Program-made: the position numbers and the translations under genes
Source of the DNA: Bacteroidales bacterium UBA5382
GTDB taxonomy: Bacteria > Bacteroidota > Bacteroidia > Bacteroidales > Dysgonomonadaceae
DNA length: 64,000 bases
Reading direction: 5' to 3'
Assembly: GCA_002409745.1 (NCBI GenBank)
Contig: DHOU01000015.1
Coordinates: 29,506 to 93,505, forward strand
Notes under the pieces: model-generated
What the model saw: only the letters and a program-made list of their open reading frames with translations
Told to the model about the DNA's origin: nothing
Database searches by the model: none
Shown: positions 1 through 64,000 of the stretch, piece by piece
Layout: each line of letters starts with the position of its first letter
Position numbering within the stretch: the stretch's first letter is position 1

Positions 1-34
1 AACTGTACCGGGGGTTCGAATCCCTCGCTTTCCG
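1..34 (+). tRNA. tRNA-Ser, 3' part only
   Basis: The window opens inside a tRNA. The T arm is visible as GGGGG-TTCGAAT-CCCTC at 10-26, followed by a 7-nt acceptor strand GCTTTCC at 27-33 and a G discriminator at 34. No CCA is encoded, as is usual in Bacteroidetes. The bases before the T stem look like the end of a long variable arm. A G discriminator plus a long variable arm point to tRNA-Ser. The anticodon lies outside the window, so the isoacceptor cannot be named. Confidence 0.7.
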
Positions 35-80
35 CAGAGAAGAAAAGAGATTTGAGGCGACACCAATCGATTTATTTTGC

Positions 81-88
81 TATCTTTG
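81..88 (+). promoter_or_regulatory. -7 box (TATCTTTG) for the helicase transcript
   Basis: TATCTTTG matches the Bacteroidetes -7 consensus TAnnTTTG. No good TTTG lies 19 nt upstream, so only half the promoter is convincing. Transcription from here would give a leader of roughly 240 nt before the start codon at 335. Confidence 0.55.
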
Positions 89-94
89 CACCCA

Positions 95-334
95 GAGCAA
101 TCGAGTTTTTAGTGTATCTTTCTTCACAATGTTTTGCTCCGTCGTTGAGAGACGGAGTTTCCCATCGTCAAAATTGACATCCTATCAAACTTTTTGTTTG
201 CGCTATTCAATCGATCGTCAGAAGGTAAAGCCTCCGGTTATGCAGGTGCGTGCGTATCTGTCGGTTGGCGCCGAAAGGCAAAAAAAATAAAAAAACGACT
301 GTTGCCGTAACCGCGAACAGTTTTATACAAATAT
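95..334 (+). promoter_or_regulatory. Long structured 5' leader of the DEAD-box helicase gene
   Basis: About 240 nt separate the putative promoter from the helicase start and no credible ORF lies in them on the + strand. A perfect 7-bp hairpin (CTCCGTC at 137-143, GACGGAG at 151-157, 7-nt loop) is followed by T residues. An A-rich tract at about 280-295 lies close to the start codon. Long folded leaders are typical of cold-induced mRNAs such as cspA, and the next two genes are cold-shock-type genes. The regulatory role is inference. Confidence 0.45.
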
Positions 335-1450
335 ATGACATTTAAAGAATTAAACTTAATAGAGCCGCTATTGAAGGCTTTAGACGAAAAAGGATATACG
401 GTTCCCACACCGATACAACAGCAGGCCATTCAGCCGGCCCTCGATAACCGCGACTTATTGGGATTGGCCCAAACCGGTACCGGCAAGACGGCCGCCTTCG
501 CGCTGCCTATTATACAGCAATTGTACATTCAAGGGGTAGAAGGTCGAAAAAGACGCATTCAGGCCCTGATATTAACACCTACCCGCGAATTGGCTATTCA
601 GATTAACGAAAGCCTGAAGGATTACACGCCGTATACGGGTATCCGGCACTGCGTGATTTTCGGCGGTGTGAAGCAGCATACACAGGTAAGGCAATTGAAT
701 GCCGGCGTAGATATATTAGTGGCTACACCGGGGCGGTTGCTCGATTTGATGAATCAGGGCATTGTCAATCTGAGTTCCGTTCGCCATTTTGTGTTGGACG
801 AAGCCGACCGTATGCTCGACATGGGGTTTATTCACGATATCAAACGTCTGTTGCCCAAACTTCCGAAGGAAAAGCAAACCCTTTTCTTTTCGGCAACCAT
901 GCCGCCTTCTATCGCCAGCCTGTCGCGTACCATCTTGCGTAATCCGGTAAGAGTGGAAGTCACTCCCGTTTCGTCGGTCGTGGATACCATCCGGCAATAT
1001 ATTTACTATGTGGAAAAGAAAGAGAAGAAAGACTTGCTCATCGAATTGCTCAAGAAGAACAAGGAGACGTCGACCCTCATCTTCTCCCGTACAAAACATG
1101 GCGCCGACAAGATTGCTCGCATCCTGTGCAAGGCCGGAATAGGAAGCGCCGCCATTCACGGCAATAAATCGCAAAATGCCCGCCAGCGGGCCTTGTCCGA
1201 CTTCAAAGCGCATGAAATACAAGCGCTGATTGCGACCGATATTGCCGCCAGGGGAATTGACATCACCGATTTGGAGTTGGTGATTAACTACGACCTGCCC
1301 GATGTCGCCGAAACGTATGTGCACCGCATCGGACGCACGGGCCGGGCCGGAAACAAAGGTACGGCACTCACGTTCTGTGCCGACGAGGAAAAGCCCATGC
1401 TGAAAGATATTCAAAAATTAACCGGCGAGAATCTTATGGAGGCTAGCTAA
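335..1450 (+). CDS. rhlE: DEAD-box ATP-dependent RNA helicase, RhlE type
   Basis: This is a cytoplasmic ATP-dependent RNA helicase that unwinds structured RNA in ribosome assembly and mRNA turnover. The Q motif region (PTPIQQQAI) lies near residue 25, Walker A AQTGTGKT at 45-52, PTRELAIQ at about 82, DEAD at 155-158, SAT at 186-188, and HRIGRTGRAG near the C terminus. Both RecA-like domains are complete. At 371 aa it is a minimal core without the basic C-terminal tail of many RhlE proteins. The ATG at 335 directly precedes the conserved TFKELNL start. It is followed after 54 nt by a cold-shock-domain gene, so the two are probably co-transcribed and cold-induced. The RhlE subfamily is likely rather than proven. 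Confidence 0.95.
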   Translation: MTFKELNLIEPLLKALDEKGYTVPTPIQQQAIQPALDNRDLLGLAQTGTGKTAAFALPIIQQLYIQGVEGRKRRIQALILTPTRELAIQINESLKDYTPYTGIRHCVIFGGVKQHTQVRQLNAGVDILVATPGRLLDLMNQGIVNLSSVRHFVLDEADRMLDMGFIHDIKRLLPKLPKEKQTLFFSATMPPSIASLSRTILRNPVRVEVTPVSSVVDTIRQYIYYVEKKEKKDLLIELLKKNKETSTLIFSRTKHGADKIARILCKAGIGSAAIHGNKSQNARQRALSDFKAHEIQALIATDIAARGIDITDLELVINYDLPDVAETYVHRIGRTGRAGNKGTALTFCADEEKPMLKDIQKLTGENLMEAS

Positions 1451-1504
1451 TGGGTATAAAAATGCAGTTTCACATTAAAAAAATAATAAGTTTCAACGAT
1501 AAAT

Positions 1505-1945
1505 ATGGCTAAATCAAATTCATTTAACAAAAGAGAAATAGAGAAAAATAAGCAACAGAAGAGAAAAGAAAAACAACAACGAAGAGAAGAGCGAAAGAAC
1601 AATCCGACCAATTCGTTTGAGGATATGATCGCTTATGTGGATGCCAACGGCGTCATCACCGATACCCCTCCCGATGTCACCGCCCGGGAAAAAATAGATA
1701 TAGAGGATATCGTTATTTCCACTCCCAAAAAGGACGAGGAGGAAGAGACCGCCTTAAGGGGACGGGTAGAGTTTTTTAATGCCGATAAAGGCTATGGCTT
1801 TATCAAACAGATCGGTAGTGTAAACAAGTATTTCTTTCACATAAGCAGCGCCCCGGCTACGATTGCCGAAGGAAACGCCGTGACGTTCGAACTGGAACGG
1901 GGGCCCAAGGGCATGAATGCCGTCAATATCGCGTTTGAGGATTAG
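1505..1945 (+). CDS. Cold-shock-domain protein with a basic N-terminal extension
   Basis: The C-terminal part (residues about 83-146) is a cold-shock domain with RNP1-like KGYGFI and RNP2-like YFFHIS, the motifs that stack on single-stranded RNA or DNA. The first 35 residues are almost entirely Lys, Arg, Glu and Gln, giving a highly charged, probably unstructured or helical RNA-binding tail. An acidic linker joins the two parts. At 146 aa it is about twice the length of a classical CspA. It lies just downstream of the DEAD-box helicase, suggesting that both act on the same structured RNAs. The domain call is firm; the cellular target is unknown. Confidence 0.92.
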   Translation: MAKSNSFNKREIEKNKQQKRKEKQQRREERKNNPTNSFEDMIAYVDANGVITDTPPDVTAREKIDIEDIVISTPKKDEEEETALRGRVEFFNADKGYGFIKQIGSVNKYFFHISSAPATIAEGNAVTFELERGPKGMNAVNIAFED

Positions 1946-2099
1946 CTCTTTTTTTGAGAGTAACTCGATAAGCGTTTTTCAGGAGAATGAGGTAACACGC
2001 AAAACTTTCCTACCGGGTAGACTGTTTTTTTAAAGAGAAAGAAATGAGATATGGAATCTCTTCAATTAAGGATTAAGCAGATGAATAATTAAAAATAAA

Positions 2100-3101
2100 A
2101 TGAGACGAAAACTGTTTTTAAGCGCATTCCTCGGCGTTTTTCTGTGTGCATCCGCCCAAACGGAACGCCCGATGCTGGATATTATGCTCACGAATTACGA
2201 TTATCCGTATGACGTCGGCTATCTCGATTTTACAAGTCAGCAGCAAAATGTAAAAATGGCTTATATGGATGTTCTTCCGGAGCATCCGAATGGAAAAACG
2301 ATTGTTTTATTGCATGGGAAGAACTTTAACGGCGCTTATTGGAAAACGACCGTCGCGGCGTTGGTAAAAGAAGGTTATCGCTTGGTTGTGCCCGATCAGA
2401 TAGGTTTTGGTAAATCGTCGAAGCCGGCCGGTTATCAGTATACGTTCCAACAATTGGCCGGAAACACCAAGGCGGTTCTGGATAAGTTAGGCATTCAGAA
2501 GGTCTTTTTATTGGGGCATTCCATGGGCGGCATGTTGGCGGTGCGATTCGCCGTGATGTATCCCGAAACGGTAGAGAAGCTGATCCTGGAGAATCCGATC
2601 GGATTGGAGGATTGGAAACTTGTCGCCCCGTACACGTCCATCGATGAGAACTATCAAAAGGAATTGAAAGTGAGTTACGAAACGACGAAGAACTATCAGT
2701 CGCGGTTTTATTACGACAATCGCTGGAAGCCCGAATACGACGAATGGGTTTATCTCCTTACGGGTTGGACGAAGCATCCTGATTATTCCCGTGTGGCGAT
2801 GAACAATGCCCAAACGTCGGACATGATCTTTACACAGCCGGTCGTGTACGAATTTTCTTCCATTCAAGCGCCGACATTACTGATTATCGGTACGCGCGAC
2901 CGCACGGCTATCGGAAAAGATAATGTGAAAGACGAGGCCTTACGCGAGCGGATGGGCCAATACCAACTCTTAGGCAAAGAAACACAACGAAAAATACCGG
3001 GATCCCGGTTGGTGGAATTAGACGATATAGGGCATTTGCCGCATATCGAGGCCTTCGACCGGTTTATCGAACCGCTTATCGGCTTTCTGAAAACAAATTG
3101 A
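2100..3101 (+). CDS. Secreted alpha/beta-hydrolase
   Basis: A signal peptide is seen at residues 1-20 (basic start, hydrophobic core, cleavage after CASAQ), so the protein is exported, probably to the periplasm. The alpha/beta-hydrolase fold shows an oxyanion-side VLLHG near 68, the nucleophile elbow GHSMGG with Ser141, a late acid in GTRDRTA and a catalytic His in DDIGHLPH. It resembles serine esterases and haloalkane-dehalogenase-like hydrolases. The substrate cannot be predicted from sequence. The upstream region of about 150 nt holds a short GAGAT/ATCTC hairpin but no clear promoter, and the gene appears to stand alone. Confidence 0.88.
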   Translation: MRRKLFLSAFLGVFLCASAQTERPMLDIMLTNYDYPYDVGYLDFTSQQQNVKMAYMDVLPEHPNGKTIVLLHGKNFNGAYWKTTVAALVKEGYRLVVPDQIGFGKSSKPAGYQYTFQQLAGNTKAVLDKLGIQKVFLLGHSMGGMLAVRFAVMYPETVEKLILENPIGLEDWKLVAPYTSIDENYQKELKVSYETTKNYQSRFYYDNRWKPEYDEWVYLLTGWTKHPDYSRVAMNNAQTSDMIFTQPVVYEFSSIQAPTLLIIGTRDRTAIGKDNVKDEALRERMGQYQLLGKETQRKIPGSRLVELDDIGHLPHIEAFDRFIEPLIGFLKTN

Positions 3102-3204
3102 TCGGCTATGAGGTCATCACGCCGTTTAGCCATTAATTCCAACAGGTGGGAGTATTCGTCGAACCGGTCTTGTTTTTCTTATCTTCGGCACTCACCACTC
3201 ACAA

Positions 3205-3250
3205 ATTAGTAATTAGTAATTAGTAATTAGTAATTTGTAATTTGTAATTA
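3205..3250. repeat. Heptamer tandem array (ATTAGTA/ATTTGTA)
   Basis: Four exact copies of ATTAGTA are followed by two of ATTTGTA and a partial copy, with a strict 7-nt period. The array fills most of the gap between the convergent hydrolase and corA genes. Because 7 is not a multiple of 3, stop codons in the unit appear in all frames. Confidence 0.9.
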
Positions 3251-3260
3251 CCATCCACCA

Positions 3261-4205
3261 TTACATCAGCTTTTTCTTCTTAAAATAGATAAGAATGATG
3301 ACGACCGACACCACCATCAGGATGATAGCAAAAGGGTACCCCCATTTCTCTCCTAACTCAGGCATAAAGCTGAAGTTCATCCCGTAAATGCTGGCAATGA
3401 GTGTGGGCGGCATGAAGATAACCGATACGATAGTGAAAATCTTGATGATATTGTTCTGTTCGATGTTTACATACCCCAAAAACGTATCCTGCAAGTAATC
3501 GAGCCGGTCGAAGCTGAAATTGATGTGTTCGATGAGAGAGTTGATGTCTTTGATAATCATCGATAACTTCGGTTGCAGCTCTTTCGGGATAAAATCGCTT
3601 CGCAACATGCTCGACACGGTGCGTTGCTTGTCGATGACGTTCTCGCGGAGCATCATCGTCTTTTCCTGTAAGTTTTTGATTTCGTTCAGCATGTTTCTAT
3701 CGGCACCCTGCATGTTGAGGCTGTTACTCAAATGGGTGATTTTTTGCGTCATGTTCTCGATCATGTCCGCGTCGAATTCCACCCGGGTTTCCAGGAGCGC
3801 CACCAACACGTCGGCACCGGTGGGATAATTCTTTGGGTTGGCCGATATTTTTTTAACGGTTTCATGGAATGAGATCAATTCCTGACTTCGCACCGTTACC
3901 AGAATATTGTTTTTAAGAATGAAAGATACCGGGTCGCTTTCGAAATTCGATAAAAGGAAGTTTGAATTGATGACCAGCGTATCGTTCGTCTCGATATAGC
4001 GTGACGAAACCTCGATTTCAATCATTTCTTCCTCTTCCTGAATGTAAATTTTGAGAAAGTCTTCGAGTTCGTTTTCAATTTCCTCATCCACATCGTTCAG
4101 GTCGATCCAAAGAAAGCTCCCGATGGGGTTCGATTTCAAAAAATCAAGGCTGCGGCTTAATCTGATAATGCCGTTTTTGTGATAAAAGAGTTTGATTTCC
4201 GCCAT
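3261..4205 (-). CDS. corA: CorA-family magnesium/cobalt channel
   Basis: This inner-membrane channel imports Mg2+ (and Co2+ or Ni2+) as a pentamer. The signature GMN motif sits at residues 275-277 at the end of the first of two C-terminal membrane helices. The second helix (about 291-308) ends in KKKK on the cytoplasmic side. The first 250 residues form the soluble acidic/helical funnel domain. The length of 314 aa is normal. It starts 60 nt downstream of ksgA on the same strand, so read-through from the ksgA promoter is likely. Confidence 0.95.
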   Translation of the reverse strand: MAEIKLFYHKNGIIRLSRSLDFLKSNPIGSFLWIDLNDVDEEIENELEDFLKIYIQEEEEMIEIEVSSRYIETNDTLVINSNFLLSNFESDPVSFILKNNILVTVRSQELISFHETVKKISANPKNYPTGADVLVALLETRVEFDADMIENMTQKITHLSNSLNMQGADRNMLNEIKNLQEKTMMLRENVIDKQRTVSSMLRSDFIPKELQPKLSMIIKDINSLIEHINFSFDRLDYLQDTFLGYVNIEQNNIIKIFTIVSVIFMPPTLIASIYGMNFSFMPELGEKWGYPFAIILMVVSVVIILIYFKKKKLM

Positions 4206-4265
4206 GACGTCGGTTTTTTAATCGTGAATAAATCCGTTTTCTTTCCTGTTTGGCGGCCTTGTTTT

Positions 4266-5039
4266 TTACAAGGCGCTGAGCAGATTGGTCAAATGCTCGA
4301 ATTGTTCTACCGAGAGTTGCTCCGGACGTTTGTCTAGCAAGGGCTCGTCGGGTAAAGAATGTTCTTTAGGAAGCAGCGATTTGATAGAGTTCCGGAGCAT
4401 CTTTCGCCGTTGGTTGAAGCACGTTTTTACCACTCGTTTGAACAGGGTTTCGTCGCAATTCATTTCTTTCCGGTTGTTCCGGACAAGCCTGACCACACCC
4501 GATTTGACTTTCGGCGGAGGGATGAAAGCCTGTTCGTTTACTGTAAAAAGATAATCAATGTCGTACCACGCTTGCGCCAGCACGCTCAGTATTCCGTATG
4601 TTTTGCTTCCCGGAGGGGCTGCCAGGCGTTCGGCAACCTCTTTTTGCAGCATCCCCGAACAGCATATCACAAGCTCTTTATACTCGAGTACTTTAAAAAT
4701 AATTTGCGAGGAAATATGATAGGGATAGTTCCCGATCACACAGAATGGGGAGGAGTACAATTGCGAGAGATCCATTTGCAAGAAGTCGTCGCGAAGGATT
4801 TTCCCGTCCAGCATAGGGAAGTTTTGTTCCAGATAAGTAATCGACTCGGCATCGATGTCGACAACCGTCACATCGCGTTCGGGCCCGACCAGAAAGCGTG
4901 TAAGCATACCCGTGCCGGCCCCCACTTCCAACACAGGAAGGTGGCTGAATCCGTCGAGGGTGGCGGCTATTCGCTGCGCGATACCCTCATCTTTCAGGAA
5001 ATGCTGTCCCAGATTTTTCTTTGGCCTTACCGAGATCAT
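4266..5039 (-). CDS. ksgA: 16S rRNA (adenine-1518/1519-N6)-dimethyltransferase
   Basis: KsgA dimethylates the two adjacent adenines of the helix-45 loop in 16S rRNA during late 30S maturation. The N-terminal NLGQHFL motif, the SAM-binding VLEVGAGTGMLTRFL segment (about 35-49), and the NYPYHIS catalytic motif of N6-adenine methyltransferases are all present. The length of 257 aa is standard. It has its own -7 box at 5075-5082 and leads into corA. Confidence 0.96.
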   Translation of the reverse strand: MISVRPKKNLGQHFLKDEGIAQRIAATLDGFSHLPVLEVGAGTGMLTRFLVGPERDVTVVDIDAESITYLEQNFPMLDGKILRDDFLQMDLSQLYSSPFCVIGNYPYHISSQIIFKVLEYKELVICCSGMLQKEVAERLAAPPGSKTYGILSVLAQAWYDIDYLFTVNEQAFIPPPKVKSGVVRLVRNNRKEMNCDETLFKRVVKTCFNQRRKMLRNSIKSLLPKEHSLPDEPLLDKRPEQLSVEQFEHLTNLLSAL

Positions 5040-5074
5040 TGTTTTTTATCGATTATTCCTTATCTTTACGTCCG

Positions 5075-5082
5075 CAAAGGTA
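5075..5082 (-). promoter_or_regulatory. -7 box (TACCTTTG) for ksgA
   Basis: Read on the minus strand the sequence is TACCTTTG, matching TAnnTTTG, about 36 nt before the ksgA start codon. No TTTG is found at the ideal -33 distance. Confidence 0.5.
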
Positions 5083-5139
5083 ATATTTTATTAAATAAAT
5101 GACGTAATACGTTTTGTAAAAAAACAGAAATACCCGTCA

Positions 5140-5235
5140 CTTCACCGAGAGCGTCACTCCTCTCACCGGGAGAGGCGCTCTTCTTCACCGGGGGGGGCGC
5201 TCTTCTTCACCGGGGGGGGCGCTCCAAACGCTCCC
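5140..5235 (-). repeat. Tandem GC-rich repeat with two G8 runs (dispersed-family locus)
   Basis: Two nearly identical direct units of about 22 bp (CGCTCTTCTTCACC followed by a run of eight G) lie at about 5178-5221. They are preceded by two diverged versions, including a CCTCTC/GAGAGG hairpin at about 5159-5175. Read on the minus strand each unit ends in a form of CGCYCTCGGTGAAG, like the intergenic family seen at 12.6, 37.7, 50.3, 55.6 and 60.5 kb. The homopolymers lie 20-60 nt upstream of the start codon at 5257 and could slip in length. Confidence 0.8.
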
Positions 5236-5256
5236 TTGCGTAAACGAACGGAACAT

Positions 5257-6252
5257 ATGAATAAAAAGTCCATAAAGAATATATTCAAAACGCTGTTGTC
5301 CCTGCTCTTGGGGCTGGCTATCATTTGGCTGCTCTATCGCAAGACCGATATGCAGGAACTGTGGAGCATTGTCAAGTCGGCTCATTTCGAGATTATCGCC
5401 TTTTCGCTCATATTCGGTCTAGCCGGCAATATCTTGCGGGGGCTGCGTTGGGAGCTGCTTATCAACTCTTTGGGGTATTATCCCGCGCGGGCAAGCATTA
5501 TCTATGCCACGCTGGGAAATTACGCCGTGAACTTTTTGTTGCCCCGTGCCGGTGATTTCTGGCGCTGCGGAGTGGTGAGCAAATACGATCAGATCCCTTT
5601 TTCTAAAACATTCGAGACGTATCTGGTCGACCGTGTGCTCGATTTGGTGGCGGCCATGGTGGTGGTGGTGATAAGCATCATCCTCTATGTCGATTTCTTT
5701 ATCAGCTACTTCGAAACCAATCCGCATTATGCCGAGAACATCGTGAACCTGTTTCGATCGGTGTGGATTTATGTGCTGGGAGGCCTGTTGATCTTCGGCT
5801 GCATCCTATTGTTCACCGTGTTTAAAGACACCCCTTGGATGAAGAAAGTGAGAGGTTTCTTTGTGACGTTGAAGCACGATATGAAGTTAATTGCCAAAAT
5901 GAAAAAGAAAAATCAGATAATAATCTATACGATTCTTCTCTGGTTGTCTTTTTATTTGTACTTTTACATTTGCTTTTACGCATTCGACTTTACGAAACAC
6001 TTGGGGCTTTTGGCCGGATGGATCGTATTTGCTATGAGTAATATCGGTGTGGCAGTCCCTGTACAAGGAGGCATCGGAGCCTGGCACTTCATGGTCATTT
6101 CATCGTTGGTAATATTAGGCGTACCCTATGATCAGGCCGGAGCCTTTGCCGGAACGGTCTTCACCATCCAATCGGTATGGGTCATCCTCTATGGGGTATT
6201 CGGCGTATTGGCCATGCCCTACGTCAAAAGAGGTGTGAATGGTGAGGTATGA
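5257..6252 (+). CDS. Lysylphosphatidylglycerol synthase-like / UPF0104 membrane protein
   Basis: The polytopic inner-membrane protein has about 7-8 hydrophobic segments across 331 aa and matches the transmembrane (flippase-like) half of MprF-type proteins. It lacks the soluble aminoacyl-transferase domain, so it more likely moves or binds a lipid than makes lysyl-PG. Recognisable family features are the NLLLPRAGDFWRCGVVSKY region (here N-F-LLPRAGD) near residue 90 and the GVAVPVQGGIGAWHF segment near 275. An in-frame TTG exists at 5236, but the ATG at 5257 is preferred because it begins the usual basic N terminus before the first helix. Confidence 0.85.
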   Translation: MNKKSIKNIFKTLLSLLLGLAIIWLLYRKTDMQELWSIVKSAHFEIIAFSLIFGLAGNILRGLRWELLINSLGYYPARASIIYATLGNYAVNFLLPRAGDFWRCGVVSKYDQIPFSKTFETYLVDRVLDLVAAMVVVVISIILYVDFFISYFETNPHYAENIVNLFRSVWIYVLGGLLIFGCILLFTVFKDTPWMKKVRGFFVTLKHDMKLIAKMKKKNQIIIYTILLWLSFYLYFYICFYAFDFTKHLGLLAGWIVFAMSNIGVAVPVQGGIGAWHFMVISSLVILGVPYDQAGAFAGTVFTIQSVWVILYGVFGVLAMPYVKRGVNGEV

Positions 6253-6320
6253 AGGATGAATTATGAGTTATGAATGAAGTCAAAAGACGAAGATCTAATG
6301 TCTAAAGACTAAAGACAAAT
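6251..6320. repeat. Degenerate heptamer array, ten units
   Basis: The sequence divides into ten consecutive 7-mers: early ones are variants of GAnTTAT, later ones variants of GTCTAAA/GACTAAA. It begins at the stop codon of the upstream membrane protein and ends just before the palindromic element at 6338. Confidence 0.75.
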
Positions 6321-6337
6321 GGCCGGGTTAAAGCGGT

Positions 6338-6405
6338 CGTCATGGCGGACTTGACCAGCAATCCCCTAAAATACGAGGGGATTCCGCATCGAGTACGGAA
6401 CGACG
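6338..6405. repeat. 30-bp-arm imperfect palindrome (REP-like element)
   Basis: Two 30-nt arms (6338-6367 and 6376-6405) are reverse complements at most positions and enclose the 8-nt loop AAAATACG. The innermost pairs AATCCCCT/AGGGGATT and the outermost CGTC/GACG are perfect. The left arm (CGTCATGGCGGACTTGACC) resembles extragenic palindromes common in several bacterial phyla. It could end the upstream transcript or be a non-autonomous mobile palindrome. Heptamer arrays abut it on both sides. Confidence 0.8.
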
Positions 6406-6406
6406 T

Positions 6407-6471
6407 TAGACTTTCGACATTCGACTTTCGTCCGGCGACTAACAACTAAAAACTAACAACTAAAAACTAAA
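6407..6471. repeat. Heptamer array (TTCGACT then ACTAACA/ACTAAAA)
   Basis: About nine 7-nt units end four bases before the pepD start codon. The last five are ACTAACA, ACTAAAA, ACTAACA, ACTAAAA and ACTAAAT. It must form the 5' untranslated region of pepD if transcription starts upstream. Confidence 0.85.
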
Positions 6472-6475
6472 TAGT

Positions 6476-7939
6476 ATGTCAACAACTGAAATTCTACAAC
6501 TGAATCCCCAGAATGTATGGAAGCATTTTCATGCATTTACGCAAATTCCCCGCCCCACAGGGCATATGAAAGAGATTGCGAAGTATGTAGTGGATTTCGG
6601 AAAATCGCTTCACCTCGAAACCTCTCAGGACAAGGTGGGCAATGTTTTAATCCGTAAACCCGCGTTCAAAGGCTACGAAAGTGCGAAAACCGTCATTTTG
6701 CAGTCGCACATGGATATGGTGCCGCAAAAAAATACCGGCGTGGCGCACGATTTTCTGAAAGATCCCATCGAAACGGTGATCGACGGCGAGTGGGTAAAGG
6801 CCCGAGCTACCACTTTGGGGGCAGACGACGGCATCGGGTGCGCCATGATGTTGGCTGTGCTCGAAGATGATTCGTTGAAACATCCTCCGCTCGAGGCGCT
6901 CTTTACTGTCGACGAAGAGGTCGGTATGGATGGAGCGAACGGTTTGCAAAAAGGATTCATTGAAGGCAGCATCCTCATTAATCTCGATACGGAAGAAGAG
7001 GGACAACTATGCATCGGCTGTGCCGGCGGTCTGGATGTGAATATCTCATTCGACTTCACGCCCGACCAATCGATTCCTCATAAAGACGTGGCGTATAAAG
7101 TCTCCCTTAGCGGGTTGAAAGGTGGCCATTCCGGCACCCAGATCCATTTGGGACGCGCCAATGCCAATAAACTCATGAACCGTTTTCTAAAAGAAGCGGT
7201 CAAAAATTACGAAGCCCGTTTGGCCGAAATTCATGGCGGGTCGTTGCGCAATGCCATTCCCCGCGAATCGGTGGCTGTGGTGACCGTGCCCAATCAGTTG
7301 TCCGACGATCTGGAGGACTTGGTGTTGGAATACGAGTCGCTCTTCCGCGAAGACTTTGCCGGTATCGAAGACGGCATTTCCTTTGTAGCGGAGAAAGTAG
7401 AGTTGCCTTCGGCGCTTATTCCCGAAGAGGTGCAGAATAACCTCATCCATGCGGTGGAAGGATGCCCGAACGGTGTGATCAGCGACTTAGCCGATTTCCC
7501 CGGAGTGGTAGAGAGTTCTTTGAACCTCGCGCTCGTCAAATCATCCGAAAATACCATCGAAGTGAAATTATTGGTACGCAGTTCTTCGGAAAGCCGTAAA
7601 GAATGGGTATCCTCGGCGGTCGAAAGCGTGTTCTCGCTGGCGGGAGCCGATGTCGAATTCGATAGCGACTATCCCGGATGGCAGCCCGATGCGCATTCCG
7701 AACTGCTTCATGTGATGGAAAGAGCGTACTTGGAAAAGTATGGCGAGAAACCGCAGGTGATCGTCATCCACGCCGGATTGGAATGCGGCATTATCCAATC
7801 GAACGTGGAGCAAAAACTCGATATCGTTTCTTTCGGACCCACCATTACGGGCGCACATTCGCCTGACGAGTCCGTCAAGATCGATAGTGTGGAACGTTCG
7901 TATGACTATCTCGTGTCGATATTGGAACAGCTCAAATAA
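6476..7939 (+). CDS. pepD: Cytosolic non-specific dipeptidase (Xaa-His dipeptidase, M20C)
   Basis: PepD cleaves dipeptides, including aminoacyl-histidines, with a two-metal centre. Expected ligands are visible: H78-x-D80 in LQSHMDM, D117/D118 in LGADDGIG, and E147/E148 in DEEVGM, followed by the D173-type position in NLDTEEEG. The C-terminal ligand is in FGPTITGAHSPDE. The length of 487 aa and a dimerisation insert in the middle fit PepD of Bacteroidales. The ATG at 6476 directly follows a heptamer array with no clear ribosome-binding sequence. Confidence 0.95.
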   Translation: MSTTEILQLNPQNVWKHFHAFTQIPRPTGHMKEIAKYVVDFGKSLHLETSQDKVGNVLIRKPAFKGYESAKTVILQSHMDMVPQKNTGVAHDFLKDPIETVIDGEWVKARATTLGADDGIGCAMMLAVLEDDSLKHPPLEALFTVDEEVGMDGANGLQKGFIEGSILINLDTEEEGQLCIGCAGGLDVNISFDFTPDQSIPHKDVAYKVSLSGLKGGHSGTQIHLGRANANKLMNRFLKEAVKNYEARLAEIHGGSLRNAIPRESVAVVTVPNQLSDDLEDLVLEYESLFREDFAGIEDGISFVAEKVELPSALIPEEVQNNLIHAVEGCPNGVISDLADFPGVVESSLNLALVKSSENTIEVKLLVRSSSESRKEWVSSAVESVFSLAGADVEFDSDYPGWQPDAHSELLHVMERAYLEKYGEKPQVIVIHAGLECGIIQSNVEQKLDIVSFGPTITGAHSPDESVKIDSVERSYDYLVSILEQLK

Positions 7940-7957
7940 TCATCTTTTATTGTTTTC

Positions 7958-8452
7958 ATGGCAATGGATAACACCCTTATCGTTTACGCTTCCCGTCATG
8001 GCACGGTAAAGAAAAGCGCCCGTTACCTGTTTCAGTTAATGAGCGGGAAAGTGGATATCTGTGATCTGAAAGAAAGGAATGTCCTCCCGGATATCTCCAC
8101 ATACGATACGGTGATTATCGGAGGCTCCATTCATTGGGGAACCATCCAGCCGGTGGTGGCCGAATTTTGCCGGCTAAACCTCGAAGAATTGAAGCGTAAA
8201 CGTTTGGGCTTGTTTATCAATTGCTTGTATTCGGGAGAAAAGGCTCAGGAAGAGCTGAACCATGCTTTTCCTGAAGAACTGAACGAGGTGGCGGTCGCCC
8301 GTGATTATTTCGGGGGCGAATTGGAAAATCTATCTTTTTGGGAGCGATTCATTACATCGCAGTTAGTCCTGAAAGAAGAACTGATGGTGGCATTATCCAA
8401 AGAAAAGATAGAAAAGTTTGCAGAAAAAATCAATTCCGACGGTGAAAAATAA
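7958..8452 (+). CDS. Flavodoxin-domain protein, HemG-like
   Basis: The 164-aa protein has the FMN phosphate-loop segment YASRHGTVKKSA near residue 10 and the GGSIHWGTIQP loop near 54, features of the flavodoxin-type protoporphyrinogen IX dehydrogenase (HemG) family. HemG oxidises protoporphyrinogen using menaquinone, but several family members have other redox roles, so the substrate is not certain. Starts at 7958 or 7964 are both possible. The stop overlaps the next small membrane-protein gene. Confidence 0.8.
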   Translation: MAMDNTLIVYASRHGTVKKSARYLFQLMSGKVDICDLKERNVLPDISTYDTVIIGGSIHWGTIQPVVAEFCRLNLEELKRKRLGLFINCLYSGEKAQEELNHAFPEELNEVAVARDYFGGELENLSFWERFITSQLVLKEELMVALSKEKIEKFAEKINSDGEK

Positions 8453-8642
8453 AAAACATATTTGGCTTCCCGCCGTATTGGTGGTGTATACATTGGCAAT
8501 GGCTGTTATAGCCTATCCCCGCTATCAGCAGTCGGGCACCCTGAATGAGTTTTTCAGCATAGTCGGCGGTTGTCTTGTGATTGCCGTCGTATTATTTTTG
8601 ATATTAAAGCGCCGGCAGAAACTGCGCGATCGACACCCGTAG
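8442..8642 (+). CDS. Small two-helix membrane protein (GTG start)
   Basis: The 66-residue product begins at a GTG inside the flavodoxin gene's last codons, an 11-nt overlap that implies translational coupling. It has two membrane helices (about residues 8-26 and 37-56) with basic ends (KNKKH at the N terminus, KRRQKLRDRH at the C terminus). I do not recognise the family. Being coupled to a HemG-like flavodoxin, it may anchor it to the membrane or quinone pool, which is inference. A TTG at 8418 would give a longer, less plausible start. Confidence 0.65.
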   Translation: MKNKKHIWLPAVLVVYTLAMAVIAYPRYQQSGTLNEFFSIVGGCLVIAVVLFLILKRRQKLRDRHP

Positions 8643-8734
8643 CAGCCTCCCTTCTAACTCTGTGCCTCCTTTGTGTTTCTTTATGTTACACCTCTATTCG
8701 AGGGTGGAGCCGGGGAAGACTTAAATTATAGTGT

Positions 8735-10387
8735 ATGCGATTTTTGTTTACGACCATCAGTATTGTTTTTCTTTCCATCGTCTGCGCTGTGGGACAGCAG
8801 ATACCCTTGCAGTATAAGTTTCGCGTCTACCTTAGCGATAAAGGAAGCGGAGATTACTCTGCCGCTGATCCCGACGCCTTTCTCTCCCGTAAAGCCATCG
8901 AGCGGAAGAAGCGGCAGGGAGTCGCTATCGACTCGACCGACTTCCCTATTTCGGCCGATTATTTTATACAAATGTCGCACGCCGGAGGAAAAGTGGTTTC
9001 TTTCAGCAAATGGTTTCGTACGATGGTGGTGGAGGTCCCCGACAGCGCACGCATAGAGTCCATTGCTGCGCTTCCGTTTATCGACTCTGTGAAATATGTG
9101 TGGAGAGGGCGTGCGCGACACCAGGAGTCCCGCTATCGTCCCCGTCTGGAAAAAACGGATTGTCCGCCCGTTACGGCCGATCACTCTTATTTCGGACTGA
9201 CCGATGCGCAATTTGGCGTGCACAATGCGCGAAAGCTTTTACTGAGCGGGTTTCAGGGAAAAGGGTTACAAGTGGGGGTTATCGATGCCGGATTTACCAA
9301 TTACGATGTCATTCCATATTTTGCGGAGACTCGGTTAGCCGGATTTGCCGACTTTGTGCCGACAGGCTGTCTGTTTTCGGCCAATGATCACGGCACGAAA
9401 GTGTTGTCGACCATGGCCGTTTTAGAGCCGCGCCGCATGGTGGGGGCTTCGCCCGAAGCTTCGTTTTGGTTGCTCCGCTCGGAAGATGTGACGGGCGAGT
9501 ATCCTGTAGAAGAAGATTATTGGTTGCGCGCTGCGGAATATGCCGACAGCGTAGGGGTCGATGTCATCAATACGTCGCTCGGATATAACGATTTTGATGA
9601 TGAGTCGTTAAATTATACGCATGCCGATCTTACCGGCGATCATTCCCTGATGTCGCTGGCGGCCGATAAAGCGTACGACAAAGGAATGCTGGTCATCGTC
9701 AGCGCGGGAAATGAAGGAAACAAGCCTTGGCGTAAAATCACGGCGCCCGGCGATGCCCGGAAGGTGATTACCGTAGGGGCGGTGGGAACCGATAGCCTCA
9801 TTGCTTCGTTTAGTTCTCGAGGTCCTTCTGCCAATGGGCGTGTGAAGCCCGATTTGGTATCGATCGGCAAAGCAACCGTTACCGTCGGCTATAACGGTCG
9901 CATTGGGACGACCAACGGCACGTCGTTGTCGTCGCCTTTTTTGGCGGGATTGATGACATCGTTATGGTCGGTCAATCCGTTTTTGCACCGCGATACGCTG
10001 GTCGATATCGTTAAACGCTCTGCCAATCGGTACTCGGCACCCGACACGATATACGGGTACGGGATTCCCGACTTCGGGAAGGCGATGGTCGAAGTATTGC
10101 AAACCCTGCGCCCTTATTCCCGCAAGGTGGAAGAGGGGGGCTGGAATATCCGGCCTGATTTTTCGGGAAAAAGCTATACGATAACCTTGAGGAATCCGGA
10201 ATATTCTTTCGATGCGTATGCCGTTAAGGTGCTGGATGAGGCGGGCAATGTGCTGGCGAATGTCGCTTTTGAGAAAGAGGATACCGTGCGGATACCCCTG
10301 TCGAAAGAAGTCCGGAAAACCAATCGATCGCTCTTCTTTACCGTTTCCGACCCGTTCAGCCAACAGACTTACCGGATAGCGCTATGA
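8735..10387 (+). CDS. Exported subtilisin-like serine protease (S8)
   Basis: A signal peptide (residues 1-20) is followed by a propeptide-like region and then the subtilase fold. The catalytic triad is Asp184 (VIDAGF), His219 (NDHGTKV) and Ser397 (NGTSLSSP). The oxyanion Asn326 lies in SAGNEGN. About 100 residues after the catalytic domain form a beta-rich tail. I do not see the conserved type IX secretion C-terminal signal, so it may stay periplasmic. Length is 550 aa. Its stop overlaps the xseA start by 4 nt (ATGA). Substrate is unknown. Confidence 0.93.
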   Translation: MRFLFTTISIVFLSIVCAVGQQIPLQYKFRVYLSDKGSGDYSAADPDAFLSRKAIERKKRQGVAIDSTDFPISADYFIQMSHAGGKVVSFSKWFRTMVVEVPDSARIESIAALPFIDSVKYVWRGRARHQESRYRPRLEKTDCPPVTADHSYFGLTDAQFGVHNARKLLLSGFQGKGLQVGVIDAGFTNYDVIPYFAETRLAGFADFVPTGCLFSANDHGTKVLSTMAVLEPRRMVGASPEASFWLLRSEDVTGEYPVEEDYWLRAAEYADSVGVDVINTSLGYNDFDDESLNYTHADLTGDHSLMSLAADKAYDKGMLVIVSAGNEGNKPWRKITAPGDARKVITVGAVGTDSLIASFSSRGPSANGRVKPDLVSIGKATVTVGYNGRIGTTNGTSLSSPFLAGLMTSLWSVNPFLHRDTLVDIVKRSANRYSAPDTIYGYGIPDFGKAMVEVLQTLRPYSRKVEEGGWNIRPDFSGKSYTITLRNPEYSFDAYAVKVLDEAGNVLANVAFEKEDTVRIPLSKEVRKTNRSLFFTVSDPFSQQTYRIAL

Positions 10388-11640
10388 ATACATCGACGAC
10401 TTCTTTTTCACTTTCAGAGTTAAACGGTGCGGTAAAGGCTGCCATCCGCGAATCCTTGCCCGATACGTACTGGCTGCGTGCGGAAACGAGCGACGTGCGC
10501 AGGAATCAAAACGGGCATTGTTATCTTGAATTTGTGGAGAAAGACCCGGTGACGCAATCGATTGTCGCCCGGGCGCGGGGCATTATCTGGTCGAACGTTT
10601 TTCAAATGCTGTCCGTTTATTTTGAAGCGGAAACGGGACAGGCTTTTACCTCCGGACTCAATGTTCTGGTTTCCGTGTCGGTCGATTTCCACGAGTTGTA
10701 CGGCTATTCGTTGACGGTGGTCGATATCGATCCTTCGTTTACCGTGGGCGAAATGGCGCGCAACCGTCAGCGGGTACTGAAACAATTGGAAGAAGAGGGC
10801 GTGCTGACGTTAAACAAAGAACTTACGTTGGCGGAACCGGTGAATCGCATTGCGGTTATTTCGTCACCTACCGCAGCCGGATACGGCGATTTTCACGATC
10901 AACTGGAAAACAATCCGGCGGGATTTGTTTTTTATACCAAGCTCTTCCCGGCCATCATGCAGGGTGAAAAAAGCGAGCAGTCCATTATCGATGCACTGGA
11001 ACGGATATACCTACATCGGGAATTGTTCGATGCGGTAGCCATTATCCGCGGTGGAGGAGCTACGTCGGAGCTGAGTTGTTTCGATTCGTATTTGCTGGCT
11101 ACCAACTGTGCCCAGTTTCCGTTGCCTGTCGTCAGCGGCATCGGTCACGAACGCGATGTGACGGTGCTCGATGCGGTGGCTCATACGCGGGCGAAAACGC
11201 CGACGGCCGTAGCCGAATTTTTCATTACCCGTGTGACCGAAACCGCCCGGCAACTGGTGGATTTAGAGGATCGGGTTGTGCGCGAGAGCCGGACGATTTT
11301 GCAAAAAGAGCAATCGGAGTTGTTTTCTTTTTCCAAAGACGTGGTGCATGTGTCGAACGTGTTGTTGCAGCGGGAGTCATCCTTTGTCTTGCAGATGGGG
11401 CGGCAATTGGCTTCTTCCGCAAAGCGTATAATGGAGCGGGGAGTCCACTTTGTAAGTACAAACGAGCAATATATCCGGATGGTCTCGCCCGAAAATATCC
11501 TGAAACGGGGATACACCCTCACTTTGAAAGACGGGAAGATTATAAAATCGATTCGGGAGTTGTCGCCGGGAGAGTGCCTGTCGACCCGTTTCGCAGACGG
11601 TACCGTGTTATCGGAGGTGAAAACTTCTACCGGGAACTGA
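10384..11640 (+). CDS. xseA: Exodeoxyribonuclease VII large subunit
   Basis: XseA is the catalytic subunit of ExoVII, which degrades single-stranded DNA into short oligonucleotides. The N-terminal OB fold (LSELNGAVKAAIRESLPDTY...) binds DNA. The catalytic domain carries the family markers VISSPTAAGYGDF near 157, IIRGGGATSELSCFD near 220 and the GIGHERDVTVLD segment near 252. A coiled-coil region follows for XseB binding. The 418 aa length is typical. It is coupled to the upstream protease by a 4-nt overlap and lies one heptamer array upstream of xseB. Confidence 0.96.
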   Translation: MNTSTTSFSLSELNGAVKAAIRESLPDTYWLRAETSDVRRNQNGHCYLEFVEKDPVTQSIVARARGIIWSNVFQMLSVYFEAETGQAFTSGLNVLVSVSVDFHELYGYSLTVVDIDPSFTVGEMARNRQRVLKQLEEEGVLTLNKELTLAEPVNRIAVISSPTAAGYGDFHDQLENNPAGFVFYTKLFPAIMQGEKSEQSIIDALERIYLHRELFDAVAIIRGGGATSELSCFDSYLLATNCAQFPLPVVSGIGHERDVTVLDAVAHTRAKTPTAVAEFFITRVTETARQLVDLEDRVVRESRTILQKEQSELFSFSKDVVHVSNVLLQRESSFVLQMGRQLASSAKRIMERGVHFVSTNEQYIRMVSPENILKRGYTLTLKDGKIIKSIRELSPGECLSTRFADGTVLSEVKTSTGN

Positions 11641-11703
11641 TTACAAAATACAAATTACAAAATACAAATTACTAATTACTAATTACGGATAGTGGATAGC
11701 TGA
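11641..11703. repeat. Heptamer array, nine units, between xseA and xseB
   Basis: The first base after the xseA stop begins nine consecutive 7-mers: TTACAAA/ATACAAA alternating, then TTACTAA twice, TTACGGA, TAGTGGA and TAGCTGA. It ends six bases before the xseB start codon. Confidence 0.9.
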
Positions 11704-11709
11704 AAATAA

Positions 11710-11901
11710 ATGGAAAAACAAACATATACCCAAGCAAAGAAAGAACTGGAAGGAATTGTCAACGCCATCGAATCGGGCGATTTGGATGTCGATGCCTTGA
11801 CGGATAAGGTTAAACGGGCATCGGAATTGATTACTTTTTGTAAAGAGAAGTTGACCAAAACCGATAGCGAGTTGCAAAAAATACTGGAGGATATTTCGTA
11901 A
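11710..11901 (+). CDS. xseB: Exodeoxyribonuclease VII small subunit
   Basis: The 63-residue protein matches XseB in length and pattern: YTQAKKELEGIVNAIESGD at the start, then VDALTDKVKRASELITFCK and a Leu-rich helical end. XseB helices pack along XseA to build the ExoVII holoenzyme. It follows xseA across a heptamer array and precedes ispD by 2 nt, so all three are probably one transcript. Confidence 0.95.
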   Translation: MEKQTYTQAKKELEGIVNAIESGDLDVDALTDKVKRASELITFCKEKLTKTDSELQKILEDIS

Positions 11902-11903
11902 CA

Positions 11904-12599
11904 ATGATACCGGAAAAGAAATACAGCGTCATTATCGTCGCCGGGGGGAAAGGACTTCGTGCCGGGAGTGATTTGCCCAAACAGTTTTGCACGATCGGAA
12001 CCAAGCCGATGCTGATGCATACCATCGAGGCATTTTACCGTTTCGATTACCGCCTGCGCATTGTGTTGGTATTGCCCGTCGGCTATACCTTGCTGTGGGA
12101 GGAATTGTGCGCCCAATATCGTTTTTCTATCGCCCATGAAGTCGCTATCGGCGGCGACTCGCGGTTTCAATCGGTGAAAAATGGCCTGGAACTTATTTCG
12201 GAAGAGGAAACCGTCGGCATTCACGATGCTGCCCGTCCTTTTGTTTCCGGATCGGTTATCGGACGATGCTATGAAACGGCTTTTGAGCACGATTGCGGGG
12301 CGATTCCGGTGATCGACGAACCGAACAGTGTGCGCCGCCTCACCGCCGGCGGAAGCGAGCCGGTCAACAGGGCCGCGTTGAAGATCGTCCAAACGCCGCA
12401 GGTCTTTCCGGCGGAACGTCTCAAGCAGGCTTATCAAATTCCCGATGATCCTTCCTTTACCGATGATGCCTCGGTAGCCGAAAGGGCGGGAATAAAAATA
12501 CGATTGGTGCCGGGCGACGAGAGGAATATCAAAATCACGTCGTCTTTCGATCTGGAAATAGCGGACTATTTAAAACGTAAAGGGGATGAGCCCGTTTAA
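11904..12599 (+). CDS. ispD: 2-C-methyl-D-erythritol 4-phosphate cytidylyltransferase
   Basis: IspD couples CTP to MEP in the non-mevalonate isoprenoid pathway. The nucleotide-binding AGGKGLRAGSDLPKQF loop is at about residues 13-28, and the substrate regions AIGGDSRFQSVKNGL and VGIHDAARPFVS follow. The 231 aa length is standard. It directly follows xseB, an arrangement that reflects operon convenience rather than a shared pathway. Confidence 0.95.
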   Translation: MIPEKKYSVIIVAGGKGLRAGSDLPKQFCTIGTKPMLMHTIEAFYRFDYRLRIVLVLPVGYTLLWEELCAQYRFSIAHEVAIGGDSRFQSVKNGLELISEEETVGIHDAARPFVSGSVIGRCYETAFEHDCGAIPVIDEPNSVRRLTAGGSEPVNRAALKIVQTPQVFPAERLKQAYQIPDDPSFTDDASVAERAGIKIRLVPGDERNIKITSSFDLEIADYLKRKGDEPV

Positions 12600-12603
12600 C
12601 GGT

Positions 12604-12648
12604 TCTGCGCCGTTTGACGGAGTAAGGGCGCGGCGCCTTCGCTAAAAC
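12604..12648 (+). repeat. Copy of the dispersed CGGCGCC-YTCG-TAAA family
   Basis: CGGCGCCTTCGCTAAAA at 12631-12647 matches 15 of 17 positions of the copy at 37.7 kb. The upstream part is diverged. It lies in the 110-nt gap between ispD and rpe, upstream of the rpe promoter. Confidence 0.6.
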
Positions 12649-12683
12649 ATATCCGGAAGTGGATACGGTATTATTTTTTTCTT

Positions 12684-12691
12684 TATCTTTG
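12684..12691 (+). promoter_or_regulatory. -7 box (TATCTTTG) for rpe
   Basis: TATCTTTG lies 21 nt before the ATG at 12713, preceded by a T-rich stretch. Transcription would start at about 12698, making a very short leader. Confidence 0.6.
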
Positions 12692-12712
12692 AACATCTAA
12701 AAACAAATGCTT

Positions 12713-13363
12713 ATGAGTACCTTGATAGCGCCTTCGCTACTTTCGGCAAACTTCCTTAATCTGGAAGAAGATATTGAAATGCTTAACCGCAGTGAAGCGG
12801 ATTGGATTCATCTCGATATTATGGACGGGGTGTTTGTTCCGAATATCTCCTTTGGCTTTCCTATTATCAAACGATTGAAAGAAAAAACCGATAAACTGTT
12901 GGATGCGCATCTGATGATTGTCCAGCCGGAGAAATTTATCGATGAAATCGCCGGCTGCGGCGTGCGAACGATGAACGTGCATTACGAAGCCTGCACGCAT
13001 CTCCACCGGGTGGTACATGCCATTAAAGATAAAGGCATGCAGGCAGCCGTTACGCTCAACCCCCATACGCCGGTTGCGTTACTCGAAGATATTCTCCTCG
13101 ATGTGGATATGGTGCTGCTGATGTCGGTTAATCCGGGCTTTGGCGGACAGCGGTTTATTGAAAACACCCTCGCCAAAGTATCGAGGCTCAAAGAAATGAT
13201 CTTACGGAAAAAGCCGTCCGTCTTGATACAAGTCGATGGAGGCGTGAATCTGGAAACCGGCAAACAGTTGGTAGATGCCGGTGCCGATGTGTTGGTAGCG
13301 GGAAGTTTTATCTTTAATTCCGATAATCCGGTAGAGACGATTCACCGGTTGAAGCAATTATAG
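12713..13363 (+). CDS. rpe: Ribulose-phosphate 3-epimerase
   Basis: Rpe interconverts ribulose 5-phosphate and xylulose 5-phosphate in the pentose phosphate pathway. Family features are IAPSLLSANF at the N terminus, HLDIMDGVFVPNISFG (metal-binding His and Asp), HLMIVQP, MSVNPGFGGQ and the phosphate-binding QVDGGVN and GSFIF. The ATG at 12713 gives the usual MSTLIAPSLLSA start; an in-frame ATG at 12707 would add two residues. It seems to have its own promoter. Confidence 0.95.
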   Translation: MSTLIAPSLLSANFLNLEEDIEMLNRSEADWIHLDIMDGVFVPNISFGFPIIKRLKEKTDKLLDAHLMIVQPEKFIDEIAGCGVRTMNVHYEACTHLHRVVHAIKDKGMQAAVTLNPHTPVALLEDILLDVDMVLLMSVNPGFGGQRFIENTLAKVSRLKEMILRKKPSVLIQVDGGVNLETGKQLVDAGADVLVAGSFIFNSDNPVETIHRLKQL

Positions 13364-13399
13364 GAGTATCCCCCCGGCTTCGCCCTTCCATTCTTTCCC

Positions 13400-13495
13400 T
13401 GAGACTGTCTCAAAAGTAAAAATAGAAATGATTCTATTTGCGATTTGTACATGATCTCTTGCAGATTGCGCGGATTTTCGCAGAACGCAGATTTT
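13400..13495. repeat. Short palindromes and 9-nt periodic GCAGATT repeat, possible mobile-element scar
   Basis: A 13-bp palindrome TGAGACTGTCTCA (13400-13412) precedes a perfect 7-bp hairpin AATAGAA/TTCTATT (13421-13438). About four 9-nt units related to GCAGATTNN follow at 13458-13495. TGAGACTGTCTCAAAAG resembles insertion-sequence ends I recall from Bacteroidales, but no transposase is present. The GCAGATT pattern is a common intergenic repeat. This may be an insertion-sequence remnant or simply patterned spacer. Confidence 0.45.
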
Positions 13496-13557
13496 AATAA
13501 CAACTTTTATTACAGCCTCAGTTGCAGAGCCTGAAGTACGGCGGGTATCATAACGAT

Positions 13558-15135
13558 ATGAATGCGCTCCGGGGGAAAATCCCTTTTTTCTATCTATTGC
13601 TGCCTGTTGTAGCGGGCATTCTTACCGCATCTCAGGTGCATGCTTTCTCCTGCTTCTTCTGGATCGGTCTGGCCGGGATAGGGGCGATGCTACTCGCCAT
13701 TGTTTTTTCTTCCTTCAATCCGTATCCTTTCCGTTGGCTTTTCGGCGCGGGAACGATGCTTTTTCTGTTCTTTATTGCGACAGTCTCTTGCCGTCTTTGG
13801 GAAGAGCATACGGAATTTTCTTTTCCTCCGGAACAAACGACCTATATGGGGTACGTTTCCGATATTCCTCAGGAAAAGCCGAAATCGATGGCCTGTAATA
13901 TTGCGGTCTCCGTACCGGTTCGGAAGAATGTGGTGTTGTATTTACAAAAAAACGCCGAAGCACGCAGCTTGTCTCCCGGCGAGGAGATTGTTTTTTCATG
14001 TACGATGCAACCGTTCCGGAATCTGGGAAATCCCGACGATTTCGATTATGTACGCTATATGCAAATAAACGGATTCTCCGGCTCTTCCTATATTCCCGAA
14101 ACTCATTGGAAAAAAACCGGCCGGCAGAAGCAGGGCATCGCCGTTCTCGCACAACATATCCGGTTGGATATTCTCGGGTTTTACCGCTCGTTGGAATTAT
14201 CCCCCGATGCGTATGCGTTTATTTCGGCGCTTACCCTCGGTTATAAAGCTCTTCTGACAGACGATTTGCAGGAGGCTTTCCGGGTGTCGGGTACCGCGCA
14301 TGTATTGGCTGTGAGCGGACTTCACGTGGGGATTATTTATATTATCTTCAATTTGTTCTTCTCTTTTCTGGGAACTTCCGGGCGAAAGTACCGGATGCGT
14401 CAGTGGGCGGTCATCGCGATGCTGTGGCTCTATGTTTTTGTTACGGGCTTGCCGATGCCGGTGGTCAGGGCGGGGGTGATGCTGACGATTTATTGTGTCG
14501 GAAAAATCTGTCGCCGGAAAGGCTTTAATTATAATACATTGGCCGCAACAGCTTTCCTGATGTTGATCGTACATCCTTCGGGACTGTTCGATGTCGGGTT
14601 TCAAATGAGCTTTGCCTCTGTCTTCGCCATCTTGTTCTTTCAACCGAAATTGAACGCATTATTCCCCGTAGAAAATCGATTTAAACGATCTGTGCGGAAC
14701 TTGGCAACGATTTCATTAGCCGCCCAACTGGGTGTCTTCCCCTTGGTCCTTTATTATTTCGGCACGTTCCCTACGTATTTCTTTCTGGCGAACCTGGTTA
14801 TTGTCCCGCTCACGACACTGATTACGTATGCCGTTTTTCCATTGATCCCGTTGTTTTTCTGCTTGCAGTGGCATATTCCTTTTTTCGACCGGCTATTTAC
14901 GGTCTGTACCCGCATCGTACAAGCGCTTATCGACGGGACGCTGCAATCGGTATATTGGGTCGAATCCCTCCCGTTATCGCAACTCTCCGGGGTCCATATT
15001 TCTTTTGTGCAGGTCTTCTGCCTGTATGTTTTTATATTGATGATAACTTCGTTTTTCATACGCCCGCGTGCCCGTTCTGCCTTTATCGCGTTGTCTGCCG
15101 CATTGATTTTCCTGTTATCCCGGTACATGATGTGA
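13558..15135 (+). CDS. ComEC/Rec2-type competence membrane protein lacking the MBL domain
   Basis: The 525-aa protein has an N-terminal DUF4131-like region with two helices and an OB-like soluble segment, then the ComEC competence domain with about eight membrane helices. The hallmark GTAHVLAVSGLHVGIIY is near residue 250, and PMPVVRAGVML follows. ComEC forms the DNA uptake channel. Here the C-terminal metallo-beta-lactamase nuclease domain is absent and the gene ends after the last helices. The start at the ATG (13558) gives a basic residue before the first helix; a TTG at 13522 would extend it without support. A role in transformation is uncertain. Confidence 0.85.
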   Translation: MNALRGKIPFFYLLLPVVAGILTASQVHAFSCFFWIGLAGIGAMLLAIVFSSFNPYPFRWLFGAGTMLFLFFIATVSCRLWEEHTEFSFPPEQTTYMGYVSDIPQEKPKSMACNIAVSVPVRKNVVLYLQKNAEARSLSPGEEIVFSCTMQPFRNLGNPDDFDYVRYMQINGFSGSSYIPETHWKKTGRQKQGIAVLAQHIRLDILGFYRSLELSPDAYAFISALTLGYKALLTDDLQEAFRVSGTAHVLAVSGLHVGIIYIIFNLFFSFLGTSGRKYRMRQWAVIAMLWLYVFVTGLPMPVVRAGVMLTIYCVGKICRRKGFNYNTLAATAFLMLIVHPSGLFDVGFQMSFASVFAILFFQPKLNALFPVENRFKRSVRNLATISLAAQLGVFPLVLYYFGTFPTYFFLANLVIVPLTTLITYAVFPLIPLFFCLQWHIPFFDRLFTVCTRIVQALIDGTLQSVYWVESLPLSQLSGVHISFVQVFCLYVFILMITSFFIRPRARSAFIALSAALIFLLSRYMM

Positions 15136-15167
15136 CGAAAAAAGGGGCGTATGTGCTAAATTTGTAG

Positions 15168-15175
15168 TACTTTTG
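15168..15175 (+). promoter_or_regulatory. -7 box (TACTTTTG) for the DHH phosphoesterase
   Basis: TACTTTTG fits TAnnTTTG and lies 30 nt before the start codon. No -33 element is evident at the right distance. Confidence 0.45.
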
Positions 15176-15204
15176 CATTCATCCTAAAAAAACATCCGCA
15201 AAAT

Positions 15205-16257
15205 ATGAGTTATACAGCATCTGTCTCGAATATTATTGATGAGGCATCTATCCGTCAAATACAAGAGTACATCGACCGGTCCGGACAAATTGTCATTACC
15301 GCCCACCTCTCTCCCGATGGCGATGCATTGGGTTCTTCCCTCGCTTTATGCCAGTACTTGCAAAGGCAGGGCAAGAAGGCGGAGGTGATGGTGCCGAATT
15401 CGTTTCCGTACTTCCTTAAATGGATGGAAGGGGCGGAAAAAATCCTTATATACGAACATAATTCCGCTGCCGGCCGCCATCATCTCGAGCAAGCCGATTT
15501 GATTTTTTCTCTCGATTACAATATCTTGAAAAGGGTCGGAGACATCGGGCCGGTGATTGCCGCTTCTCCGGCGCAGAAAGTGCTCATCGATCATCATCCG
15601 TATCCCGATACGTTGTTTGATGTGACGGTTTCGCATCCGGAGATTTCCTCGACGAGCGAACTTATTTTCCGGCTGTTGTTTCAGATGGGGAAATATGAAG
15701 GTATGACGCGGGAGGAGGCTGCCTGTATCTATTGCGGCATGATGACCGATACGGGAGCGTTTACCTATAATTCGAGCAATCCGGAGATTTATGAGATTAT
15801 CAGTTTGTTGCTTCGGAAGAATATCGATAAAGACGCCATTTACTCGAATGTGTATAACAATTATTCCGAAAACCGTTTCCGGCTGTTGGGTTTCACTCTC
15901 TCGCAACGGATGAAGATTTATCCCGAAAGCCATGCCGCGCTCATTTATCTTTCGAGAGAAGATCAAAAGCCCTTTCATTTCAGCAAAGGCGACACCGAAG
16001 GATTCGTCAACTATCCGCTGAGCATTAAGAATATTATTTTCTCGACGTTTATCCGCGAAGACGATGATCTGATCAAACTGTCATTTCGCTCGCAGAAGAA
16101 CTTTGCCTGCAACGAATTTGCTGCGGAGTTTTTCGGCGGAGGCGGGCATTTGAACGCTTCCGGCGGAGAGTTTCACGGAACGATGGAGGATGCTTTGCAA
16201 CGATTCGAATCGGGGCTCGAAAAGTATCGTGAAAAGCTAAAAAAGAACAATTTGTGA
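15205..16257 (+). CDS. DHH-family phosphoesterase, NrnA-like
   Basis: The N-terminal DHH domain has all metal motifs: H34 and D38/D40 in HLSPDGDALG, D104 in FSLDYN, D129-H130-H131 and D182 in MMTDTGAF. The C-terminal DHHA1 domain has the substrate-binding GGGGHLNASGG. With 350 aa and no RecJ extensions it matches bifunctional oligoribonuclease/pAp phosphatases (NrnA), which finish RNA decay by hydrolysing 2-5 nt fragments and recycle pAp. A c-di-AMP/pApA phosphodiesterase activity is an alternative for this family. Confidence 0.9.
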   Translation: MSYTASVSNIIDEASIRQIQEYIDRSGQIVITAHLSPDGDALGSSLALCQYLQRQGKKAEVMVPNSFPYFLKWMEGAEKILIYEHNSAAGRHHLEQADLIFSLDYNILKRVGDIGPVIAASPAQKVLIDHHPYPDTLFDVTVSHPEISSTSELIFRLLFQMGKYEGMTREEAACIYCGMMTDTGAFTYNSSNPEIYEIISLLLRKNIDKDAIYSNVYNNYSENRFRLLGFTLSQRMKIYPESHAALIYLSREDQKPFHFSKGDTEGFVNYPLSIKNIIFSTFIREDDDLIKLSFRSQKNFACNEFAAEFFGGGGHLNASGGEFHGTMEDALQRFESGLEKYREKLKKNNL

Positions 16258-16331
16258 CTTCTTTCTCTCCTTTTTAAGGATCAATAATGTTTATTTCGTC
16301 TCTAACTTGCCGGTTTTTGAAGCGGATTGTT

Positions 16332-16339
16332 TACTTTTG
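16332..16339 (+). promoter_or_regulatory. -7 box (TACTTTTG) for the DUF4827 gene
   Basis: TACTTTTG is 32 nt before the start codon. A TTG at 16307-16309 lies 22 nt upstream of it as a loose -33 element. Confidence 0.5.
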
Positions 16340-16371
16340 TAGTTCATTTAACGATTTGACGATAGAAATAT

Positions 16372-16950
16372 ATGAAACAAATATCTCCTGTATTTTTGCT
16401 TTTAGCGGCGCTTGCGCTGATTACCGCGTCGTGCAATAATCAGAAAACGTACGCCGATCATCTTAAGGAAGAAACAAAAGCAATTAAAAAGTTTATCAAT
16501 GAAAATGATTTAATTATTCTCAAGACTTTCCCCAGTGATACAACTTTCAGAGGAAATGAATTTTATCAGGATCCTTACACGGGAGTCTATTTTCAGATAA
16601 CCAATCGGGGACAAATAACCAATAAAGTATCGATAGCCGACGAAGTGTATGTGCGTTATAGCGGGTTGTCCTTTTTTATGTCGGACGATACGACCAAATA
16701 TAACAATAACAATCCGGCAACGAGCCCGGACCCCGGAACATTCGTGTACTATGGGACGGTAACCGGTTCGACGGTCGATGCTTACCGAAATGCGACGACT
16801 ACGGCATGGGCCGTTCCTTTACAGTATATCGGGCATACTGGGCGTGTGAAAATGATTGTCCCTTTTGCGATGGGATCTTCTTACGACCGGTCGAATTTTC
16901 AGCCTACCTATTACGAAAGCGTTCAATATCGATTTTCGCCTTATAAATAA
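16372..16950 (+). CDS. DUF4827-type lipoprotein
   Basis: A lipoprotein signal peptide ends at the lipobox ITASC with Cys21, so the mature protein is lipid-anchored in the envelope. The rest (171 residues) matches a Bacteroidales family that I know as DUF4827: DHLKEETKAIKKFI, then a beta-rich domain with GVYFQITNRG and VYVRYSGL, reminiscent of an FKBP-type fold. No catalytic residues are recognisable. It sits just upstream of glmM, a pairing that suggests an envelope role without defining it. Confidence 0.85.
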   Translation: MKQISPVFLLLAALALITASCNNQKTYADHLKEETKAIKKFINENDLIILKTFPSDTTFRGNEFYQDPYTGVYFQITNRGQITNKVSIADEVYVRYSGLSFFMSDDTTKYNNNNPATSPDPGTFVYYGTVTGSTVDAYRNATTTAWAVPLQYIGHTGRVKMIVPFAMGSSYDRSNFQPTYYESVQYRFSPYK

Positions 16951-16980
16951 TAGAGCTATTCATCTGTAATCCGTTTTTTT

Positions 16981-18363
16981 ATGACATTAATCAAATCCAT
17001 ATCCGGCATTCGGGGCACTATCGGCGGAGAGGTCGGTGAAAATCTCACTCCCTTGGATATTGTGAAGTTCACGGCTGCCTATGCCTCCTTTATCAAGCAA
17101 ACGACAAAAGAAAAGAATCCCGCGATCGTCGTGGGACGTGATGCCCGCATTTCGGGCGAAATGGTACACCGCATTCTCACCGGAACGCTTATCGGCATGG
17201 GCTGCCGCGTTACGGATATCGGCATGGCTACGACACCTACCACCGAATTGGGCGTCATCCGCGAAAAAGCGGCGGGGGGAATTATCATTACAGCCAGTCA
17301 TAATCCGAAACAATGGAACGCATTAAAGTTACTCAATGGTGATGGCGAATTTCTTAGTGCAAAGGATGGAGAGACTGTTTTACAGATAGCTGAGGCGGAA
17401 GATTTTCCGTTTGTGGGCGTCGACGAGTTGGGGACGTTGGTGCAAAAACGATATCTTCACGAGCATATTCAAAGCGTATTATCGCTCGATCTGGTCGATG
17501 TGAAAGCCATTAAAGCGGCGAATTTTCGTGTCGCCATCGACACTGTAAACTCGGTCGGAGGAGTTGCATTGCCCGAACTGTTGTATGCATTAGGCGTAAA
17601 AGAAATTTTTAAACTGCATTGTGCGCCGCATGGCAATTTTTCTCATAATCCCGAACCCCTGCCGGCAAATCTTACCGAACTGTCTGCGTTAATGAAGAGT
17701 TCGAAGGCGAATGTCGGTTTTGCGGTCGATCCCGATGTGGATCGGTTGGCGATTTATTGTGAAAACGGAGAACCTTTCGGTGAAGAATATACGTTGGTGG
17801 CAGTGGCCGATTATGTGCTGCAACATACGCCGGGTAACACCGTGTCGAATTTGAGTTCGAGCCGCGCGTTGAAAGATGTTACCGAAAAGCACGGCGGACA
17901 ATATTCTGCGGCTGCCGTAGGAGAAGTGAATGTCGTTACCCGGATGAAGGAAGTCAATGCCGTTATCGGTGGAGAAGGAAACGGCGGGGTGATTTATCCG
18001 GCGTCCCATTATGGACGCGATGCCTTGGTGGGGATAGGGTTGTTTTTGTCGCATTTGGCAAAGACTGGGTTGAAGCCGAGCGAATTGCGCGCAACCTATC
18101 CGGCTTACTTTATGGCAAAACAGAAAGTCGAATTGACTCCCGGAATAGATACCGATGCGGTATTGGCCGGAATAAAGGCGCGTTTTAGTGATGAGAAAGT
18201 AACCGATATCGATGGAGTGAAAATCGATTTTCCCGATAAATGGGTGCATCTCAGAAAGTCGAATACCGAGCCGATTATCCGGGTATATTCCGAAGCTCCT
18301 TCGCAAGAAGAAGCCGAGGCGACGGCGAAGCAGATTATGGATATGATCAAAGAGTTCCGATAG
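16981..18363 (+). CDS. glmM: Phosphoglucosamine mutase / phosphomannomutase family
   Basis: GlmM converts glucosamine 6-phosphate to glucosamine 1-phosphate for peptidoglycan and LPS synthesis. The catalytic phosphoserine is Ser106 in ITASHNPKQWNA. The metal-binding loop is DPDVDRLAIY (near 250), the sugar loop is GEGNGG and the phosphate loop is RKSNTEPIIRVY near the C terminus. The length of 460 aa is typical. A general phosphomannomutase is the alternative, since alpha-D-phosphohexomutase specificities are hard to tell apart. Neighbours support an envelope-precursor role. Confidence 0.88.
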   Translation: MTLIKSISGIRGTIGGEVGENLTPLDIVKFTAAYASFIKQTTKEKNPAIVVGRDARISGEMVHRILTGTLIGMGCRVTDIGMATTPTTELGVIREKAAGGIIITASHNPKQWNALKLLNGDGEFLSAKDGETVLQIAEAEDFPFVGVDELGTLVQKRYLHEHIQSVLSLDLVDVKAIKAANFRVAIDTVNSVGGVALPELLYALGVKEIFKLHCAPHGNFSHNPEPLPANLTELSALMKSSKANVGFAVDPDVDRLAIYCENGEPFGEEYTLVAVADYVLQHTPGNTVSNLSSSRALKDVTEKHGGQYSAAAVGEVNVVTRMKEVNAVIGGEGNGGVIYPASHYGRDALVGIGLFLSHLAKTGLKPSELRATYPAYFMAKQKVELTPGIDTDAVLAGIKARFSDEKVTDIDGVKIDFPDKWVHLRKSNTEPIIRVYSEAPSQEEAEATAKQIMDMIKEFR

Positions 18364-18543
18364 AACGGATTGATTCAAGCACATTGCGATTGATTCATCC
18401 TTGCCCTCAATTTTTCGGTAGGGCTATGATACATGCAGCGGAAAAGGCGCCAACTGTGAGGCGCAAGAATATTTTCCGCCTGTATAGTCATGATCGTATC
18501 TTAGGCGAAATGAAGCAAAGAAAAGTATCCACGATTATATTTT

Positions 18544-19371
18544 ATGAAAGATAAATTGGTAAGTCGCGAAGATATTCGTGCATGGCATCCTATATTCCGT
18601 AGCAAATATGGAGATAAATTGATTGATTGGGGAGTGAAAATATCGGGGCTGAATATCGCCAATGATATTTACGATCGTTCGAAACACTTGACAGGCCCCG
18701 CGTTTTGTAAAGATTTATTGGATAAATTGAGTCTGAAACGCACGTTGGTCAACGTGGAAATCCTCGAAGAATATAAAAATAAACCCTTTATCACTGTTTC
18801 CAATCATGCTTACGGACATGTCGATGGTATCGCGGCGATTGAGACCGTTGCCTCACGGGTGGATGATTATAAAATCATGGTCAACTTTGTATTGGGAATG
18901 ATCGATACGATGGCCGAGAATTTTATCACGGTGAATCCTTATAAAGCCGGTAATCCCGATAGTGCCACGTTGAACGGCATAAAGCAGTGTATCGAGCATA
19001 TCCGCAACGGGCATGCCATGGGGTTTTTCCCTTCGGGTGCGGTGTCGAATATTTATTTCAAGCACGGGCGTTTTGTGCTGGAAGACCGGGAGTGGCAGGC
19101 ATCCATTATTAAACTGATAAAGAAAGCGGAAGTGCCCGTCATACCGATGCACTTTTCGGGACGGAATTCCATCCCTTTTTATCTCTCGCGGTTATTCGGA
19201 TGGCAAGTCCGTACGCTATTGATGTGTCATGAATTGTATAATAAGAAGGACAAAGAGATGGTGATTACATTCGGTAATCCCATTATGCCGGAAGAGATGG
19301 CTTCCTATAAAGATGATAAGGAACTCGGCGAATTTTTGAAGTTGAGCACCTATCGGTTAGGAAAAAAATAA
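18544..19371 (+). CDS. Lysophospholipid acyltransferase (PlsC-like)
   Basis: The 275-aa protein has a PlsC-type motif I as NHAYGHVDG (His to Asp with five residues between), as in the hemolysin/OlsA-like branch rather than classical HX4D PlsC. FPSGAVS corresponds to motif III, and PVIPMHFSG to motif IV. It probably transfers an acyl chain to a lysolipid, possibly a lyso-amino lipid, at the inner membrane. No strong membrane helix is seen, suggesting peripheral attachment. It lies between glmM and the sigma-54 regulator. The exact substrate is inferred only at the family level. Confidence 0.8.
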   Translation: MKDKLVSREDIRAWHPIFRSKYGDKLIDWGVKISGLNIANDIYDRSKHLTGPAFCKDLLDKLSLKRTLVNVEILEEYKNKPFITVSNHAYGHVDGIAAIETVASRVDDYKIMVNFVLGMIDTMAENFITVNPYKAGNPDSATLNGIKQCIEHIRNGHAMGFFPSGAVSNIYFKHGRFVLEDREWQASIIKLIKKAEVPVIPMHFSGRNSIPFYLSRLFGWQVRTLLMCHELYNKKDKEMVITFGNPIMPEEMASYKDDKELGEFLKLSTYRLGKK

Positions 19372-19380
19372 ATAATTGCC

Positions 19381-19388
19381 TATCTTTG
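19381..19388 (+). promoter_or_regulatory. -7 box (TATCTTTG) for the sigma-54 activator gene
   Basis: TATCTTTG lies 39 nt before the start codon and just after the stop of the acyltransferase gene. No TTTG at -33. Confidence 0.5.
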
Positions 19389-19426
19389 AAATCTAAAAAA
19401 TTCTACTGCAAAAGCGAACGGTTTTT

Positions 19427-20695
19427 ATGGCTAAAGTAAATATACAACAAATAAAACAACGGTTTGGTATTATCGGTGTTTCGCCGGAGTTGGAGAGAGC
19501 TATGGATGTTGCTTTGCAAGTTTCTCACACCGATCTTTCCGTGCTTATCACGGGCGAGAGCGGGGTAGGGAAGGAAATTTTCCCGCAGATCATACATCAA
19601 TACAGCCGGCGTAAACATGGCGCCTATTTTGCGATTAATTGCGGATCGATTCCCGAAGGAACTATCGATTCGGAATTGTTTGGCCACGAGAAAGGGTCTT
19701 TTACCGGGGCTACGGGTACTCGCAAAGGGTACTTCGAGGTGGCTGACGGCGGGACGCTTTTCCTCGATGAGGTGGGGGAGTTGCCTTTATCGACACAATC
19801 CCGGTTGTTGCGCGTGCTCGAAAGCGGCGAATTTATCAAAGTGGGTTCCTCGAAAGTGGAAAAGAGTGATGTCAGGGTGGTAGCCGCAACGAACTTAAAT
19901 ATGGTGAAGGCGGTGGAACAAGGAAAGTTCCGGGAAGATCTGTATTATCGGCTCAATTCGGTGCCTATTCGTATCCCGCCGTTGAGAGACCGCCGCGAAG
20001 ACATTCCCCTGCTCTTCCGGAAGTTTGCGGGCGATTTCGCCGAAAAATACATGATGCCGTCGATTTCTCTCACCGACGATGCGAAGGAATTGATTAAAGA
20101 ATATCGATGGCCCGGAAATGTACGGCAGTTGAAGAATATCACCGAGCAGATATCCATCATCGAAAAAGAACGGATTATCACCGCGGATATCCTGCAAAAA
20201 TATTTGCCTAAAAACGAGGTGGGCATGTTGCCGGTATTAGTGTCGAATATCAGGGATGCCGAACAGAAATCGTTTGCCAATGAGCGGGAGATATTGTATC
20301 AGGTGTTGTTCGATATGAAAAAAGATATCACGGACCTTAAAAAGGTGGTGAAAAATATGTTGGATAATTCGGAAAATACGTCGCCAAAGATTTTTGACGA
20401 TCCCGTGGCTTCTACTTCCGTCATTCCAAAAGATAATACGACCGTTACCATTCCTGTAAAATACAATCAGGATACGATTCGATTGGACGACCGGCCTTCT
20501 TCCAAAAACGAGGAGATACAGGAGGCGGCCGAATTTGAAGAAAGTTCGTTATCACTGGATGAAGTGGAAAAAGATCTCATCGTCAAAGCCCTTGAGAAGA
20601 ATAACGGAAAAAGAAAACAGGCTGCAGTCGACCTTGGCATATCCGAGCGTACACTCTACCGGAAAATTAAAGAATACAATTTGGATAACGCATGA
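19427..20695 (+). CDS. Sigma-54-dependent transcriptional activator without receiver domain
   Basis: The AAA+ domain begins almost at the N terminus: Walker A GESGVGKE near 45, the sigma-54-contact loop as GSFTGA (normally GAFTGA) near 88, Walker B GGTLFLDEVGE near 108, and an R-finger region. The C terminus has a Fis-type helix-turn-helix (KRKQAAVDLGISERTLYRKI). No receiver or PAS domain precedes the ATPase, so its activity must be controlled by amount or by a partner. A variable linker (about 290-370) separates the domains. The stop overlaps lptE by 4 nt, suggesting co-transcription with envelope genes. Confidence 0.93.
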   Translation: MAKVNIQQIKQRFGIIGVSPELERAMDVALQVSHTDLSVLITGESGVGKEIFPQIIHQYSRRKHGAYFAINCGSIPEGTIDSELFGHEKGSFTGATGTRKGYFEVADGGTLFLDEVGELPLSTQSRLLRVLESGEFIKVGSSKVEKSDVRVVAATNLNMVKAVEQGKFREDLYYRLNSVPIRIPPLRDRREDIPLLFRKFAGDFAEKYMMPSISLTDDAKELIKEYRWPGNVRQLKNITEQISIIEKERIITADILQKYLPKNEVGMLPVLVSNIRDAEQKSFANEREILYQVLFDMKKDITDLKKVVKNMLDNSENTSPKIFDDPVASTSVIPKDNTTVTIPVKYNQDTIRLDDRPSSKNEEIQEAAEFEESSLSLDEVEKDLIVKALEKNNGKRKQAAVDLGISERTLYRKIKEYNLDNA

Positions 20696-21195
20696 AAAAG
20701 TACCTTTTCGTTCTTTTAGCGGCTTGTGTGATGGTTTCCTGTACGATTTCATACAAATTTAACGGAGCTTCCATCGATTATAATGTGACGAAGACATTGC
20801 AAGTAGGTCATTTTATCAATCAGGCGCCGCTGGTTTATGCGCCGCTGGAGCAACGATTCAACGAGGAGTTGAAAGATATATTTACGCGCAACACCCGCCT
20901 GCAATTTGTCAATCAAAACGGTGATATGGAGATTGAAGGCGAGATTGTCGGATATGAATTAACGCCTTTGGCCGTACAGGAAGATCAGTTTGCGTCCGAA
21001 ACGAAATTGACCATGACCGTGCGTATGCGTTTCAAGAATAACAAAGTGGAAGGGCAGGATAAGGAGGAAACCATTTCGGCCAACCGCACGTTCTCGAGTA
21101 ATGTGGTGCTTACGTCGGTACAGGATCAGCTCATTGAGGAATTGGTTGACGAAATTGTCGATCAGATTTTTAATGCGACAATGGCTAATTGGTAA
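20692..21195 (+). CDS. lptE: LPS-assembly lipoprotein LptE family
   Basis: A signal peptide ends at a lipobox VMVSC (Cys17), and the mature part matches the Bacteroidetes LptE family: ISYKFNGASIDYN after the lipidation site, LEQRFNEELKDIFTRNTRL, the GDMEIEGEIVGYELTP strand and a C-terminal IVDQIFNATMANW. LptE plugs the LptD barrel and guides LPS into the outer leaflet. Length 167 aa is typical. It is translationally coupled to the sigma-54 activator and followed within 6 nt by a TPR protein and then secG. Confidence 0.92.
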   Translation: MKKYLFVLLAACVMVSCTISYKFNGASIDYNVTKTLQVGHFINQAPLVYAPLEQRFNEELKDIFTRNTRLQFVNQNGDMEIEGEIVGYELTPLAVQEDQFASETKLTMTVRMRFKNNKVEGQDKEETISANRTFSSNVVLTSVQDQLIEELVDEIVDQIFNATMANW

Positions 21196-21200
21196 CGTGC

Positions 21201-21947
21201 ATGGAAAAAGAGGTGTTTTACGAATGGACGGAGGATATGGAGCGGCTCGATGAAGCGTCTGCCGAACAACTGAAAATGGTGGTTGACACTTATCCGTACT
21301 TTCAGTCGGCGCGCCTGCTGTATACCAAGAACCTTTCTGTTTTCAGGAACCCCCTTTTCGACGAAGAACTCGCCAAGACCGCTGTTCTTTGCAGCGATCG
21401 GCGCAAGTTGTTTTATTTGATCCGCAACGAGGATTACGCCCCTTTCTTGCCGGCGCGCGAACGGGGAGACACTCCCGAGGATAAGACGCAAGCCTTACTC
21501 GATTCCTTCTTATCTTCTTTGGATGACGAGGAAAATACGGCTTCGCAAGAGCCGGTTTCGCCCGAGTTGGGAATTATTTCTACCGACTATCTGTCGTATT
21601 TGCAATCGGTAGAAGGTGAAGGGGAAAAAGAGGAACGCAAGCCGGAGCATCCGCTGAAACATCAAAACATTATCGATCGTTTTATCGAAAAGGCGCAGGA
21701 TGATAATCTTTTTTCCAATCCTTCCGAACCGGCCGAGAGTTCGACTGTAAATCTTGATAATGAAGAGTATAATGATGATTTACTGACCGAAACTCTCGCG
21801 CGTATCTATATTAAACAAAAAAAATATGAACAGGCTCTGGCAATTATTAGACGCTTAAGTTTGAATTTCCCGAAAAAAAGTGTTTACTTTGCCGACCAAA
21901 TTCGTTTTTTAGAACATTTGATTATCAACGAAAAGTATAAAAAATAA
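21201..21947 (+). CDS. TPR-containing protein of unknown function
   Basis: The 248-aa protein starts at the ATG at 21201, five bases after the lptE stop; a TTG at 21189 would overlap lptE. The N-terminal half is acidic and helical (MEKEVFYEWTEDMERL), the middle is a low-complexity acidic linker, and the last 60 residues form one or two TPR helices (ETLARIYIKQKKYEQALAIIRRL). Orthologues sit between lptE and secG in related genomes, as far as I recall. No enzymatic motif is present, so it is probably a cytoplasmic scaffold linked to envelope export. Confidence 0.8.
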   Translation: MEKEVFYEWTEDMERLDEASAEQLKMVVDTYPYFQSARLLYTKNLSVFRNPLFDEELAKTAVLCSDRRKLFYLIRNEDYAPFLPARERGDTPEDKTQALLDSFLSSLDDEENTASQEPVSPELGIISTDYLSYLQSVEGEGEKEERKPEHPLKHQNIIDRFIEKAQDDNLFSNPSEPAESSTVNLDNEEYNDDLLTETLARIYIKQKKYEQALAIIRRLSLNFPKKSVYFADQIRFLEHLIINEKYKK

Positions 21948-21956
21948 TAGAACGTT

Positions 21957-22307
21957 ATGTACATATTTCTAACAATTTTGATTTTAATAGCTGCCGTCCT
22001 CATGGTTCTTATCGTGTTGGTGCAGAAATCTAAGGGAGGGGGACTTGCTGCAGGCTTTTCTTCGTCGAACCAAATCATGGGTGTGCGTAAAACAACCGAT
22101 TTTCTCGAAAAAACCACATGGACCCTTGCTGCGGTGATTATGGTGTTGAGTGTTTTAACGGCTAAATATACGGCCTCGCATTCTACTACTGCTCCACAAT
22201 CGCAGATAGAAGTGCAACAACCGGCTCCGCTGAATCCTACCACCGCTCCCGATGTTACTCCTACGTTGCCGGTACCTGCCGAAACGGCTCCGGCTCCGGC
22301 GCAATAA
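21957..22307 (+). CDS. secG: Preprotein translocase subunit SecG
   Basis: SecG is the small third subunit of the SecYEG channel. Two membrane helices (about 3-22 and 51-69) flank the conserved cytoplasmic loop LVQKSKGGGLAAGF. The C terminus is a long Pro/Ala/Thr-rich tail (about 76-116) that is common in Bacteroidetes SecG and absent in E. coli. It follows the TPR gene by 9 nt. The DNA immediately after its stop is an octamer array. Confidence 0.95.
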   Translation: MYIFLTILILIAAVLMVLIVLVQKSKGGGLAAGFSSSNQIMGVRKTTDFLEKTTWTLAAVIMVLSVLTAKYTASHSTTAPQSQIEVQQPAPLNPTTAPDVTPTLPVPAETAPAPAQ

Positions 22308-22367
22308 GACAAAGAGACAAGGAGACGAGAGACAGAGAGACAAGGAGACAGAGAGAGACTGGGAGAT
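22307..22367. repeat. Octamer array (GAGACAAG-like)
   Basis: Eight-base units of purine-rich GAGACAAG/AGACAGAG type run from the secG stop codon for about 60 nt. The string AGAGACAAGGAGAC is shared with the array inside purN at 58.75 kb on the same strand. The array lies between convergent genes (secG and priA). Confidence 0.8.
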
Positions 22368-22370
22368 GAT

Positions 22371-22417
22371 GCTTCGCGATAACGGCTTCGCCTGATAATG
22401 CACTTCGTGCGATAAGG
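22371..22417. repeat. Three degenerate 15-16-nt units GCTTCGNGCGATAANG
   Basis: Three units (CTTCGCGATAACGG, CTTCGCCTGATAATG, CTTCGTGCGATAAGG) follow the octamer array. Each has a small CG-rich dyad. They may form stacked short hairpins in the convergent gap and aid termination. Confidence 0.5.
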
Positions 22418-22486
22418 TGACCGGGAGGCAAACCCATTATCGTGAAGCGGTATCACCGCAGGCATATCTCCCCGTCCCCATATCTT

Positions 22487-24931
22487 CTATAACGGATCTA
22501 CATCATAATAGACCCGCATGTATTTGAATTCGGGGTTGGCGCGCATGCGTTGCTCCGACTTCTTGATAAGTTTCCTGATTTTTTGCGGAGATAATCCGAT
22601 TTCGAGTTTTAAGAGAATTTCCCGGATGTGGTATAATTGGATTTTAGCCACGGCGGGTTTGCTCGGGCCCAGCAGACGCTCGTGCAGCGACGGCCGGAGA
22701 AGTCCGGCAAAAGCGCGGGCTTCAACTTCGGCTTTTTGCTCGTCTTTATCTTTGATGACAATACGGATAAGGCGCGAATAAGGCGGATAGTTGAACAGTT
22801 TCCGTTCCTCGGCTTGTTGCCTGAAGAACCCCTCGTAGTCGTTGTCCGTAAGGTAACGGTATAACGGTTGTTCCGGATCATTGCTTTGAATAATCACCTT
22901 CCCGCGTTTGTTTTTACGGCCTGCCCGTCCGCTGGCCTGCATCATTAGCTGAAAGCCCCGTTCGTGTGAGCGGAAATCGGGATAATTCAGCAAGCTGTCT
23001 GCCGAGATGATGCCTACTACGCTGACATCGTCAAAATCCAATCCTTTCGATAACATTTGCGTACCGATAAGAATGCGGGTCTTTTTTTGCTGAAAGTCCG
23101 AAAGAATATTCTCATATGCATTTTTGCCCCGGGTGGTATCCGCATCCATGCGGGCGATGGAGACTTTCGGAAAAAGCCGCGCCACTTCTTCTTCCACTTG
23201 CTCCGTGCCCATTCCTACCGGTTCGATACTTGGTTGATGGCACTCGGGGCATTCCGTCACCATTTTATACGTTGTGCCGCAATAATGGCAAACGAGTTCA
23301 TTGCGCGATTTATGATACGTGAGGCTGACATCGCACCGCCGGCATTTGGGTGTCCAGCCGCAAAGCTGGCACTCGACCATGGGCGCAAAGCCTCGCCGGT
23401 TGCGGAAAAGAATGACCTGTCCGCCTTCCTGCAACGCGTTATCCATATAACTAATGAGCGCCGGCGAGAGCAAGGATTTCATTTTTTTCTTGCGACGCAG
23501 CTCTTTGGTATTTTCCAAAATGATTTCGGGCAGCGAGATATCTTCATAGCGGTTGGCCAGCGTGACGAGCCCGTATTTCCCCGTTTTGGCATTAAAATAC
23601 GATTCCATGGAAGGCGTGGCGGTACCCAGCAAAATAGGAGCCTTCGTGAGATGAGCGAGCATAACGGCCGTATCGCGGGCATGGTATCGGGGAGCCGGTT
23701 CCGTTTGTTTATAACTGCTTTCATGCTCCTCGTCGACAATAATCAATCCCAATCTTTTAAAAGGCAGGAAAAGCGATGAGCGTACGCCGATGACGATGTC
23801 ATACGGATGATCCGACAGCATTTTCTTCCAGATCTCCGCCCGTTCCTGATCGTTTATTTTGGAGTGATAGATCGCCAGCTTGTCGCCGAAAACCGCTTGC
23901 AAACGATGCGTAAGCTGTGTGGTAAGCGCTATTTCGGGAACTAAATACAGCGTCTGTTTGCCCTCTTCCAGCAGGCGCTTAATCAGATGAATGTAGATTT
24001 CGGTTTTTCCACTGGAGGTAACGCCATGCAACAGGCACGGCTTCCGGTCGTTAAAGCAGTCGATAATCTCGGTGAAAGCTTGCTGTTGATATTCATTGAG
24101 CGTGTGAGGAGCACGGGTAACCCTTGCTGCGCCGTCGCCCAGGCGCCCGATTTCGACGGTCGCCTGCCGTAGGACGTTTTTCTGCAATAGTCCGTTCAAT
24201 ACGGAAGCCGAAGCGCCGGTGAGAGCCATGATCTCTTTGCGACTAAAGGAGTCCGCTTCGCTAGCGGCAAAAAGGCCAGTGATCTGTTCGTAGAGCAACT
24301 GTTGCTTTTTTGCTTTGCCGATTGCGTGCGAGGCGGATTGGGGAGATAATTTCTTCGGGAGGAAAATATGTGTTTCGGTCTTGGGCGCAAACTTACTTTG
24401 GATGGATTCGTGGATTACGACCAAGCCTTTTTCTGCTAACGAATAAACTGTCGGTAGGACATTCACGATTTTCAGGCGGACGGCGATTTCGGATATCTTT
24501 ACCGGAAGGTCATGCTCGTTCAGCAGGTCGATGATTTGTTTTTCCTTTGGACGCAATCCCTTTTCATCGGTGGCGTGCCCTATGAGGGCGGATACCATCG
24601 TTTCGCTTTCCATCCTCAGTTTGGAAGGAAATGCCGCTTTGTAAACATCGCCTAAAGGTGACAGGTAATAAAAAGATACCCACTCCCATAATTTCAGTTG
24701 ATTTTCGTTCACCAACGGAACGGAATCGATCAGGGAATGGATATCTTTTAAGGAGACGCCGCTCTGTGGGGCGTCGTGATGTATTTTAAGAACAATAGCC
24801 GTATAGTACTTGCGTTTTCCGAAAGGAACGATGACTCGGCATCCGATTGCCAGCGCACTTTGCATGAACGCCGGAACGGCATAGGTAAACGTTTCGGATA
24901 AGGGCAAAGGCAGTACTACATCGGCAAACAT
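22487..24931 (-). CDS. priA: Primosomal protein N' (replication restart helicase)
   Basis: PriA reloads DnaB at stalled forks. The 814-aa protein has the N-terminal 3'-end-binding domain, Walker A GVTSSGKTEIYI (near 290), DEEH Walker B, the Zn-binding cysteine cluster (CQLCGWTPKCRRCDVS and CHYCGTTYKMVTECPEC), and helicase motifs V-VI in GTQMLSKGLDFDDV and QASGRAGR. Its start lies 3 nt after the upstream outer-membrane-protein gene, so the two share a transcript. Confidence 0.97.
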   Translation of the reverse strand: MFADVVLPLPLSETFTYAVPAFMQSALAIGCRVIVPFGKRKYYTAIVLKIHHDAPQSGVSLKDIHSLIDSVPLVNENQLKLWEWVSFYYLSPLGDVYKAAFPSKLRMESETMVSALIGHATDEKGLRPKEKQIIDLLNEHDLPVKISEIAVRLKIVNVLPTVYSLAEKGLVVIHESIQSKFAPKTETHIFLPKKLSPQSASHAIGKAKKQQLLYEQITGLFAASEADSFSRKEIMALTGASASVLNGLLQKNVLRQATVEIGRLGDGAARVTRAPHTLNEYQQQAFTEIIDCFNDRKPCLLHGVTSSGKTEIYIHLIKRLLEEGKQTLYLVPEIALTTQLTHRLQAVFGDKLAIYHSKINDQERAEIWKKMLSDHPYDIVIGVRSSLFLPFKRLGLIIVDEEHESSYKQTEPAPRYHARDTAVMLAHLTKAPILLGTATPSMESYFNAKTGKYGLVTLANRYEDISLPEIILENTKELRRKKKMKSLLSPALISYMDNALQEGGQVILFRNRRGFAPMVECQLCGWTPKCRRCDVSLTYHKSRNELVCHYCGTTYKMVTECPECHQPSIEPVGMGTEQVEEEVARLFPKVSIARMDADTTRGKNAYENILSDFQQKKTRILIGTQMLSKGLDFDDVSVVGIISADSLLNYPDFRSHERGFQLMMQASGRAGRKNKRGKVIIQSNDPEQPLYRYLTDNDYEGFFRQQAEERKLFNYPPYSRLIRIVIKDKDEQKAEVEARAFAGLLRPSLHERLLGPSKPAVAKIQLYHIREILLKLEIGLSPQKIRKLIKKSEQRMRANPEFKYMRVYYDVDPL

Positions 24932-24934
24932 GTA

Positions 24935-25558
24935 TTATAAGTATACGGCGGCCGTAAGTGACCAAGTACCTTTTTTTCCGTTGAAAGCATCGGTCCATTC
25001 GGGTTTGTCTACCGAATAGTTATCGGTCATTTTTATGCCGTAGTTAATTCCTACGGCCAGGCGATTGAGTACTTCGGCTCCCAGTCCGACATTGATTCCG
25101 GCTTCGAAACTTTTTGTTTCCACTTGTCCTTTCAAGGCTTCGTAAGTGAAATCATCGCTCGACACCAGAAAACGGGCATACGGGCCGCCGGCAACGAATA
25201 TTTTCACGGGAAGCAGGAGTCCGAATTTATATTTCACGTTCACCGGAACATCCAGATAGTGGTTGGACACTTTCTGCACCACTTTTTCTATTCCTTGAGT
25301 AACTTCCTTCACATTCATCCGGTCGTTGCTGTATAAGAGCGAACCTTCAATGCCCAAATTGACAAGGGGTAGCGTAAATTCGGCCGTGGGACCTAATTTA
25401 AAGCCATTGAGGTTTTCCACTTCAAGAGCTTCTTTCGTAAAAGACGGCGTATTGAGTCCTACTTCGCCTCTCAACCCGAAGCGTAATTGTGCGTTAGCTG
25501 TAGCTCCCATCAGGAAGAAAGCAATCAGCGTACTGAAAAATACTGTTTTTGTTTTCAT
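24935..25558 (-). CDS. Outer-membrane beta-barrel protein (PorT-like)
   Basis: A signal peptide (about 1-23, ending ATANA-Q) precedes a beta-strand-rich protein of about 184 residues. Alternating hydrophobic patterns and strands such as LRFGLRGEVGLN, FEAGINVGLGAEVLN and the C-terminal aromatic WSLTAAVYL suggest a small eight-stranded barrel in the outer membrane. It belongs to the broad porin/PorT-like barrel family of Bacteroidetes. A specific role (for example type IX secretion) is not supported. It heads the transcript carrying priA. Confidence 0.8.
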   Translation of the reverse strand: MKTKTVFFSTLIAFFLMGATANAQLRFGLRGEVGLNTPSFTKEALEVENLNGFKLGPTAEFTLPLVNLGIEGSLLYSNDRMNVKEVTQGIEKVVQKVSNHYLDVPVNVKYKFGLLLPVKIFVAGGPYARFLVSSDDFTYEALKGQVETKSFEAGINVGLGAEVLNRLAVGINYGIKMTDNYSVDKPEWTDAFNGKKGTWSLTAAVYL

Positions 25559-25599
25559 ATCAATTCATTTAGTAAAATAGTAATCTTTTTTAGTCCGTG

Positions 25600-25607
25600 C
25601 AAAGCTA
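25600..25607 (-). promoter_or_regulatory. -7 box (TAGCTTTG) for the barrel-priA transcript
   Basis: On the minus strand TAGCTTTG lies 42 nt before the start codon at 25558. No clear TTTG at -33. Confidence 0.45.
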
Positions 25608-25806
25608 TAACATTTGGATGAATTAGCCGCCGAAAGTACGGAAAAAAACAAATGCTACCTCTGCATTTATAGAAAGGGAAAGCGATGGCTTTTCCACAAA
25701 TAATTCAACGACATCAACATAACGTTTAACCGGGAGCGATTGTTTACACGTATATTACTCACGGCCCTTTGGTCTTAATGATGCATGCAACTGTTGTTCA
25801 TGCGGC
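25608..25806. other. Intergenic stretch without recognised features
   Basis: The first 200 bases of this 560-nt gap hold no credible ORF, hairpin or repeat that I can see. The rest is the 42-bp array and the terminator listed next. Confidence 0.5.
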
Positions 25807-26057
25807 GGATACCCCTTTCGCATTACCGCAAGTGGAAAAACCTCCTTCGGGCAACCCGATCGTGCTTTTTCCGGTTGCGAAAATGCCATCGCCTTCCCCG
25901 CGGCATTTTCGCAGGTGTCAAATATACCAACGGTAACCCGAAGGGACTTTTTCCAGTGTAAAAAGGTACTTTCGGCAACCCGAAGCGGTTTTCACAAGTG
26001 GAAACAATCCGTTCCGGCAACCCGAAGCGGCTGTTTGTTCTGTTAAAAGTTCCCTAC
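25807..26057. repeat. Six-copy degenerate 42-bp tandem array
   Basis: The anchor GGCAACCCGAAG (or variants) recurs at 25807, 25850, 25932, 25974 and 26016, with a diverged unit at 25892. Spacing is 43, 42, 40, 42 and 42 nt. Units 4-6 share GGYAACCCGAAG and the body GTTTTCACAAGTGGAAAC is partly palindromic, so each unit can fold into a hairpin. The array fills the end of the gap between the barrel gene and the terminator of the polysaccharide locus. It is not a CRISPR: there are no exact repeats alternating with unique spacers. Confidence 0.85.
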
Positions 26058-26059
26058 AG

Positions 26060-26099
26060 AAAAAAGGAGCTGAATCGGCAAAAGATTCACCCCCTTTTC
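26060..26099 (-). terminator. Terminator of the polysaccharide-utilisation operon
   Basis: On the minus strand GTGAATC pairs with GATTCAG around a short loop, extended by a G/C stem and flanked by AAAAGG and CCTTTTTT. It begins 19 nt after the stop of the last operon gene. Confidence 0.8.
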
Positions 26100-26117
26100 T
26101 TTAAGCAACAGGTCTAA

Positions 26118-27092
26118 TTACGGCTGGATATCTTGTATAAAATACCCGTATTTCAATACATCCTTTTCAATTAAAGAGAAAACCGCCCATATCTTGCTTC
26201 CATCGTTCTTGATGATTTTAAAGTATTCCAGATCAAGAACTCCGTCGGATGATTTACCATACGGAATATTCTGATAACTGATTTTACATCCTTGCTTTTC
26301 TCCGATAGATACATCTTTCGGATAATAAATTTTCAGGACATAGAAATCGTATCGGGTGTATCCGCTCAGATTCATTCCGTTTTCAATCATATTTAAATAG
26401 TCATAATAAGGGGCACTTGCAGTTGACGCATCGAATACAAAATAAGGAGCTGTTGTTTCCTCCATTATTGCTGCCAGCTCTTCTTCATCATAGGGAATAG
26501 TTGTTGATTGAGTATTAATCGACAAAACAGCTTGTCGTTTACTTGCATCCGTAACGACAATATTTGTTTTTCCTTCTTTCCCTTGTGCTGTAATGATAAT
26601 CGTATTTTCCGATGTTTGTACCGTCGCAATCGTTTCGTCCTCCGAAACGGCTGAGTACTTGCCATTGCCTTCCAATATATTAATGGTGACATCTTTTTTA
26701 TTCCCAATTTTAAAATCGATATTAACAGTTTCCTCTTCCAGTACGATTTTGTCATATTGATAAACGATCACAGGTAATCGTTTTAATTGAGTTTTCTTAT
26801 CCGAAATGATAATGTTGGTAGACCCCGTATTTTTACCGTATATTTCTATCCTGTCATCGTTTAACGTGACAGCGGCTATATCGGGATTAATAGAAAAAAC
26901 ACTATAATCGCCGTTTCCTTCTGAAATAAGCACTTCCGTATTTTCTTCCATTTTAAGATCGATAGCCTCCTTATCCAAAACGATATTCACTTCCGTATCG
27001 AGAACGGGATCTTCAGCTACCTCTTCTTTACTGCAACCGAGCAGGAGAACGAAAATGACGAAAAACCAGAACAAATAATATCTTGTTGTCAT
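26118..27092 (-). CDS. Ig-like-domain lipoprotein at the end of the polysaccharide locus
   Basis: A signal peptide ends at the lipobox LLLGC (Cys20). Two consecutive Ig-like (BIG2-like) repeats follow, each with an EGNG-Y-S motif and a G-TNI-V-D strand (about 33-110 and 115-190). The last 130 residues are a separate domain with many aromatic residues. It is probably surface-exposed and binds glycan or protein, but no catalytic residues are seen. A 72-nt gap separates it from the GH18 gene, so it is likely the last gene of the same transcript. The C-terminal domain is not recognised. Confidence 0.8.
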   Translation of the reverse strand: MTTRYYLFWFFVIFVLLLGCSKEEVAEDPVLDTEVNIVLDKEAIDLKMEENTEVLISEGNGDYSVFSINPDIAAVTLNDDRIEIYGKNTGSTNIIISDKKTQLKRLPVIVYQYDKIVLEEETVNIDFKIGNKKDVTINILEGNGKYSAVSEDETIATVQTSENTIIITAQGKEGKTNIVVTDASKRQAVLSINTQSTTIPYDEEELAAIMEETTAPYFVFDASTASAPYYDYLNMIENGMNLSGYTRYDFYVLKIYYPKDVSIGEKQGCKISYQNIPYGKSSDGVLDLEYFKIIKNDGSKIWAVFSLIEKDVLKYGYFIQDIQP

Positions 27093-27164
27093 AAAAATAA
27101 ATCGTTGAATCGTTAATAATTTGTTTTATATAGTTGAGGATGTCTCAACTAAGGAATCATCTAA

Positions 27165-28607
27165 TTACCAATCTTTTTTATACGGTTGACCGTTATAGAC
27201 AAGTTCTTCATCGAATAATGTCTTCGCAATCATTTGCAAAGCGGGCAATTGACGGTTGGTGAAATTATTTCGGAAAGGATTCAGGGAGAAAACCATATGT
27301 CCTCCATATCCATTATTTCGTAATCTTTTCAGATTATTCTCCGAAGTAAATCGATTCAGAGCGAACTCTTGCGAATATAGAGCCATTCCTGATTTTTGCA
27401 ATCCGGGGTAGTTCCAGCTTAAATCGGAGCTTCCTCCATAATCATGAATCCCCCAATCGACAAATTCTCCGGGCTCGATGCCGTCAATACTTTCAAAACT
27501 TCGGGTTCTACTATAAACATAGGCACACATTAATTTATCAGGCATCAGTTTTTTCGCCTCAAAGAAAAGCCTGGCAGCGGCAGCGTTGGAGGGTGCTACG
27601 AAACCGGGTGGAACAGGTGTCTGATAGGCTGAATATTCGTCATCGAAGAAAAAGCCATCTAAAAGATATGTATCGGCCGTAGCTTTCAGGTTTTTAGCAA
27701 ATTCCCGTGCTGTTTCGTCCGCCAAATTGGCGACTCCCGAACGTTCTCCGCCACCGAGTATACCCAATACTACTTTTATGCCTTTGTCTTGAAGAGGTTT
27801 CAAATATTTTTCCCGGTTACTCAATAGATATTGTACGTTAGGATTATTATAAAGATATACCCCACCCGTTTGAATATCATATTTGATATTTGCTGCAAAG
27901 AGAATTACCATATCGAACAGCGGTTTTCCGGTATCTTTCAACGTAAAACATAAATGATTCAACGGATTCAACGGATCGCTGTCATTCACTTCCTGACAAC
28001 TGATGATTTTTATTCCCGTTGCTTTGGCAGCATCGGGAATTTTCGTAATATCTTTCACCATAATGATATAGTTGCCTATCGATCCTATGGAAACATCTCC
28101 GGAAACAAGTTCTATACTGATTGGTATTCCGTAGCTTTTTTCAGGGTCCAAAGAGCTGCCGGAAAGAAACGACACCGGAACTCGTTCCGACTTGTTTTCC
28201 CCGGCTGAAATTTGTACAGTTCCTCCCTCGGCGAATGTCACCAAGTTTTCGGGAAAAAAGTCATAGGATGATTCATGGGCTTCGTTATATGCTTCCAAAA
28301 CGGCGTTATCATATTTTAGCTTTACGCTTACGGGTTTAGAAGCGCTTCCGGTCAGGTGCAAGAAAAGGTCGGTTTTCCCGTTTTCACGAAACTCCACCAA
28401 GGATACATTTCTTTGCCCCTTAACATCCGTTAAATAGCCGAATATATCCTTACTCACTTCGTATTTGCTTTCATCGATAGTTCCAACGTTAATATCCTCC
28501 TGACAAGCCGAAAAGAAGCAGGTAAAGAGTATAATAGCCATTGTCAACAAAGTTGGGCTCATTAATTTATCGTATTTCATCATTTGTTTTTTTATAAGAT
28601 TTTCCAT
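27165..28607 (-). CDS. GH18 endo-beta-N-acetylglucosaminidase, EndoF1-like, with N-terminal DUF1735
   Basis: The enzyme cleaves the chitobiose core of N-glycans between the two GlcNAc residues. After a lipobox (Cys35) comes a DUF1735 adhesin-like domain (about 45-190), then the GH18 barrel. The catalytic strand is DGFFFDDEYS with Asp322 and Glu324; the first Asp of the DxxDxDxE motif is Phe320, as I recall for EndoF1. The C-terminal half (IHDYGGSSDLSWNYPGL, GGHMVFSLNP, QLPALQMIAK) closely follows EndoF1, predicting high-mannose preference. Start and upstream stop overlap as TAATG. Likely a surface lipoprotein supplying glycan to SusC/D. Confidence 0.92.
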   Translation of the reverse strand: MENLIKKQMMKYDKLMSPTLLTMAIILFTCFFSACQEDINVGTIDESKYEVSKDIFGYLTDVKGQRNVSLVEFRENGKTDLFLHLTGSASKPVSVKLKYDNAVLEAYNEAHESSYDFFPENLVTFAEGGTVQISAGENKSERVPVSFLSGSSLDPEKSYGIPISIELVSGDVSIGSIGNYIIMVKDITKIPDAAKATGIKIISCQEVNDSDPLNPLNHLCFTLKDTGKPLFDMVILFAANIKYDIQTGGVYLYNNPNVQYLLSNREKYLKPLQDKGIKVVLGILGGGERSGVANLADETAREFAKNLKATADTYLLDGFFFDDEYSAYQTPVPPGFVAPSNAAAARLFFEAKKLMPDKLMCAYVYSRTRSFESIDGIEPGEFVDWGIHDYGGSSDLSWNYPGLQKSGMALYSQEFALNRFTSENNLKRLRNNGYGGHMVFSLNPFRNNFTNRQLPALQMIAKTLFDEELVYNGQPYKKDW

Positions 28608-29755
28608 TACTTGCTTTTAGCCGGCAACGATACGGGTGTCCATTTAATTGCATTCTTTGAGGCCAAATGATTCCCGTTAGCGGTATGATCTTTCACTGTA
28701 TTGCCTGCTCCGTCGTTACATTTCCAATAAGCTACAAGCCCCTCCGATTCCGGCTCCACCTCGAAAGGGTTGTTCGCAATCTCTTCCTGCGTGCGAACAA
28801 CATTCCATATACGGCATTCCGAGAATTCTCCTGCCAAATAGCGGTTATCTTCATAAGAGCGCCCGATATAGAAGCCATCTTTACCGTTTACATCAAAACT
28901 TACTCGACCGATGGATTTAGTTCCTTGCGACTGGACTTTACCGTTTACATAAATTTTCATATCTCCATCGGAAGAATCGTACGTCAGAGCCACATGGGTC
29001 CATTCGTTCGTAGGCAGTCCCTTGTTGGAATCAGAATCCGGGAAGTTGCCTTTATTGGTGGCTATTTGAATTTGATTGGAAGGAAAGCCTGCATCCCCGA
29101 TACGGATAAGGAGCCTTCCCTCTATTCCCATTACCGTGCTGATAAGCCTGTCGTAATCGCGGCATCTGATCAATGCCTCCATTGTAACCTGCGAGAGATT
29201 GTTTACCACAGTGGGGGTCACCCATTGATCGATGTGAAGGTAATTGTCTTCCATGTCGGCTACGACATTGATTAAAGCCGCTCCTTTCAAGACATAATAA
29301 ATGGTTTGCGCGCTTTGCAAGACGGGTAGGTCGGCATGGACGATTGTCACTGGAAGCACATATACCGAATCCCTGTCAAGGCGATTGATATCTTTAAAAT
29401 GAATGGACGTTTCCGAAGAACGAACACTTCCGGCCGCAATCGTCACCTTTGGTTCGGGTAATTCGTAATAAACTTCGGGAAGCGCCACCGCATGATCGTA
29501 ATAGGCTTTATTATAGACTTCTACTAACGATGGGGCGGGTTGGTATGTTACCGTAATATCCTTATCTTCGGGTTGAGCGATTGCCGTTTGTAAGATCCTT
29601 GCTTCATTTACAATATTCGGCTTAATCAGCAAGTTGTCAACTTTAGATATCGATTCGATATATACTTTATTATCAAAGGACGCATCATTATTACAGCTGC
29701 AAAAGAGCATTAATAAGAAAGAAAGCGGAAAAAAATAGAAACTATAACGATTCAT
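28607..29755 (-). CDS. DUF1735 / LamG-like surface glycan-binding lipoprotein
   Basis: A lipobox at LFCSC (Cys21) anchors it. The N-terminal domain is DUF1735-like (about 25-155), and the second half is a concanavalin-like LamG domain with EWTHVALTYDSSDGDMKIYVNGK and FSECRIWNVVRTQEEI. No catalytic residues are visible, so it is probably a surface glycan-binding protein. It overlaps the downstream GH18 gene by one base and follows the degenerate GH18 gene by 2 nt, so expression is tightly linked. Confidence 0.87.
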   Translation of the reverse strand: MNRYSFYFFPLSFLLMLFCSCNNDASFDNKVYIESISKVDNLLIKPNIVNEARILQTAIAQPEDKDITVTYQPAPSLVEVYNKAYYDHAVALPEVYYELPEPKVTIAAGSVRSSETSIHFKDINRLDRDSVYVLPVTIVHADLPVLQSAQTIYYVLKGAALINVVADMEDNYLHIDQWVTPTVVNNLSQVTMEALIRCRDYDRLISTVMGIEGRLLIRIGDAGFPSNQIQIATNKGNFPDSDSNKGLPTNEWTHVALTYDSSDGDMKIYVNGKVQSQGTKSIGRVSFDVNGKDGFYIGRSYEDNRYLAGEFSECRIWNVVRTQEEIANNPFEVEPESEGLVAYWKCNDGAGNTVKDHTANGNHLASKNAIKWTPVSLPAKSK

Positions 29756-29757
29756 AA

Positions 29758-30813
29758 TTATTTAGATTTGAATGATGGGTTCAACGTATAGATAGCTGTT
29801 TTAGTATAGTTATATACCCGACGGACATTATAATAATCGTTATTGATATTATATATACCCAATCCGGCTATCGTGAAATTCGGAAAAGTTGCGGTCGCCC
29901 ATAGGGCTGATGAAGGAACAGCCCGGGTACCGTCAGTCCAGTATCCGGTTTTGGTATCGGATTGGTCCAGAGAGGTTGTTTCGGCCGTAACAATAAAGCG
30001 ATCGGTAGGAACTCCTTCCGTACAAGCCCTCGTTATGTCGTAAGTCAACTGGCCGCCGCTGGTTGCGCCGGATGTCTCAATAATAATATGCTTGCATAAA
30101 TTCAGTATGGTTTTATCGACCAGGTTTTGCGGCTTTCCGGCAAAAACAAGCATTTTGTCTTTGTGTGTATTTATCCACGAATGGATAATGCCGATGTAAG
30201 TATTTTCGTTAGAGATATATTCTTCTTTTTCGTTCGCGGTCATATGCAAAAGGCTTTTTCCGTTATATCCTACAATAATGCCGTCGTAGCCATATGTATC
30301 TACCAATTTGAGGGAATACCCCAACGTATCCAGAAGGTGTGATAGAAAATCCTCCTGTACAGTCGTCTCTTCTTCATTATCCTTTAACTCTGCCATTTTA
30401 TTATCATAATTCAATTTCAGAGCATCGTAATCCAGAGAGAAAATGACCTTCATATCCTTGTCCTGACGGACGTTGCGTATTTCATTTAATTCCAGATCGT
30501 CTAAACTGTCAGGGTGGGTTAAAACGACAACATCGATGCTGTCGGGCAGATTGTCGATATGTTGGGCCCTATTGAAAGGTACTTTTTCGCTATTGTCAAA
30601 CCATGCATATACGATTTTATGGTCAGACTTGCGGTATTCTTTCAAGTTCTGTAAATAGTCTGCATATAATTCAGGATTTTGTTTTTTTATGTCGGGATCG
30701 ATAATGGTTAACGATTCCGTATCCGTCCAATCGCTACAAGAAGTAGAAAGGAAACTGATAAAAAAACAACACGCGGTAATAATCATCGCATATATAAATT
30801 TATTTTTCATCAC
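29758..30813 (-). CDS. GH18-like lipoprotein with lost catalytic residues
   Basis: A lipobox STSC (Cys26) follows the signal peptide. The fold is GH18-like: IVYAWFDN (strand 2), DVVVLTH, MKVIFSLDYD, and the active-site strand YGYDGIIVGYNG. Here the motif reads D177-G-I-I-V-G-Y-N184, so the catalytic Glu is Asn and the neighbouring Asp is Gly. The protein should therefore bind rather than cleave glycan and serve as a surface glycan-binding protein. Non-catalytic GH18 proteins occur in the same position in other N-glycan loci. Confidence 0.85.
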   Translation of the reverse strand: MMKNKFIYAMIITACCFFISFLSTSCSDWTDTESLTIIDPDIKKQNPELYADYLQNLKEYRKSDHKIVYAWFDNSEKVPFNRAQHIDNLPDSIDVVVLTHPDSLDDLELNEIRNVRQDKDMKVIFSLDYDALKLNYDNKMAELKDNEEETTVQEDFLSHLLDTLGYSLKLVDTYGYDGIIVGYNGKSLLHMTANEKEEYISNENTYIGIIHSWINTHKDKMLVFAGKPQNLVDKTILNLCKHIIIETSGATSGGQLTYDITRACTEGVPTDRFIVTAETTSLDQSDTKTGYWTDGTRAVPSSALWATATFPNFTIAGLGIYNINNDYYNVRRVYNYTKTAIYTLNPSFKSK

Positions 30814-30827
30814 TTATTGTATTTAAA

Positions 30828-32402
30828 TTAGTTTTTCTTTGCCCACCAAATATCGGTGCCTATATTGTCCGGTCCTTTTAAGTATTGGCTTACCGCATTC
30901 GCGACGTTTTGAGCGTTATTGGTATATTCTTCCTGGGGATAAGGCAGTCGGCGGGCCATCCGTTCAGTGCTTACCGTACCTCCGCTCTTGTTCTCCATTA
31001 CCGGTATGAGTTTGGGATATCCCGTGCGGCGGAATTCCGACCAGGCCTCAATACCGAGAGGAAAATTTGCAATCCATTTTTGCGTAATAATCCGTTCGAG
31101 ATTCTTCTCATACTCTGCCTCGACATCGTATTTTACCGTTATCTTACTGGTTGTTCCGAAATAAGAATAACTGCCTAACGGGTCTTTATAAGATTCCGGT
31201 ACACTCACTTCGTCTTCCCTGTACTGTTCCGCTCCGGAAGCATCCCATTGCTCAAAAGAAAGGGAAATACCTGCGTTATAGTATTCTTCTGCCGATCCGC
31301 CGCCCATATTCCATCCACGTAAGGCACCTTCGGCTTTCAGAAAAGAAACTTCGGCGGCATTCATCCATAGCAATTTATTGCCGGTTTCGACTTTCATGTT
31401 CGAATAAGATTGAGCTTTTCCAGCTTCCGGTATCATAATGCCCGACCGCAATCCGATATATCCGTTTGTTGTATTTCCTGTAAATGTTGACAGCGTGAAA
31501 TATTTTTCCCTTCTCGGATCGTTATATCCGTTCATAAAAGAGGTTATATCCGCCGATATGCGGGAGTCACCTCCATTATATTCATACATTACAACATGAA
31601 ACGGATTGGTGTTAGCAAGTGTCATAAAGGCATTTTCACTATTCGAACTAATAGTGCCGATATTGTGGTTTGCTGCTTCCTCCGCTTTCTCTTTTGCCAG
31701 TTGTGGCTCTACATCGGCAATCCTCATAGACAAACGAAGCTTTAGAGAATTCGCCAATTTTATCCAATTGACCACAACACCTTCATAAATCCGGTCGGAT
31801 TTAGGCGAAAAATCTTCCGTTTGATGAGCCGTCAAGGCCTCGATAGCTCCATCCAATTCTTGTAACATCAACTTATAAATCTGTTCTTGAGAATCATAAG
31901 GCGCATTCAATTGTCCATCCTCTCCCACTTGTGAGTAGGGAATGGGACCATAAATGTCGGTTACCCGCGAGATTCCCATTATTTTTATTATATCGGCTAC
32001 ACCTAATGACACGGGGTTCTCGGAGGAATTGTGCAAGAACTTGTGATTCGCCATTATTTTGGTGAAAATGTCGTTGAAAGCAACTCTCCACCAATGATTT
32101 TCGGGAATATAAGTAGAAAAATTTCTGTTGTTGAATCCCGGATTCGAATCAGACAGATAACCACCAAAGGCACCCCCCAATAAACATTCTACAAACTGAT
32201 TGGCATTGGCATCGGTAGGGATTACCCAACTCTGCATGGCAAGCAGGTATTGTCTCAACAAGTAATCATCCCGCCCCATTTCTTCTTCCGTCGCTGCGGA
32301 TATATCTCTGTTGTATTCATTGTATTTATCCGTACATGTTGCGAAAAATAACACAAAGTACACACAGGCAACGATCGGTAATACTAATTTATATCTTTTC
32401 AT
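30828..32402 (-). CDS. SusD-like outer-membrane lipoprotein
   Basis: The signal peptide ends at FATC (Cys23). The all-helical SusD fold shows TPR-like helices, NHWWRVAFNDIFTKIMANHKF early and TDIYGPIPYSQVGEDG (a family hallmark), with WMNAAEVSFLKAEGALRGW and the C-terminal RRLPYPQEEYTNN. SusD forms the lid of the SusC transporter and presents glycan to it. It belongs to the SusD-like_2-type branch. It is 12 nt downstream of susC and 14 nt upstream of the GH18-like gene. Length 524 aa is usual. Confidence 0.95.
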   Translation of the reverse strand: MKRYKLVLPIVACVYFVLFFATCTDKYNEYNRDISAATEEEMGRDDYLLRQYLLAMQSWVIPTDANANQFVECLLGGAFGGYLSDSNPGFNNRNFSTYIPENHWWRVAFNDIFTKIMANHKFLHNSSENPVSLGVADIIKIMGISRVTDIYGPIPYSQVGEDGQLNAPYDSQEQIYKLMLQELDGAIEALTAHQTEDFSPKSDRIYEGVVVNWIKLANSLKLRLSMRIADVEPQLAKEKAEEAANHNIGTISSNSENAFMTLANTNPFHVVMYEYNGGDSRISADITSFMNGYNDPRREKYFTLSTFTGNTTNGYIGLRSGIMIPEAGKAQSYSNMKVETGNKLLWMNAAEVSFLKAEGALRGWNMGGGSAEEYYNAGISLSFEQWDASGAEQYREDEVSVPESYKDPLGSYSYFGTTSKITVKYDVEAEYEKNLERIITQKWIANFPLGIEAWSEFRRTGYPKLIPVMENKSGGTVSTERMARRLPYPQEEYTNNAQNVANAVSQYLKGPDNIGTDIWWAKKN

Positions 32403-32414
32403 TTTCTGTTCGTA

Positions 32415-35400
32415 TTAAAAATTAATCTTCACACTAAAGCCTACATTCCGAGAGTTAGGCATCATAAAATAATCGATTCCTTGATAATAGTTCCCTACGG
32501 TAGCAACAGATTCCGGATCAAAAGGAGCTTTATTGTAAATCATCCATAAATTGCGCCCGATTAAGGAAACTGTAACATCGGTGATTCCCCGTAATTGGGC
32601 TTTCGTAAAGGTATATCCAAGCCGGGCCTCCTGTAAGCGTACATTCGTTGCTCCGTAGGTATAATATTGAGGTATACCTGAGTTACGACCGATGGCGGTA
32701 AACCATTTTTCGGCATTGACAACATCTCCTCCATTGACGACGACACCTCCGTTATCTCGCGCAACAGCAGATGCTTCGGATACTCCATAACGGTCCAATA
32801 CGGCTTGGGTTGCGGAATATACGATACCGCCCAAGCGGGCCGAAAGCATAAATCCGAAATTGAAATTCCTCCATGAGAAATCGTTTCTCCAACTCATATT
32901 GCTCTTCGGAAAAACACTTCCCAATTTGATGGGTTCCAAAGCTCTGGCCGAAGTGATATTGCCATCTTGATCGATATAAATATCCCCGTTGCTATCTCGC
33001 TGAACATCGTATAACGAATAAAAATCGCCTAAAGACCCCCCTTCCTTAAGGATAAAACGGGCATCGGCCAATCCTCCGATGTCTAATGTATAAGGAGTCG
33101 ATTGTCCGGTTTGAGGGTCTTTATAATCCTCTACCAATTCTTCGATCTTATTTGTATTTGCACTGAAAGTGTAGTGTGTCGACCAGGTAAAATCATTCCA
33201 TTTGTTATCATATCCTACCCCCAGCTCTATCCCCCGGTTTCTTATACTGCCGGTTTGAATATAACGATATTTGTATAAAGAGGATGAGGATAATCCCGGA
33301 TTGAAAGTTTGGTTGAACGACCGGGCATCATATAAACTGATATCGATATGGAAGTGTTTTAAAAGCCGGGTCGTGAGTCCTACTTCCCAAGAGTTTGTCC
33401 TTTCGGGCTTTAATTGAGGCATCGGTGCATAAGTCGGCGTCGGTTCATATCCGTTGAGGGAGCCGGACCATGCATAATTTTTTTGTGCCAGGAAACGTTT
33501 GAAAGGAGTACCCACGGAAGCGAAAGATGCTCGCAGTTTCATGTAATCGATTACCTCCTTAGGCATGTGAAAAAGGTCGGACAAAATAAAAGATGTGCCG
33601 ATGGATGGATAAAAGAATCCTTTTGCAGTAGAATAGGATCCGGAAAGTTGCGAAGGCCAATCGTACCGCCCGGTTAATGTAAGGAAGTAAGCACCTCTAT
33701 AGCCGAACTCCGTACTGGCGAAAACCGATTGTGTCTGATCGTGGTATCCGGCCTGCGAACTTCGGGCTTTGTCCCTATCCAATTGCATGAGTGAAAACAA
33801 ATTGGGAATACCGCTTTCCGTGTCGGTATCAACAATCGGGCCGCCGGTTTGCACGGCATATTGTTGTATATCCGATAGAGAAGCTCCTATATTGGCAAAT
33901 AGCGTCAGTTTTTCGGCTATCGATTTGTTTATATTGACAAGGAAATCTGTGTAGGTTTGCTTTTCATTCGTTCGTTGAACCCCGAAAAGCCCGTTATTCG
34001 AACCTCCGGTTAAAGTCGTATTCGTAGAAGCGTATAGCTTTTCGGAATATTCCGTTCCGGCGTTATCCACCCGTATACGCGCAGAGACATTCAACCAATC
34101 GAGCAAATCATAGCTCAGATTCGCATTAAACATATAACGGTCTTTTGCATTCTCACGTAAATTGCGGTAGTTGATCCAATAAGGATTTTGGCCGGTATAT
34201 TCATTAATACCTTGCGGCCAGTATTGGGTTGATATTTTTCGCTGTGTGCTATACCGTTCAAACATCCTAATATCGTTCCAATCATCGCCTCTCGGGAAAA
34301 GATAAACGCTGACCAATGGATTCTGATAGACTCCCTGATTGGCCATATTTCGGTCATTTTGCTTGACATATGTTGCTCCTACATCCAACGTCATTTTGTC
34401 TTCTAAAAACGAAGCCGTATTCCTGATGGAAAAGTTGTAACGTCGATAATCGTTATTCGGAATCATTCCGCGCGAATCTACCGCGCTGGCTGAAGCATAG
34501 GTTTGATTACGTTCGGTACCGGTAGAGAACGATAAGGTCTCTGTCGTTACCATTCCCGTCCTGAAATAATCGCTTCGAGGTGAATATCCCATAAAATTAG
34601 CCTCATTTAATCGATTCCCCCAACTTTTATCGGCAACCGTAACTTCGGGGCTTAACAAACTGCCTGTGCCGTACCGATTCTGGAAATCAGGCAACACAAA
34701 CGGCTGCAAAAATTCCGTATTCTGAGACAAAGACAAGGTTGTTTTCCCCGCTTTACCTTTCTTCGTCGTAATCAAAATCACCCCGTTTGCCGCCATATTG
34801 CCATAAAGTGCGGACGCCGCTGCTCCGGTAAGCACCGAAAGCGATTCGATATCTTCAGGATTGATATCCGCTACGGCATCTCTGGCGCCCGACGAATCGA
34901 ATACGGTACCTCCTTCACTCGCAAAATCGAACATTGGAATCCCATCCACCACATATAGCGCATTATTCGACTGGGCTATACTTTTCATACCGCGCATTAC
35001 GACTTTACTCGCTCCGCCGACTCCGGAAGAACTCGCATTGATAGTCACACCCGCTACTTTTCCCGATAAGGCATTGATAAAATTGGCATCCTTTATGCGA
35101 GTAAGTTCGTCTTGTTTGACTTCCTGCACATTGTAACTTAAGGCTTTCTGCGATCTCCGGATCCCTAAAGCCGTCACAACCACTTCATCCAGCAACTTCA
35201 TGTCTTGCTGCATGGTCACATTCAAGACTTCCCGCTCACCCGGCTGAATCGTTTGAGAAGCATATCCTATATAGGAAAAGGTAAGCGACTGGCCTTGCTC
35301 GATGGATAAGGAATAATTGCCGTCGATATCCGTGGCGGTTCCGCCTGCGGTAGAGCCGTCATCCTTTACGACATAGACGCCCACTCCGATCAGCGGTTGT

Positions 35401-35828
35401 TTGCTTTCATCGACGACCACTCCCGAAACGGTTCGCTTTTGCGGTGAAGACGGAAGTTGCGCCCTTTCCTGTATTTTCGTAATCACGATATGTTTGTCCT
35501 TGATTACATACGTCAAATCGGTACCGGATTCCGCTAAAATATGGTCGAGGACTTCCCGTATGGGTTGTTGTTCGGCCGTTACATCAATTCTTTTATCGGG
35601 ATTAATATCTTCCGTATTATAAATCACCGACAGGTTCGTTTCTTTTTTTATTTGTTTAAACACCTCGCTTATCGGAGCGTTGGTGAATTTCAATGTCAGA
35701 TATTGTCCTTGAGCTGCTGCTTTAACCTGAAAGCATTGTAAAGCTAAGATTGACAATATCAACATACTTTGGTAACTCAATACCCGATGGATCTTTTTTC
35801 TCATTTGTTTTAGATATTCATTTTTCAT
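32415..35828 (-). CDS. SusC/RagA-family TonB-dependent transporter with STN domain
   Basis: The 1137-aa outer-membrane receptor has a signal peptide, then an STN (secretin/TonB short N-terminal) domain at about 45-115 (LKFTNAPISEVFKQIKKETN). A carboxypeptidase-D-like domain follows (VSGVVVDESKQPLIGVGVYV), then the plug with ALGIRRSQKALSYNVQEV and SAASALYGNMAANGVILITTKKG, and the 22-strand barrel. The C terminus is NSRNVGFSVKINF. The STN domain contacts FecR, so substrate binding is relayed to the ECF sigma factor. It is the first gene of the glycan operon, 123 nt after fecR. An in-frame ATG eight codons downstream is a possible alternative start. Confidence 0.96.
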   Translation of the reverse strand: MKNEYLKQMRKKIHRVLSYQSMLILSILALQCFQVKAAAQGQYLTLKFTNAPISEVFKQIKKETNLSVIYNTEDINPDKRIDVTAEQQPIREVLDHILAESGTDLTYVIKDKHIVITKIQERAQLPSSPQKRTVSGVVVDESKQPLIGVGVYVVKDDGSTAGGTATDIDGNYSLSIEQGQSLTFSYIGYASQTIQPGEREVLNVTMQQDMKLLDEVVVTALGIRRSQKALSYNVQEVKQDELTRIKDANFINALSGKVAGVTINASSSGVGGASKVVMRGMKSIAQSNNALYVVDGIPMFDFASEGGTVFDSSGARDAVADINPEDIESLSVLTGAAASALYGNMAANGVILITTKKGKAGKTTLSLSQNTEFLQPFVLPDFQNRYGTGSLLSPEVTVADKSWGNRLNEANFMGYSPRSDYFRTGMVTTETLSFSTGTERNQTYASASAVDSRGMIPNNDYRRYNFSIRNTASFLEDKMTLDVGATYVKQNDRNMANQGVYQNPLVSVYLFPRGDDWNDIRMFERYSTQRKISTQYWPQGINEYTGQNPYWINYRNLRENAKDRYMFNANLSYDLLDWLNVSARIRVDNAGTEYSEKLYASTNTTLTGGSNNGLFGVQRTNEKQTYTDFLVNINKSIAEKLTLFANIGASLSDIQQYAVQTGGPIVDTDTESGIPNLFSLMQLDRDKARSSQAGYHDQTQSVFASTEFGYRGAYFLTLTGRYDWPSQLSGSYSTAKGFFYPSIGTSFILSDLFHMPKEVIDYMKLRASFASVGTPFKRFLAQKNYAWSGSLNGYEPTPTYAPMPQLKPERTNSWEVGLTTRLLKHFHIDISLYDARSFNQTFNPGLSSSSLYKYRYIQTGSIRNRGIELGVGYDNKWNDFTWSTHYTFSANTNKIEELVEDYKDPQTGQSTPYTLDIGGLADARFILKEGGSLGDFYSLYDVQRDSNGDIYIDQDGNITSARALEPIKLGSVFPKSNMSWRNDFSWRNFNFGFMLSARLGGIVYSATQAVLDRYGVSEASAVARDNGGVVVNGGDVVNAEKWFTAIGRNSGIPQYYTYGATNVRLQEARLGYTFTKAQLRGITDVTVSLIGRNLWMIYNKAPFDPESVATVGNYYQGIDYFMMPNSRNVGFSVKINF

Positions 35829-35951
35829 TGACTCATTATTAAATGTGTTTTGCTTTTCTTGATTAGAAGATCAATTGCCTTCTCGTGGGTTTGTTTACGT
35901 CCTTCTTAATTTTTTCATTCTCTTTATGTTTAAATGTTTGACAAGTTATGT

Positions 35952-36932
35952 TTATTTAGAGGAGATGATGATCTCCCGATTATGGGTCTTATAGGTAAAT
36001 TTATTGGTCAGTTCGAGCATCGATAAAATATGATGGATATTATCGGTCATTTCGAATTCTGCGGTAAAGCGTTCTCTTTTCACTTGTTCATCGTTGAAAA
36101 CGATTTCTACATTATAATATTTTTCAAGGTCTTTACCGATTTCTTCCAACGATGTATTATGGAAGATAAGCTTACCGTCGATCCATCCGTAGATATCCTC
36201 GACCGAGGTTACTTGCGAAAGGGCGGTTGTATTATTTTGTTTATCAAATAAAAGATGCTCGCCGGGTTTCATCTTTACGGATAACTTTTTATCGGCATCC
36301 GAAAATAAAATAGAACCTTCGACGAGGGAAGCGGAGAGGAAATTGTCGTCATCATTACAGCGGACATTAAATTTCGTTCCTAATACTTTGATTTCAGAGT
36401 TATCATGCGAGACAATAAAAGGAAAGCGCCGATCGGGTGTAACTTCGAAAAAGGCTTCTCCGGTAAGCGTTGTTTGCCGTTTGAAAGTCAAAAACGATTT
36501 TTTGTAAGCCAAGTGGCTGCAAGCATTTAACCATACGGTTGAACCGTCGGGAAGAATTACCTGAGCTTTTTCACCCAACCGGGTGGAAACGACTATCGGC
36601 TCCGAATATGTATCCAATAAATAGAAAGTCGCAAAAGTTCCCGACACAATCAACGCGATGACGATAGCGGCTATTCCGGCAATCTTACGCCATAGAGGAA
36701 TGGCTTTTCTCTCTACGGGCAGGATAGATTTACGGCGGGCGAAATCATCGTACATTTCATCGACGTCGATTTCCTCCATGGCTTTTATTCTATCCGACAG
36801 AAAAAGCAACATCGACAGGTCTTCCACTGTTTTCCGGTTCTCGGGGGAAGCGTCCATCCATGTCTCCACTTCTTTATTGGATGCAGTATCCAATAAGCCT
36901 TCACAATATTTTATCAAAAGATCATTTTCCAT
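35952..36932 (-). CDS. FecR-family anti-sigma factor
   Basis: FecR is an inner-membrane anti-sigma factor. A cytoplasmic N-terminal helix bundle (MENDLLIKYCEGLL...), one membrane helix near 90-110 (KIAGIAAIVIALIVSGTFATF), the FecR domain (VSTRLGEKAQVILPDGSTVWLNA, AFFEVTPDRRFPFIVS) and a C-terminal STN-like region are seen. The start is set at the ATG at 36932, which follows a GAAAAAAAGA tract; an upstream TTG would add 12 residues of poor quality. It faces the ECF sigma gene divergently and precedes susC. Confidence 0.93.
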   Translation of the reverse strand: MENDLLIKYCEGLLDTASNKEVETWMDASPENRKTVEDLSMLLFLSDRIKAMEEIDVDEMYDDFARRKSILPVERKAIPLWRKIAGIAAIVIALIVSGTFATFYLLDTYSEPIVVSTRLGEKAQVILPDGSTVWLNACSHLAYKKSFLTFKRQTTLTGEAFFEVTPDRRFPFIVSHDNSEIKVLGTKFNVRCNDDDNFLSASLVEGSILFSDADKKLSVKMKPGEHLLFDKQNNTTALSQVTSVEDIYGWIDGKLIFHNTSLEEIGKDLEKYYNVEIVFNDEQVKRERFTAEFEMTDNIHHILSMLELTNKFTYKTHNREIIISSK

Positions 36933-37005
36933 TCTTTTTTTCAGGTGTCTGTTATTAATACAAATCAAAAATAAAAGTTACTAAACAAATCTCGAAATTA
37001 TTTCT

Positions 37006-37036
37006 TTTGCATTCATTTACTTTTTCCATATCTTTG
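37006..37036 (+). promoter_or_regulatory. Full-consensus Bacteroidetes promoter for the ECF sigma gene
   Basis: TTTG at 37006-37009 and TATCTTTG at 37029-37036 are separated by exactly 19 nt, the ideal -33/-7 spacing. The ATG follows at 37059. This is one of the two best-formed promoters in the window, so the sigma gene itself is probably read by the primary sigma factor. Confidence 0.8.
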
Positions 37037-37058
37037 TTTTCAATTCAATGAAGAATAT

Positions 37059-37625
37059 ATGAATGATTTCAGGGATAACACGGAAGTCATAAATAACTTA
37101 CGCCATGACAACGGCACTTATTTTGAAATGGTGTATAAGTACTATTTCCCTTTTTTATATTCCTATGCCACTCAATACATAGAAAAAGAAGAAGCTAAAG
37201 AAGTAGTGCAGGAGACCATGCTGTGGTTGTGGGAGAACAAGTCTACGCTTATGGCCGATATGTCTTTGAAGTCATTACTTTTTACAATTGTCAAAAATAA
37301 AAGTATTAATCGTATCCATCACGATCATATTAAAAACCGGATTCATGCATCGATCTATGAGAAGCAAGAGAAAATGTTCGACGACCCGGATTTTTATCTC
37401 GAGAACGAGTTGTTTGCCCTTTTCCATGAAGCGCTCGATAAATTACCCGAAGACTTGCGGACCGTATTTGAATTAAGCCGTATGGATGGCCTTACTCATA
37501 AAGAAATAGCTGAAAAACTTCAGGTTTCATGCCAGACTGTCAATTACCGATTGGGAAAAGCGTTGCAACTATTGAGGGTCGAGTTGAAAGATTATTTGCC
37601 GATTTTGTTGATACTGCTTATGTAG
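37059..37625 (+). CDS. ECF-type RNA polymerase sigma factor of the glycan locus
   Basis: The 188-aa protein has sigma region 2 (FEMVYKYYFPFLYSYATQYI, then VVQETMLWLWENK) and region 4 (LPEDLRTVFELSRMDGLTHKEIAEKLQVS), with no region 1 or 3, as in FecI-like ECF sigma factors. It would direct RNA polymerase to the susC promoter when released by FecR. It is transcribed away from fecR and susC. The terminator at 37681-37726 ends it. Confidence 0.94.
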   Translation: MNDFRDNTEVINNLRHDNGTYFEMVYKYYFPFLYSYATQYIEKEEAKEVVQETMLWLWENKSTLMADMSLKSLLFTIVKNKSINRIHHDHIKNRIHASIYEKQEKMFDDPDFYLENELFALFHEALDKLPEDLRTVFELSRMDGLTHKEIAEKLQVSCQTVNYRLGKALQLLRVELKDYLPILLILLM

Positions 37626-37680
37626 AGACTCTTTACGGATAGTGTGGCGATTCTTTGGAAACATTCTCTCTTCCACATAA

Positions 37681-37726
37681 AAAACTGTTCAATGCAGCAG
37701 GAGAATCCGCTGTATCGAACAGTTTT
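37681..37726. terminator. Bidirectional terminator between the sigma gene and sdhB
   Basis: AAAACTGTTC (37681-37690) pairs perfectly with GAACAGTTTT (37717-37726), with an inner GCAGC/GCTGT stem. The A/T flanks make it usable on both strands for the convergent genes. Confidence 0.85.
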
Positions 37727-37737
37727 CAGGCGATCGG

Positions 37738-37771
37738 GAGTCTGTCGCTCCGGGCGGCGCCCTCGGTAAAG
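37738..37771 (+). repeat. Copy of the dispersed CGGCGCCCTCGGTAAAG family
   Basis: The unit matches the copy at 60491-60524 at 26 of 34 positions and shares CCCTCGGTAAA with the reverse-strand copy at 55.65 kb. It lies in a convergent gap after a separate terminator hairpin. Confidence 0.75.
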
Positions 37772-37775
37772 TTAT

Positions 37776-38531
37776 TTAGTCTTTAAACTTAGCTTTCAAG
37801 AATTCGCGGTTTAATCGCGCAATATTCGAAATCGAAATGTTCTTGGGACATTCGGCCTCACAGGCGCCGGTATTGGTACAATTCCCGAAGCCAAGCTCAT
37901 CCATTTTTGCGACCATCGATTTGGCACGGCGTGCAGCCTCAATTCGTCCTTGCGGAAGCAAGGCGAGTTGACTTACTTTAGCCGATACGAAAAGCATCGC
38001 CGAACCGTTTTTACAAGCCGCTACGCAAGCGCCGCAACCGATACAAGCAGCCGCATCCATCGCCGCTTCCGCTTTATCACGGGGGATGGGAATAGCATTT
38101 GCATCGGGAACGCCTCCCGTATTGACGGAAACATACCCTCCCGCCTGTATAATCTTGTCGAAAGCGGTACGATCGACCATCAGATCCTTTATAATAGGAA
38201 ATCCTGCCGAACGCCACGGTTCTACCACAATGGTGTCGCCGTCGTCAAACTTACGCATGTGTAATTGGCAAGTCGTGATATCTTCATCGGGGCCATGAGG
38301 ATGGCCGTTGATATACAAACTACACATACCGCAAATGCCTTCGCGGCAATCGTGATCGAAAACCACGGGGTTCTTACCCTCATTGATGAGTTTCTCATTG
38401 AGGATATCCAACATTTCGAGGAAAGAACTCCCTTGCGAAATATTTTCCAATGTGTATGTTTCGAAATGGCCTTTTTCTTTAGGCCCATTCTGGCGCCATA
38501 CTTTTACTTTGATGTTTATATTTTTGTCCAT
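37776..38531 (-). CDS. sdhB: Succinate dehydrogenase/fumarate reductase iron-sulfur subunit
   Basis: SdhB/FrdB relays electrons between the flavin and the quinone or haem. Cysteine clusters are visible for all centres: [12 protein letters not shown] for the [2Fe-2S] site, [15 protein letters not shown] and CEAECPKNI for the [4Fe-4S] and [3Fe-4S] sites. Length 251 aa is typical of the b558-type enzyme. It is the last gene of sdhCAB, 19 nt after sdhA. In anaerobic Bacteroidales the enzyme mainly works as fumarate reductase making succinate. Confidence 0.96.
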
Positions 38532-38550
38532 AGGATGATGCGATTAAAAA

Positions 38551-40494
38551 TTACGACTTATAATTACGTTGTTGCCGGACGACAAATTCATAGTCTAGAG
38601 GTTCCTTATGCATAGCCGGGTCTTTATCTTCACCTTCATATTCCCAGCAAGAAACATACGAGAAGTGCTCATCGTCGCGGAGAGCTTCCCCTTCGGGCGT
38701 TTGATACTCGGTGCGGAAGTGACCTCCACACGATTCTTGCCGGTCGAGTGCATCGTGAGCCATCAGTTCGCCGATTTCGATGAAGTCGGCCAGACGCAGC
38801 GCTTTTTCAAGTTCCACGTTCAACGTACTCTTCTCTCCGGGGATACGGACATCACTCCAAAATTCTTTTTTCAATTCTTTGAGTTCGCCAATCGCTTTGC
38901 GAAGGCCATCCGCATCGCGTCCCATTCCGACAAAGCCCCACATGATATGCCCCAGTTTCTTATGAATCGAGTCAACCGAATGTTGTCCCTGTATACTCAT
39001 CAAACGATCGATACGGGCATTGATTTCTTTTTCCGCCTGATCGAATTCGGGAGTATCGGTTTTGAAGTGCGGCACTTTAATTTGATCCGCCAAGTAATTC
39101 TGAATCGTATAAGGAAGGACGAAATAACCGTCGGCCAAACCTTGCATCAATGCCGATGCTCCCAACCGGTTGGCGCCGTGGTCGGAGAAGTTGGCTTCAC
39201 CGATGGCAAACAATCCCGGGATGGAGGTCATCAATTCATAGTCGACCCAAATACCTCCCATCGTATAGTGGATGGCGGGATAAATCATCATCGGCGTTTC
39301 ATACGGATTTTCATCGACAATCTTTTCATACATTTGGAACAGGTTTCCGTAGCGGGCTTCCACTACATCTTTGCCTAGCCGTTGAATGGCTTCGGCAAAA
39401 TCCAAATAGACCGCCAAACCGGTTGTACCGACACCATATCCGGCGTCGCAACGTTCTTTAGCGGCACGCGAAGCAACATCGCGCGGGACGAGATTCCCAA
39501 AGGCCGGATAACGACGTTCCAAGTAGTAGTCGCGGTCTTCCTCTTTTATTTGAGAAGGTTTCAGTTTGCCTTGGCGGATGGCTTCGGCGTCTTCTTTCTT
39601 TTTCGGCACCCAGATACGTCCGTCGTTACGGAGCGATTCCGACATGAGCGTCAGTTTCGATTGAAATTCGCCGTGAACGGGAATACAAGTCGGGTGGATT
39701 TGCGCCATACAAGGGTTGGCGAAGTAAGCGCCTTTCTTATAACATTGCCAAATGGCAGAACCGTTGGATGTCATCGCGTTGGTGGAAAGGAAGAACGTGT
39801 TGCCGTATCCTCCGGTGGCGACAACCACGGCATGTGCCGCAAAACGTTCGAGTTTGCCGGTCACCAAGTTGCGGGCGATGATTCCTCGGGCGCGCCCGTC
39901 GACGATAACGAGTTCGACCATTTCATAGCGCGTATACAACTTTACTTGTTTTTTGTGAACGGCGCGGCTTAATGCCGAGTAGGCGCCGAGTAAGAGTTGT
40001 TGTCCGGTTTGTCCCCTGGCATAGAACGTGCGGGAAACCTGAGCACCCCCGAATGAACGGTTGGCCAACAAACCGCCATATTCACGGGCAAAGGGTACGC
40101 CTTGTGCCACACATTGGTCTATAATATTGTTCGAGACTTCGGCGAGGCGATACACATTGGCTTCGCGCGCGCGATAGTCTCCACCTTTAATCGTATCGTA
40201 GAACAAACGGTAGATGGAGTCTCCGTCATTCTGATAATTCTTGGCCGCATTTATACCGCCTTGGGCGGCAATGGAGTGAGCGCGTCGGGGAGAATCCTGA
40301 ATGCAAAAATTCAGGACGTTGAATCCGAGTTCCCCGAGAGAAGCGGCGGCAGAAGCTCCCGCCAGTCCGGTTCCCACAACGATGATATCCAAGCGCCTTT
40401 TATTGGCCGGATTCACGAGTTTCTGATGGCTTTTATAATTCGACCATTTTTCTTCCAGCGGTCCTTCAGGAATTTTTGAATTTATTTGATTCAT
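38551..40494 (-). CDS. sdhA: Succinate dehydrogenase/fumarate reductase flavoprotein subunit
   Basis: The 647-aa catalytic subunit has the FAD-binding dinucleotide fold ([22 protein letters not shown]), the flavin-attachment [14 protein letters not shown] segment, dicarboxylate-binding HPTCIPVHG and the catalytic Arg region with [11 protein letters not shown]. It oxidises succinate or reduces fumarate on the cytoplasmic face. It is 34 nt downstream of sdhC. A 256-codon antisense ORF overlaps it but is a codon-bias shadow. Confidence 0.97.
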
Positions 40495-40528
40495 ATTCTA
40501 TAAGTATTATTACTTCGTGAGCGAAGCG

Positions 40529-41185
40529 TTAGTAAGCAAAATAAAGATAAACGGCTGTGAAGGCAAAACCTGCGCAAATAATCGTTGCAACAATATTCCC
40601 GATAACTTTGAGACGTTTCATCCATACGGTATTGTTCAATCCCACGGTTTGTAACGCACTCCAAAAACCGTGCGTAAGGTGGAACCACAATGCCACGAAA
40701 GCGATCAGGTAAATAATAACATTTACAGGGTTCTGAAAGAACGGAACCACCAGCAACGATCCTTCTACGATAGCGGTGTGGTCGCCGACGATTTCCTTAA
40801 ACTGCATTTTGTACCAAAACTGCATCATGTGGAGCACCAGAAAAGCCAAAACAGCGATGCCCAACACATACATGTTTTTTGACGACCAGGTAGCGGTAGA
40901 CTTGTTTGCTGTAGCATAACGGTCGTTACCCCGGGCTTTGCGGTTTTGCAACGTGAGCAGGGTCGCATAAATAATATGTACGATAAACCCGGCAGCCAAA
41001 ACCAACGTCCCGACTATTGCATACCAATTAGCACCAAGAAAACGGCAGATCATATCGTACGCATCGAGCGAGAAGACCAATACCAAGTTCATGGACATGT
41101 GGAATAATAAGAAAAGAATAAGAAACAGACCGGAAATGCTCATAATGAACTTCCGACCGATAGAAGATTTGACTAGCCAACTCAT
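40529..41185 (-). CDS. sdhC: Succinate dehydrogenase/fumarate reductase cytochrome b558 subunit
   Basis: Five membrane helices span 218 aa, as in the single-subunit di-haem b558 anchor of the Wolinella/Bacillus type. Conserved His residues lie in the helices (FHMSMNLVLVFSLDAYD, FIVHIIYATLL, HMMQFWYKM, HLTHGFWSALQTVG) and probably ligate the two haems. It starts the sdhCAB operon, which reads from a promoter near 41303-41310. Confidence 0.95.
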   Translation of the reverse strand: MSWLVKSSIGRKFIMSISGLFLILFLLFHMSMNLVLVFSLDAYDMICRFLGANWYAIVGTLVLAAGFIVHIIYATLLTLQNRKARGNDRYATANKSTATWSSKNMYVLGIAVLAFLVLHMMQFWYKMQFKEIVGDHTAIVEGSLLVVPFFQNPVNVIIYLIAFVALWFHLTHGFWSALQTVGLNNTVWMKRLKVIGNIVATIICAGFAFTAVYLYFAY

Positions 41186-41302
41186 AAATTTCTTGTTTTT
41201 ATTTGTAGTTTAATGAATTTATTTATCGTTACTTTTGTTACACATCTACAAGATTCACCGGTCGAATGGAGACTGAATACCGTTGCGAATCATTATTGAC
41301 TG

Positions 41303-41310
41303 CAAAAATA
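41303..41310 (-). promoter_or_regulatory. -7 box (TATTTTTG) for sdhCAB
   Basis: On the minus strand TATTTTTG lies about 118 nt before the sdhC start, leaving a leader of roughly 110 nt. Confidence 0.5.
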
Positions 41311-41476
41311 CAATTTTTATACGGTAAAAAAGAATTATTTGCGGAAATTTTTCTTTAATCCGTTTTATTTGGAATGAATTCGTTTTGTGGGGGTGAAACA
41401 GAGAATCAGGTCTGATAATGCAACGAGCGAATGTACATATTGTACCCGTTTTGATGGCGTTTGACATAACTTTTCG

Positions 41477-41484
41477 TATCTTTG
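41477..41484 (+). promoter_or_regulatory. -7 box (TATCTTTG) for trpS
   Basis: TATCTTTG is 67 nt before the trpS start. TTTG copies lie 13 and 23 nt upstream, neither at ideal spacing. Between this and the sdhC promoter (the 365-nt divergent gap) I see no other gene. Confidence 0.55.
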
Positions 41485-41497
41485 CTCACCGAAAAAA

Positions 41498-41520
41498 TGG
41501 CCTCTCGTAGAGGGAGGTGA
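41498..41520 (+). promoter_or_regulatory. trpS leader hairpin
   Basis: CCTCT-CGT-AGAGG forms a compact 5-bp hairpin followed by GAGGTG, close after the transcription start and about 30 nt before the trpS ATG. It might affect translation or mRNA stability. The function is inference. Confidence 0.35.
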
Positions 41521-41550
41521 AAGAATCTACATTTCATAGTAAATTGAATC

Positions 41551-42540
41551 ATGGATATAGTATTAAGCGGTATTCGTTCTACCGGTAAGCTGCATTTGGG
41601 TAACTATTTCGGGGCGTTACGCAATTTTATTCGCATGCAGGACGAAAACAAGTGTTTTTTCTTCGTAGCCGATATCCACTCCCTCACCACGCATCCCGAT
41701 CCTCGTATGCTTCATGAGAATACAAGGAATGTGCTGGTGGATTATCTGGGGGCGGGAATCGATCCGCTGAAATCGGTGATTTATGTGCAAAGTGATGTCC
41801 CGGAAACGATGGAATTGTATTTGTACTTGAATATGCACGCTTATCTGGGGGAGTTGTCGAAAACGGTTTCCTTTAAAGATAAAGCCCGTAAGCAACCCGA
41901 AAATGTGAACGCGGGCCTGCTTACTTATCCCACGTTGATGGCGGCAGACATTCTGATCCATCATGCCGATAAAGTACCGGTGGGAAAAGATCAGGAACAA
42001 CATTTGGAAATGACCAGAAGGTTTGCCCGACGCTTTAATAATTTCTACAACGTGGAACTTTTTAAAGAGCCCGTGGCCTATAACTTCGGGGAGGAATTGA
42101 TTAAAATTCCGGGATTGGACGGAAACGGCAAGATGGGCAAATCGGAAGGAAATGCGATATATCTTTCCGATAGTCCGCAAGAGATTGAAAAGAAGGTCAA
42201 AAAGGCCCTGACCGATTCGGGGCCGACGGTTCCCGATTCTCCGAAACCCGATTATATCGAGAATCTCTTCACGGTGCTGCGTGCCGTATCGACACCTGAA
42301 GTGGTGAACCATTTCGATAACTTGTGGAACCGGTGTGAAATACGTTACGGCGACCTCAAAAAGCAATTGTCGGAAGATATTATCCGCTTTACCACTCCTA
42401 TCCGCGAGCGTATCCTCGAAATAGAAAAAGACGAGGAATACCTTCACAAAGTCACGGCCGAAGGCGCCGAGCGGGCCCGTGAGAGCGCCGCCAAGACCTT
42501 GAACGAGGTGCGGCAAGTGATGGGATTTAAAAAGTTTTGA
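41551..42540 (+). CDS. trpS: Tryptophanyl-tRNA synthetase
   Basis: TrpS charges tRNA-Trp. The class-I signatures are present: HLGN as the HIGH equivalent in STGKLHLGNYFGAL (about 10-23), and KMGKSEGN as the KMSKS loop near residue 191. The catalytic Rossmann domain and the C-terminal anticodon region make up 329 aa, the normal length. The stop is followed within 15 nt by the next gene. Confidence 0.97.
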   Translation: MDIVLSGIRSTGKLHLGNYFGALRNFIRMQDENKCFFFVADIHSLTTHPDPRMLHENTRNVLVDYLGAGIDPLKSVIYVQSDVPETMELYLYLNMHAYLGELSKTVSFKDKARKQPENVNAGLLTYPTLMAADILIHHADKVPVGKDQEQHLEMTRRFARRFNNFYNVELFKEPVAYNFGEELIKIPGLDGNGKMGKSEGNAIYLSDSPQEIEKKVKKALTDSGPTVPDSPKPDYIENLFTVLRAVSTPEVVNHFDNLWNRCEIRYGDLKKQLSEDIIRFTTPIRERILEIEKDEEYLHKVTAEGAERARESAAKTLNEVRQVMGFKKF

Positions 42541-42554
42541 GGCAGAGATTCAGC

Positions 42555-43448
42555 ATGATTGATTTTAAACCCATCACTCTCTCTGATAAACCTGTTTTCG
42601 ATCAATTCTTTCAACAAAACACCTATCGTTCGTCAGAATGGTGCTTCACCAATCTGTACGGGTGGGCGCATACATTCGATACCCGTTATGCTGTAAAAGA
42701 CGGCTTTTTATTGGTCAAATTCATGAATTTGCAGGGCGGATGTTCGTTTTTGAAACCTTTCGGGACAGGCGATCTCAAAAAGATCATCGAAGAACTCATC
42801 GCCGATTGCGGATGTAGAAGCAATATCGAATTAGGGGCGGTTACTCCCGATATGCGGGAGGAGATTGAGGCTCTTATGCCGGGCGTTTTTGTGGCGACTC
42901 CCATACGCGACAGTTTCGATTATGTTTACGCCTCCGAAAAGCTGAGGTGTTTAAAAGGAAAGAAGTTGCAGAGTAAGCGAAATCACATCAACCGTTTCAA
43001 AAAAGAAAACGAGTGGCAATATGTGTCGCTTAACGAGCATCCCGAAATGATCGGGGCGTGCAAAGAAATGCTCCGGCAATGGTACGGGAATCACGTGAAG
43101 GCTTCGGAGCCGTCCTTGATAAAGGATTATACCACCACCACGCGTTTTCTCAAAAACTTTAAAGAACTCGGGCTGCGGGGTGGGGCGATTCTCGTGGATA
43201 ATCGGGTCATTGCATTTTCTCTGGGTATCCGGTTGAGCGACGACACGTTTATAGTGCATGTCGAGAAGGCTTTTGCCGATATCCATGGCGCCTATGCCAT
43301 TATCAACCAGCAGTTCGTGGAGCACGAAGCGGCACAGTTCACTTACATCAACCGCGAAGAAGATATGGGGCTGGAGTCGCTACGCAAGGCCAAATTGTCC
43401 TATCGTCCCGATATCCTGCTTGAAAAGAACCGCTTGAAGATTCCCTGA
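42555..43448 (+). CDS. DUF2156 (LPG-synthase C-terminal-like) protein
   Basis: The 297-aa protein is a stand-alone version of the soluble acyltransferase-like domain found at the C terminus of MprF, with two GNAT-like folds. Family features include FTNLYGWAHTFDTRY near the N terminus, KGKKLQSKRNHINRFKKE in the centre and YINREEDMGLESLRKAKLSYRP at the end. It may transfer an aminoacyl group from a tRNA, but the acceptor is unknown. ATG at 42555 is chosen over a TTG overlapping the trpS stop. It sits next to trpS and another acetyltransferase, probably co-transcribed. Confidence 0.88.
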   Translation: MIDFKPITLSDKPVFDQFFQQNTYRSSEWCFTNLYGWAHTFDTRYAVKDGFLLVKFMNLQGGCSFLKPFGTGDLKKIIEELIADCGCRSNIELGAVTPDMREEIEALMPGVFVATPIRDSFDYVYASEKLRCLKGKKLQSKRNHINRFKKENEWQYVSLNEHPEMIGACKEMLRQWYGNHVKASEPSLIKDYTTTTRFLKNFKELGLRGGAILVDNRVIAFSLGIRLSDDTFIVHVEKAFADIHGAYAIINQQFVEHEAAQFTYINREEDMGLESLRKAKLSYRPDILLEKNRLKIP

Positions 43449-43467
43449 CTCCCCTGTTTCCCGAAAT

Positions 43468-44328
43468 ATGCATAGAATGATACAATATGCCGATGCCACG
43501 GTAAGGCCGCAAGTGCGGCGCATGTGGAAAGATGTCTTTGGCGACACCGATGCCTTCATGGATTTGTATTTTCGCGATAAGTACCGAGACGACCGCACGT
43601 TGGTGTATATCGAAGAAGGCGCCGTCGTGGCGTCGCTGCAACTGTTGCCGTACGACTTCTCTTTTTGCGGCACGGAGATTCCGGCGGGTTATTATTCGGG
43701 CGTGTGCACGCTACCCGAAGCGCGCGGAAAGGGCTATATGTCCGCTCTGATGAAAGCCAGCCTCTTCGAGTTGCAGCGGAAAAATATCGCCTTGGCTTTA
43801 TTGGTTCCGGCCGAGCAGGAGCTAACCTCCTTTTATGGTTCGTTCGGCTTTTCGACCACGTTCGATGCCGGAAATATTGACTTGCCTTCACTGAAAGAAC
43901 TTTCCGGACGATGGCCCGGGGACTTATTCGGGGCTTACCGGGAGTTCGATAGCTGGTTTCGAGCAAACGATATGACGGTACAGAAGTCGTTCGATGATTT
44001 TTGGGTCATTATGGAGGATGGCCGCCTGTTCGATTTTCCCGCCGCACGAAGTCTGCCCGGAATGGCGCGGATAATCGATGCCGGGAGCTTGCTCAGGATT
44101 TTCGAAAAAGCCTATCCGGATATTTCCATCGCGCTGTCCATTACCGATTCGCTGCTGGAGCGGAACTGCATCGAATTTGCAGCCGGGAAATGCCGCGATG
44201 TGCCGTACCCTGTGGATATCGCCGGATTAGCCCAACTCTTATTGGGATATCACACGTCGGAAAAAGCGGAGCCTCTCCGTGCCGCTTTCCCCGAAAAAAC
44301 GCCGCAAATGCATTTTATGTTGGAATGA
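43468..44328 (+). CDS. GNAT-family N-acetyltransferase with C-terminal domain
   Basis: An N-terminal GNAT fold carries the acetyl-CoA loop SGVCTLPEARGKGYMSALM near residue 78. A second GNAT-like and sterol-carrier-like C-terminal half (about 160-286) recalls the Eis/YkkB-type layout. Substrate is unknown. It starts 19 nt after the DUF2156 gene and continues that transcript. A start at 43477 is equally possible. Confidence 0.85.
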   Translation: MHRMIQYADATVRPQVRRMWKDVFGDTDAFMDLYFRDKYRDDRTLVYIEEGAVVASLQLLPYDFSFCGTEIPAGYYSGVCTLPEARGKGYMSALMKASLFELQRKNIALALLVPAEQELTSFYGSFGFSTTFDAGNIDLPSLKELSGRWPGDLFGAYREFDSWFRANDMTVQKSFDDFWVIMEDGRLFDFPAARSLPGMARIIDAGSLLRIFEKAYPDISIALSITDSLLERNCIEFAAGKCRDVPYPVDIAGLAQLLLGYHTSEKAEPLRAAFPEKTPQMHFMLE

Positions 44329-44369
44329 TTTGCATTGCCCTGCCTGTATATCGATCAATGTACCCCCGG

Positions 44370-44404
44370 CCACCAACCAGTCACCAGTCTCCAACTTCCA
44401 ACCA
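44370..44404. repeat. Heptamer array, five CCA-starting units
   Basis: CCACCAA, CCAGTCA, CCAGTCT, CCAACTT and CCAACCA lie head to tail with a perfect 7-nt period. The 209-nt gap around it otherwise lacks clear features. Confidence 0.85.
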
Positions 44405-44537
44405 CTATACTCTAATTTAAACGGAGTAATATTTTTGCTTAGACACCTCCTATTGCAGGTGATCCTAAACCTCTCTTTTTAGGATGTTCCGAAGCTGCTT
44501 GCTACTTAAAATGATTGCGACTTGTATGATTGGATAA

Positions 44538-44774
44538 TTATTTCGCTTTACCCGGTTCTTTTTTTTCCGAATCGGTATCCGGCATGGATAAATAATCATC
44601 TACCAATTGGTTTATTTTCTGCATAATATCGGTGTAAGGCTCTTCCCCGTTAATCAGCGCCTTCACGGCTCTTCCCGCAATGGCCCGTTCTTCCACTGGA
44701 TAATCCTTGAAGAGGCTGGCCGCCTGCCATAGCTTGCGAAGCCCGAAGTCGCACCCGTGTTCCGCATCTTCCAT
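44538..44774 (-). CDS. Small acidic hypothetical protein
   Basis: The 78-residue product begins MEDAEHGCDFGLRKLWQAAS, has two predicted helices (LRKLWQAASLFKDY and DIMQKINQLVDDYLSM), and ends in a charged low-complexity tail SEKKEPGKAK. Codon use resembles its neighbours, so it is probably real. I do not recognise a family. A -7-like box (TACCTTTG, 44826-44833 minus) precedes it, inside the loop of the RNase G terminator. Confidence 0.6.
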   Translation of the reverse strand: MEDAEHGCDFGLRKLWQAASLFKDYPVEERAIAGRAVKALINGEEPYTDIMQKINQLVDDYLSMPDTDSEKKEPGKAK

Positions 44775-44810
44775 GCCCGGGGGCGACAGGAATGCTTTTG
44801 CAACATAAAA

Positions 44811-44844
44811 AAACCGGCGTTACACAAAGGTAATACCGGTTTTG
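44811..44844. terminator. Terminator hairpin downstream of RNase G
   Basis: AAAACCGG (44811-44818) pairs with CCGGTTTT (44837-44844). On the minus strand the stem is followed by a T run, so it ends the RNase G transcript. Confidence 0.8.
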
Positions 44845-44882
44845 TTGTTATTGGAGCTCTACGGTGGTAGATCCGCGAGCCG

Positions 44883-46451
44883 TTATTTCATTTCAATTTC
44901 TTCTTTCAAGTCTATCTCGTTGCCGTCTTTGTCATAAAATGCATATTGCAGGAAGCCCAATTTTTGGTTGGGGACAATTTTCATTCCCACGCTGTATTTC
45001 TTTTTCCATTTGTACTTCAACGAAAATAAACCTTGCTGAATATAGGCTGCTACATAAGGATGTATGTGCAGGACAAATTTCTTCACTTTCAGTTTATTCG
45101 CCAGATAATCGATCTTTCCTTCCAACGTATCGGTGAATAAGATCGACGATTTTATTTTTCCTTTACCAAAGCAAGTGGGACATATTTCGCTTGTGGCAAC
45201 TTCCATTTCGGGACGTACACGCTGCCGGGTGATTTGCATCAATCCGAATTTACTCAATGGCAGGATATTATGCCGGGCCCGATCTTTTTCCATAAATTCC
45301 TGCATCTTGGTGAGCAGGTTGTTACGGTGTTCGCCTTTGTTCATATCGATAAAATCGACGACGATAATACCTCCCATATCGCGCAAACGCAGTTGGCGGG
45401 CAATTTCTTCGGCGGCCGCGACATTCACCATATAGGCGCTGTCTTCTTGTCCGAGCGACGATTTGTTCCGATTACCGCTATTGACATCGATCACGTGCAG
45501 AGCTTCGGTGTGTTCGATGATCAGATACGCTCCGTTCTTAAAGGTAACCGTTTTTCCAAAGAGCGATTTTATTTGTTTGGTTACCCCGAAATTATCCAAA
45601 ATAGGCAGTGCACCGTTATAGGGTTTTACGACATTTTTTTTGTCGGGTGCGATAATGCTTACGTATTCGGATATTTCTTTGGTTACGTTTTTATCGTTAA
45701 CGTGTATCTGCTCAAACGAAGGGTTAAAGATATCGCGCAGCAGGGCTACCGTACGCCCGGTTTCCTCGAAAATGAGCGACGGGGCTTTGGCTTTCTGTAG
45801 CTTGACGATGTTATCTTCCCATTTTTTGAGTAAGTTTTTCAGCTCCGCGTCTAGTTCTGCTACTCTTTTTCCCTCGGCATTGGTGCGTATGATAACGCCA
45901 AAGTTCTTGGGCTTGATACTTTGTATCAACTGTCGCAGACGTGCACGTTCTTCGCGCGACATTATTTTTTGCGATACGGATACGCGGTCGATAAAAGGTA
46001 TCAATACCATAAATCGTCCCGCGAATGAAATTTCGGCCGTCAGCCTCGGTCCTTTGGTTGAAATGGGTTCCTTGGCTATTTGCACCAATATTTCCTGCCC
46101 TACTTTCAATACATCGGAGATGGTCCCTTCTTTTTCGATTATGCGTTGCAACTTCATTTTCTGCAACTGCGGAATCTTTTTTTTGTCGCTGACGAACTTC
46201 TGAAAATACGTTATGGAGTTGAATTCGACTCCTAAATCCAAATAGTGAAGAAAAGCGTCCTTTTTGTGACCCACATCTACAAATGCGGCATTCAAGGCAG
46301 GCATAAGCTTTTTTACCCTGCCCAAATAGATGTTGCCAACGGCAAAAGATTCATCTTGCGCCTCTTGTTGCAATTCTACCAGTTTTTTATCTTCGAGAAC
46401 GGCAATGGTGACTTCTTTCGGTTGAACATCTACTACAAGTTCGCTTATCAC
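44883..46451 (-). CDS. rng: Ribonuclease G/E family endoribonuclease
   Basis: RNase G/E cuts single-stranded 5'-monophosphate RNA in rRNA maturation and mRNA decay. The N-terminal S1 domain is interrupted as usual (VGNIYLGRVKKLMPALNAAFVDVG at about 39-62). The DNase I-like catalytic part holds the Mg-binding Asp residues in VIDVNSG and VVDFIDM. The Zn-link is CPTCFGKG near 405. With 522 aa and no long C-terminal scaffold it is RNase G-like. The 5' region has a hairpin at 46513-46535 that could affect its own expression. Confidence 0.95.
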   Translation of the reverse strand: MISELVVDVQPKEVTIAVLEDKKLVELQQEAQDESFAVGNIYLGRVKKLMPALNAAFVDVGHKKDAFLHYLDLGVEFNSITYFQKFVSDKKKIPQLQKMKLQRIIEKEGTISDVLKVGQEILVQIAKEPISTKGPRLTAEISFAGRFMVLIPFIDRVSVSQKIMSREERARLRQLIQSIKPKNFGVIIRTNAEGKRVAELDAELKNLLKKWEDNIVKLQKAKAPSLIFEETGRTVALLRDIFNPSFEQIHVNDKNVTKEISEYVSIIAPDKKNVVKPYNGALPILDNFGVTKQIKSLFGKTVTFKNGAYLIIEHTEALHVIDVNSGNRNKSSLGQEDSAYMVNVAAAEEIARQLRLRDMGGIIVVDFIDMNKGEHRNNLLTKMQEFMEKDRARHNILPLSKFGLMQITRQRVRPEMEVATSEICPTCFGKGKIKSSILFTDTLEGKIDYLANKLKVKKFVLHIHPYVAAYIQQGLFSLKYKWKKKYSVGMKIVPNQKLGFLQYAFYDKDGNEIDLKEEIEMK

Positions 46452-46512
46452 AATGTTCTGTTTTTTTTAATTCTTAAAAATGTACTATAGGCTCTGTTTT
46501 CACAACAGGCAG

Positions 46513-46535
46513 GAGGAGCCGCGCTCGGCTACCTC
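46513..46535. promoter_or_regulatory. GAGG-GCCG hairpin upstream of RNase G
   Basis: GAGG-A-GCCG and CGGC-TA-CCTC pair around a 4-nt CGCT loop. It lies about 65 nt before the rng start. On the plus strand it is followed by TTTTCTCTTT, so it could be a terminator in that direction; on the minus strand it would be a leader structure. Confidence 0.4.
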
Positions 46536-46562
46536 TTTTCTCTTTACGATGCTTACATATAC

Positions 46563-46607
46563 AAAGAACAAACTTAATTGTTGTTGATCCGTATTTAAGT
46601 TTGTTCT
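46563..46607. terminator. Very long hairpin ending the HU-bS22 transcript
   Basis: AAGAACAAACTTAA (46563-46576) pairs perfectly over 14 bp with TTAAGTTTGTTCTT (46594-46607); the stem extends by three more pairs past one bulge. It is 29 nt beyond the stop of the tiny bS22-type gene. It lacks a strong T run, so it may also protect the mRNA 3' end. Confidence 0.7.
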
Positions 46608-46636
46608 TGTATCCGTAAGGCTAAAAAAGACTCAAC

Positions 46637-46729
46637 TTACTTTTTCTTTTTATGTCTGTTTTTTCTAAGTCTTTTTTTCCGTTTGTGCACAGACATTTTA
46701 TGCCTTTTTCTTTTTTTTCCGCTTGGCAT
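46637..46729 (-). CDS. bS22/mS38 (AURKAIP1/COX24-domain) mini ribosomal protein
   Basis: A 30-codon ORF encodes MPSGKKRKRHKMSVHKRKKR and ends in LRKNRHKKKK; nearly two-thirds of residues are Lys or Arg. It matches the AURKAIP1/COX24 domain family, homologous to mitochondrial mS38 and mycobacterial bS22 of the small ribosomal subunit near the decoding centre (known from family structures, not shown here). It is too short for most gene finders. It lies 31 nt downstream of the HU gene on the same strand and ends just before a long hairpin, so the two form a short operon. Confidence 0.85.
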   Translation of the reverse strand: MPSGKKRKRHKMSVHKRKKRLRKNRHKKKK

Positions 46730-46760
46730 TTTACTTGTTCTTTTTAATTGGTTGTTGTTA

Positions 46761-47036
46761 TTATTCTTTTACCTGATTGACAAAACTCTTTGCCGGTTTA
46801 AAGGCGGGGATGTTATGTTCAGGTATGATAATCGTTGTATTTTTGGAGATATTACGGGCGGTTTTTTGTGCTCTTTTCTTCACAATAAAACTACCAAAAC
46901 CTCTCAGATATACATTTTCTTTTTCAGCTAGAGACTCTTTTACTACTTCCATAAAAGATTCTACCGTTGCCAAAACCGATGCTTTGTCTACACCTGTATT
47001 CTTTGCAATTTCGTTTACAATGTCTGCTTTAGTCAT
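46761..47036 (-). CDS. HU/IHF-family DNA-binding protein
   Basis: The 91-aa nucleoid protein shows the HU fold: MTKADIVNEIAKNTGVDKAS helices, the LRGFGSFIVKKRAQKTARN dimer and arm region, and a NIPAFKPAKSF C terminus. The beta-arm tip has a Pro in IIIPEHNIPAF. It binds and bends DNA as a dimer. The gene faces mutY divergently and leads into the bS22-type mini gene. A -7 box TACATTTG lies at 47093-47100. Confidence 0.95.
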   Translation of the reverse strand: MTKADIVNEIAKNTGVDKASVLATVESFMEVVKESLAEKENVYLRGFGSFIVKKRAQKTARNISKNTTIIIPEHNIPAFKPAKSFVNQVKE

Positions 47037-47092
47037 CTTACTTTATATTTTAAAATTAATAATTCGATTACTGTCAGTAAAATTTTGGAATG

Positions 47093-47100
47093 CAAATGTA
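47093..47100 (-). promoter_or_regulatory. -7 box (TACATTTG) for the HU gene
   Basis: On the minus strand TACATTTG lies 57 nt before the start codon. The -33 region is T-rich without an exact TTTG. Confidence 0.5.
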
Positions 47101-47184
47101 TAGCTTTTTTTTTAGGGAAAAAACTAATTCAACCTATTTTTTCTCTTTTTTTGCGTTTTTTCTCCGAATAATGTATTTTTAACG

Positions 47185-47192
47185 TAGTTTTG
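47185..47192 (+). promoter_or_regulatory. -7 box (TAGTTTTG) for mutY
   Basis: TAGTTTTG lies 23 nt before the mutY ATG, giving a short leader. No -33 element at the right distance. Confidence 0.45.
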
Positions 47193-47214
47193 TAACTGAT
47201 TTGATGGTGTAGCA

Positions 47215-48285
47215 ATGAAAAATCCCGATAACAATTTAAGTATTAGTACGCTCCTTTTGCGTTGGTACGACGTGCATAAACGCGACTTGCCTTGGCGCGG
47301 CACCCACGACCCGTATGCCATTTGGATATCGGAGATTATTCTGCAACAGACCCGGATACAACAGGGGTGGGACTATTTTGTCCGGTTTATGCGCCGTTTT
47401 CCCGATGTCGTGTCGCTTGCGCAGGCTCACGAAGACGATGTGCTCAAATTGTGGCAGGGATTGGGCTACTATTCGCGGGCACGGAATCTGCATGCGGCGG
47501 CGCAGCAAGTTGTCGACCGGTTCGGCGGGCAGTTTCCCCGTACCTACTCCGATATATTATCGCTCAAAGGCATCGGCGAATATACCGCCGCGGCGATCGC
47601 TTCCATCGCCTACAATGAGCCTTACGCTGCCGTTGACGGCAATGTGTTCCGGGTGCTTTCCCGGTTGTTCGACATCGATACGCCCATTAATACCCCGGTC
47701 GGGAAGAAGCAAATAACGGCCGTAGCCCAATCGATTTTGCATCCCCGGTTTCCAGGATTGCATAATCAGGCGATGATGGATTTGGGCGCGATGGTGTGTA
47801 CGCCTGCCCAACCCGAATGCGTGGAATGCCCCTTTCAGGAAATTTGCCTGGCTTTGGCGCGTAACAAAGTTGCCGATTTGCCCGTTAAAAACCGCCTCAA
47901 AACGGTTCGGAACCGTTATTTCCATTACTTTCATATTCGTTACGGAGATAAGGTCTATATCCGCAAACGGATCGGACGCGATATTTGGAAAAACCTCTAT
48001 GAGTTTCCGCTCGTCGAAACCGATGCGCCCGCAGACTTTGCCGCATTGCAGGATTCAGACGGGTTTAAACAACTTTTTTCCCCGGTAACGCAAATGACTA
48101 TCCGGCACGCCATGCATCTTAAGCATGTGCTTTCCCATCAAGTGATTTATGCCGATTTCTATCAGGTGGATATCGATCCGGCAGAACAATCGCTGCAAGG
48201 GCGCGGGCTTATCGAAATACCCGGATATCGACTCGGCGAGTATGCCGTTTCGCGGTTAGTCCATAAATATATTGAAACTATTTAG
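47215..48285 (+). CDS. mutY: A/G-specific adenine glycosylase
   Basis: MutY removes adenine mispaired with 8-oxoguanine. The catalytic Glu40 (SEIILQQTR) and Asp141 (AAVDGNVFRVLSR) flank the helix-hairpin-helix GIGEYTAAAIAS. The [4Fe-4S] ligands are Cys195, Cys202, Cys205 and Cys211 (CTPAQPECVECPFQEIC). The C-terminal NUDIX-like domain (about 235-350) recognises 8-oxoG. Length 356 aa is normal. It is divergent from the HU gene. Confidence 0.97.
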   Translation: MKNPDNNLSISTLLLRWYDVHKRDLPWRGTHDPYAIWISEIILQQTRIQQGWDYFVRFMRRFPDVVSLAQAHEDDVLKLWQGLGYYSRARNLHAAAQQVVDRFGGQFPRTYSDILSLKGIGEYTAAAIASIAYNEPYAAVDGNVFRVLSRLFDIDTPINTPVGKKQITAVAQSILHPRFPGLHNQAMMDLGAMVCTPAQPECVECPFQEICLALARNKVADLPVKNRLKTVRNRYFHYFHIRYGDKVYIRKRIGRDIWKNLYEFPLVETDAPADFAALQDSDGFKQLFSPVTQMTIRHAMHLKHVLSHQVIYADFYQVDIDPAEQSLQGRGLIEIPGYRLGEYAVSRLVHKYIETI

Positions 48286-48317
48286 CTTTGGTTACCCTAA
48301 AAGTGTAAAAAAAACAG

Positions 48318-48325
48318 TATTTTTG
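48318..48325 (+). promoter_or_regulatory. -7 box (TATTTTTG) for ssb
   Basis: TATTTTTG lies 52 nt before the ssb ATG. A TTTG 27 nt upstream is too far for an ideal -33 element. Confidence 0.5.
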
Positions 48326-48376
48326 CTTTTGCAGTATTTTATACGATTATTCCATATATAAATAAAAAGTACAGTT

Positions 48377-48844
48377 ATGTCGGTAAATAAAATTATTTTA
48401 GTAGGTAATGTAGGAAAAGATCCTGAAATCAAGTATTTTGATAATGACAACGTGAAAGCGAATTTTTCGGTGGCTACCAGCGAAAGAGGTTACACCGCGG
48501 CCAATGGCACCCAGGTTCCCGAACGGACGGAATGGCATAATATCGTTTGCTGGAGGGGATTGGCACAGGTTGTGGAAAAATTTGTGAAGAAAGGAACGCA
48601 AGTGTATATCGAAGGCAAGCTTCGTACCCGTTCGTATGACGATCAGAATGGCGTTAAGCGATATATTACGGAAGTGTATGCCGATAATATGGAGTTATTA
48701 AGTCGTAGAGGCGGAGCCCCCGAGCATTCCGACTCATCCGCAAGCAACGCCAACGAGCGTTCGTATAATGCTCCGAACTCGTCGCCCGATAGCGCTGCCG
48801 ATTTGAGTAATAATGTTTCTGATGTCGATGATTTGCCATTTTAA
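48377..48844 (+). CDS. ssb: Single-stranded DNA-binding protein
   Basis: The OB fold fills the first 110 residues (MSVNKIILVGNVGKDPEIKY, TEWHNIVCWRGLAQVVEKFV, YIEGKLRTRSYDDQNGVKRY). A Ser/Asn-rich linker then leads to the acidic tip DVDDLPF that recruits other replication proteins. Length 155 aa is typical. A strong hairpin follows 23 nt after the stop. Confidence 0.96.
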   Translation: MSVNKIILVGNVGKDPEIKYFDNDNVKANFSVATSERGYTAANGTQVPERTEWHNIVCWRGLAQVVEKFVKKGTQVYIEGKLRTRSYDDQNGVKRYITEVYADNMELLSRRGGAPEHSDSSASNANERSYNAPNSSPDSAADLSNNVSDVDDLPF

Positions 48845-48866
48845 ATAATTCATCGTATTTTTGTCA

Positions 48867-48917
48867 AGAGAATGTTTTCATTCCTGATGATAAAGAATAA
48901 GAATTAAAACATTCTCT
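48867..48917 (+). terminator. ssb terminator, at the 5' end of the gldE leader
   Basis: AGAGAATGTTTT (48867-48878) pairs perfectly with AAAACATTCTCT (48906-48917), followed by TTTGTTTC. A -7-like TATTTTTG at 48856-48863 lies just upstream, so the same hairpin would be the first structure of a gldE transcript that starts there. Confidence 0.75.
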
Positions 48918-48941
48918 TTTGTTTCACTAAATTATAGTTAC

Positions 48942-50261
48942 TTGGACCCTGACCCTTTATCGTTTTTGTTTTCGAATATATTGGCTGTAATGCCTGCTAT
49001 ATCCGATGCCGTTTTATGTGTCTTCCTGCTTGTACTGATTGTGGTCAATGCGATTATATCCGGTTCGGAATTCGCTTTTTTTTCCATTAATCAAAAATTG
49101 ATTGACGATAGCCAAGAGGTTACCGCTACCCAAAAAACAACCCTCACAAGGCTGCTTTCCAAACCCGAAAAACTTTTGGCGACGATCGTTATTTCGTATA
49201 ACCTCCTGAATATTGCCATTGCGGCGATCGCTATTTATCTGTTGAACCGGCTTCCTTATTTTTCGGGAACGCCTCTTCAGGGGCTGGTGCCGGAAGTTAT
49301 CATCATCGTCTGCATTATTGTGTTGTTTGTGGAAATATTGCCCAAGCTATACGCTTCGCACAATCCCTTGAAGTATATCGGCAGCGCTATTCCGGTGGTT
49401 GTATTGATGAATGCAGTTATCGGCCCGTTGTCCACTTTGCTGGTAAGGACGACCAATCTTTTCAATAGATCCACCATCCAGCGGAAGCACGAAATATCGA
49501 TGGACAATCTTTCCAAAGCATTGGAAATTACCTCTAACGACACGATCCATGAGCAAGAGAAGGATATGCTCGAAGGCATCATCCGCTTTAAGGATAAAAC
49601 CGTAGACGATATTTTTATTTCACGCATCGATATGGTGGCGCTCGACTCGCGGACTCCTTTCAGCGAGGTGATCAAGTTTATCGTCGAAGCGGGGTTTTCG
49701 AGAATTCCGGTCTATGACGAAAATCCGGATAATATTAAAGGCATTTTGTACGTGAAAGATTTGCTGGCGTATTTGGATAAAGACGATAGCTATCATTGGT
49801 TGTCTCTAATCCGCCCTGCCTATTTTGTGCCTCGCACCAAGCGGATTGACGATCTTCTCGAAGAATTCCGAGCCAATAAGAATCACATGGCGATTGTCGT
49901 GGATGAATATGGCGGTACGTCGGGATTGGTGACCATGGAAGATATTCTGGAAGAAATTGTCGGCGATATCAGCGACGAGTACGATGAGGAGACGGCCTTC
50001 TATACAAAGGCCGCCGATGGATCGTATATCTTTGAGGGCAAAACCTCTCTCGACGATTTTATAAAGATTACCGGTGTCGCGGCGGAAGATTTCGACAAAA
50101 TGTCGGAGGAGGTCGATACCATCGCCGGATTATTATTGGAGTTGAAGGGCGATTTTCCCAAACGAAAGGAAATTATTGTGTATAAAAAATATACGTTCCA
50201 AGCCGAGGAAATGAACAAACGGCGTATCGTAAAGGTTCGTTATATTCCGCCGAAAGCCTGA
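48942..50261 (+). CDS. gldE: Gliding motility-associated protein GldE (CNNM/CorC family)
   Basis: GldE is an inner-membrane protein of the CNNM/CorC fold. Four N-terminal helices (about 14-160) are followed by a CBS pair (about 210-330, with EAGFSRIPVYDENPDNIKGILYVKDLL and NKNHMAIVVDEYGGTSGLVTMEDILEEIVGDI) and a CorC/HlyC domain. The start chosen is a TTG at 48942, because DPDPLSFLF after it matches GldE N termini I recall; the next ATG (48990) would cut into the first helix. GldE also occurs in non-gliding Bacteroidetes. A phosphopantetheinyl transferase follows, a typical neighbour. Confidence 0.88.
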   Translation: MDPDPLSFLFSNILAVMPAISDAVLCVFLLVLIVVNAIISGSEFAFFSINQKLIDDSQEVTATQKTTLTRLLSKPEKLLATIVISYNLLNIAIAAIAIYLLNRLPYFSGTPLQGLVPEVIIIVCIIVLFVEILPKLYASHNPLKYIGSAIPVVVLMNAVIGPLSTLLVRTTNLFNRSTIQRKHEISMDNLSKALEITSNDTIHEQEKDMLEGIIRFKDKTVDDIFISRIDMVALDSRTPFSEVIKFIVEAGFSRIPVYDENPDNIKGILYVKDLLAYLDKDDSYHWLSLIRPAYFVPRTKRIDDLLEEFRANKNHMAIVVDEYGGTSGLVTMEDILEEIVGDISDEYDEETAFYTKAADGSYIFEGKTSLDDFIKITGVAAEDFDKMSEEVDTIAGLLLELKGDFPKRKEIIVYKKYTFQAEEMNKRRIVKVRYIPPKA

Positions 50262-50269
50262 AATCTCCT

Positions 50270-50332
50270 TCACCCAGAGGGTCGCTTCCCTACCGAGGAA
50301 GTCGTTCTGACACCTCCGGTCTGGTAAATTTA
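50270..50332. repeat. Composite copy of the dispersed TCGGTAAA-type family
   Basis: The gap between gldE and the transferase gene contains GTCGTTCTGACACCTCCGG followed by GGTAAA on the plus strand, and CGACCCTCTGGGTGAAG on the minus strand. Both resemble the family core CGRCRCCCTCGGTAAAG. The alignment is loose. Confidence 0.5.
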
Positions 50333-50339
50333 AAAGAAT

Positions 50340-50990
50340 ATGTTGATAAGGAAAGAGTATATTGATGATAAAGACGGCTTTTTAGGTGTTTGGCAGATAT
50401 CGGAAACGGAAGAAGAGCTTTTGCTATTGTTTCCCGAAGAGATACGCCCGGACATGGTCAAAGCGGTTTCTTCGCTCCGTTCGCCGAGGCGTATTCTCGA
50501 ATGGCTTTCCACCCGCTTGCTGTTGTTCTTTCTTCTGGATGATCCAAAAAAGATACAATATAAGGAAAATGGGCGCCCTTATTTGGCGGACGGCTCCTAT
50601 CATATCAGCATTTCCCATACCAAAGGTTTTGCAGCCGTCTTGTTGCACAAGACTTGCGAGGTGGGTGTCGATATCGAGATAAATTCCAACCGGGTGAATA
50701 AAATTGCCGGTAAGTTTATTTCCGAAGAAGAATATATCGATGATAAGCACCCCGTCATCCATCGTTTATTGCATTGGTCGGCAAAAGAAACCTTATTCAA
50801 ACTCATGGATAAAGAAGGGGTTGACTTTCGCAAAGATCTTCATATTTTGCCCTTTACTCCCTGTGAGAAAGGGATTCTTCAGGCGATTGTGACAACGGAT
50901 CAATTCCTGAATCGGGTTCGCATTCATTACGAAGTCTCTCCTGATTATGTTCTTACCTGGACGCTCTCTTCAAGGGACGTTGCCGTTTAA
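50340..50990 (+). CDS. 4'-phosphopantetheinyl transferase (Sfp type)
   Basis: The 216-aa enzyme transfers the phosphopantetheine arm from CoA to a carrier-protein serine. The signature motifs are GVDIEINSNRVNKIAGKFISEEE (about 102-124) and HWSAKETLFKLMDKEG (about 138-153), with the Mg-binding Asp and Glu. Length fits the Sfp/AcpT class. It follows gldE by 78 nt. AcpP is encoded 7 kb away and is the likely main target. Confidence 0.9.
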   Translation: MLIRKEYIDDKDGFLGVWQISETEEELLLLFPEEIRPDMVKAVSSLRSPRRILEWLSTRLLLFFLLDDPKKIQYKENGRPYLADGSYHISISHTKGFAAVLLHKTCEVGVDIEINSNRVNKIAGKFISEEEYIDDKHPVIHRLLHWSAKETLFKLMDKEGVDFRKDLHILPFTPCEKGILQAIVTTDQFLNRVRIHYEVSPDYVLTWTLSSRDVAV

Positions 50991-51066
50991 CCACTTCAAG
51001 CGGGTTAGGCCGGTAAATGGTTGGTGCTATCATTAACCTGTACGGGATAAAGCCGTTATAGACGTA

Positions 51067-51100
51067 AAAAGCGCCATAGATTGTTATCTACGGCGCTTTT
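51067..51100. terminator. Bidirectional terminator between the transferase and tsf
   Basis: AAAAGCGCC-ATAGAT and ATCTAC-GGCGCTTTT pair over 15 positions with one mismatch around a TGTT loop. A and T runs on both sides serve the convergent genes. Confidence 0.9.
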
Positions 51101-51127
51101 CCTATTAATTAAACGGTAAAGAACATT

Positions 51128-51949
51128 TTATGCATTCAACGATACTCGTTTAAACACAGTAACCTTCAGGTCTTTATCGTGTTGTTTCAAAAACTGCTCA
51201 ATGGTGTGCTTGTTGTCTTTGACATATTCTTGTTGAAGCAGAGTAGCTTCTTTATAGAATTTTTGCAAAGCTCCTTCTGCGATACGATCCAGCAAGTTTT
51301 CAGGTTTACCGGCTTCACGGGCTTTGTCGCGAGCGATCGATAATTCTTTTTCCTTAATATCTGCCGGAATTTCTTCAGCCGTAATTGCGATCGGATTCAT
51401 TGCGGCAACTTGCATCGCAATGTCTTTGGCGACATGCTCGTCCACATTGGGCTTGTTAAAACCAACAATGGTCGCTAATTTATTCCCCAAATGGATATAG
51501 GAATATACCGAAGGTGCGGTGATATGTTCATAATATCCTAATTCCATTTTTTCGCCTGTCGCACCGATTTTGTCGGTGATAAGTTGAGAAACGGTTCCTT
51601 TATCAAGGTTGAGAGCTAATAAATCCTGAAGAGTTGCCGGTTTGTATTGAATCGCGGCGTCTAAAAACTGTTGAGTAAGCGCAATGAATTCTTCATTTTT
51701 CGCCACAAAGTCCGTTTCGCATTGTAGGGCTACGATCGCGGCAAATTCGCCTTCTGTTTTCGCCAATACACATCCTTCGTGTGCTTCGCGGTCTTCGCGT
51801 TTAGCGGCAACAGCCTGTCCTTTCTTACGGATAATTTCCATTGCTTTATCGAAATTACCGTTTGCTTCGTTCAGAGCATTTTTGCAATCCATCATTCCCG
51901 CGCCGGTCATTTTGCGCAAGTGTTGGATGTCTGCCATTGTAACTGCCAT
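51128..51949 (-). CDS. tsf: Translation elongation factor Ts
   Basis: EF-Ts recycles EF-Tu-GDP. The N-terminal UBA-like domain (TMADIQHLRKMTGAGMMDCK) and the signature CETDFVAKNEEF segment (about 72-83) are present. Length 273 aa is standard. It is 26 nt downstream of rpsB and ends the ribosomal cluster at a strong terminator. Confidence 0.97.
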   Translation of the reverse strand: MAVTMADIQHLRKMTGAGMMDCKNALNEANGNFDKAMEIIRKKGQAVAAKREDREAHEGCVLAKTEGEFAAIVALQCETDFVAKNEEFIALTQQFLDAAIQYKPATLQDLLALNLDKGTVSQLITDKIGATGEKMELGYYEHITAPSVYSYIHLGNKLATIVGFNKPNVDEHVAKDIAMQVAAMNPIAITAEEIPADIKEKELSIARDKAREAGKPENLLDRIAEGALQKFYKEATLLQQEYVKDNKHTIEQFLKQHDKDLKVTVFKRVSLNA

Positions 51950-51975
51950 ATTCTTTTTTATTATAAGTTTATATT

Positions 51976-52851
51976 TTATTCGTCGACATCGACATCTTCG
52001 TCTTTCGCATATCTGCTCACTACCGCCGCATTCATTGCTTCTTTGTCTTCTTTAGGGATAATACCCTCTTTCTTCAATGCTTTTGATTTGCGTTCTCTGC
52101 GTGAAGGTGTCTTTTCTTCCTGTTCTTCGTTTTCTTCAGCTGCTGCCGCATCGGCTTTTTCAACTTTACGCTCGTCCAGGCCTTCTTTTATTGCATCGCA
52201 AACATATGTCAAGATGAGGTCGACCGCTTTCGCTGCATCATCATTTGCCGGAATGACAAAATCAATATTGGTCGGATCGGAATTGGTATCGACAATGCCA
52301 AATACCGGAATTCCAAGTCGATTCGCTTCTTTTACGGCAATTTGCTCTTTCATTACGTCTACAATGAACAGAGCGGAAGGAATACGGGTTAAATCCTGTA
52401 TAGAACCTAACGTCTTTTCCAATTTTGCCCGTTGGCGAGTCACTTGGAGTTTTTCGCGCTTGGAGAGCGTATCGAAAGTTCCGTCTTTAATCATTTTATC
52501 GATGTTGCCCATTTTCTTCACCGCTTTGCGGATGGTTGGGAAGTTGGTTAACATTCCACCCGGCCAACGCTCTATGACGTAAGGCATATTTACGCTTTGG
52601 GCTTTTTGTTCAACGACGGGTTTGGCTTGTTTTTTTGTTGCAACGAAAAGGATTTTCTTTCCTGATTTTGCAATTTGTTTCAGTGCGGCCGAAGCTTCTT
52701 CGGTTTTTGCAATTGTTTTATAAAGATCGATAATGTGGATTCCGTTACGTTCCATAAAAATATAGGGAGCCATAGCGGGATTCCATTTTCTTTTCAAGTG
52801 TCCGAAATGTGCACCGGACTCAAGAAGTTGGTCAAATTCTAATTTTGCCAT
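51976..52851 (-). CDS. rpsB: 30S ribosomal protein S2
   Basis: S2 joins the 30S late. The family segments LLESGAHFGHLKRKWNPAM, VIERWPGGMLTNF and FGIVDTNSDPTNIDFVIPAND are present. The C terminus has an extra acidic/basic tail of about 60 residues (EENEEQEEK, then ERKSKALKKEGI), longer than in E. coli and seen in other Bacteroidetes. A 206-nt leader with hairpins precedes it. Confidence 0.97.
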   Translation of the reverse strand: MAKLEFDQLLESGAHFGHLKRKWNPAMAPYIFMERNGIHIIDLYKTIAKTEEASAALKQIAKSGKKILFVATKKQAKPVVEQKAQSVNMPYVIERWPGGMLTNFPTIRKAVKKMGNIDKMIKDGTFDTLSKREKLQVTRQRAKLEKTLGSIQDLTRIPSALFIVDVMKEQIAVKEANRLGIPVFGIVDTNSDPTNIDFVIPANDDAAKAVDLILTYVCDAIKEGLDERKVEKADAAAAEENEEQEEKTPSRRERKSKALKKEGIIPKEDKEAMNAAVVSRYAKDEDVDVDE

Positions 52852-53057
52852 GTTTGTTTTTTACTGTTTTATTCGTTTACATTCTTTTTCTAACTCGAAT
52901 CACAAGGTAAATTATCCTTTTTCCTTTGTTGAAAAAATCGGAAGGATAACGTCCTTATGATTTAGATACTAAACGTCTTGGTCGGATAGAACGATTCGAC
53001 GGATATCGTTCTCAATTGCTTTATGCAACGAAATGCAGGAAGCAATCGTTCCAAAAG
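52852..53057 (-). promoter_or_regulatory. Structured leader/intercistronic region upstream of rpsB
   Basis: Between rpsI and rpsB lie 206 nt without an ORF. On the minus strand GAACGAT/ATCGTTC forms a perfect 7-bp hairpin (about 52990-53012), and TTATCCTT/AAGGATAA an 8-bp one (about 52912-52950). This suggests an S2 autoregulatory leader; S2 represses its own operon in E. coli. No consensus promoter is obvious. Confidence 0.5.
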
Positions 53058-53444
53058 TTAACGTTTCGAGAATTGAAATCTCTTTCTTGCTTTCGGACGT
53101 CCCGGTTTTTTACGCTCTACTACGCGTGAATCGCGTGTTATAAAGCCTTCAGCTCTTAAAGCGGGTTTATCCTCAGGGTTTATCTTTACCAGTGCGCGTG
53201 CAATCGCCAATCTTGCAGCTTCCGATTGTCCTTTGTAGCCACCTCCGTTTAGGTTGATATTGATATCATATTTTTCTGCTACATTGAGCGTATTCAACGG
53301 TTGCTTTACGACAAATTGGAGGATAGAAGAAGGGAAATATTCATTGAGATCGCGGTTATTGATCGTAATCTTACCGGTACCCTCGTTGACGAATACACGA
53401 GCTATTGCGGCTTTGCGTCTGCCTATTGCGTTTACGATGTCCAT
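53058..53444 (-). CDS. rpsI: 30S ribosomal protein S9
   Basis: The 128-aa protein starts with MDIVNAIGRRKAAIARVFV and ends with the conserved KKPGRPKARKRFQFSKR tail that reaches the P-site tRNA. GGGYKGQSEAARLAIARAL is intact. It is 5 nt downstream of rplM, the standard S9/L13 pair. Confidence 0.98.
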   Translation of the reverse strand: MDIVNAIGRRKAAIARVFVNEGTGKITINNRDLNEYFPSSILQFVVKQPLNTLNVAEKYDININLNGGGYKGQSEAARLAIARALVKINPEDKPALRAEGFITRDSRVVERKKPGRPKARKRFQFSKR

Positions 53445-53449
53445 CTTTT

Positions 53450-53905
53450 TTATTTAAGAGAATTAATATCTGTTTTTTTGGGTTGTTGGGCTTGATGCGG
53501 ATGTTCACTTCCGGCATATACGAACAAGTTGGTCAGAATGCTATCGCCAAGTTTATTCTTCGGGAGCATTCCCTTTACGACTTTGCGGAAAAGTCTGTCC
53601 GGACTCTTCTTCATTAAATCGGCCGGGCTGGATTCCCTTTGTCCTCCGGGATAGCCCGAATAACGCAGATATACACGATCGTTCCATTTATTGCCGGTCA
53701 ATTTTACTTTATCGGCGTTAATGATAATCACATTGTCGCCGCAATCTACGTGCGGAGTAAAACTTGCTTTGTATTTGCCTCTCAAAAGTTTCGCAACTTT
53801 AGAACAAAGACGTCCGAGGACTTGCCCAGTTGCATCTATCTCAACCCATTCTTTCTGTGCCGTTTCCTTGTTCACAGAAATGGTTTTATAACTCAAAGTA
53901 TCCAC
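53450..53905 (-). CDS. rplM: 50S ribosomal protein L13
   Basis: The 151-aa L13 has WVEIDATGQVLGRLCSKVAKLLRGK, the DNVIIINADKVKLTGNKW strand and HPHQAQQPK near the end, all typical. It opens the ribosomal cluster rplM-rpsI-rpsB-tsf from a near-perfect promoter, with a hairpin in its leader. Confidence 0.98.
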   Translation of the reverse strand: MDTLSYKTISVNKETAQKEWVEIDATGQVLGRLCSKVAKLLRGKYKASFTPHVDCGDNVIIINADKVKLTGNKWNDRVYLRYSGYPGGQRESSPADLMKKSPDRLFRKVVKGMLPKNKLGDSILTNLFVYAGSEHPHQAQQPKKTDINSLK

Positions 53906-53957
53906 TTTCGTTTAATTTTTTTAATTAGTAATATAAAAATAAGCTGATTTTCCTTCC

Positions 53958-54004
53958 GCTTCTTATCTTATCTTGCTAAGGGATAAAATAGTTAAATAAG
54001 AAGC
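53958..54004 (-). promoter_or_regulatory. rplM leader hairpin
   Basis: GCTTCTTAT (53958-53966) and ATAAGAAGC (53996-54004) pair perfectly over 9 bp around a 29-nt loop. The hairpin lies within the first half of the roughly 135-nt rplM leader, a possible site for L13 autoregulation. Confidence 0.55.
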
Positions 54005-54046
54005 TTTAAATCAAACTTTTAACGGATGAAACTAATAATCGGACTG

Positions 54047-54077
54047 CAAAGTTACGATATTCCAGAATATTAGCAAA
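54047..54077 (-). promoter_or_regulatory. Full-consensus promoter for the rplM cluster
   Basis: On the minus strand TTTG (54077-54074) and TAACTTTG (54054-54047) are separated by exactly 19 nt. Transcription would start near 54040. Confidence 0.8.
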
Positions 54078-54082
54078 AAATA

Positions 54083-54334
54083 ATGGGGCTTTTTTCGTCT
54101 TTTGCTGTAATTTTCTTTGTTTTAGTGATTCTTATTCTGAGCGTAAGATTCGACCCTCTTCTTAACGATTATTTCCCGGCACCCGTTTATTCCGGCCCTG
54201 TCTTGGACTATTTTTCGGGCTTTTCAACTTTGCCCTCCATCCGACACGTGCTTCGCGTGTACCTATTTAATTTAATCGGTTGGATAATCATGAAATCGTT
54301 AGTTCCTACCTATCAAATTATCAAAGAAATGTAA
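54083..54334 (+). CDS. Doubtful 83-residue hydrophobic ORF
   Basis: The ORF begins with a membrane-helix-like stretch (FAVIFFVLVILILSV) and then has no recognised pattern. Its start codon sits 6 nt from the -33 element of the divergent rplM promoter, so it would need an overlapping promoter. The body contains an ACACG/CGTGT hairpin. It may be spurious. Confidence 0.25.
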   Translation: MGLFSSFAVIFFVLVILILSVRFDPLLNDYFPAPVYSGPVLDYFSGFSTLPSIRHVLRVYLFNLIGWIIMKSLVPTYQIIKEM

Positions 54335-54419
54335 GCATTTTTTTCTTTGAGGTTATTCTTTTTTGGGGAAAACGGTAAAAGTTTTCCTGAAAGTCCTATT
54401 GAAACTACGGTTAATTCAT

Positions 54420-54427
54420 TACTTTTG
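54420..54427 (+). promoter_or_regulatory. -7 box (TACTTTTG) for pfkA
   Basis: TACTTTTG lies 178 nt upstream of the pfkA ATG, implying a long leader. Confidence 0.45.
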
Positions 54428-54434
54428 TGATGTT

Positions 54435-54605
54435 TTCGGGAAAACGTTCTCTTCTTTTTAATTTCTTGATTATGAGAATAAGAATCTGTTTAAAGGCGAA
54501 GAATATTTTCATTGCCGCCCTTTCGGGAGAAATTTAAACAGTTTCCAAGAGTTCAAGAAAATCTTCCGAGATGAATAGATAATTAAATGATGATAAAAAA
54601 AGCCC
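54435..54605 (+). promoter_or_regulatory. Structured pfkA leader with a small ORF
   Basis: CTGTTTAAA (54487-54495) and TTTAAACAG (54534-54542) are perfect reverse complements enclosing a GGCG/CGCC inner pairing. A 21-codon ORF (54472-54537) begins MRIRICLKAKN and runs through the stem. A regulatory leader is possible, but no known riboswitch is recognised. Confidence 0.35.
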
Positions 54606-55622
54606 ATGAAAATTGGAATACTTACTTCGGGGGGCGATTGCCCCGGCATAAACGCAACGATTAGAGGCGTAGGTAAAACAGCAATCAATCACTATGGTAT
54701 GGACGTTATCGGAATCTTAAACGGATTTTCGGGATTGTTGTACAAAGATGTTATTGAACTGACCGATCCATCGCTTTCGGGAATACTCAATTTGGGAGGA
54801 ACCATATTAGGTACGGCTCGGGAAAAAACTTTTCGCAAGATGATCACTTCCCCTGATGAGAAGGATCATCAACAGATCAAAGAGTGCTATCACGAATTAG
54901 GCCTCGACGGACTGGTCTGTATTGGAGGAAATGGTACGCAGCGGACCACATGGATGCTGTCCAAATTAGGGCTGAATGTTATTGGAGTTCCCAAAACGAT
55001 CGATAACGACGTTTACGGGACGGATATTACTTTCGGCTTCGATTCGGCGGTAAGTATAGCCACGGATGCCATCGACCGGTTGCATTCCACTGCGAGTTCG
55101 CATCGCCGGGTAATGGTGATCGAATTAATGGGGCATCATGCCGGATGGATTGCTTTGCATGCCGGGATGGCCGGGGGTGCAGATATTATTCTTTTGCCCG
55201 AACTTGGATACAGAATGGAGGCAATAATGTGTAAAATCAACAAACGGATGGAATTAGGAAAAGCGTATTCGATTGTTGCCGTAGCCGAAGGCATTAAAAT
55301 TAAAGACAGTAATGAGCGCCCGGCTATTTATTTCGCCCGTAAGATCGAGGAGGAAACGGGTTTTGAAACACGCGAAACGGTGTTGGGATACATTCAACGC
55401 GGAGGCTCTCCTACCGCTTACGACCGTATTTTAGGGACGATGCTCGGAGGCCATGCTGCGAAACTTATCCATGAAGGTAAGTTCGGGCGCATGGTTGCCA
55501 AAATTGATAATAAAATAACGGATGTTTCGTTGGAAGACGTTGCCGGTAAGTTGCGGTTGGTTAGTTCCGACACCCCGCTGGTCTTACAAGGAAAGCGGAT
55601 GGGTATTTCTTTTGGAGTATAG
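54606..55622 (+). CDS. pfkA: 6-phosphofructokinase
   Basis: PfkA phosphorylates fructose 6-phosphate. The N-terminal TSGGDCPGINATIRG, the catalytic PKTIDND (Asp133) and MGHHAGWIALHAG are conserved. The donor-site motif reads GGNGTQ (Asn109-Gly110) where classical ATP enzymes have GGDGS, and Lys130 replaces the Gly of PGTIDND. Gly110 with Lys130 fits the atypical ATP-using branch rather than PPi-PFK. Length 338 aa is normal. A strong hairpin terminates it. Confidence 0.93.
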   Translation: MKIGILTSGGDCPGINATIRGVGKTAINHYGMDVIGILNGFSGLLYKDVIELTDPSLSGILNLGGTILGTAREKTFRKMITSPDEKDHQQIKECYHELGLDGLVCIGGNGTQRTTWMLSKLGLNVIGVPKTIDNDVYGTDITFGFDSAVSIATDAIDRLHSTASSHRRVMVIELMGHHAGWIALHAGMAGGADIILLPELGYRMEAIMCKINKRMELGKAYSIVAVAEGIKIKDSNERPAIYFARKIEEETGFETRETVLGYIQRGGSPTAYDRILGTMLGGHAAKLIHEGKFGRMVAKIDNKITDVSLEDVAGKLRLVSSDTPLVLQGKRMGISFGV

Positions 55623-55646
55623 ATCTGATCTCTTTCCGGCTTTTAC

Positions 55647-55671
55647 CGAGGGTGTCGAAGCGATACCCTCG
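55647..55671. terminator. pfkA terminator, also a member of the dispersed repeat family
   Basis: CGAGGGT-G-TCG and CGA-T-ACCCTCG pair over 10 bp around AAG, followed by AGTATTTTTA. On the minus strand the extended sequence ends CGACACCCTCGGTAAAAG, matching the family core at 37.7 kb. Confidence 0.75.
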
Positions 55672-55684
55672 AGTATTTTTACGG

Positions 55685-56515
55685 TTATTCGCCGGGTAAA
55701 TCCTGAAAACTTACTCCTAACTGTTTATCAAGAGCCTCGTTGGAATCTTCGTTCTTTTGGTGCGTGATTTGTTCTTGCAAAAGATTACTTTCACGCAAAT
55801 TCCTTATTGCTATTTTTGCCGCCACTTGATGGGATTCTTTTTTTGAATAGCCTTTTCCCGAGCCGATGTTCATACCTCCCACCATGACACAGGATTCAAA
55901 GACCGGGTTGTTTTGCGTGTCGTAAGATGCGTTGACGACTTCAAAGAGGACATCCACTTTATTTTTTTGTCCCCACTCGATAAGCCTTGATTTGAAATCG
56001 ACCTCGCTTTTAAGCATTTTATCCATATTGAGGTGTTGCCTGATGAGGGTTTCAAACACGAATCTCTTGGCTACGCGATATCCCTGATCGAGATAAATGG
56101 CTCCGATAAGCGCTTCCAAAGCGTCGCCATAGATGTTGGTATTGTGAGCCAGATTGCGGGTGGAAGATATGATTAATTTGTCCAAGCCCATTTCCATTGC
56201 GATTTTGTTCAAAGTCTCGCGTTGAACAATGCGGGAACGCGTACTGGTCAGGAAGCCTTCTTTTTTTTGCTCGAATTGTTTATAAAGGATATCGGCCACG
56301 ATGGCATCGAGGATGGCATCTCCCAAGAATTCAAGACGCTCGTTGTTCACCCATTTTCCCTTTTTAGAGCGGATGGATGAAGAACGATGAGTCATGGCTT
56401 CTTTGTATAGGTGAATTCTATCGGGATAGAAGCCTAAGATAGTATAGAAAGAAAGGTAAGGCTCTTTACCTTTATGAGGAATAGCCTTAATCCTTTTTAT
56501 GAATCTTCTAAACAC
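55685..56515 (-). CDS. rnc: Ribonuclease III
   Basis: RNase III cleaves double-stranded RNA. The signature NERLEFLGDAILDAIVADIL (about 59-78) includes the catalytic Glu and Asp, and a second acidic pair lies in YGDALEALIGAIYLD. The C-terminal dsRNA-binding domain (about 165-235) ends with KKESHQVAAKIAIRNL. A short extra tail follows. Start is 1 nt after the fabF stop, so it is in one operon with acpP and fabF. Confidence 0.96.
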   Translation of the reverse strand: MFRRFIKRIKAIPHKGKEPYLSFYTILGFYPDRIHLYKEAMTHRSSSIRSKKGKWVNNERLEFLGDAILDAIVADILYKQFEQKKEGFLTSTRSRIVQRETLNKIAMEMGLDKLIISSTRNLAHNTNIYGDALEALIGAIYLDQGYRVAKRFVFETLIRQHLNMDKMLKSEVDFKSRLIEWGQKNKVDVLFEVVNASYDTQNNPVFESCVMVGGMNIGSGKGYSKKESHQVAAKIAIRNLRESNLLQEQITHQKNEDSNEALDKQLGVSFQDLPGE

Positions 56516-56516
56516 A

Positions 56517-57779
56517 TTAATGGGTATATTTCTTAAGAATTACACTGGCATTGTGTCCGCCGAACCCAAAGGTGTTGGACAACGCCGCATTTATTTTTCT
56601 TTTCTCCGGTTTGTTGAAGGTGAAATTCAGCTTATAGTCTATTTCCGGATCATCATCCCCTTCGAGGTGATTAATGGTCGGGGGAACCGTTTGATTTCGG
56701 ATCGCCAATATAGACAAAAGAGCCTCTAAAGCTCCGGCTGCTCCCAACAAATGTCCGGTCATCGACTTCGTTGAACTGATATTCAGTTTGTAGCTATGTT
56801 CTCCAAAAACGTCCAAGATGGCTTTTACTTCGGAGATATCCCCTACGGGAGTCGACGTACCATGTACATTGATATAGTCGATATCTTCAGGTTGAAGATC
56901 GGCATCTTCCAATGCATTTCTCATCACCAGCTTAGCCCCTAATCCCTCGGGATGCGAAGCGGTGAGGTGATAGGCGTCGGCCGACATGCCTCCTCCGGCG
57001 ATCTCGGCATAAATAGTGGCTCCCCGGGCAATCGCATGGTCGAGTTCTTCGAGAATGAGCGCCGCGCTGCCTTCCCCCATCACAAACCCGTCGCGACTGG
57101 CGCTAAAAGGCCTCGACGCCGTTTCGGGCTCGTCATTTCGGGTGGACAAGGCATGCATGGCATTGAATCCGCCCACCGCAGAAGGGCTAATCGTAGCTTC
57201 GGCCCCGCCGGTAACAATCGCATTCGCTTTTCCTAACCGGATGAGATTGAAAGCGTCTACTATCGCATTTGTAGAAGAAGCGCAAGCCGATACGGTTGCG
57301 TAATTAGGTCCCCTCAGTCCGTAAATCATAGAGATATGGCCGGCAGCGATATCCGCTATCATTTTCGGAATGAAGAAAGGATTGAACCGAGGGCCTTTGT
57401 CTATATTTACATAATATCCGCCGACTTCTTCTTCGAATGTTCTGATGCCACCGATTCCGGCAGAAAAAATCACCCCGATACGATCTTTATTTTCTTTTTC
57501 AAGATCCATCCCGGAGTTTTCCATCGCTTCTTTCGCAGCGGCGACGGCCAACTGTGCATACCGGTCATATTTCCGTTGCTCTTTCCGGTCAAAAAGCTTA
57601 CTGGGGTCAAAGTCCTTGACCTCGCAAGCAAATTGCGTTTTAAAAGCAGATGCATCAAAATGAGTAATAGGCCCGGCTCCGCTTTTTCCGGCAAGTATAT
57701 TCGTCCAAGTTGTTTGGACATCATTACCCACCGGTGTTACGGCACCCAAGCCTGTTACTACTACTCTTTTTAATTCCAT
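56517..57779 (-). CDS. fabF: 3-oxoacyl-[ACP] synthase II
   Basis: FabF extends acyl-ACP by condensation with malonyl-ACP. The catalytic Cys is in SACASSTNAI, and the two His are in VHGTSTPVGD and TGHLLGAAGAL. The N-terminal VVVTGLGAVTPVGNDVQTTW and the GFGGHNASVIL end are conserved. Length 420 aa is usual. It is 21 nt downstream of acpP. Confidence 0.97.
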   Translation of the reverse strand: MELKRVVVTGLGAVTPVGNDVQTTWTNILAGKSGAGPITHFDASAFKTQFACEVKDFDPSKLFDRKEQRKYDRYAQLAVAAAKEAMENSGMDLEKENKDRIGVIFSAGIGGIRTFEEEVGGYYVNIDKGPRFNPFFIPKMIADIAAGHISMIYGLRGPNYATVSACASSTNAIVDAFNLIRLGKANAIVTGGAEATISPSAVGGFNAMHALSTRNDEPETASRPFSASRDGFVMGEGSAALILEELDHAIARGATIYAEIAGGGMSADAYHLTASHPEGLGAKLVMRNALEDADLQPEDIDYINVHGTSTPVGDISEVKAILDVFGEHSYKLNISSTKSMTGHLLGAAGALEALLSILAIRNQTVPPTINHLEGDDDPEIDYKLNFTFNKPEKRKINAALSNTFGFGGHNASVILKKYTH

Positions 57780-57800
57780 ATAAATAATTATAGGAAAGAA

Positions 57801-58037
57801 TTATTTAGAGTGTTGTTCTATGTAAGTAATGGCGTCACCTACAGTAGAGATTTTTTCTGCTTGATCATCCGGAATGGAAAGATTGAATTCTTTTTCAAAT
57901 TCCATGATCAATTCAACAGTGTCGAGAGAGTCGGCTCCCAAATCGTTGGTGAAACTAGCTGTTTCCGTTACTTCTGATTCTTCAACACCTAATTTGTCTA
58001 CAATAATCGCTTTTACTCTTTGTGCTACTTCGGACAT
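57801..58037 (-). CDS. acpP: Acyl carrier protein
   Basis: The 78-aa carrier has the phosphopantetheine Ser in [14 protein letters not shown] and the usual acidic four-helix composition. It opens the acpP-fabF-rnc operon, facing purN across a 152-nt divergent gap with operator-like palindromes. Confidence 0.97.
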
Positions 58038-58097
58038 AACTTTTGATATTAATGAATAAATAAAATTTTCTTTTTAAATTTGTGCGTGCAAAGTAAG

Positions 58098-58116
58098 GCA
58101 ATTTTTCTGTAATTGC
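58098..58116. promoter_or_regulatory. GCAATT-N7-AATTGC palindrome in the acpP promoter
   Basis: GCAATT and AATTGC are perfect reverse complements 7 nt apart. The site lies directly upstream of the acpP -7-like TTACTTTG on the minus strand, where a fatty-acid regulator could bind. The protein is unknown. Confidence 0.4.
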
Positions 58117-58147
58117 ACAACTTTTTATAGATTAAATTCAATTTTTC

Positions 58148-58172
58148 TGCACAAAATATAGTTTTTTGTGCA
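58148..58172. promoter_or_regulatory. TGCACAAAA-N7-TTTTGTGCA palindrome upstream of purN
   Basis: Two 9-nt arms are perfect reverse complements, centred about 30 nt before the purN ATG. A further TGCACAA half-site lies at 58114-58120. It looks like a dimer operator over the purN promoter region. Confidence 0.5.
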
Positions 58173-58189
58173 TATTATAAGGTCGTTTT

Positions 58190-58828
58190 ATGATTCGTAT
58201 AGCCCTGTTTGCGTCGGGAAACGGTAGTAATGCCGAGAATATCGCCCGATATCTTCAAGATAGTCCCGAAATGGAGATTGCGCTTATTCTTTCTAATCGG
58301 AAGAAAGCCTATGTCCATGAGCGTGCGGCTAAGTTGAAAATACCTTCTCGTACCTTTTCGAAAGAAGAATGGATGGACGGAGAGCGTATTTTGGAAATAT
58401 TACGGCAAGACCGTATCGATTTTATTGTGTTGGCCGGATTTCTATTGAAAGTGCCGGCCCGGCTGTTAGCCGCTTATCCTCGCCGGATCATCAATATTCA
58501 TCCGGCGTTACTGCCTAAATACGGAGGAAAAGGGATGTATGGCGACCGGGTTCATCAAGCCGTTGTGGAAGCCGGGGAGAAAGAGTCGGGTATTACGATT
58601 CATTTTGTAAATGAACGGTACGACGAAGGCGCCATTATTTATCAAGCCACTTGTCGCGTGGCTCCGGAAGATTCTCCCGAGCAGGTTGCGGCGCACGTGC
58701 ATGAATTGGAATATATGCATTTTCCGCGTATTGTGAAAGAGGTGGCTCTAAGGGAGACGGGGAGACAGGGAGACAGGGAGACTGAGAGACAAGGAGACCG
58801 GGAGACTGAGAGACGGGGAGAAAAATAA
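58190..58828 (+). CDS. purN: Phosphoribosylglycinamide formyltransferase with octamer-encoded tail
   Basis: PurN transfers a formyl group from 10-formyl-THF in purine synthesis. The N-terminal FASGNGSNAENI, the folate-binding VLAGFLLKVPARLL and NIHPALLPKYGGKGMYG with its catalytic Asn and His, plus GITIHFVNERYDEGAII, are all intact. The enzyme ends near residue 187. The last 25 residues (RETGRQGDRETERQGD, then RETERRGEK) are encoded by an 8-nt repeat array and form an 8-residue repeat, so the tail is probably not functional. Confidence 0.95.
   Translation: MIRIALFASGNGSNAENIARYLQDSPEMEIALILSNRKKAYVHERAAKLKIPSRTFSKEEWMDGERILEILRQDRIDFIVLAGFLLKVPARLLAAYPRRIINIHPALLPKYGGKGMYGDRVHQAVVEAGEKESGITIHFVNERYDEGAIIYQATCRVAPEDSPEQVAAHVHELEYMHFPRIVKEVALRETGRQGDRETERQGDRETERRGEK
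58750..58821 (+). repeat. Octamer array inside the purN 3' end
   Basis: Nine consecutive 8-nt units follow: AGGGAGAC, GGGGAGAC, AGGGAGAC twice, TGAGAGAC, AAGGAGAC, CGGGAGAC, TGAGAGAC and GGGGAGAA. The reading frame stays open because three units make 8 codons. Confidence 0.95.
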
Positions 58829-58859
58829 ATAGATCGCATGGAAATGTAGAAAAAAGTCG

Positions 58860-58867
58860 TATCTTTG
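58860..58867 (+). promoter_or_regulatory. -7 box (TATCTTTG) for tRNA-Leu
   Basis: TATCTTTG ends 12 nt before the tRNA start. Confidence 0.55.
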
Positions 58868-58879
58868 CAACCGCATCTT

Positions 58880-58961
58880 GCGGCTGTGGCGTAATTGGTA
58901 GCCGCGCTAGACTTAGGATCTAGTGACGAAAGTCGTGGGGGTTCGAGTCCCTTCAGCCGCA
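58880..58961 (+). tRNA. tRNA-Leu (anticodon UAG)
   Basis: The acceptor strands GCGGCTG (58880-58886) and CAGCCGC (58954-58960) pair perfectly, with A as discriminator and no encoded CCA. The anticodon loop is CTTAGGA with TAG at 58914-58916, between CTAGA and TCTAG. The variable arm (TGACGAAAGTCG region) is long, as in class II tRNAs. The T arm is GGGGG-TTCGAGT-CCCTT. Confidence 0.97.
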
Positions 58962-58976
58962 CGCAAAAACCGGAAA

Positions 58977-59008
58977 CCTGTCGTTTATTCAAACGGCGGG
59001 TTTTTTGT
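58977..59008 (+). terminator. Terminator after tRNA-Leu
   Basis: CCTGTCGTTT and AAACGGCGGG form a 10-bp stem with two G-U pairs, followed by TTTTTTGTTTTTTT. It also borders the end of the MATE gene. Confidence 0.85.
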
Positions 59009-59012
59009 TTTT

Positions 59013-60428
59013 TTACAGGGATGTCGCCGAAACTGTTTTTTCCATTGGAGAAAGGGCCGCCATTCTCTTTATTTTCCGTAACTGATATAGAAAGGTCAGG
59101 ATGGTTACCACAAAAGCGATGGAATCCGCTACGGGCATGCTTACGAATACGCCGTCGAGAGCATAGAAAAGCGGTAATACCAGCAGGGCGGGAACCAGAA
59201 ATATGAGTTGGCGCGTAAGCGACAGGAAAACCGATATTTTGGCTTTACCTATCGACTGGAAAAAGTTACTGATCACGATTTGAGGCCCGACAATAGGGAA
59301 TGCGGCCATGGTTATCCGTAATCCCCGCTCCGAAATGCGCATCATTTCGAGGTCGTTGGTAAACAGTTTGACAATCCATCCGGGAAATAATTCTCCCAAT
59401 AAAAATCCTGTCGTTGTAATGGTCATCGCGCCGATAAGCGTATACTTTAATGCTTTGAAAGATCGGTCGAGTTGCCTTGCTCCGTAATTATACCCAACGA
59501 TGGGTTGCATGCCCATCGTTAATCCGATGACAATCATGACGAATAAAGTCGCCACGCGGTTGATGATGCCGTAAGCTCCCACGGCAAGATCGCCGCCGTA
59601 TTTGATGAGGCTGCCGTTGATGACGGAAACGACCAAACTCGAGGTAAGATGCATCAGGAACGGCGATATGCCGATGGCCATCATGGAGCCGATGGTCTTT
59701 AGGGATAAACGGTAGATTCCTTTTTCAAAATGAATGTAATTGTTTTTATTCAAAAAATGTATTCCTACCCAGATCAAGCCCGTGAATTGCGAAAGAACCG
59801 TAGCCAATGCCGTCCCTTTCATCCCCCATCCGAAGACGAAAATAAACAAAGGCGCCAGAATGATATTGACGGCAACGGTGAGGAACGACGACAGCATCGC
59901 CTTCTTCGGATAACCGCTTACCCGCATCATGTTGTTTAACGAGAAAAATACGAAACCGATAGGCGTTCCGAGCAGATAAACCCACATGAAATCGTAGGCA
60001 TACGGCAACAGCGCTTCGCTTGCCCCGAACAAACGCAGTATCGGTTCGAGGAAAATGAAGGTAGTTCCACCCAGAATAACGGCATTCAAGGCGTTGATGA
60101 TCGTTACGTGCGCCAAAATACTGACGGCCCCGTGTTCGTCTTTCTGCCCGAGCCGGATGGAGGTAAGGGTGGCGCCGCCTACCCCGATAAGCGTGGAAAA
60201 AGCCATCAGGATATTCATCAGGGGAAAGGTGACGGCCATTCCCGACAGTGCTATGGCGCCGATGCCTTGCCCTATGAAAATGCTGTCGATGATATGGTAA
60301 AGGGAAGTGACGACCATTCCGATAATCGCCGGAAAAGAATATTGCCCGAGCAATTGCCTGATATCCCCGCTGCCCAAGAGGTGCGGATTGTTTGTATTAT
60401 TTTGGCTCAGCGTGTTTTTTATATCCAT
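59013..60428 (-). CDS. MATE-family multidrug/drug efflux transporter
   Basis: The 471-aa inner-membrane protein has twelve predicted helices in two homologous six-helix halves, such as FPAIIGMVVTSLYHIIDSIFIGQGIG and the internal GMQPIVGYNYGARQLDRSFKAL segment diagnostic of MATE (NorM/DinF/MepA-like). It exports cationic compounds using Na+ or H+. The specific substrate is unknown. It is convergent with tRNA-Leu and divergent from the acyl-CoA synthetase. Confidence 0.93.
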   Translation of the reverse strand: MDIKNTLSQNNTNNPHLLGSGDIRQLLGQYSFPAIIGMVVTSLYHIIDSIFIGQGIGAIALSGMAVTFPLMNILMAFSTLIGVGGATLTSIRLGQKDEHGAVSILAHVTIINALNAVILGGTTFIFLEPILRLFGASEALLPYAYDFMWVYLLGTPIGFVFFSLNNMMRVSGYPKKAMLSSFLTVAVNIILAPLFIFVFGWGMKGTALATVLSQFTGLIWVGIHFLNKNNYIHFEKGIYRLSLKTIGSMMAIGISPFLMHLTSSLVVSVINGSLIKYGGDLAVGAYGIINRVATLFVMIVIGLTMGMQPIVGYNYGARQLDRSFKALKYTLIGAMTITTTGFLLGELFPGWIVKLFTNDLEMMRISERGLRITMAAFPIVGPQIVISNFFQSIGKAKISVFLSLTRQLIFLVPALLVLPLFYALDGVFVSMPVADSIAFVVTILTFLYQLRKIKRMAALSPMEKTVSATSL

Positions 60429-60490
60429 AAATAGAAAGCAAAGATATAAAAAATAATGATGAAGAGCCGTTTGTTTTAAGGCACTTGATC

Positions 60491-60524
60491 GAGGGCGTTG
60501 CTCCGGCCGGCACCTTCGATAAAG
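60491..60524 (+). repeat. Copy of the dispersed CGGCRCC-TTCG-TAAAG family
   Basis: The unit matches the 37.7-kb copy at 26 of 34 positions. It lies in a divergent gap (MATE and acyl-CoA synthetase starts), so it cannot be a simple terminator there. Confidence 0.7.
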
Positions 60525-60544
60525 GGAATATAAAAAAATAATTG

Positions 60545-60552
60545 TAGCTTTG
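60545..60552 (+). promoter_or_regulatory. -7 box (TAGCTTTG) for the acyl-CoA synthetase
   Basis: TAGCTTTG lies 18 nt before the start codon, giving a very short leader. Confidence 0.5.
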
Positions 60553-60570
60553 CAGGCAAATTGAAAAATA

Positions 60571-62457
60571 ATGAGCAGGACTATCCTTGAATTTCTGGAC
60601 GAATCGGTAAAGAAGTATGCCGACCGTCCTTATCTATATGAAGCGAAGAGCGGATCGGAATATACCTCGTTGACGTATCGTCAGGTGCAGGAACAATCGA
60701 AACAATTTGCCGCAGGGTTACTTTCTTTGGGCGTGCAGGCGGGCGACCGCATCGCGCTGTTGTCGGAAGGCAAGAACAATTGGGTGATCGGCGAATTGGG
60801 CATCTTGCATGCCGGGGCTATTTGTGTGCCGTTGTCGGTTAAACTGGAGAGCGAACAAGATATCAGCTTCCGCCTGAACCATTCCGAAACCCGTATGGTG
60901 TTGGCATCCGATCAGCAAATCGCCAAGTTGCGGAGAATGAAAAATGCATTTCCTACTGTGGAGCAATATATCCTGCTCGATGAAGAGGACGGGATTGAAA
61001 AGGATGAACTGCTGTTTGATACAGTGATTGAAAAAGGCGTTCAGGCGTTGACGCAAAACCCGTTGTTTCTCGACGAACGAATCCAAGGCGTCACTCCCGA
61101 GTCGCTGGCCAATATTTCGTACACCTCCGGTACGACGGCCAATCCGAAAGGGATTATGCTTACCCACAGTAACTATGTATTCAATGCCGAACAATCGGTC
61201 GATCATATAAAAGGCATTCCGTCCCATTTTCGCACCTTGTTGATTCTGCCCTGGGATCATTCGTTCGGGCATACGGCCGGAATCTATTCGTTTATGAAAT
61301 GCGGAGCCTCGATAGCTTCGGTTGCGATGGGCAAATCGCCGATAGAAGTGCTGCGGAATGTTCCGAAAAGCCTGAAAGCTATCAATCCGCACATGATGAT
61401 GAGTGTGCCGGCGTTGGCCGCGAACTTCCGCAAGAATATCGAAGCCGGCATCGAAAAGAAAGGAAAACGAACCGCCACCTTGTTTCGAAAAGCATTGAAA
61501 CTGGCGTATACCTATAATAAAGAAGGATTCAATAAAGGAACCGGTGCGCGGTTCTGGATGAAACCCCTACTGTCGGTTTACGACCGGTTGATATTTTCGA
61601 AAGTGCGGCAATCGTTTGCAAGCAACATGGCGTATTTCATCGGCGGCGGGGCGTTGCTCGATATCGAATTGCAGCGGTTCTTCTATGCGATCGGCATCCC
61701 CATGTATCAAGGGTACGGATTGTCGGAAGCGACGCCCGTCATTTCGGCCAACAGCGCCCACGCGCACAAACTCGGCTCGTCGGGTAAACCGTTGCCGCGC
61801 ATGGATATTCAGATTGTGGATGAAACGCTGAAAGAAGTGCCGGCGGGCGAAAAGGGCGAAATCATGATCCGTGGCGGAAACGTGATGAAAGGCTATTGGA
61901 AGAATCCCGAAGCAACCGCTGAAACTCTTGTAGACGGATGGCTGCGTACAGGCGATATGGGCTATCTCGATACGGACGGTTATTTATATGTATTAGGGCG
62001 GACAAAATCGTTATTGATCGGCGATGACGGAGAGAAGTTTTCGCCGGAAGGCATCGAAGAGTCGATTATGGCGACGTCGCCTTATATCGAGCAGTGTGTA
62101 CTGTATAATAATCAACGTCCGTATACGACGGCGCTGATCGTGGTGAATCGCGACGAATTGAAAAAGCGTACTTCCGACCCGCAGGAAGCCGCCCGCATTA
62201 TCGAACAAGAGGTCGGTGCCTATCTGAAAGGCGGAAAGCATGACGGATTGTTTCCCTATCGGTGGCTTCCTTCGGCTTTCGCCGTATTGGAAGAGCCTTT
62301 TACGGAGAAAAACGGATTGGTCAACTCTTCGCTGAAGATTGTGAAGCATAAAGTGTATTCGGCTTACGCGGGGCGCATCGAAGGACTGTATACGGCGGAA
62401 GGAAAAAAGGCCGCTTCGGCAAATAATATCGACGTGTTGAAGAAAATACTGGGATAA
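60571..62457 (+). CDS. Long-chain fatty acid-CoA ligase (AMP-binding)
   Basis: The enzyme activates fatty acids as acyl-AMP and then acyl-CoA. The ATP loop is SYTSGTTANPKGIMLTHSNY (about 187-206), the adenylate motif is YQGYGLSEATP, and GWLRTGDMGYLDTDGYLYVLGRTK (about 448-471) includes the conserved Asp and Arg hinge. The length of 628 aa fits FACL-type enzymes. It stands alone between the MATE gene and the radical-SAM gene and is followed directly by a heptamer array. Confidence 0.94.
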   Translation: MSRTILEFLDESVKKYADRPYLYEAKSGSEYTSLTYRQVQEQSKQFAAGLLSLGVQAGDRIALLSEGKNNWVIGELGILHAGAICVPLSVKLESEQDISFRLNHSETRMVLASDQQIAKLRRMKNAFPTVEQYILLDEEDGIEKDELLFDTVIEKGVQALTQNPLFLDERIQGVTPESLANISYTSGTTANPKGIMLTHSNYVFNAEQSVDHIKGIPSHFRTLLILPWDHSFGHTAGIYSFMKCGASIASVAMGKSPIEVLRNVPKSLKAINPHMMMSVPALAANFRKNIEAGIEKKGKRTATLFRKALKLAYTYNKEGFNKGTGARFWMKPLLSVYDRLIFSKVRQSFASNMAYFIGGGALLDIELQRFFYAIGIPMYQGYGLSEATPVISANSAHAHKLGSSGKPLPRMDIQIVDETLKEVPAGEKGEIMIRGGNVMKGYWKNPEATAETLVDGWLRTGDMGYLDTDGYLYVLGRTKSLLIGDDGEKFSPEGIEESIMATSPYIEQCVLYNNQRPYTTALIVVNRDELKKRTSDPQEAARIIEQEVGAYLKGGKHDGLFPYRWLPSAFAVLEEPFTEKNGLVNSSLKIVKHKVYSAYAGRIEGLYTAEGKKAASANNIDVLKKILG

Positions 62458-62458
62458 G

Positions 62459-62528
62459 TTATGAGTTATGAATGATGAGTTATGAGTTATGAGTTATGAG
62501 TTATGAGTGATGAGTGATGAGTGATGAA
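62459..62528. repeat. Heptamer array (TTATGAG/TGATGAG), ten units
   Basis: Ten consecutive 7-mers follow the synthetase stop by one base: TTATGAG, TTATGAA, TGATGAG, then TTATGAG four times, TGATGAG twice and TGATGAA. It fills the convergent gap to the radical-SAM gene. Confidence 0.95.
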
Positions 62529-62536
62529 TGCGGTTA

Positions 62537-63604
62537 TTATTTTCCCATCATTTCGAGATGGCATTGCAGCAAAGCGCCGGTTTTTTCATCACGGAGATGC
62601 AGCCCGTTTCCCTGGCACTGTTTGTAGGCTTTGCACGAAGCGCAGCGGCCGGTTTTCGTCCATGAACGGTCGCGCATGATTTGAAAACGCGTGTTCCAAA
62701 CCGTCCAAAAATCATCTTGATAGATATTTCCCTGGATGTAATCGCTTCGAAGGCTCGGGCAAGCGCTTATATCGCCGTTTGCAAGGACGGAACCGATATG
62801 TATTCCGGCTTGGCAGAAAAAAGGCTGGTCGCGCACTTCCATTTCGTACTCGCCCAAATAACCTTCACATCCGTACGAGGCGTTTATTTCCCCTTCGCGA
62901 CGCGTTTCGCGAATAAAATCCAGCATCCGGACAAATTCTTCCGGCGAAAGTTTCAAAAGGGGATTGTCTTTCGCCCGTCCCTTTGGGAAGACGGTAAATA
63001 ACCGCCAATGCTTCACCCCCAACGAAAGTAAGAGGTTTTTGAGTTGAGGCAACTCATCGATATTCTTTTTGTGGACACACGTCACCACATCATACGTGAG
63101 GTCGGGGGTGGAAGCTACCCGGTAAATGGCATTTACGGCGCGCAGCCACGACCCTTGCTTGACTCGGAACCATTCGTGCGATTCCTCGTTGTAGCCGTCG
63201 AGACTGACGGTTACCGAACGCAACCCGGCGGACAATAGACTGTCCAATCGTTTTTGCGACAAGCCGTATCCGTTCGTTACGAATCCCCACGGATATTCCA
63301 GGTCGTAGATGGCGCGTCCGCACGCTTCGAGGTCTTTGCGGACGAGCGGTTCGCCGCCGGTAATGACAATCATGGTTTTATGCGGATCCACATGCGGGCG
63401 TATATCCGAAAGCACTCTCAGAAAATCCTCCTTCGGCATGTCGGGCACCCACGATTGTTGGGTGCAATCGCTTCCGCAATGCACGCAGTTGAAATTGCAA
63501 CGCAAGGTGCACTCCCAAAACAGATAATTGAGTTGATGAAAGTGTGTTTCGGTTTTTTTATACTCCTGATAGAGCGAAAGAATTGTCTTTTTGCGTAGAT
63601 CCAT
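62537..63604 (-). CDS. Radical SAM/SPASM-like enzyme paired with a lipoprotein
   Basis: The 355-aa enzyme has the canonical CxxxCxxC at Cys36, Cys40 and Cys43 (CNFNCVHC, with an extra Cys32) and the SAM-binding GGEP in VITGGEPLVRKD. The C-terminal third has Cys264, Cys282, Cys321, Cys324, Cys330 and Cys348 in a SPASM/twitch-like pattern for extra Fe-S clusters. Such enzymes usually modify a peptide or protein. Its upstream neighbour is a small putative lipoprotein; I recall a Bacteroidetes pairing of a radical-SAM/SPASM family with a dedicated putative lipoprotein family. The modification is unknown. Confidence 0.9.
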   Translation of the reverse strand: MDLRKKTILSLYQEYKKTETHFHQLNYLFWECTLRCNFNCVHCGSDCTQQSWVPDMPKEDFLRVLSDIRPHVDPHKTMIVITGGEPLVRKDLEACGRAIYDLEYPWGFVTNGYGLSQKRLDSLLSAGLRSVTVSLDGYNEESHEWFRVKQGSWLRAVNAIYRVASTPDLTYDVVTCVHKKNIDELPQLKNLLLSLGVKHWRLFTVFPKGRAKDNPLLKLSPEEFVRMLDFIRETRREGEINASYGCEGYLGEYEMEVRDQPFFCQAGIHIGSVLANGDISACPSLRSDYIQGNIYQDDFWTVWNTRFQIMRDRSWTKTGRCASCKAYKQCQGNGLHLRDEKTGALLQCHLEMMGK

Positions 63605-63656
63605 GCCGCGTAGTGTTAAGGGCGGTTCGTTATTATATAATATATAAGGTGTATCG

Positions 63657-64000
63657 TTATTCGGCGGAAGTTTTTTTGTCGGGCTTTAAAGCGAAGTCGG
63701 CATCGTCTTTTTCAAAAGCGCCATCATACCAATTTCCATCGCCTTTTTTAATTTGAACGACATCTTTCTTCTGGAGAGATACCGAATCGGATACAAGCGA
63801 ACCGTTTTTTGCGCCATCGACGTCATCGACCCGTATTTTCACCGGAAAACCGATGATACCTTTCATGTCGAGCGTGTAGTTGCCCCGGGTATCGGTGTAA
63901 ACGGTGTCTGCCTGGCCGAACTCTTTCCCGATCACCCGGATATCGGGAACCGGCTGATTTGTTTCTTTATTTGTCACCTTGCCATGTGCCTTGAAGTCGG
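63657..64000 (-). CDS. Radical-SAM-associated putative lipoprotein, C-terminal part
   Basis: The gene runs off the right edge; in-frame codons continue upstream of 63977 as DFKAHGK before VTNKETNQPVPDIRV. A carboxypeptidase-regulatory-like or peptidase-associated beta domain (VYTDTRGNYTLDMKG) is followed by SLQKKDVVQIKKGDGNWYDG and an acidic/lysine tail ending KPDKKTSAE. The signal peptide, if any, is outside the window. It lies 52 nt upstream of the radical-SAM gene on the same strand, so it is the likely substrate or partner. No function is known to me. Confidence 0.8.
   Translation of the reverse strand, partial: DFKAHGKVTNKETNQPVPDIRVIGKEFGQADTVYTDTRGNYTLDMKGIIGFPVKIRVDDVDGAKNGSLVSDSVSLQKKDVVQIKKGDGNWYDGAFEKDDADFALKPDKKTSAE

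Follow-up and report, generated by a model that had tools for sequence, protein, structure and literature searches.

A radical SAM/SPASM enzyme of Bacteroidales is paired with lipoproteins that share a short Tyr-Gly(-x-Pro) motif, a candidate site for splicease-like modification

The window analyzed here, a 64,000-nucleotide stretch of a contig from Bacteroidales bacterium UBA5382, carries near its end a gene for a radical SAM enzyme directly preceded, on the same strand, by a gene for a small beta-domain protein. The arrangement raises the question of whether the enzyme modifies its neighbor and, if so, at which site and by what chemistry. An initial annotation of the window had proposed that the neighbor is a dedicated lipoprotein substrate, modified in an undescribed way before or during export, and had regarded the pair as a candidate novel system.

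The enzyme (355 amino acids [aa]; positions 62537 to 63604, minus strand) was assigned to NCBIfam family TIGR04133 in the family search that the annotation had suggested, with 543.1 bits against a cutoff of 425 and residues 3 to 351 covered. It also scored above the Pfam cutoffs for PF04055 Radical_SAM (69.9 bits) and PF13186 SPASM (29.9 bits). With this domain and a CX3CX2C cluster motif, CNFNCVHC at residues 36 to 43 (63476 to 63499, minus strand), followed by Gly44-Ser45 (HCGS), the protein belongs to the radical SAM superfamily. C36, C40, C43, G44, and S45 were invariant in 119/119 TIGR04133-type enzymes and in 7/7 relatives from the TIGR04103/TIGR03913 side; in nine outgroup rows, G44 occurred in none and S45 in two. 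The SPASM auxiliary-cluster region (62561 to 62815, minus strand; from the Cys list and the alignment) contains six cysteines, at residues 264, 282, 321, 324, 330, and 348, which were also invariant in 119/119 enzymes. The radical SAM cluster and the six C-terminal cysteines read by the initial annotation were therefore both confirmed.

SPASM domains with two full auxiliary clusters have a seven-cysteine pattern ending in CX2CX5CX3C..C. TIGR04133 departs from this pattern in having six cysteines only, though PF13186 is above its cutoff: the second Cys of CX3C is absent (CxGNG), and Gly or Ser was found there in the rows inspected. The additional conserved cysteines of the family are C47, C176, and C246, and the Agathobacter enzyme and that of locus L207 have Cys at the C47 and C246 sites. 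C246 lies just before the SPASM region and might stand in for the missing cluster ligand. It begins the stretch C246-E-G-Y-L-G-E-Y-E-M-E-V-R258 (62831 to 62869, minus strand), whose counterpart in the Nostoc, Aureibacter, and Azospirillum relatives is N-[IV]-G-Y-Y-G-P-Y-E-x-x-x-R. Among the 119 TIGR04133-type enzymes, C246 and R258 were present in all, G248 in 114, and E254 in 111; the LGxYE part was not retained in a second enzyme subfamily (CEGWLP..), described below. An AlphaFold2 model of the enzyme (pLDDT 92.8) had as its closest solved folds, among the matches listed, SuiB, SkfB, PqqE, BlsE, DesII, and anSME, with identity of at most 22% in all 50 structural matches listed; the modeled fold resembles that of peptide-modifying SPASM enzymes. 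Identity as an anti-phage viperin was rejected (PADLOC pVip, 61 bits; NCBIfam viperin, 56 bits against a cutoff of 180). Beyond the 3' end of the gene, between it and a convergent gene resembling AMP-binding synthetases by eye, lies a stretch of short tandem repeats of GAGTTAT units (62453 to 62530) that was matched at 16 other places in the genome. A PurN-like gene (formyltransferase, by eye; 58190 to 58828, plus strand) has a repetitive tail, RETGRQGDRETERQGDRETERRGEK, which looks like intergenic repeat read into the gene.

A gap of 52 bases (63605 to 63656, minus strand) separates the enzyme from the partner upstream, of which the window holds only the C-terminal part, a CarboxypepD_reg/transthyretin-like beta-domain assigned to TIGR04134 (63657 to 64000, minus strand; frame open at the window edge). 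In the contig sequence (G000 C3; locus L009, 3163 to 3630, minus strand), the full gene starts at the equivalent of window position 64124 and encodes a 155-aa protein; its lipoprotein signal, ..LIGVLAGC26, has a lipobox that was read by eye. The full-length protein scored 99.9 bits against TIGR04134 ("radical SAM-associated putative lipoprotein"; cutoff 39.8), and its CarboxypepD_reg domain matches fell under their cutoffs. The start codon, the signal peptide, the lipobox Cys26, and a motif discussed below, EYGTP at residues 36 to 40, ten residues past Cys26, are all beyond the window edge, so that the initial annotation had correctly called the protein a lipoprotein without seeing its signal. 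The Asp- and Lys-rich tail to which it had drawn attention is indeed present in the window protein yet was not conserved in the partner alignment, and the tail was for that reason ruled out as the substrate region. For the partner of the nearest relative (L090), a structure model with a mean pLDDT of 87.2 placed the motif (residues 34 to 38) in coil, with the signal helix on one side and the first strand on the other, and a second copy, MYGVP, in a low-confidence C-terminal coil. The beta-domain of the model matched CnaB and transthyretin-like folds weakly, and a search for solved structures of a partner returned a single match, NOMO2 (E 3e-6), with no stretch passing by itself.

The pairing was found to be conserved in Bacteroidales and also in Fibrobacter and spirochaetes, in agreement with the dedicated relationship first proposed. 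Among 149 genomes drawn from the order, TIGR04133 was above its cutoff in 32 and TIGR04134 in 18, and when the two genome lists were compared by eye, 18/18 of the latter were among the TIGR04133 carriers (hypergeometric, 6.7e-15). Because all TIGR04134 genomes also carry TIGR04133, the adjacency in the window is not due to chance. A scan of genome contigs gave at least 585 enzyme relatives, and the best 80 of these were retained; by title they were mostly from Bacteroidales, with others from Fibrobacter, a Spirochaetales MAG, and a MAG labeled Neomarinimicrobiota. The annotated pair was also seen on plasmid records of Parabacteroides distasonis and Treponema saccharophilum. When neighboring open reading frames (ORFs) of at least 80 aa were clustered across the 80 loci, the frequent clusters, a beta-domain cluster (55 loci) and a Fibrobacter cluster (13 loci), both proved to be partner families containing Tyr-Gly (YG), and the next cluster was present at 5 loci.

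The pairing itself, which the initial annotation had regarded as a candidate novel system, is already curated, since both proteins exceed the cutoffs of NCBIfam TIGR04133 and TIGR04134. These are the hypothetical equivalogs rSAM_w_lipo and lipo_with_rSAM, whose records name the pairing and give no function, no site, and no reaction; the JGI name for the partner is "putative lipoprotein (rSAM/lipoprotein system)." The data obtained here extend beyond both records. Unlike the TIGR04134 family, 31/101 nearby partners lacked its beta-domain, and seven related enzymes (L075 to L081; alignment A2), at 333 to 371 bits, scored below the TIGR04133 cutoff and make up the second subfamily. Six of these seven have an upstream CYGxP partner in which the lipobox Cys stands immediately before the motif (AACYGxP), and the seventh enzyme lies at the end of its contig; at L078, the nearest partner has CYAS instead of CYGx, and CYGSP is found in the next gene.

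Comparison of the partners across genomes, proposed at the outset as a way to find a conserved motif, yielded Tyr-Gly-x-Pro (YGxP). The 125 loci compiled contain cases in which one genome was present twice, from two sources, and correspond to 119 distinct enzymes. Two enzyme sets, of 34 and 41 besides that of the window, were hand-chosen from these loci. Under a strict, script-based rule (YGxP in an exported ORF of at most 330 aa, no more than 1.6 kb upstream or 0.8 kb downstream), 107/119 distinct TIGR04133-type enzymes were adjoined by a small exported YGxP ORF, 102 upstream and 5 downstream only. For the remaining 12, the rule found YG only in seven and neither in five. L123 and L140, among the seven, had been scored through other ORFs and by eye have YGxP partners of their own that the rule overlooked. 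The five without a match comprised L173, with EYGSP by eye, three loci at contig ends (L079, L099, and L147), and L021, with an apparent partner fragment. At L132, the upstream YGxP match is an unrelated-looking 295-aa protein, and the likely partner lies downstream. A looser rule, accepting any nearby exported ORF with YG, gave 116/119.

A lipobox ORF was present no more than 700 bases upstream at 114/125 loci, and the nearest such ORF contained YG in 106 and YGxP in 94. YG was the top enriched dipeptide, being found in 100/108 distinct nearest lipobox ORFs against 38.2 expected from shuffling (z 12.8), followed by WY (z 12.1). YGxP occurred in 88/108 of the nearest lipobox ORFs versus 7/88 other lipobox ORFs, taken as controls from the window and the outer flanks (Fisher, 4e-27), and 5 of the 7 YGxP-bearing controls were by eye further family members. 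Where the contig had no enzyme gene beside the partner (L086 to L089), YG was present in 6/6 partners and YGxP in 5/6. A profile search of 5.8 billion proteins returned 180 homologs, with one to four copies of YGxP in 120/120 among the matches listed, a count biased in that direction by seed rows preselected for YGxP; the invariance of the motif columns in alignment A4 is likewise by selection of its rows. In the loose set, the residue at position −1 was variable, mostly E, L, K, M, or C (224/354 sites), and Pro at +3 (172/353 sites) was the only common extra residue besides Gly.

The partners carrying this motif appear unrelated to one another. Besides the beta-domain lipoproteins, they include short lipoproteins of ∼45 to 140 aa, frequently encoded in tandem (L085 has six consecutive YG genes), and helical, coiled-coil-like lipoproteins in which [VL]YG[STP]PE occurs once or twice. 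In many partners, the lipobox Cys is itself the Xaa of Xaa-Tyr-Gly (ACYGTP). Of 101 distinct nearby partners, the 70 with the beta-domain had YG in 67 and YGxP in 65, and the 31 without it had YG in 28 and YGxP in 20. In the latter, shuffling predicted YG in only 6.1, and the number of YG copies was 57, against a mean of 7.0 and never more than 13 when the sequences were shuffled 300 times; the next enriched dipeptide was GV, in part overlapping YGV. With YG in 28/31 partners that have no beta-domain, the motif is not a mere part of that domain. Near the export signal, Gly-[Phe/Ile/Leu] was found shortly before the lipobox Cys in 58/95 partners versus 10/88 controls.

At the Fibrobacter loci (L100 to L142), Ser-rich lipoproteins with several copies of YG occurred in clusters, several partners per enzyme, and the signal peptides of these partners were strongly alike (KHWKK..FFWASC). 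At L026/L121, L085, and L117, YG proteins have a signal peptide and no lipobox (IIAQYGAP, VAAQYGAP, and VAAQYGVP); because some YG partners are of this kind, the system can perhaps do without lipidation. At 29/119 loci, the enzyme had at least two YGxP partner genes, and four genomes had additional partners on other contigs; several lipoproteins thus probably depend on the same enzyme. As judged from their sequences, the partners have little in common except an export signal and at least one Xaa-Tyr-Gly(-x-Pro) motif, and what is new here is this single short Tyr-Gly(-x-Pro) motif common to otherwise apparently unrelated proteins. Because unrelated partners have one short motif in common, the role of the partner as the substrate of the enzyme, as first proposed, is strongly favored.

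The kinship of the enzyme bears on the chemistry. The window enzyme scored 128 bits with TIGR04053, 123 with AhbD, 113.1 with TIGR04103, and 112 with NirJ2. TIGR04103, which we take to be the family of the splicease PlpX itself (IPR026482), has a cutoff of 725, and the window enzyme is not a member. In 35 enzyme members, the best E values for AhbD and TIGR04103 were nearly equal, and TIGR04103 came only tenth among the HMMs when the first member of the second subfamily was scored. By themselves, therefore, the HMM scores do not point to PlpX. Trees were more informative. In a 48-row tree, TIGR04133 grouped with TIGR04103, TIGR03913, Aureibacter, Tropicibacter, Agathobacter, L082, L083, and L207 at 92/87, with long branches. 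In a 33-row unrooted tree, the same group without L082 was split from NirJ2/AhbD-like, TIGR04053, TIGR04347, and MftC-like enzymes by a branch of 100/99, a rival clade of TIGR04133 with the heme/TIGR04053 group had a p-AU of 0.039, and the exact sister of TIGR04133 was placed by a branch of only 56/52. A heme/AhbD-like placement was thus favored by neither tree, and on this phylogenetic evidence TIGR04133 is nearer to TIGR04103 than to the heme, TIGR04053, or MftC enzymes. The residues common with these relatives and present in at most 2/9 outgroup rows were G44, S45, W200, A211, G248, and E254. For the clade members L083 and L207, no convincing YG peptide was found nearby, which counts against a simple Tyr-Gly rule for the whole clade.

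A search of the genome contigs for PlpA by a back-translated tag pattern gave no match, and a relative on a Nostoc plasmid was therefore used instead. Its enzyme, annotated "nif11-class peptide radical SAM maturase 3," scored 853 bits with TIGR04103, and the gene lies directly after that of a precursor ending GSIALYGLPPELF (ALYGLPPELF, with LYGLP); a 71-aa ORF after it may be the PlpY counterpart. The window enzyme is 27% identical to the Nostoc enzyme and, like the rest of TIGR04133, lacks one SPASM Cys that the latter has. TIGR03913 maturases (Azospirillum; Aureibacter just below the cutoff) fall on the same side of the tree and have enzyme residues in common with TIGR04133. Their peptide genes are also directly upstream, with Tyr near the start in 11/11. 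These DUF1843 peptides differ from the TIGR04133 partners in being small and without a signal peptide; by eye, Tyr occupied one site in 11/11, and the next residue was Gly in 6 peptides, Met in 3, and Ala in 2, so that Tyr-Gly was at the aligned site in 6/11 only (9/11 if YG anywhere in the peptide is counted). This suggests, from the peptide sequences, that the TIGR03913 family too may act on Tyr-Gly-like sites. DUF1843 "GDL motif" peptides with Tyr near the N terminus were noted beside TIGR03913-type enzymes at L174, L176, L209, and L210. On an Agathobacter rectalis plasmid (L172), a 68-aa ORF (3716 to 3922, plus strand) ending FGPVMYGTGVRM (VMYGTGVRM) precedes by 81 bases an enzyme gene (4004 to 5158, plus strand) whose product gave 235 bits with TIGR04103, below the cutoff; the two are possibly an unannotated splicease-type pair in a Firmicute.

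PlpX of Pleurocapsa, a radical SAM/SPASM enzyme acting at Xaa-Tyr-Gly (Morinaka et al. 2018, as described in PMC11002830 and PMC10533398), is described as working with the RRE partner PlpY to excise tyramine and rejoin the backbone and is listed under IPR026482 (PMC11002830). MYG and LYG occur as natural splice sites, and a tag that has been tried, GGPIRPLYGLPI, contains LYGLP (PMC10533398). One natural site likewise has x-Pro after Tyr-Gly (LYGLP), as in the YGxP partners here. Several splice sites per substrate are possible (PMC10373908). The window partner, with EYGTP, has the Xaa-Tyr-Gly of PlpX-type substrates, its own status as a substrate being the favored reading. PlpX differs in that its substrates have nif11/NHLP leader peptides, whereas the TIGR04133 partners are mostly lipoproteins with signal peptides, and in its use of PlpY, no equivalent of which was found beside TIGR04133. 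No PlpY/RRE-like third gene recurred among ORFs of at least 80 aa in the 80 loci, and among 450 small YG-less ORFs at the 119 loci, no cluster spanned as many as 3 loci.

The literature searched contained no account of a modification in this enzyme-lipoprotein pair; the splicease survey of Scott et al. (2022) lay outside that literature. That survey may preempt part of the finding, since a review credits it with a broad spread of the reaction across bacteria (PMC10373908). Within the literature searched, the initial annotation's view of the modification as undescribed holds for the pair; because motif and enzyme clade point to PlpX-type chemistry, the modification would not be quite unprecedented.

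On balance, TIGR04133 rather probably acts at the Tyr-Gly of lipoproteins before their export, in a reaction that we infer to be splicease-like. In the proposed mechanism, the enzyme would be a cytoplasmic radical SAM/SPASM protein that binds the lipoprotein precursor, its substrate, ahead of Sec export. Because no RRE-like gene was found beside the enzyme, recognition would proceed without an RRE, perhaps partly through the conserved signal peptide. A radical would form at or beside the Tyr of Xaa-Tyr-Gly, which in the window partner would be Tyr37 of Glu36-Tyr37-Gly38-Thr39-Pro40, and the lipoprotein would afterwards be exported and lipidated, carrying a reactive ketoamide close to the anchor. 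A role on the surface, such as the covalent capture or inhibition of proteases, is a further and weaker step; it would be sensible in that spliceotides are described as protease inhibitors (PMC10373908, PMC11117315).

The strongest alternative, though an unlikely one, is another radical reaction at the Tyr or Gly of the motif that leaves the backbone intact, such as C-beta oxidation, cross-linking, epimerization, or desaturation. The motif evidence fixes the site rather than the chemistry, and the missing auxiliary-cluster Cys, the extra conserved Cys at 47, 176, and 246, the lack of a recurring RRE-like partner, and the relatives that keep Tyr while Gly varies would all be compatible with a different outcome. 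The near-constant Gly after Tyr with a free preceding residue, however, fits XYG splicing, the tree places the enzyme with the PlpX-type side, and a cross-link needs a conserved second residue, for which only Pro at +3 is at all common besides Gly. It is quite improbable that Xaa-Tyr-Gly-x-Pro is instead a docking or structural element and that the enzyme modifies another part of the lipoprotein. The motif does stand right before the first strand in beta-domain partners and is repeated ahead of each domain in a double-domain homolog (P0001), but it was kept by the 28/31 nearby partners without that domain, in some of them in multiple copies, and no second motif was seen across the different partner types. 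Least probable is action on a small molecule, with the lipoprotein unmodified and the pair merely coregulated: heme and cofactor enzymes are among the HMM relatives at similar scores, but the 18/18 genome co-occurrence, the predominance of YG partner families among the neighbors (55 plus 13 of 80 loci, against 5 for the next), and the peptide-modifying SPASM enzymes among the best structural matches argue against it.

Splicease-like action at Tyr-Gly, if real, would turn an anonymous curated pair into a testable prediction, namely, a loss of ∼135.07 Da at one named Tyr-Gly, and would make the short YGxP sequences of unrelated proteins candidate splice tags. By formula, C8H9NO amounts to 135.068, and the figure in PMC10533398 is 135.0757. 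Since Tyr-Gly is the kind of site cut by the related enzyme, these surface proteins may be spliced likewise. The chances appear about even that Bacteroidota, Fibrobacter, and some spirochaetes excise tyramine from surface lipoproteins, so that proteins made on the ribosome and anchored by lipid would bear alpha-keto-beta-amino residues, with the lipidated Cys as the beta-amino residue in Cys-Tyr-Gly partners and with the motif serving as a splicing tag rather than as part of a RiPP pathway. If this is true, Cys-Tyr-Gly partners would have a membrane anchor and a reactive ketoamide on the same residue, and a family of unrelated lipoproteins would rely on one enzyme. Radical backbone splicing would then be a routine lipoprotein modification in gut and rumen bacteria, beyond small peptide products, which would place reactive carbonyl groups on the cell surface and make protease capture or inhibition there worth looking at.
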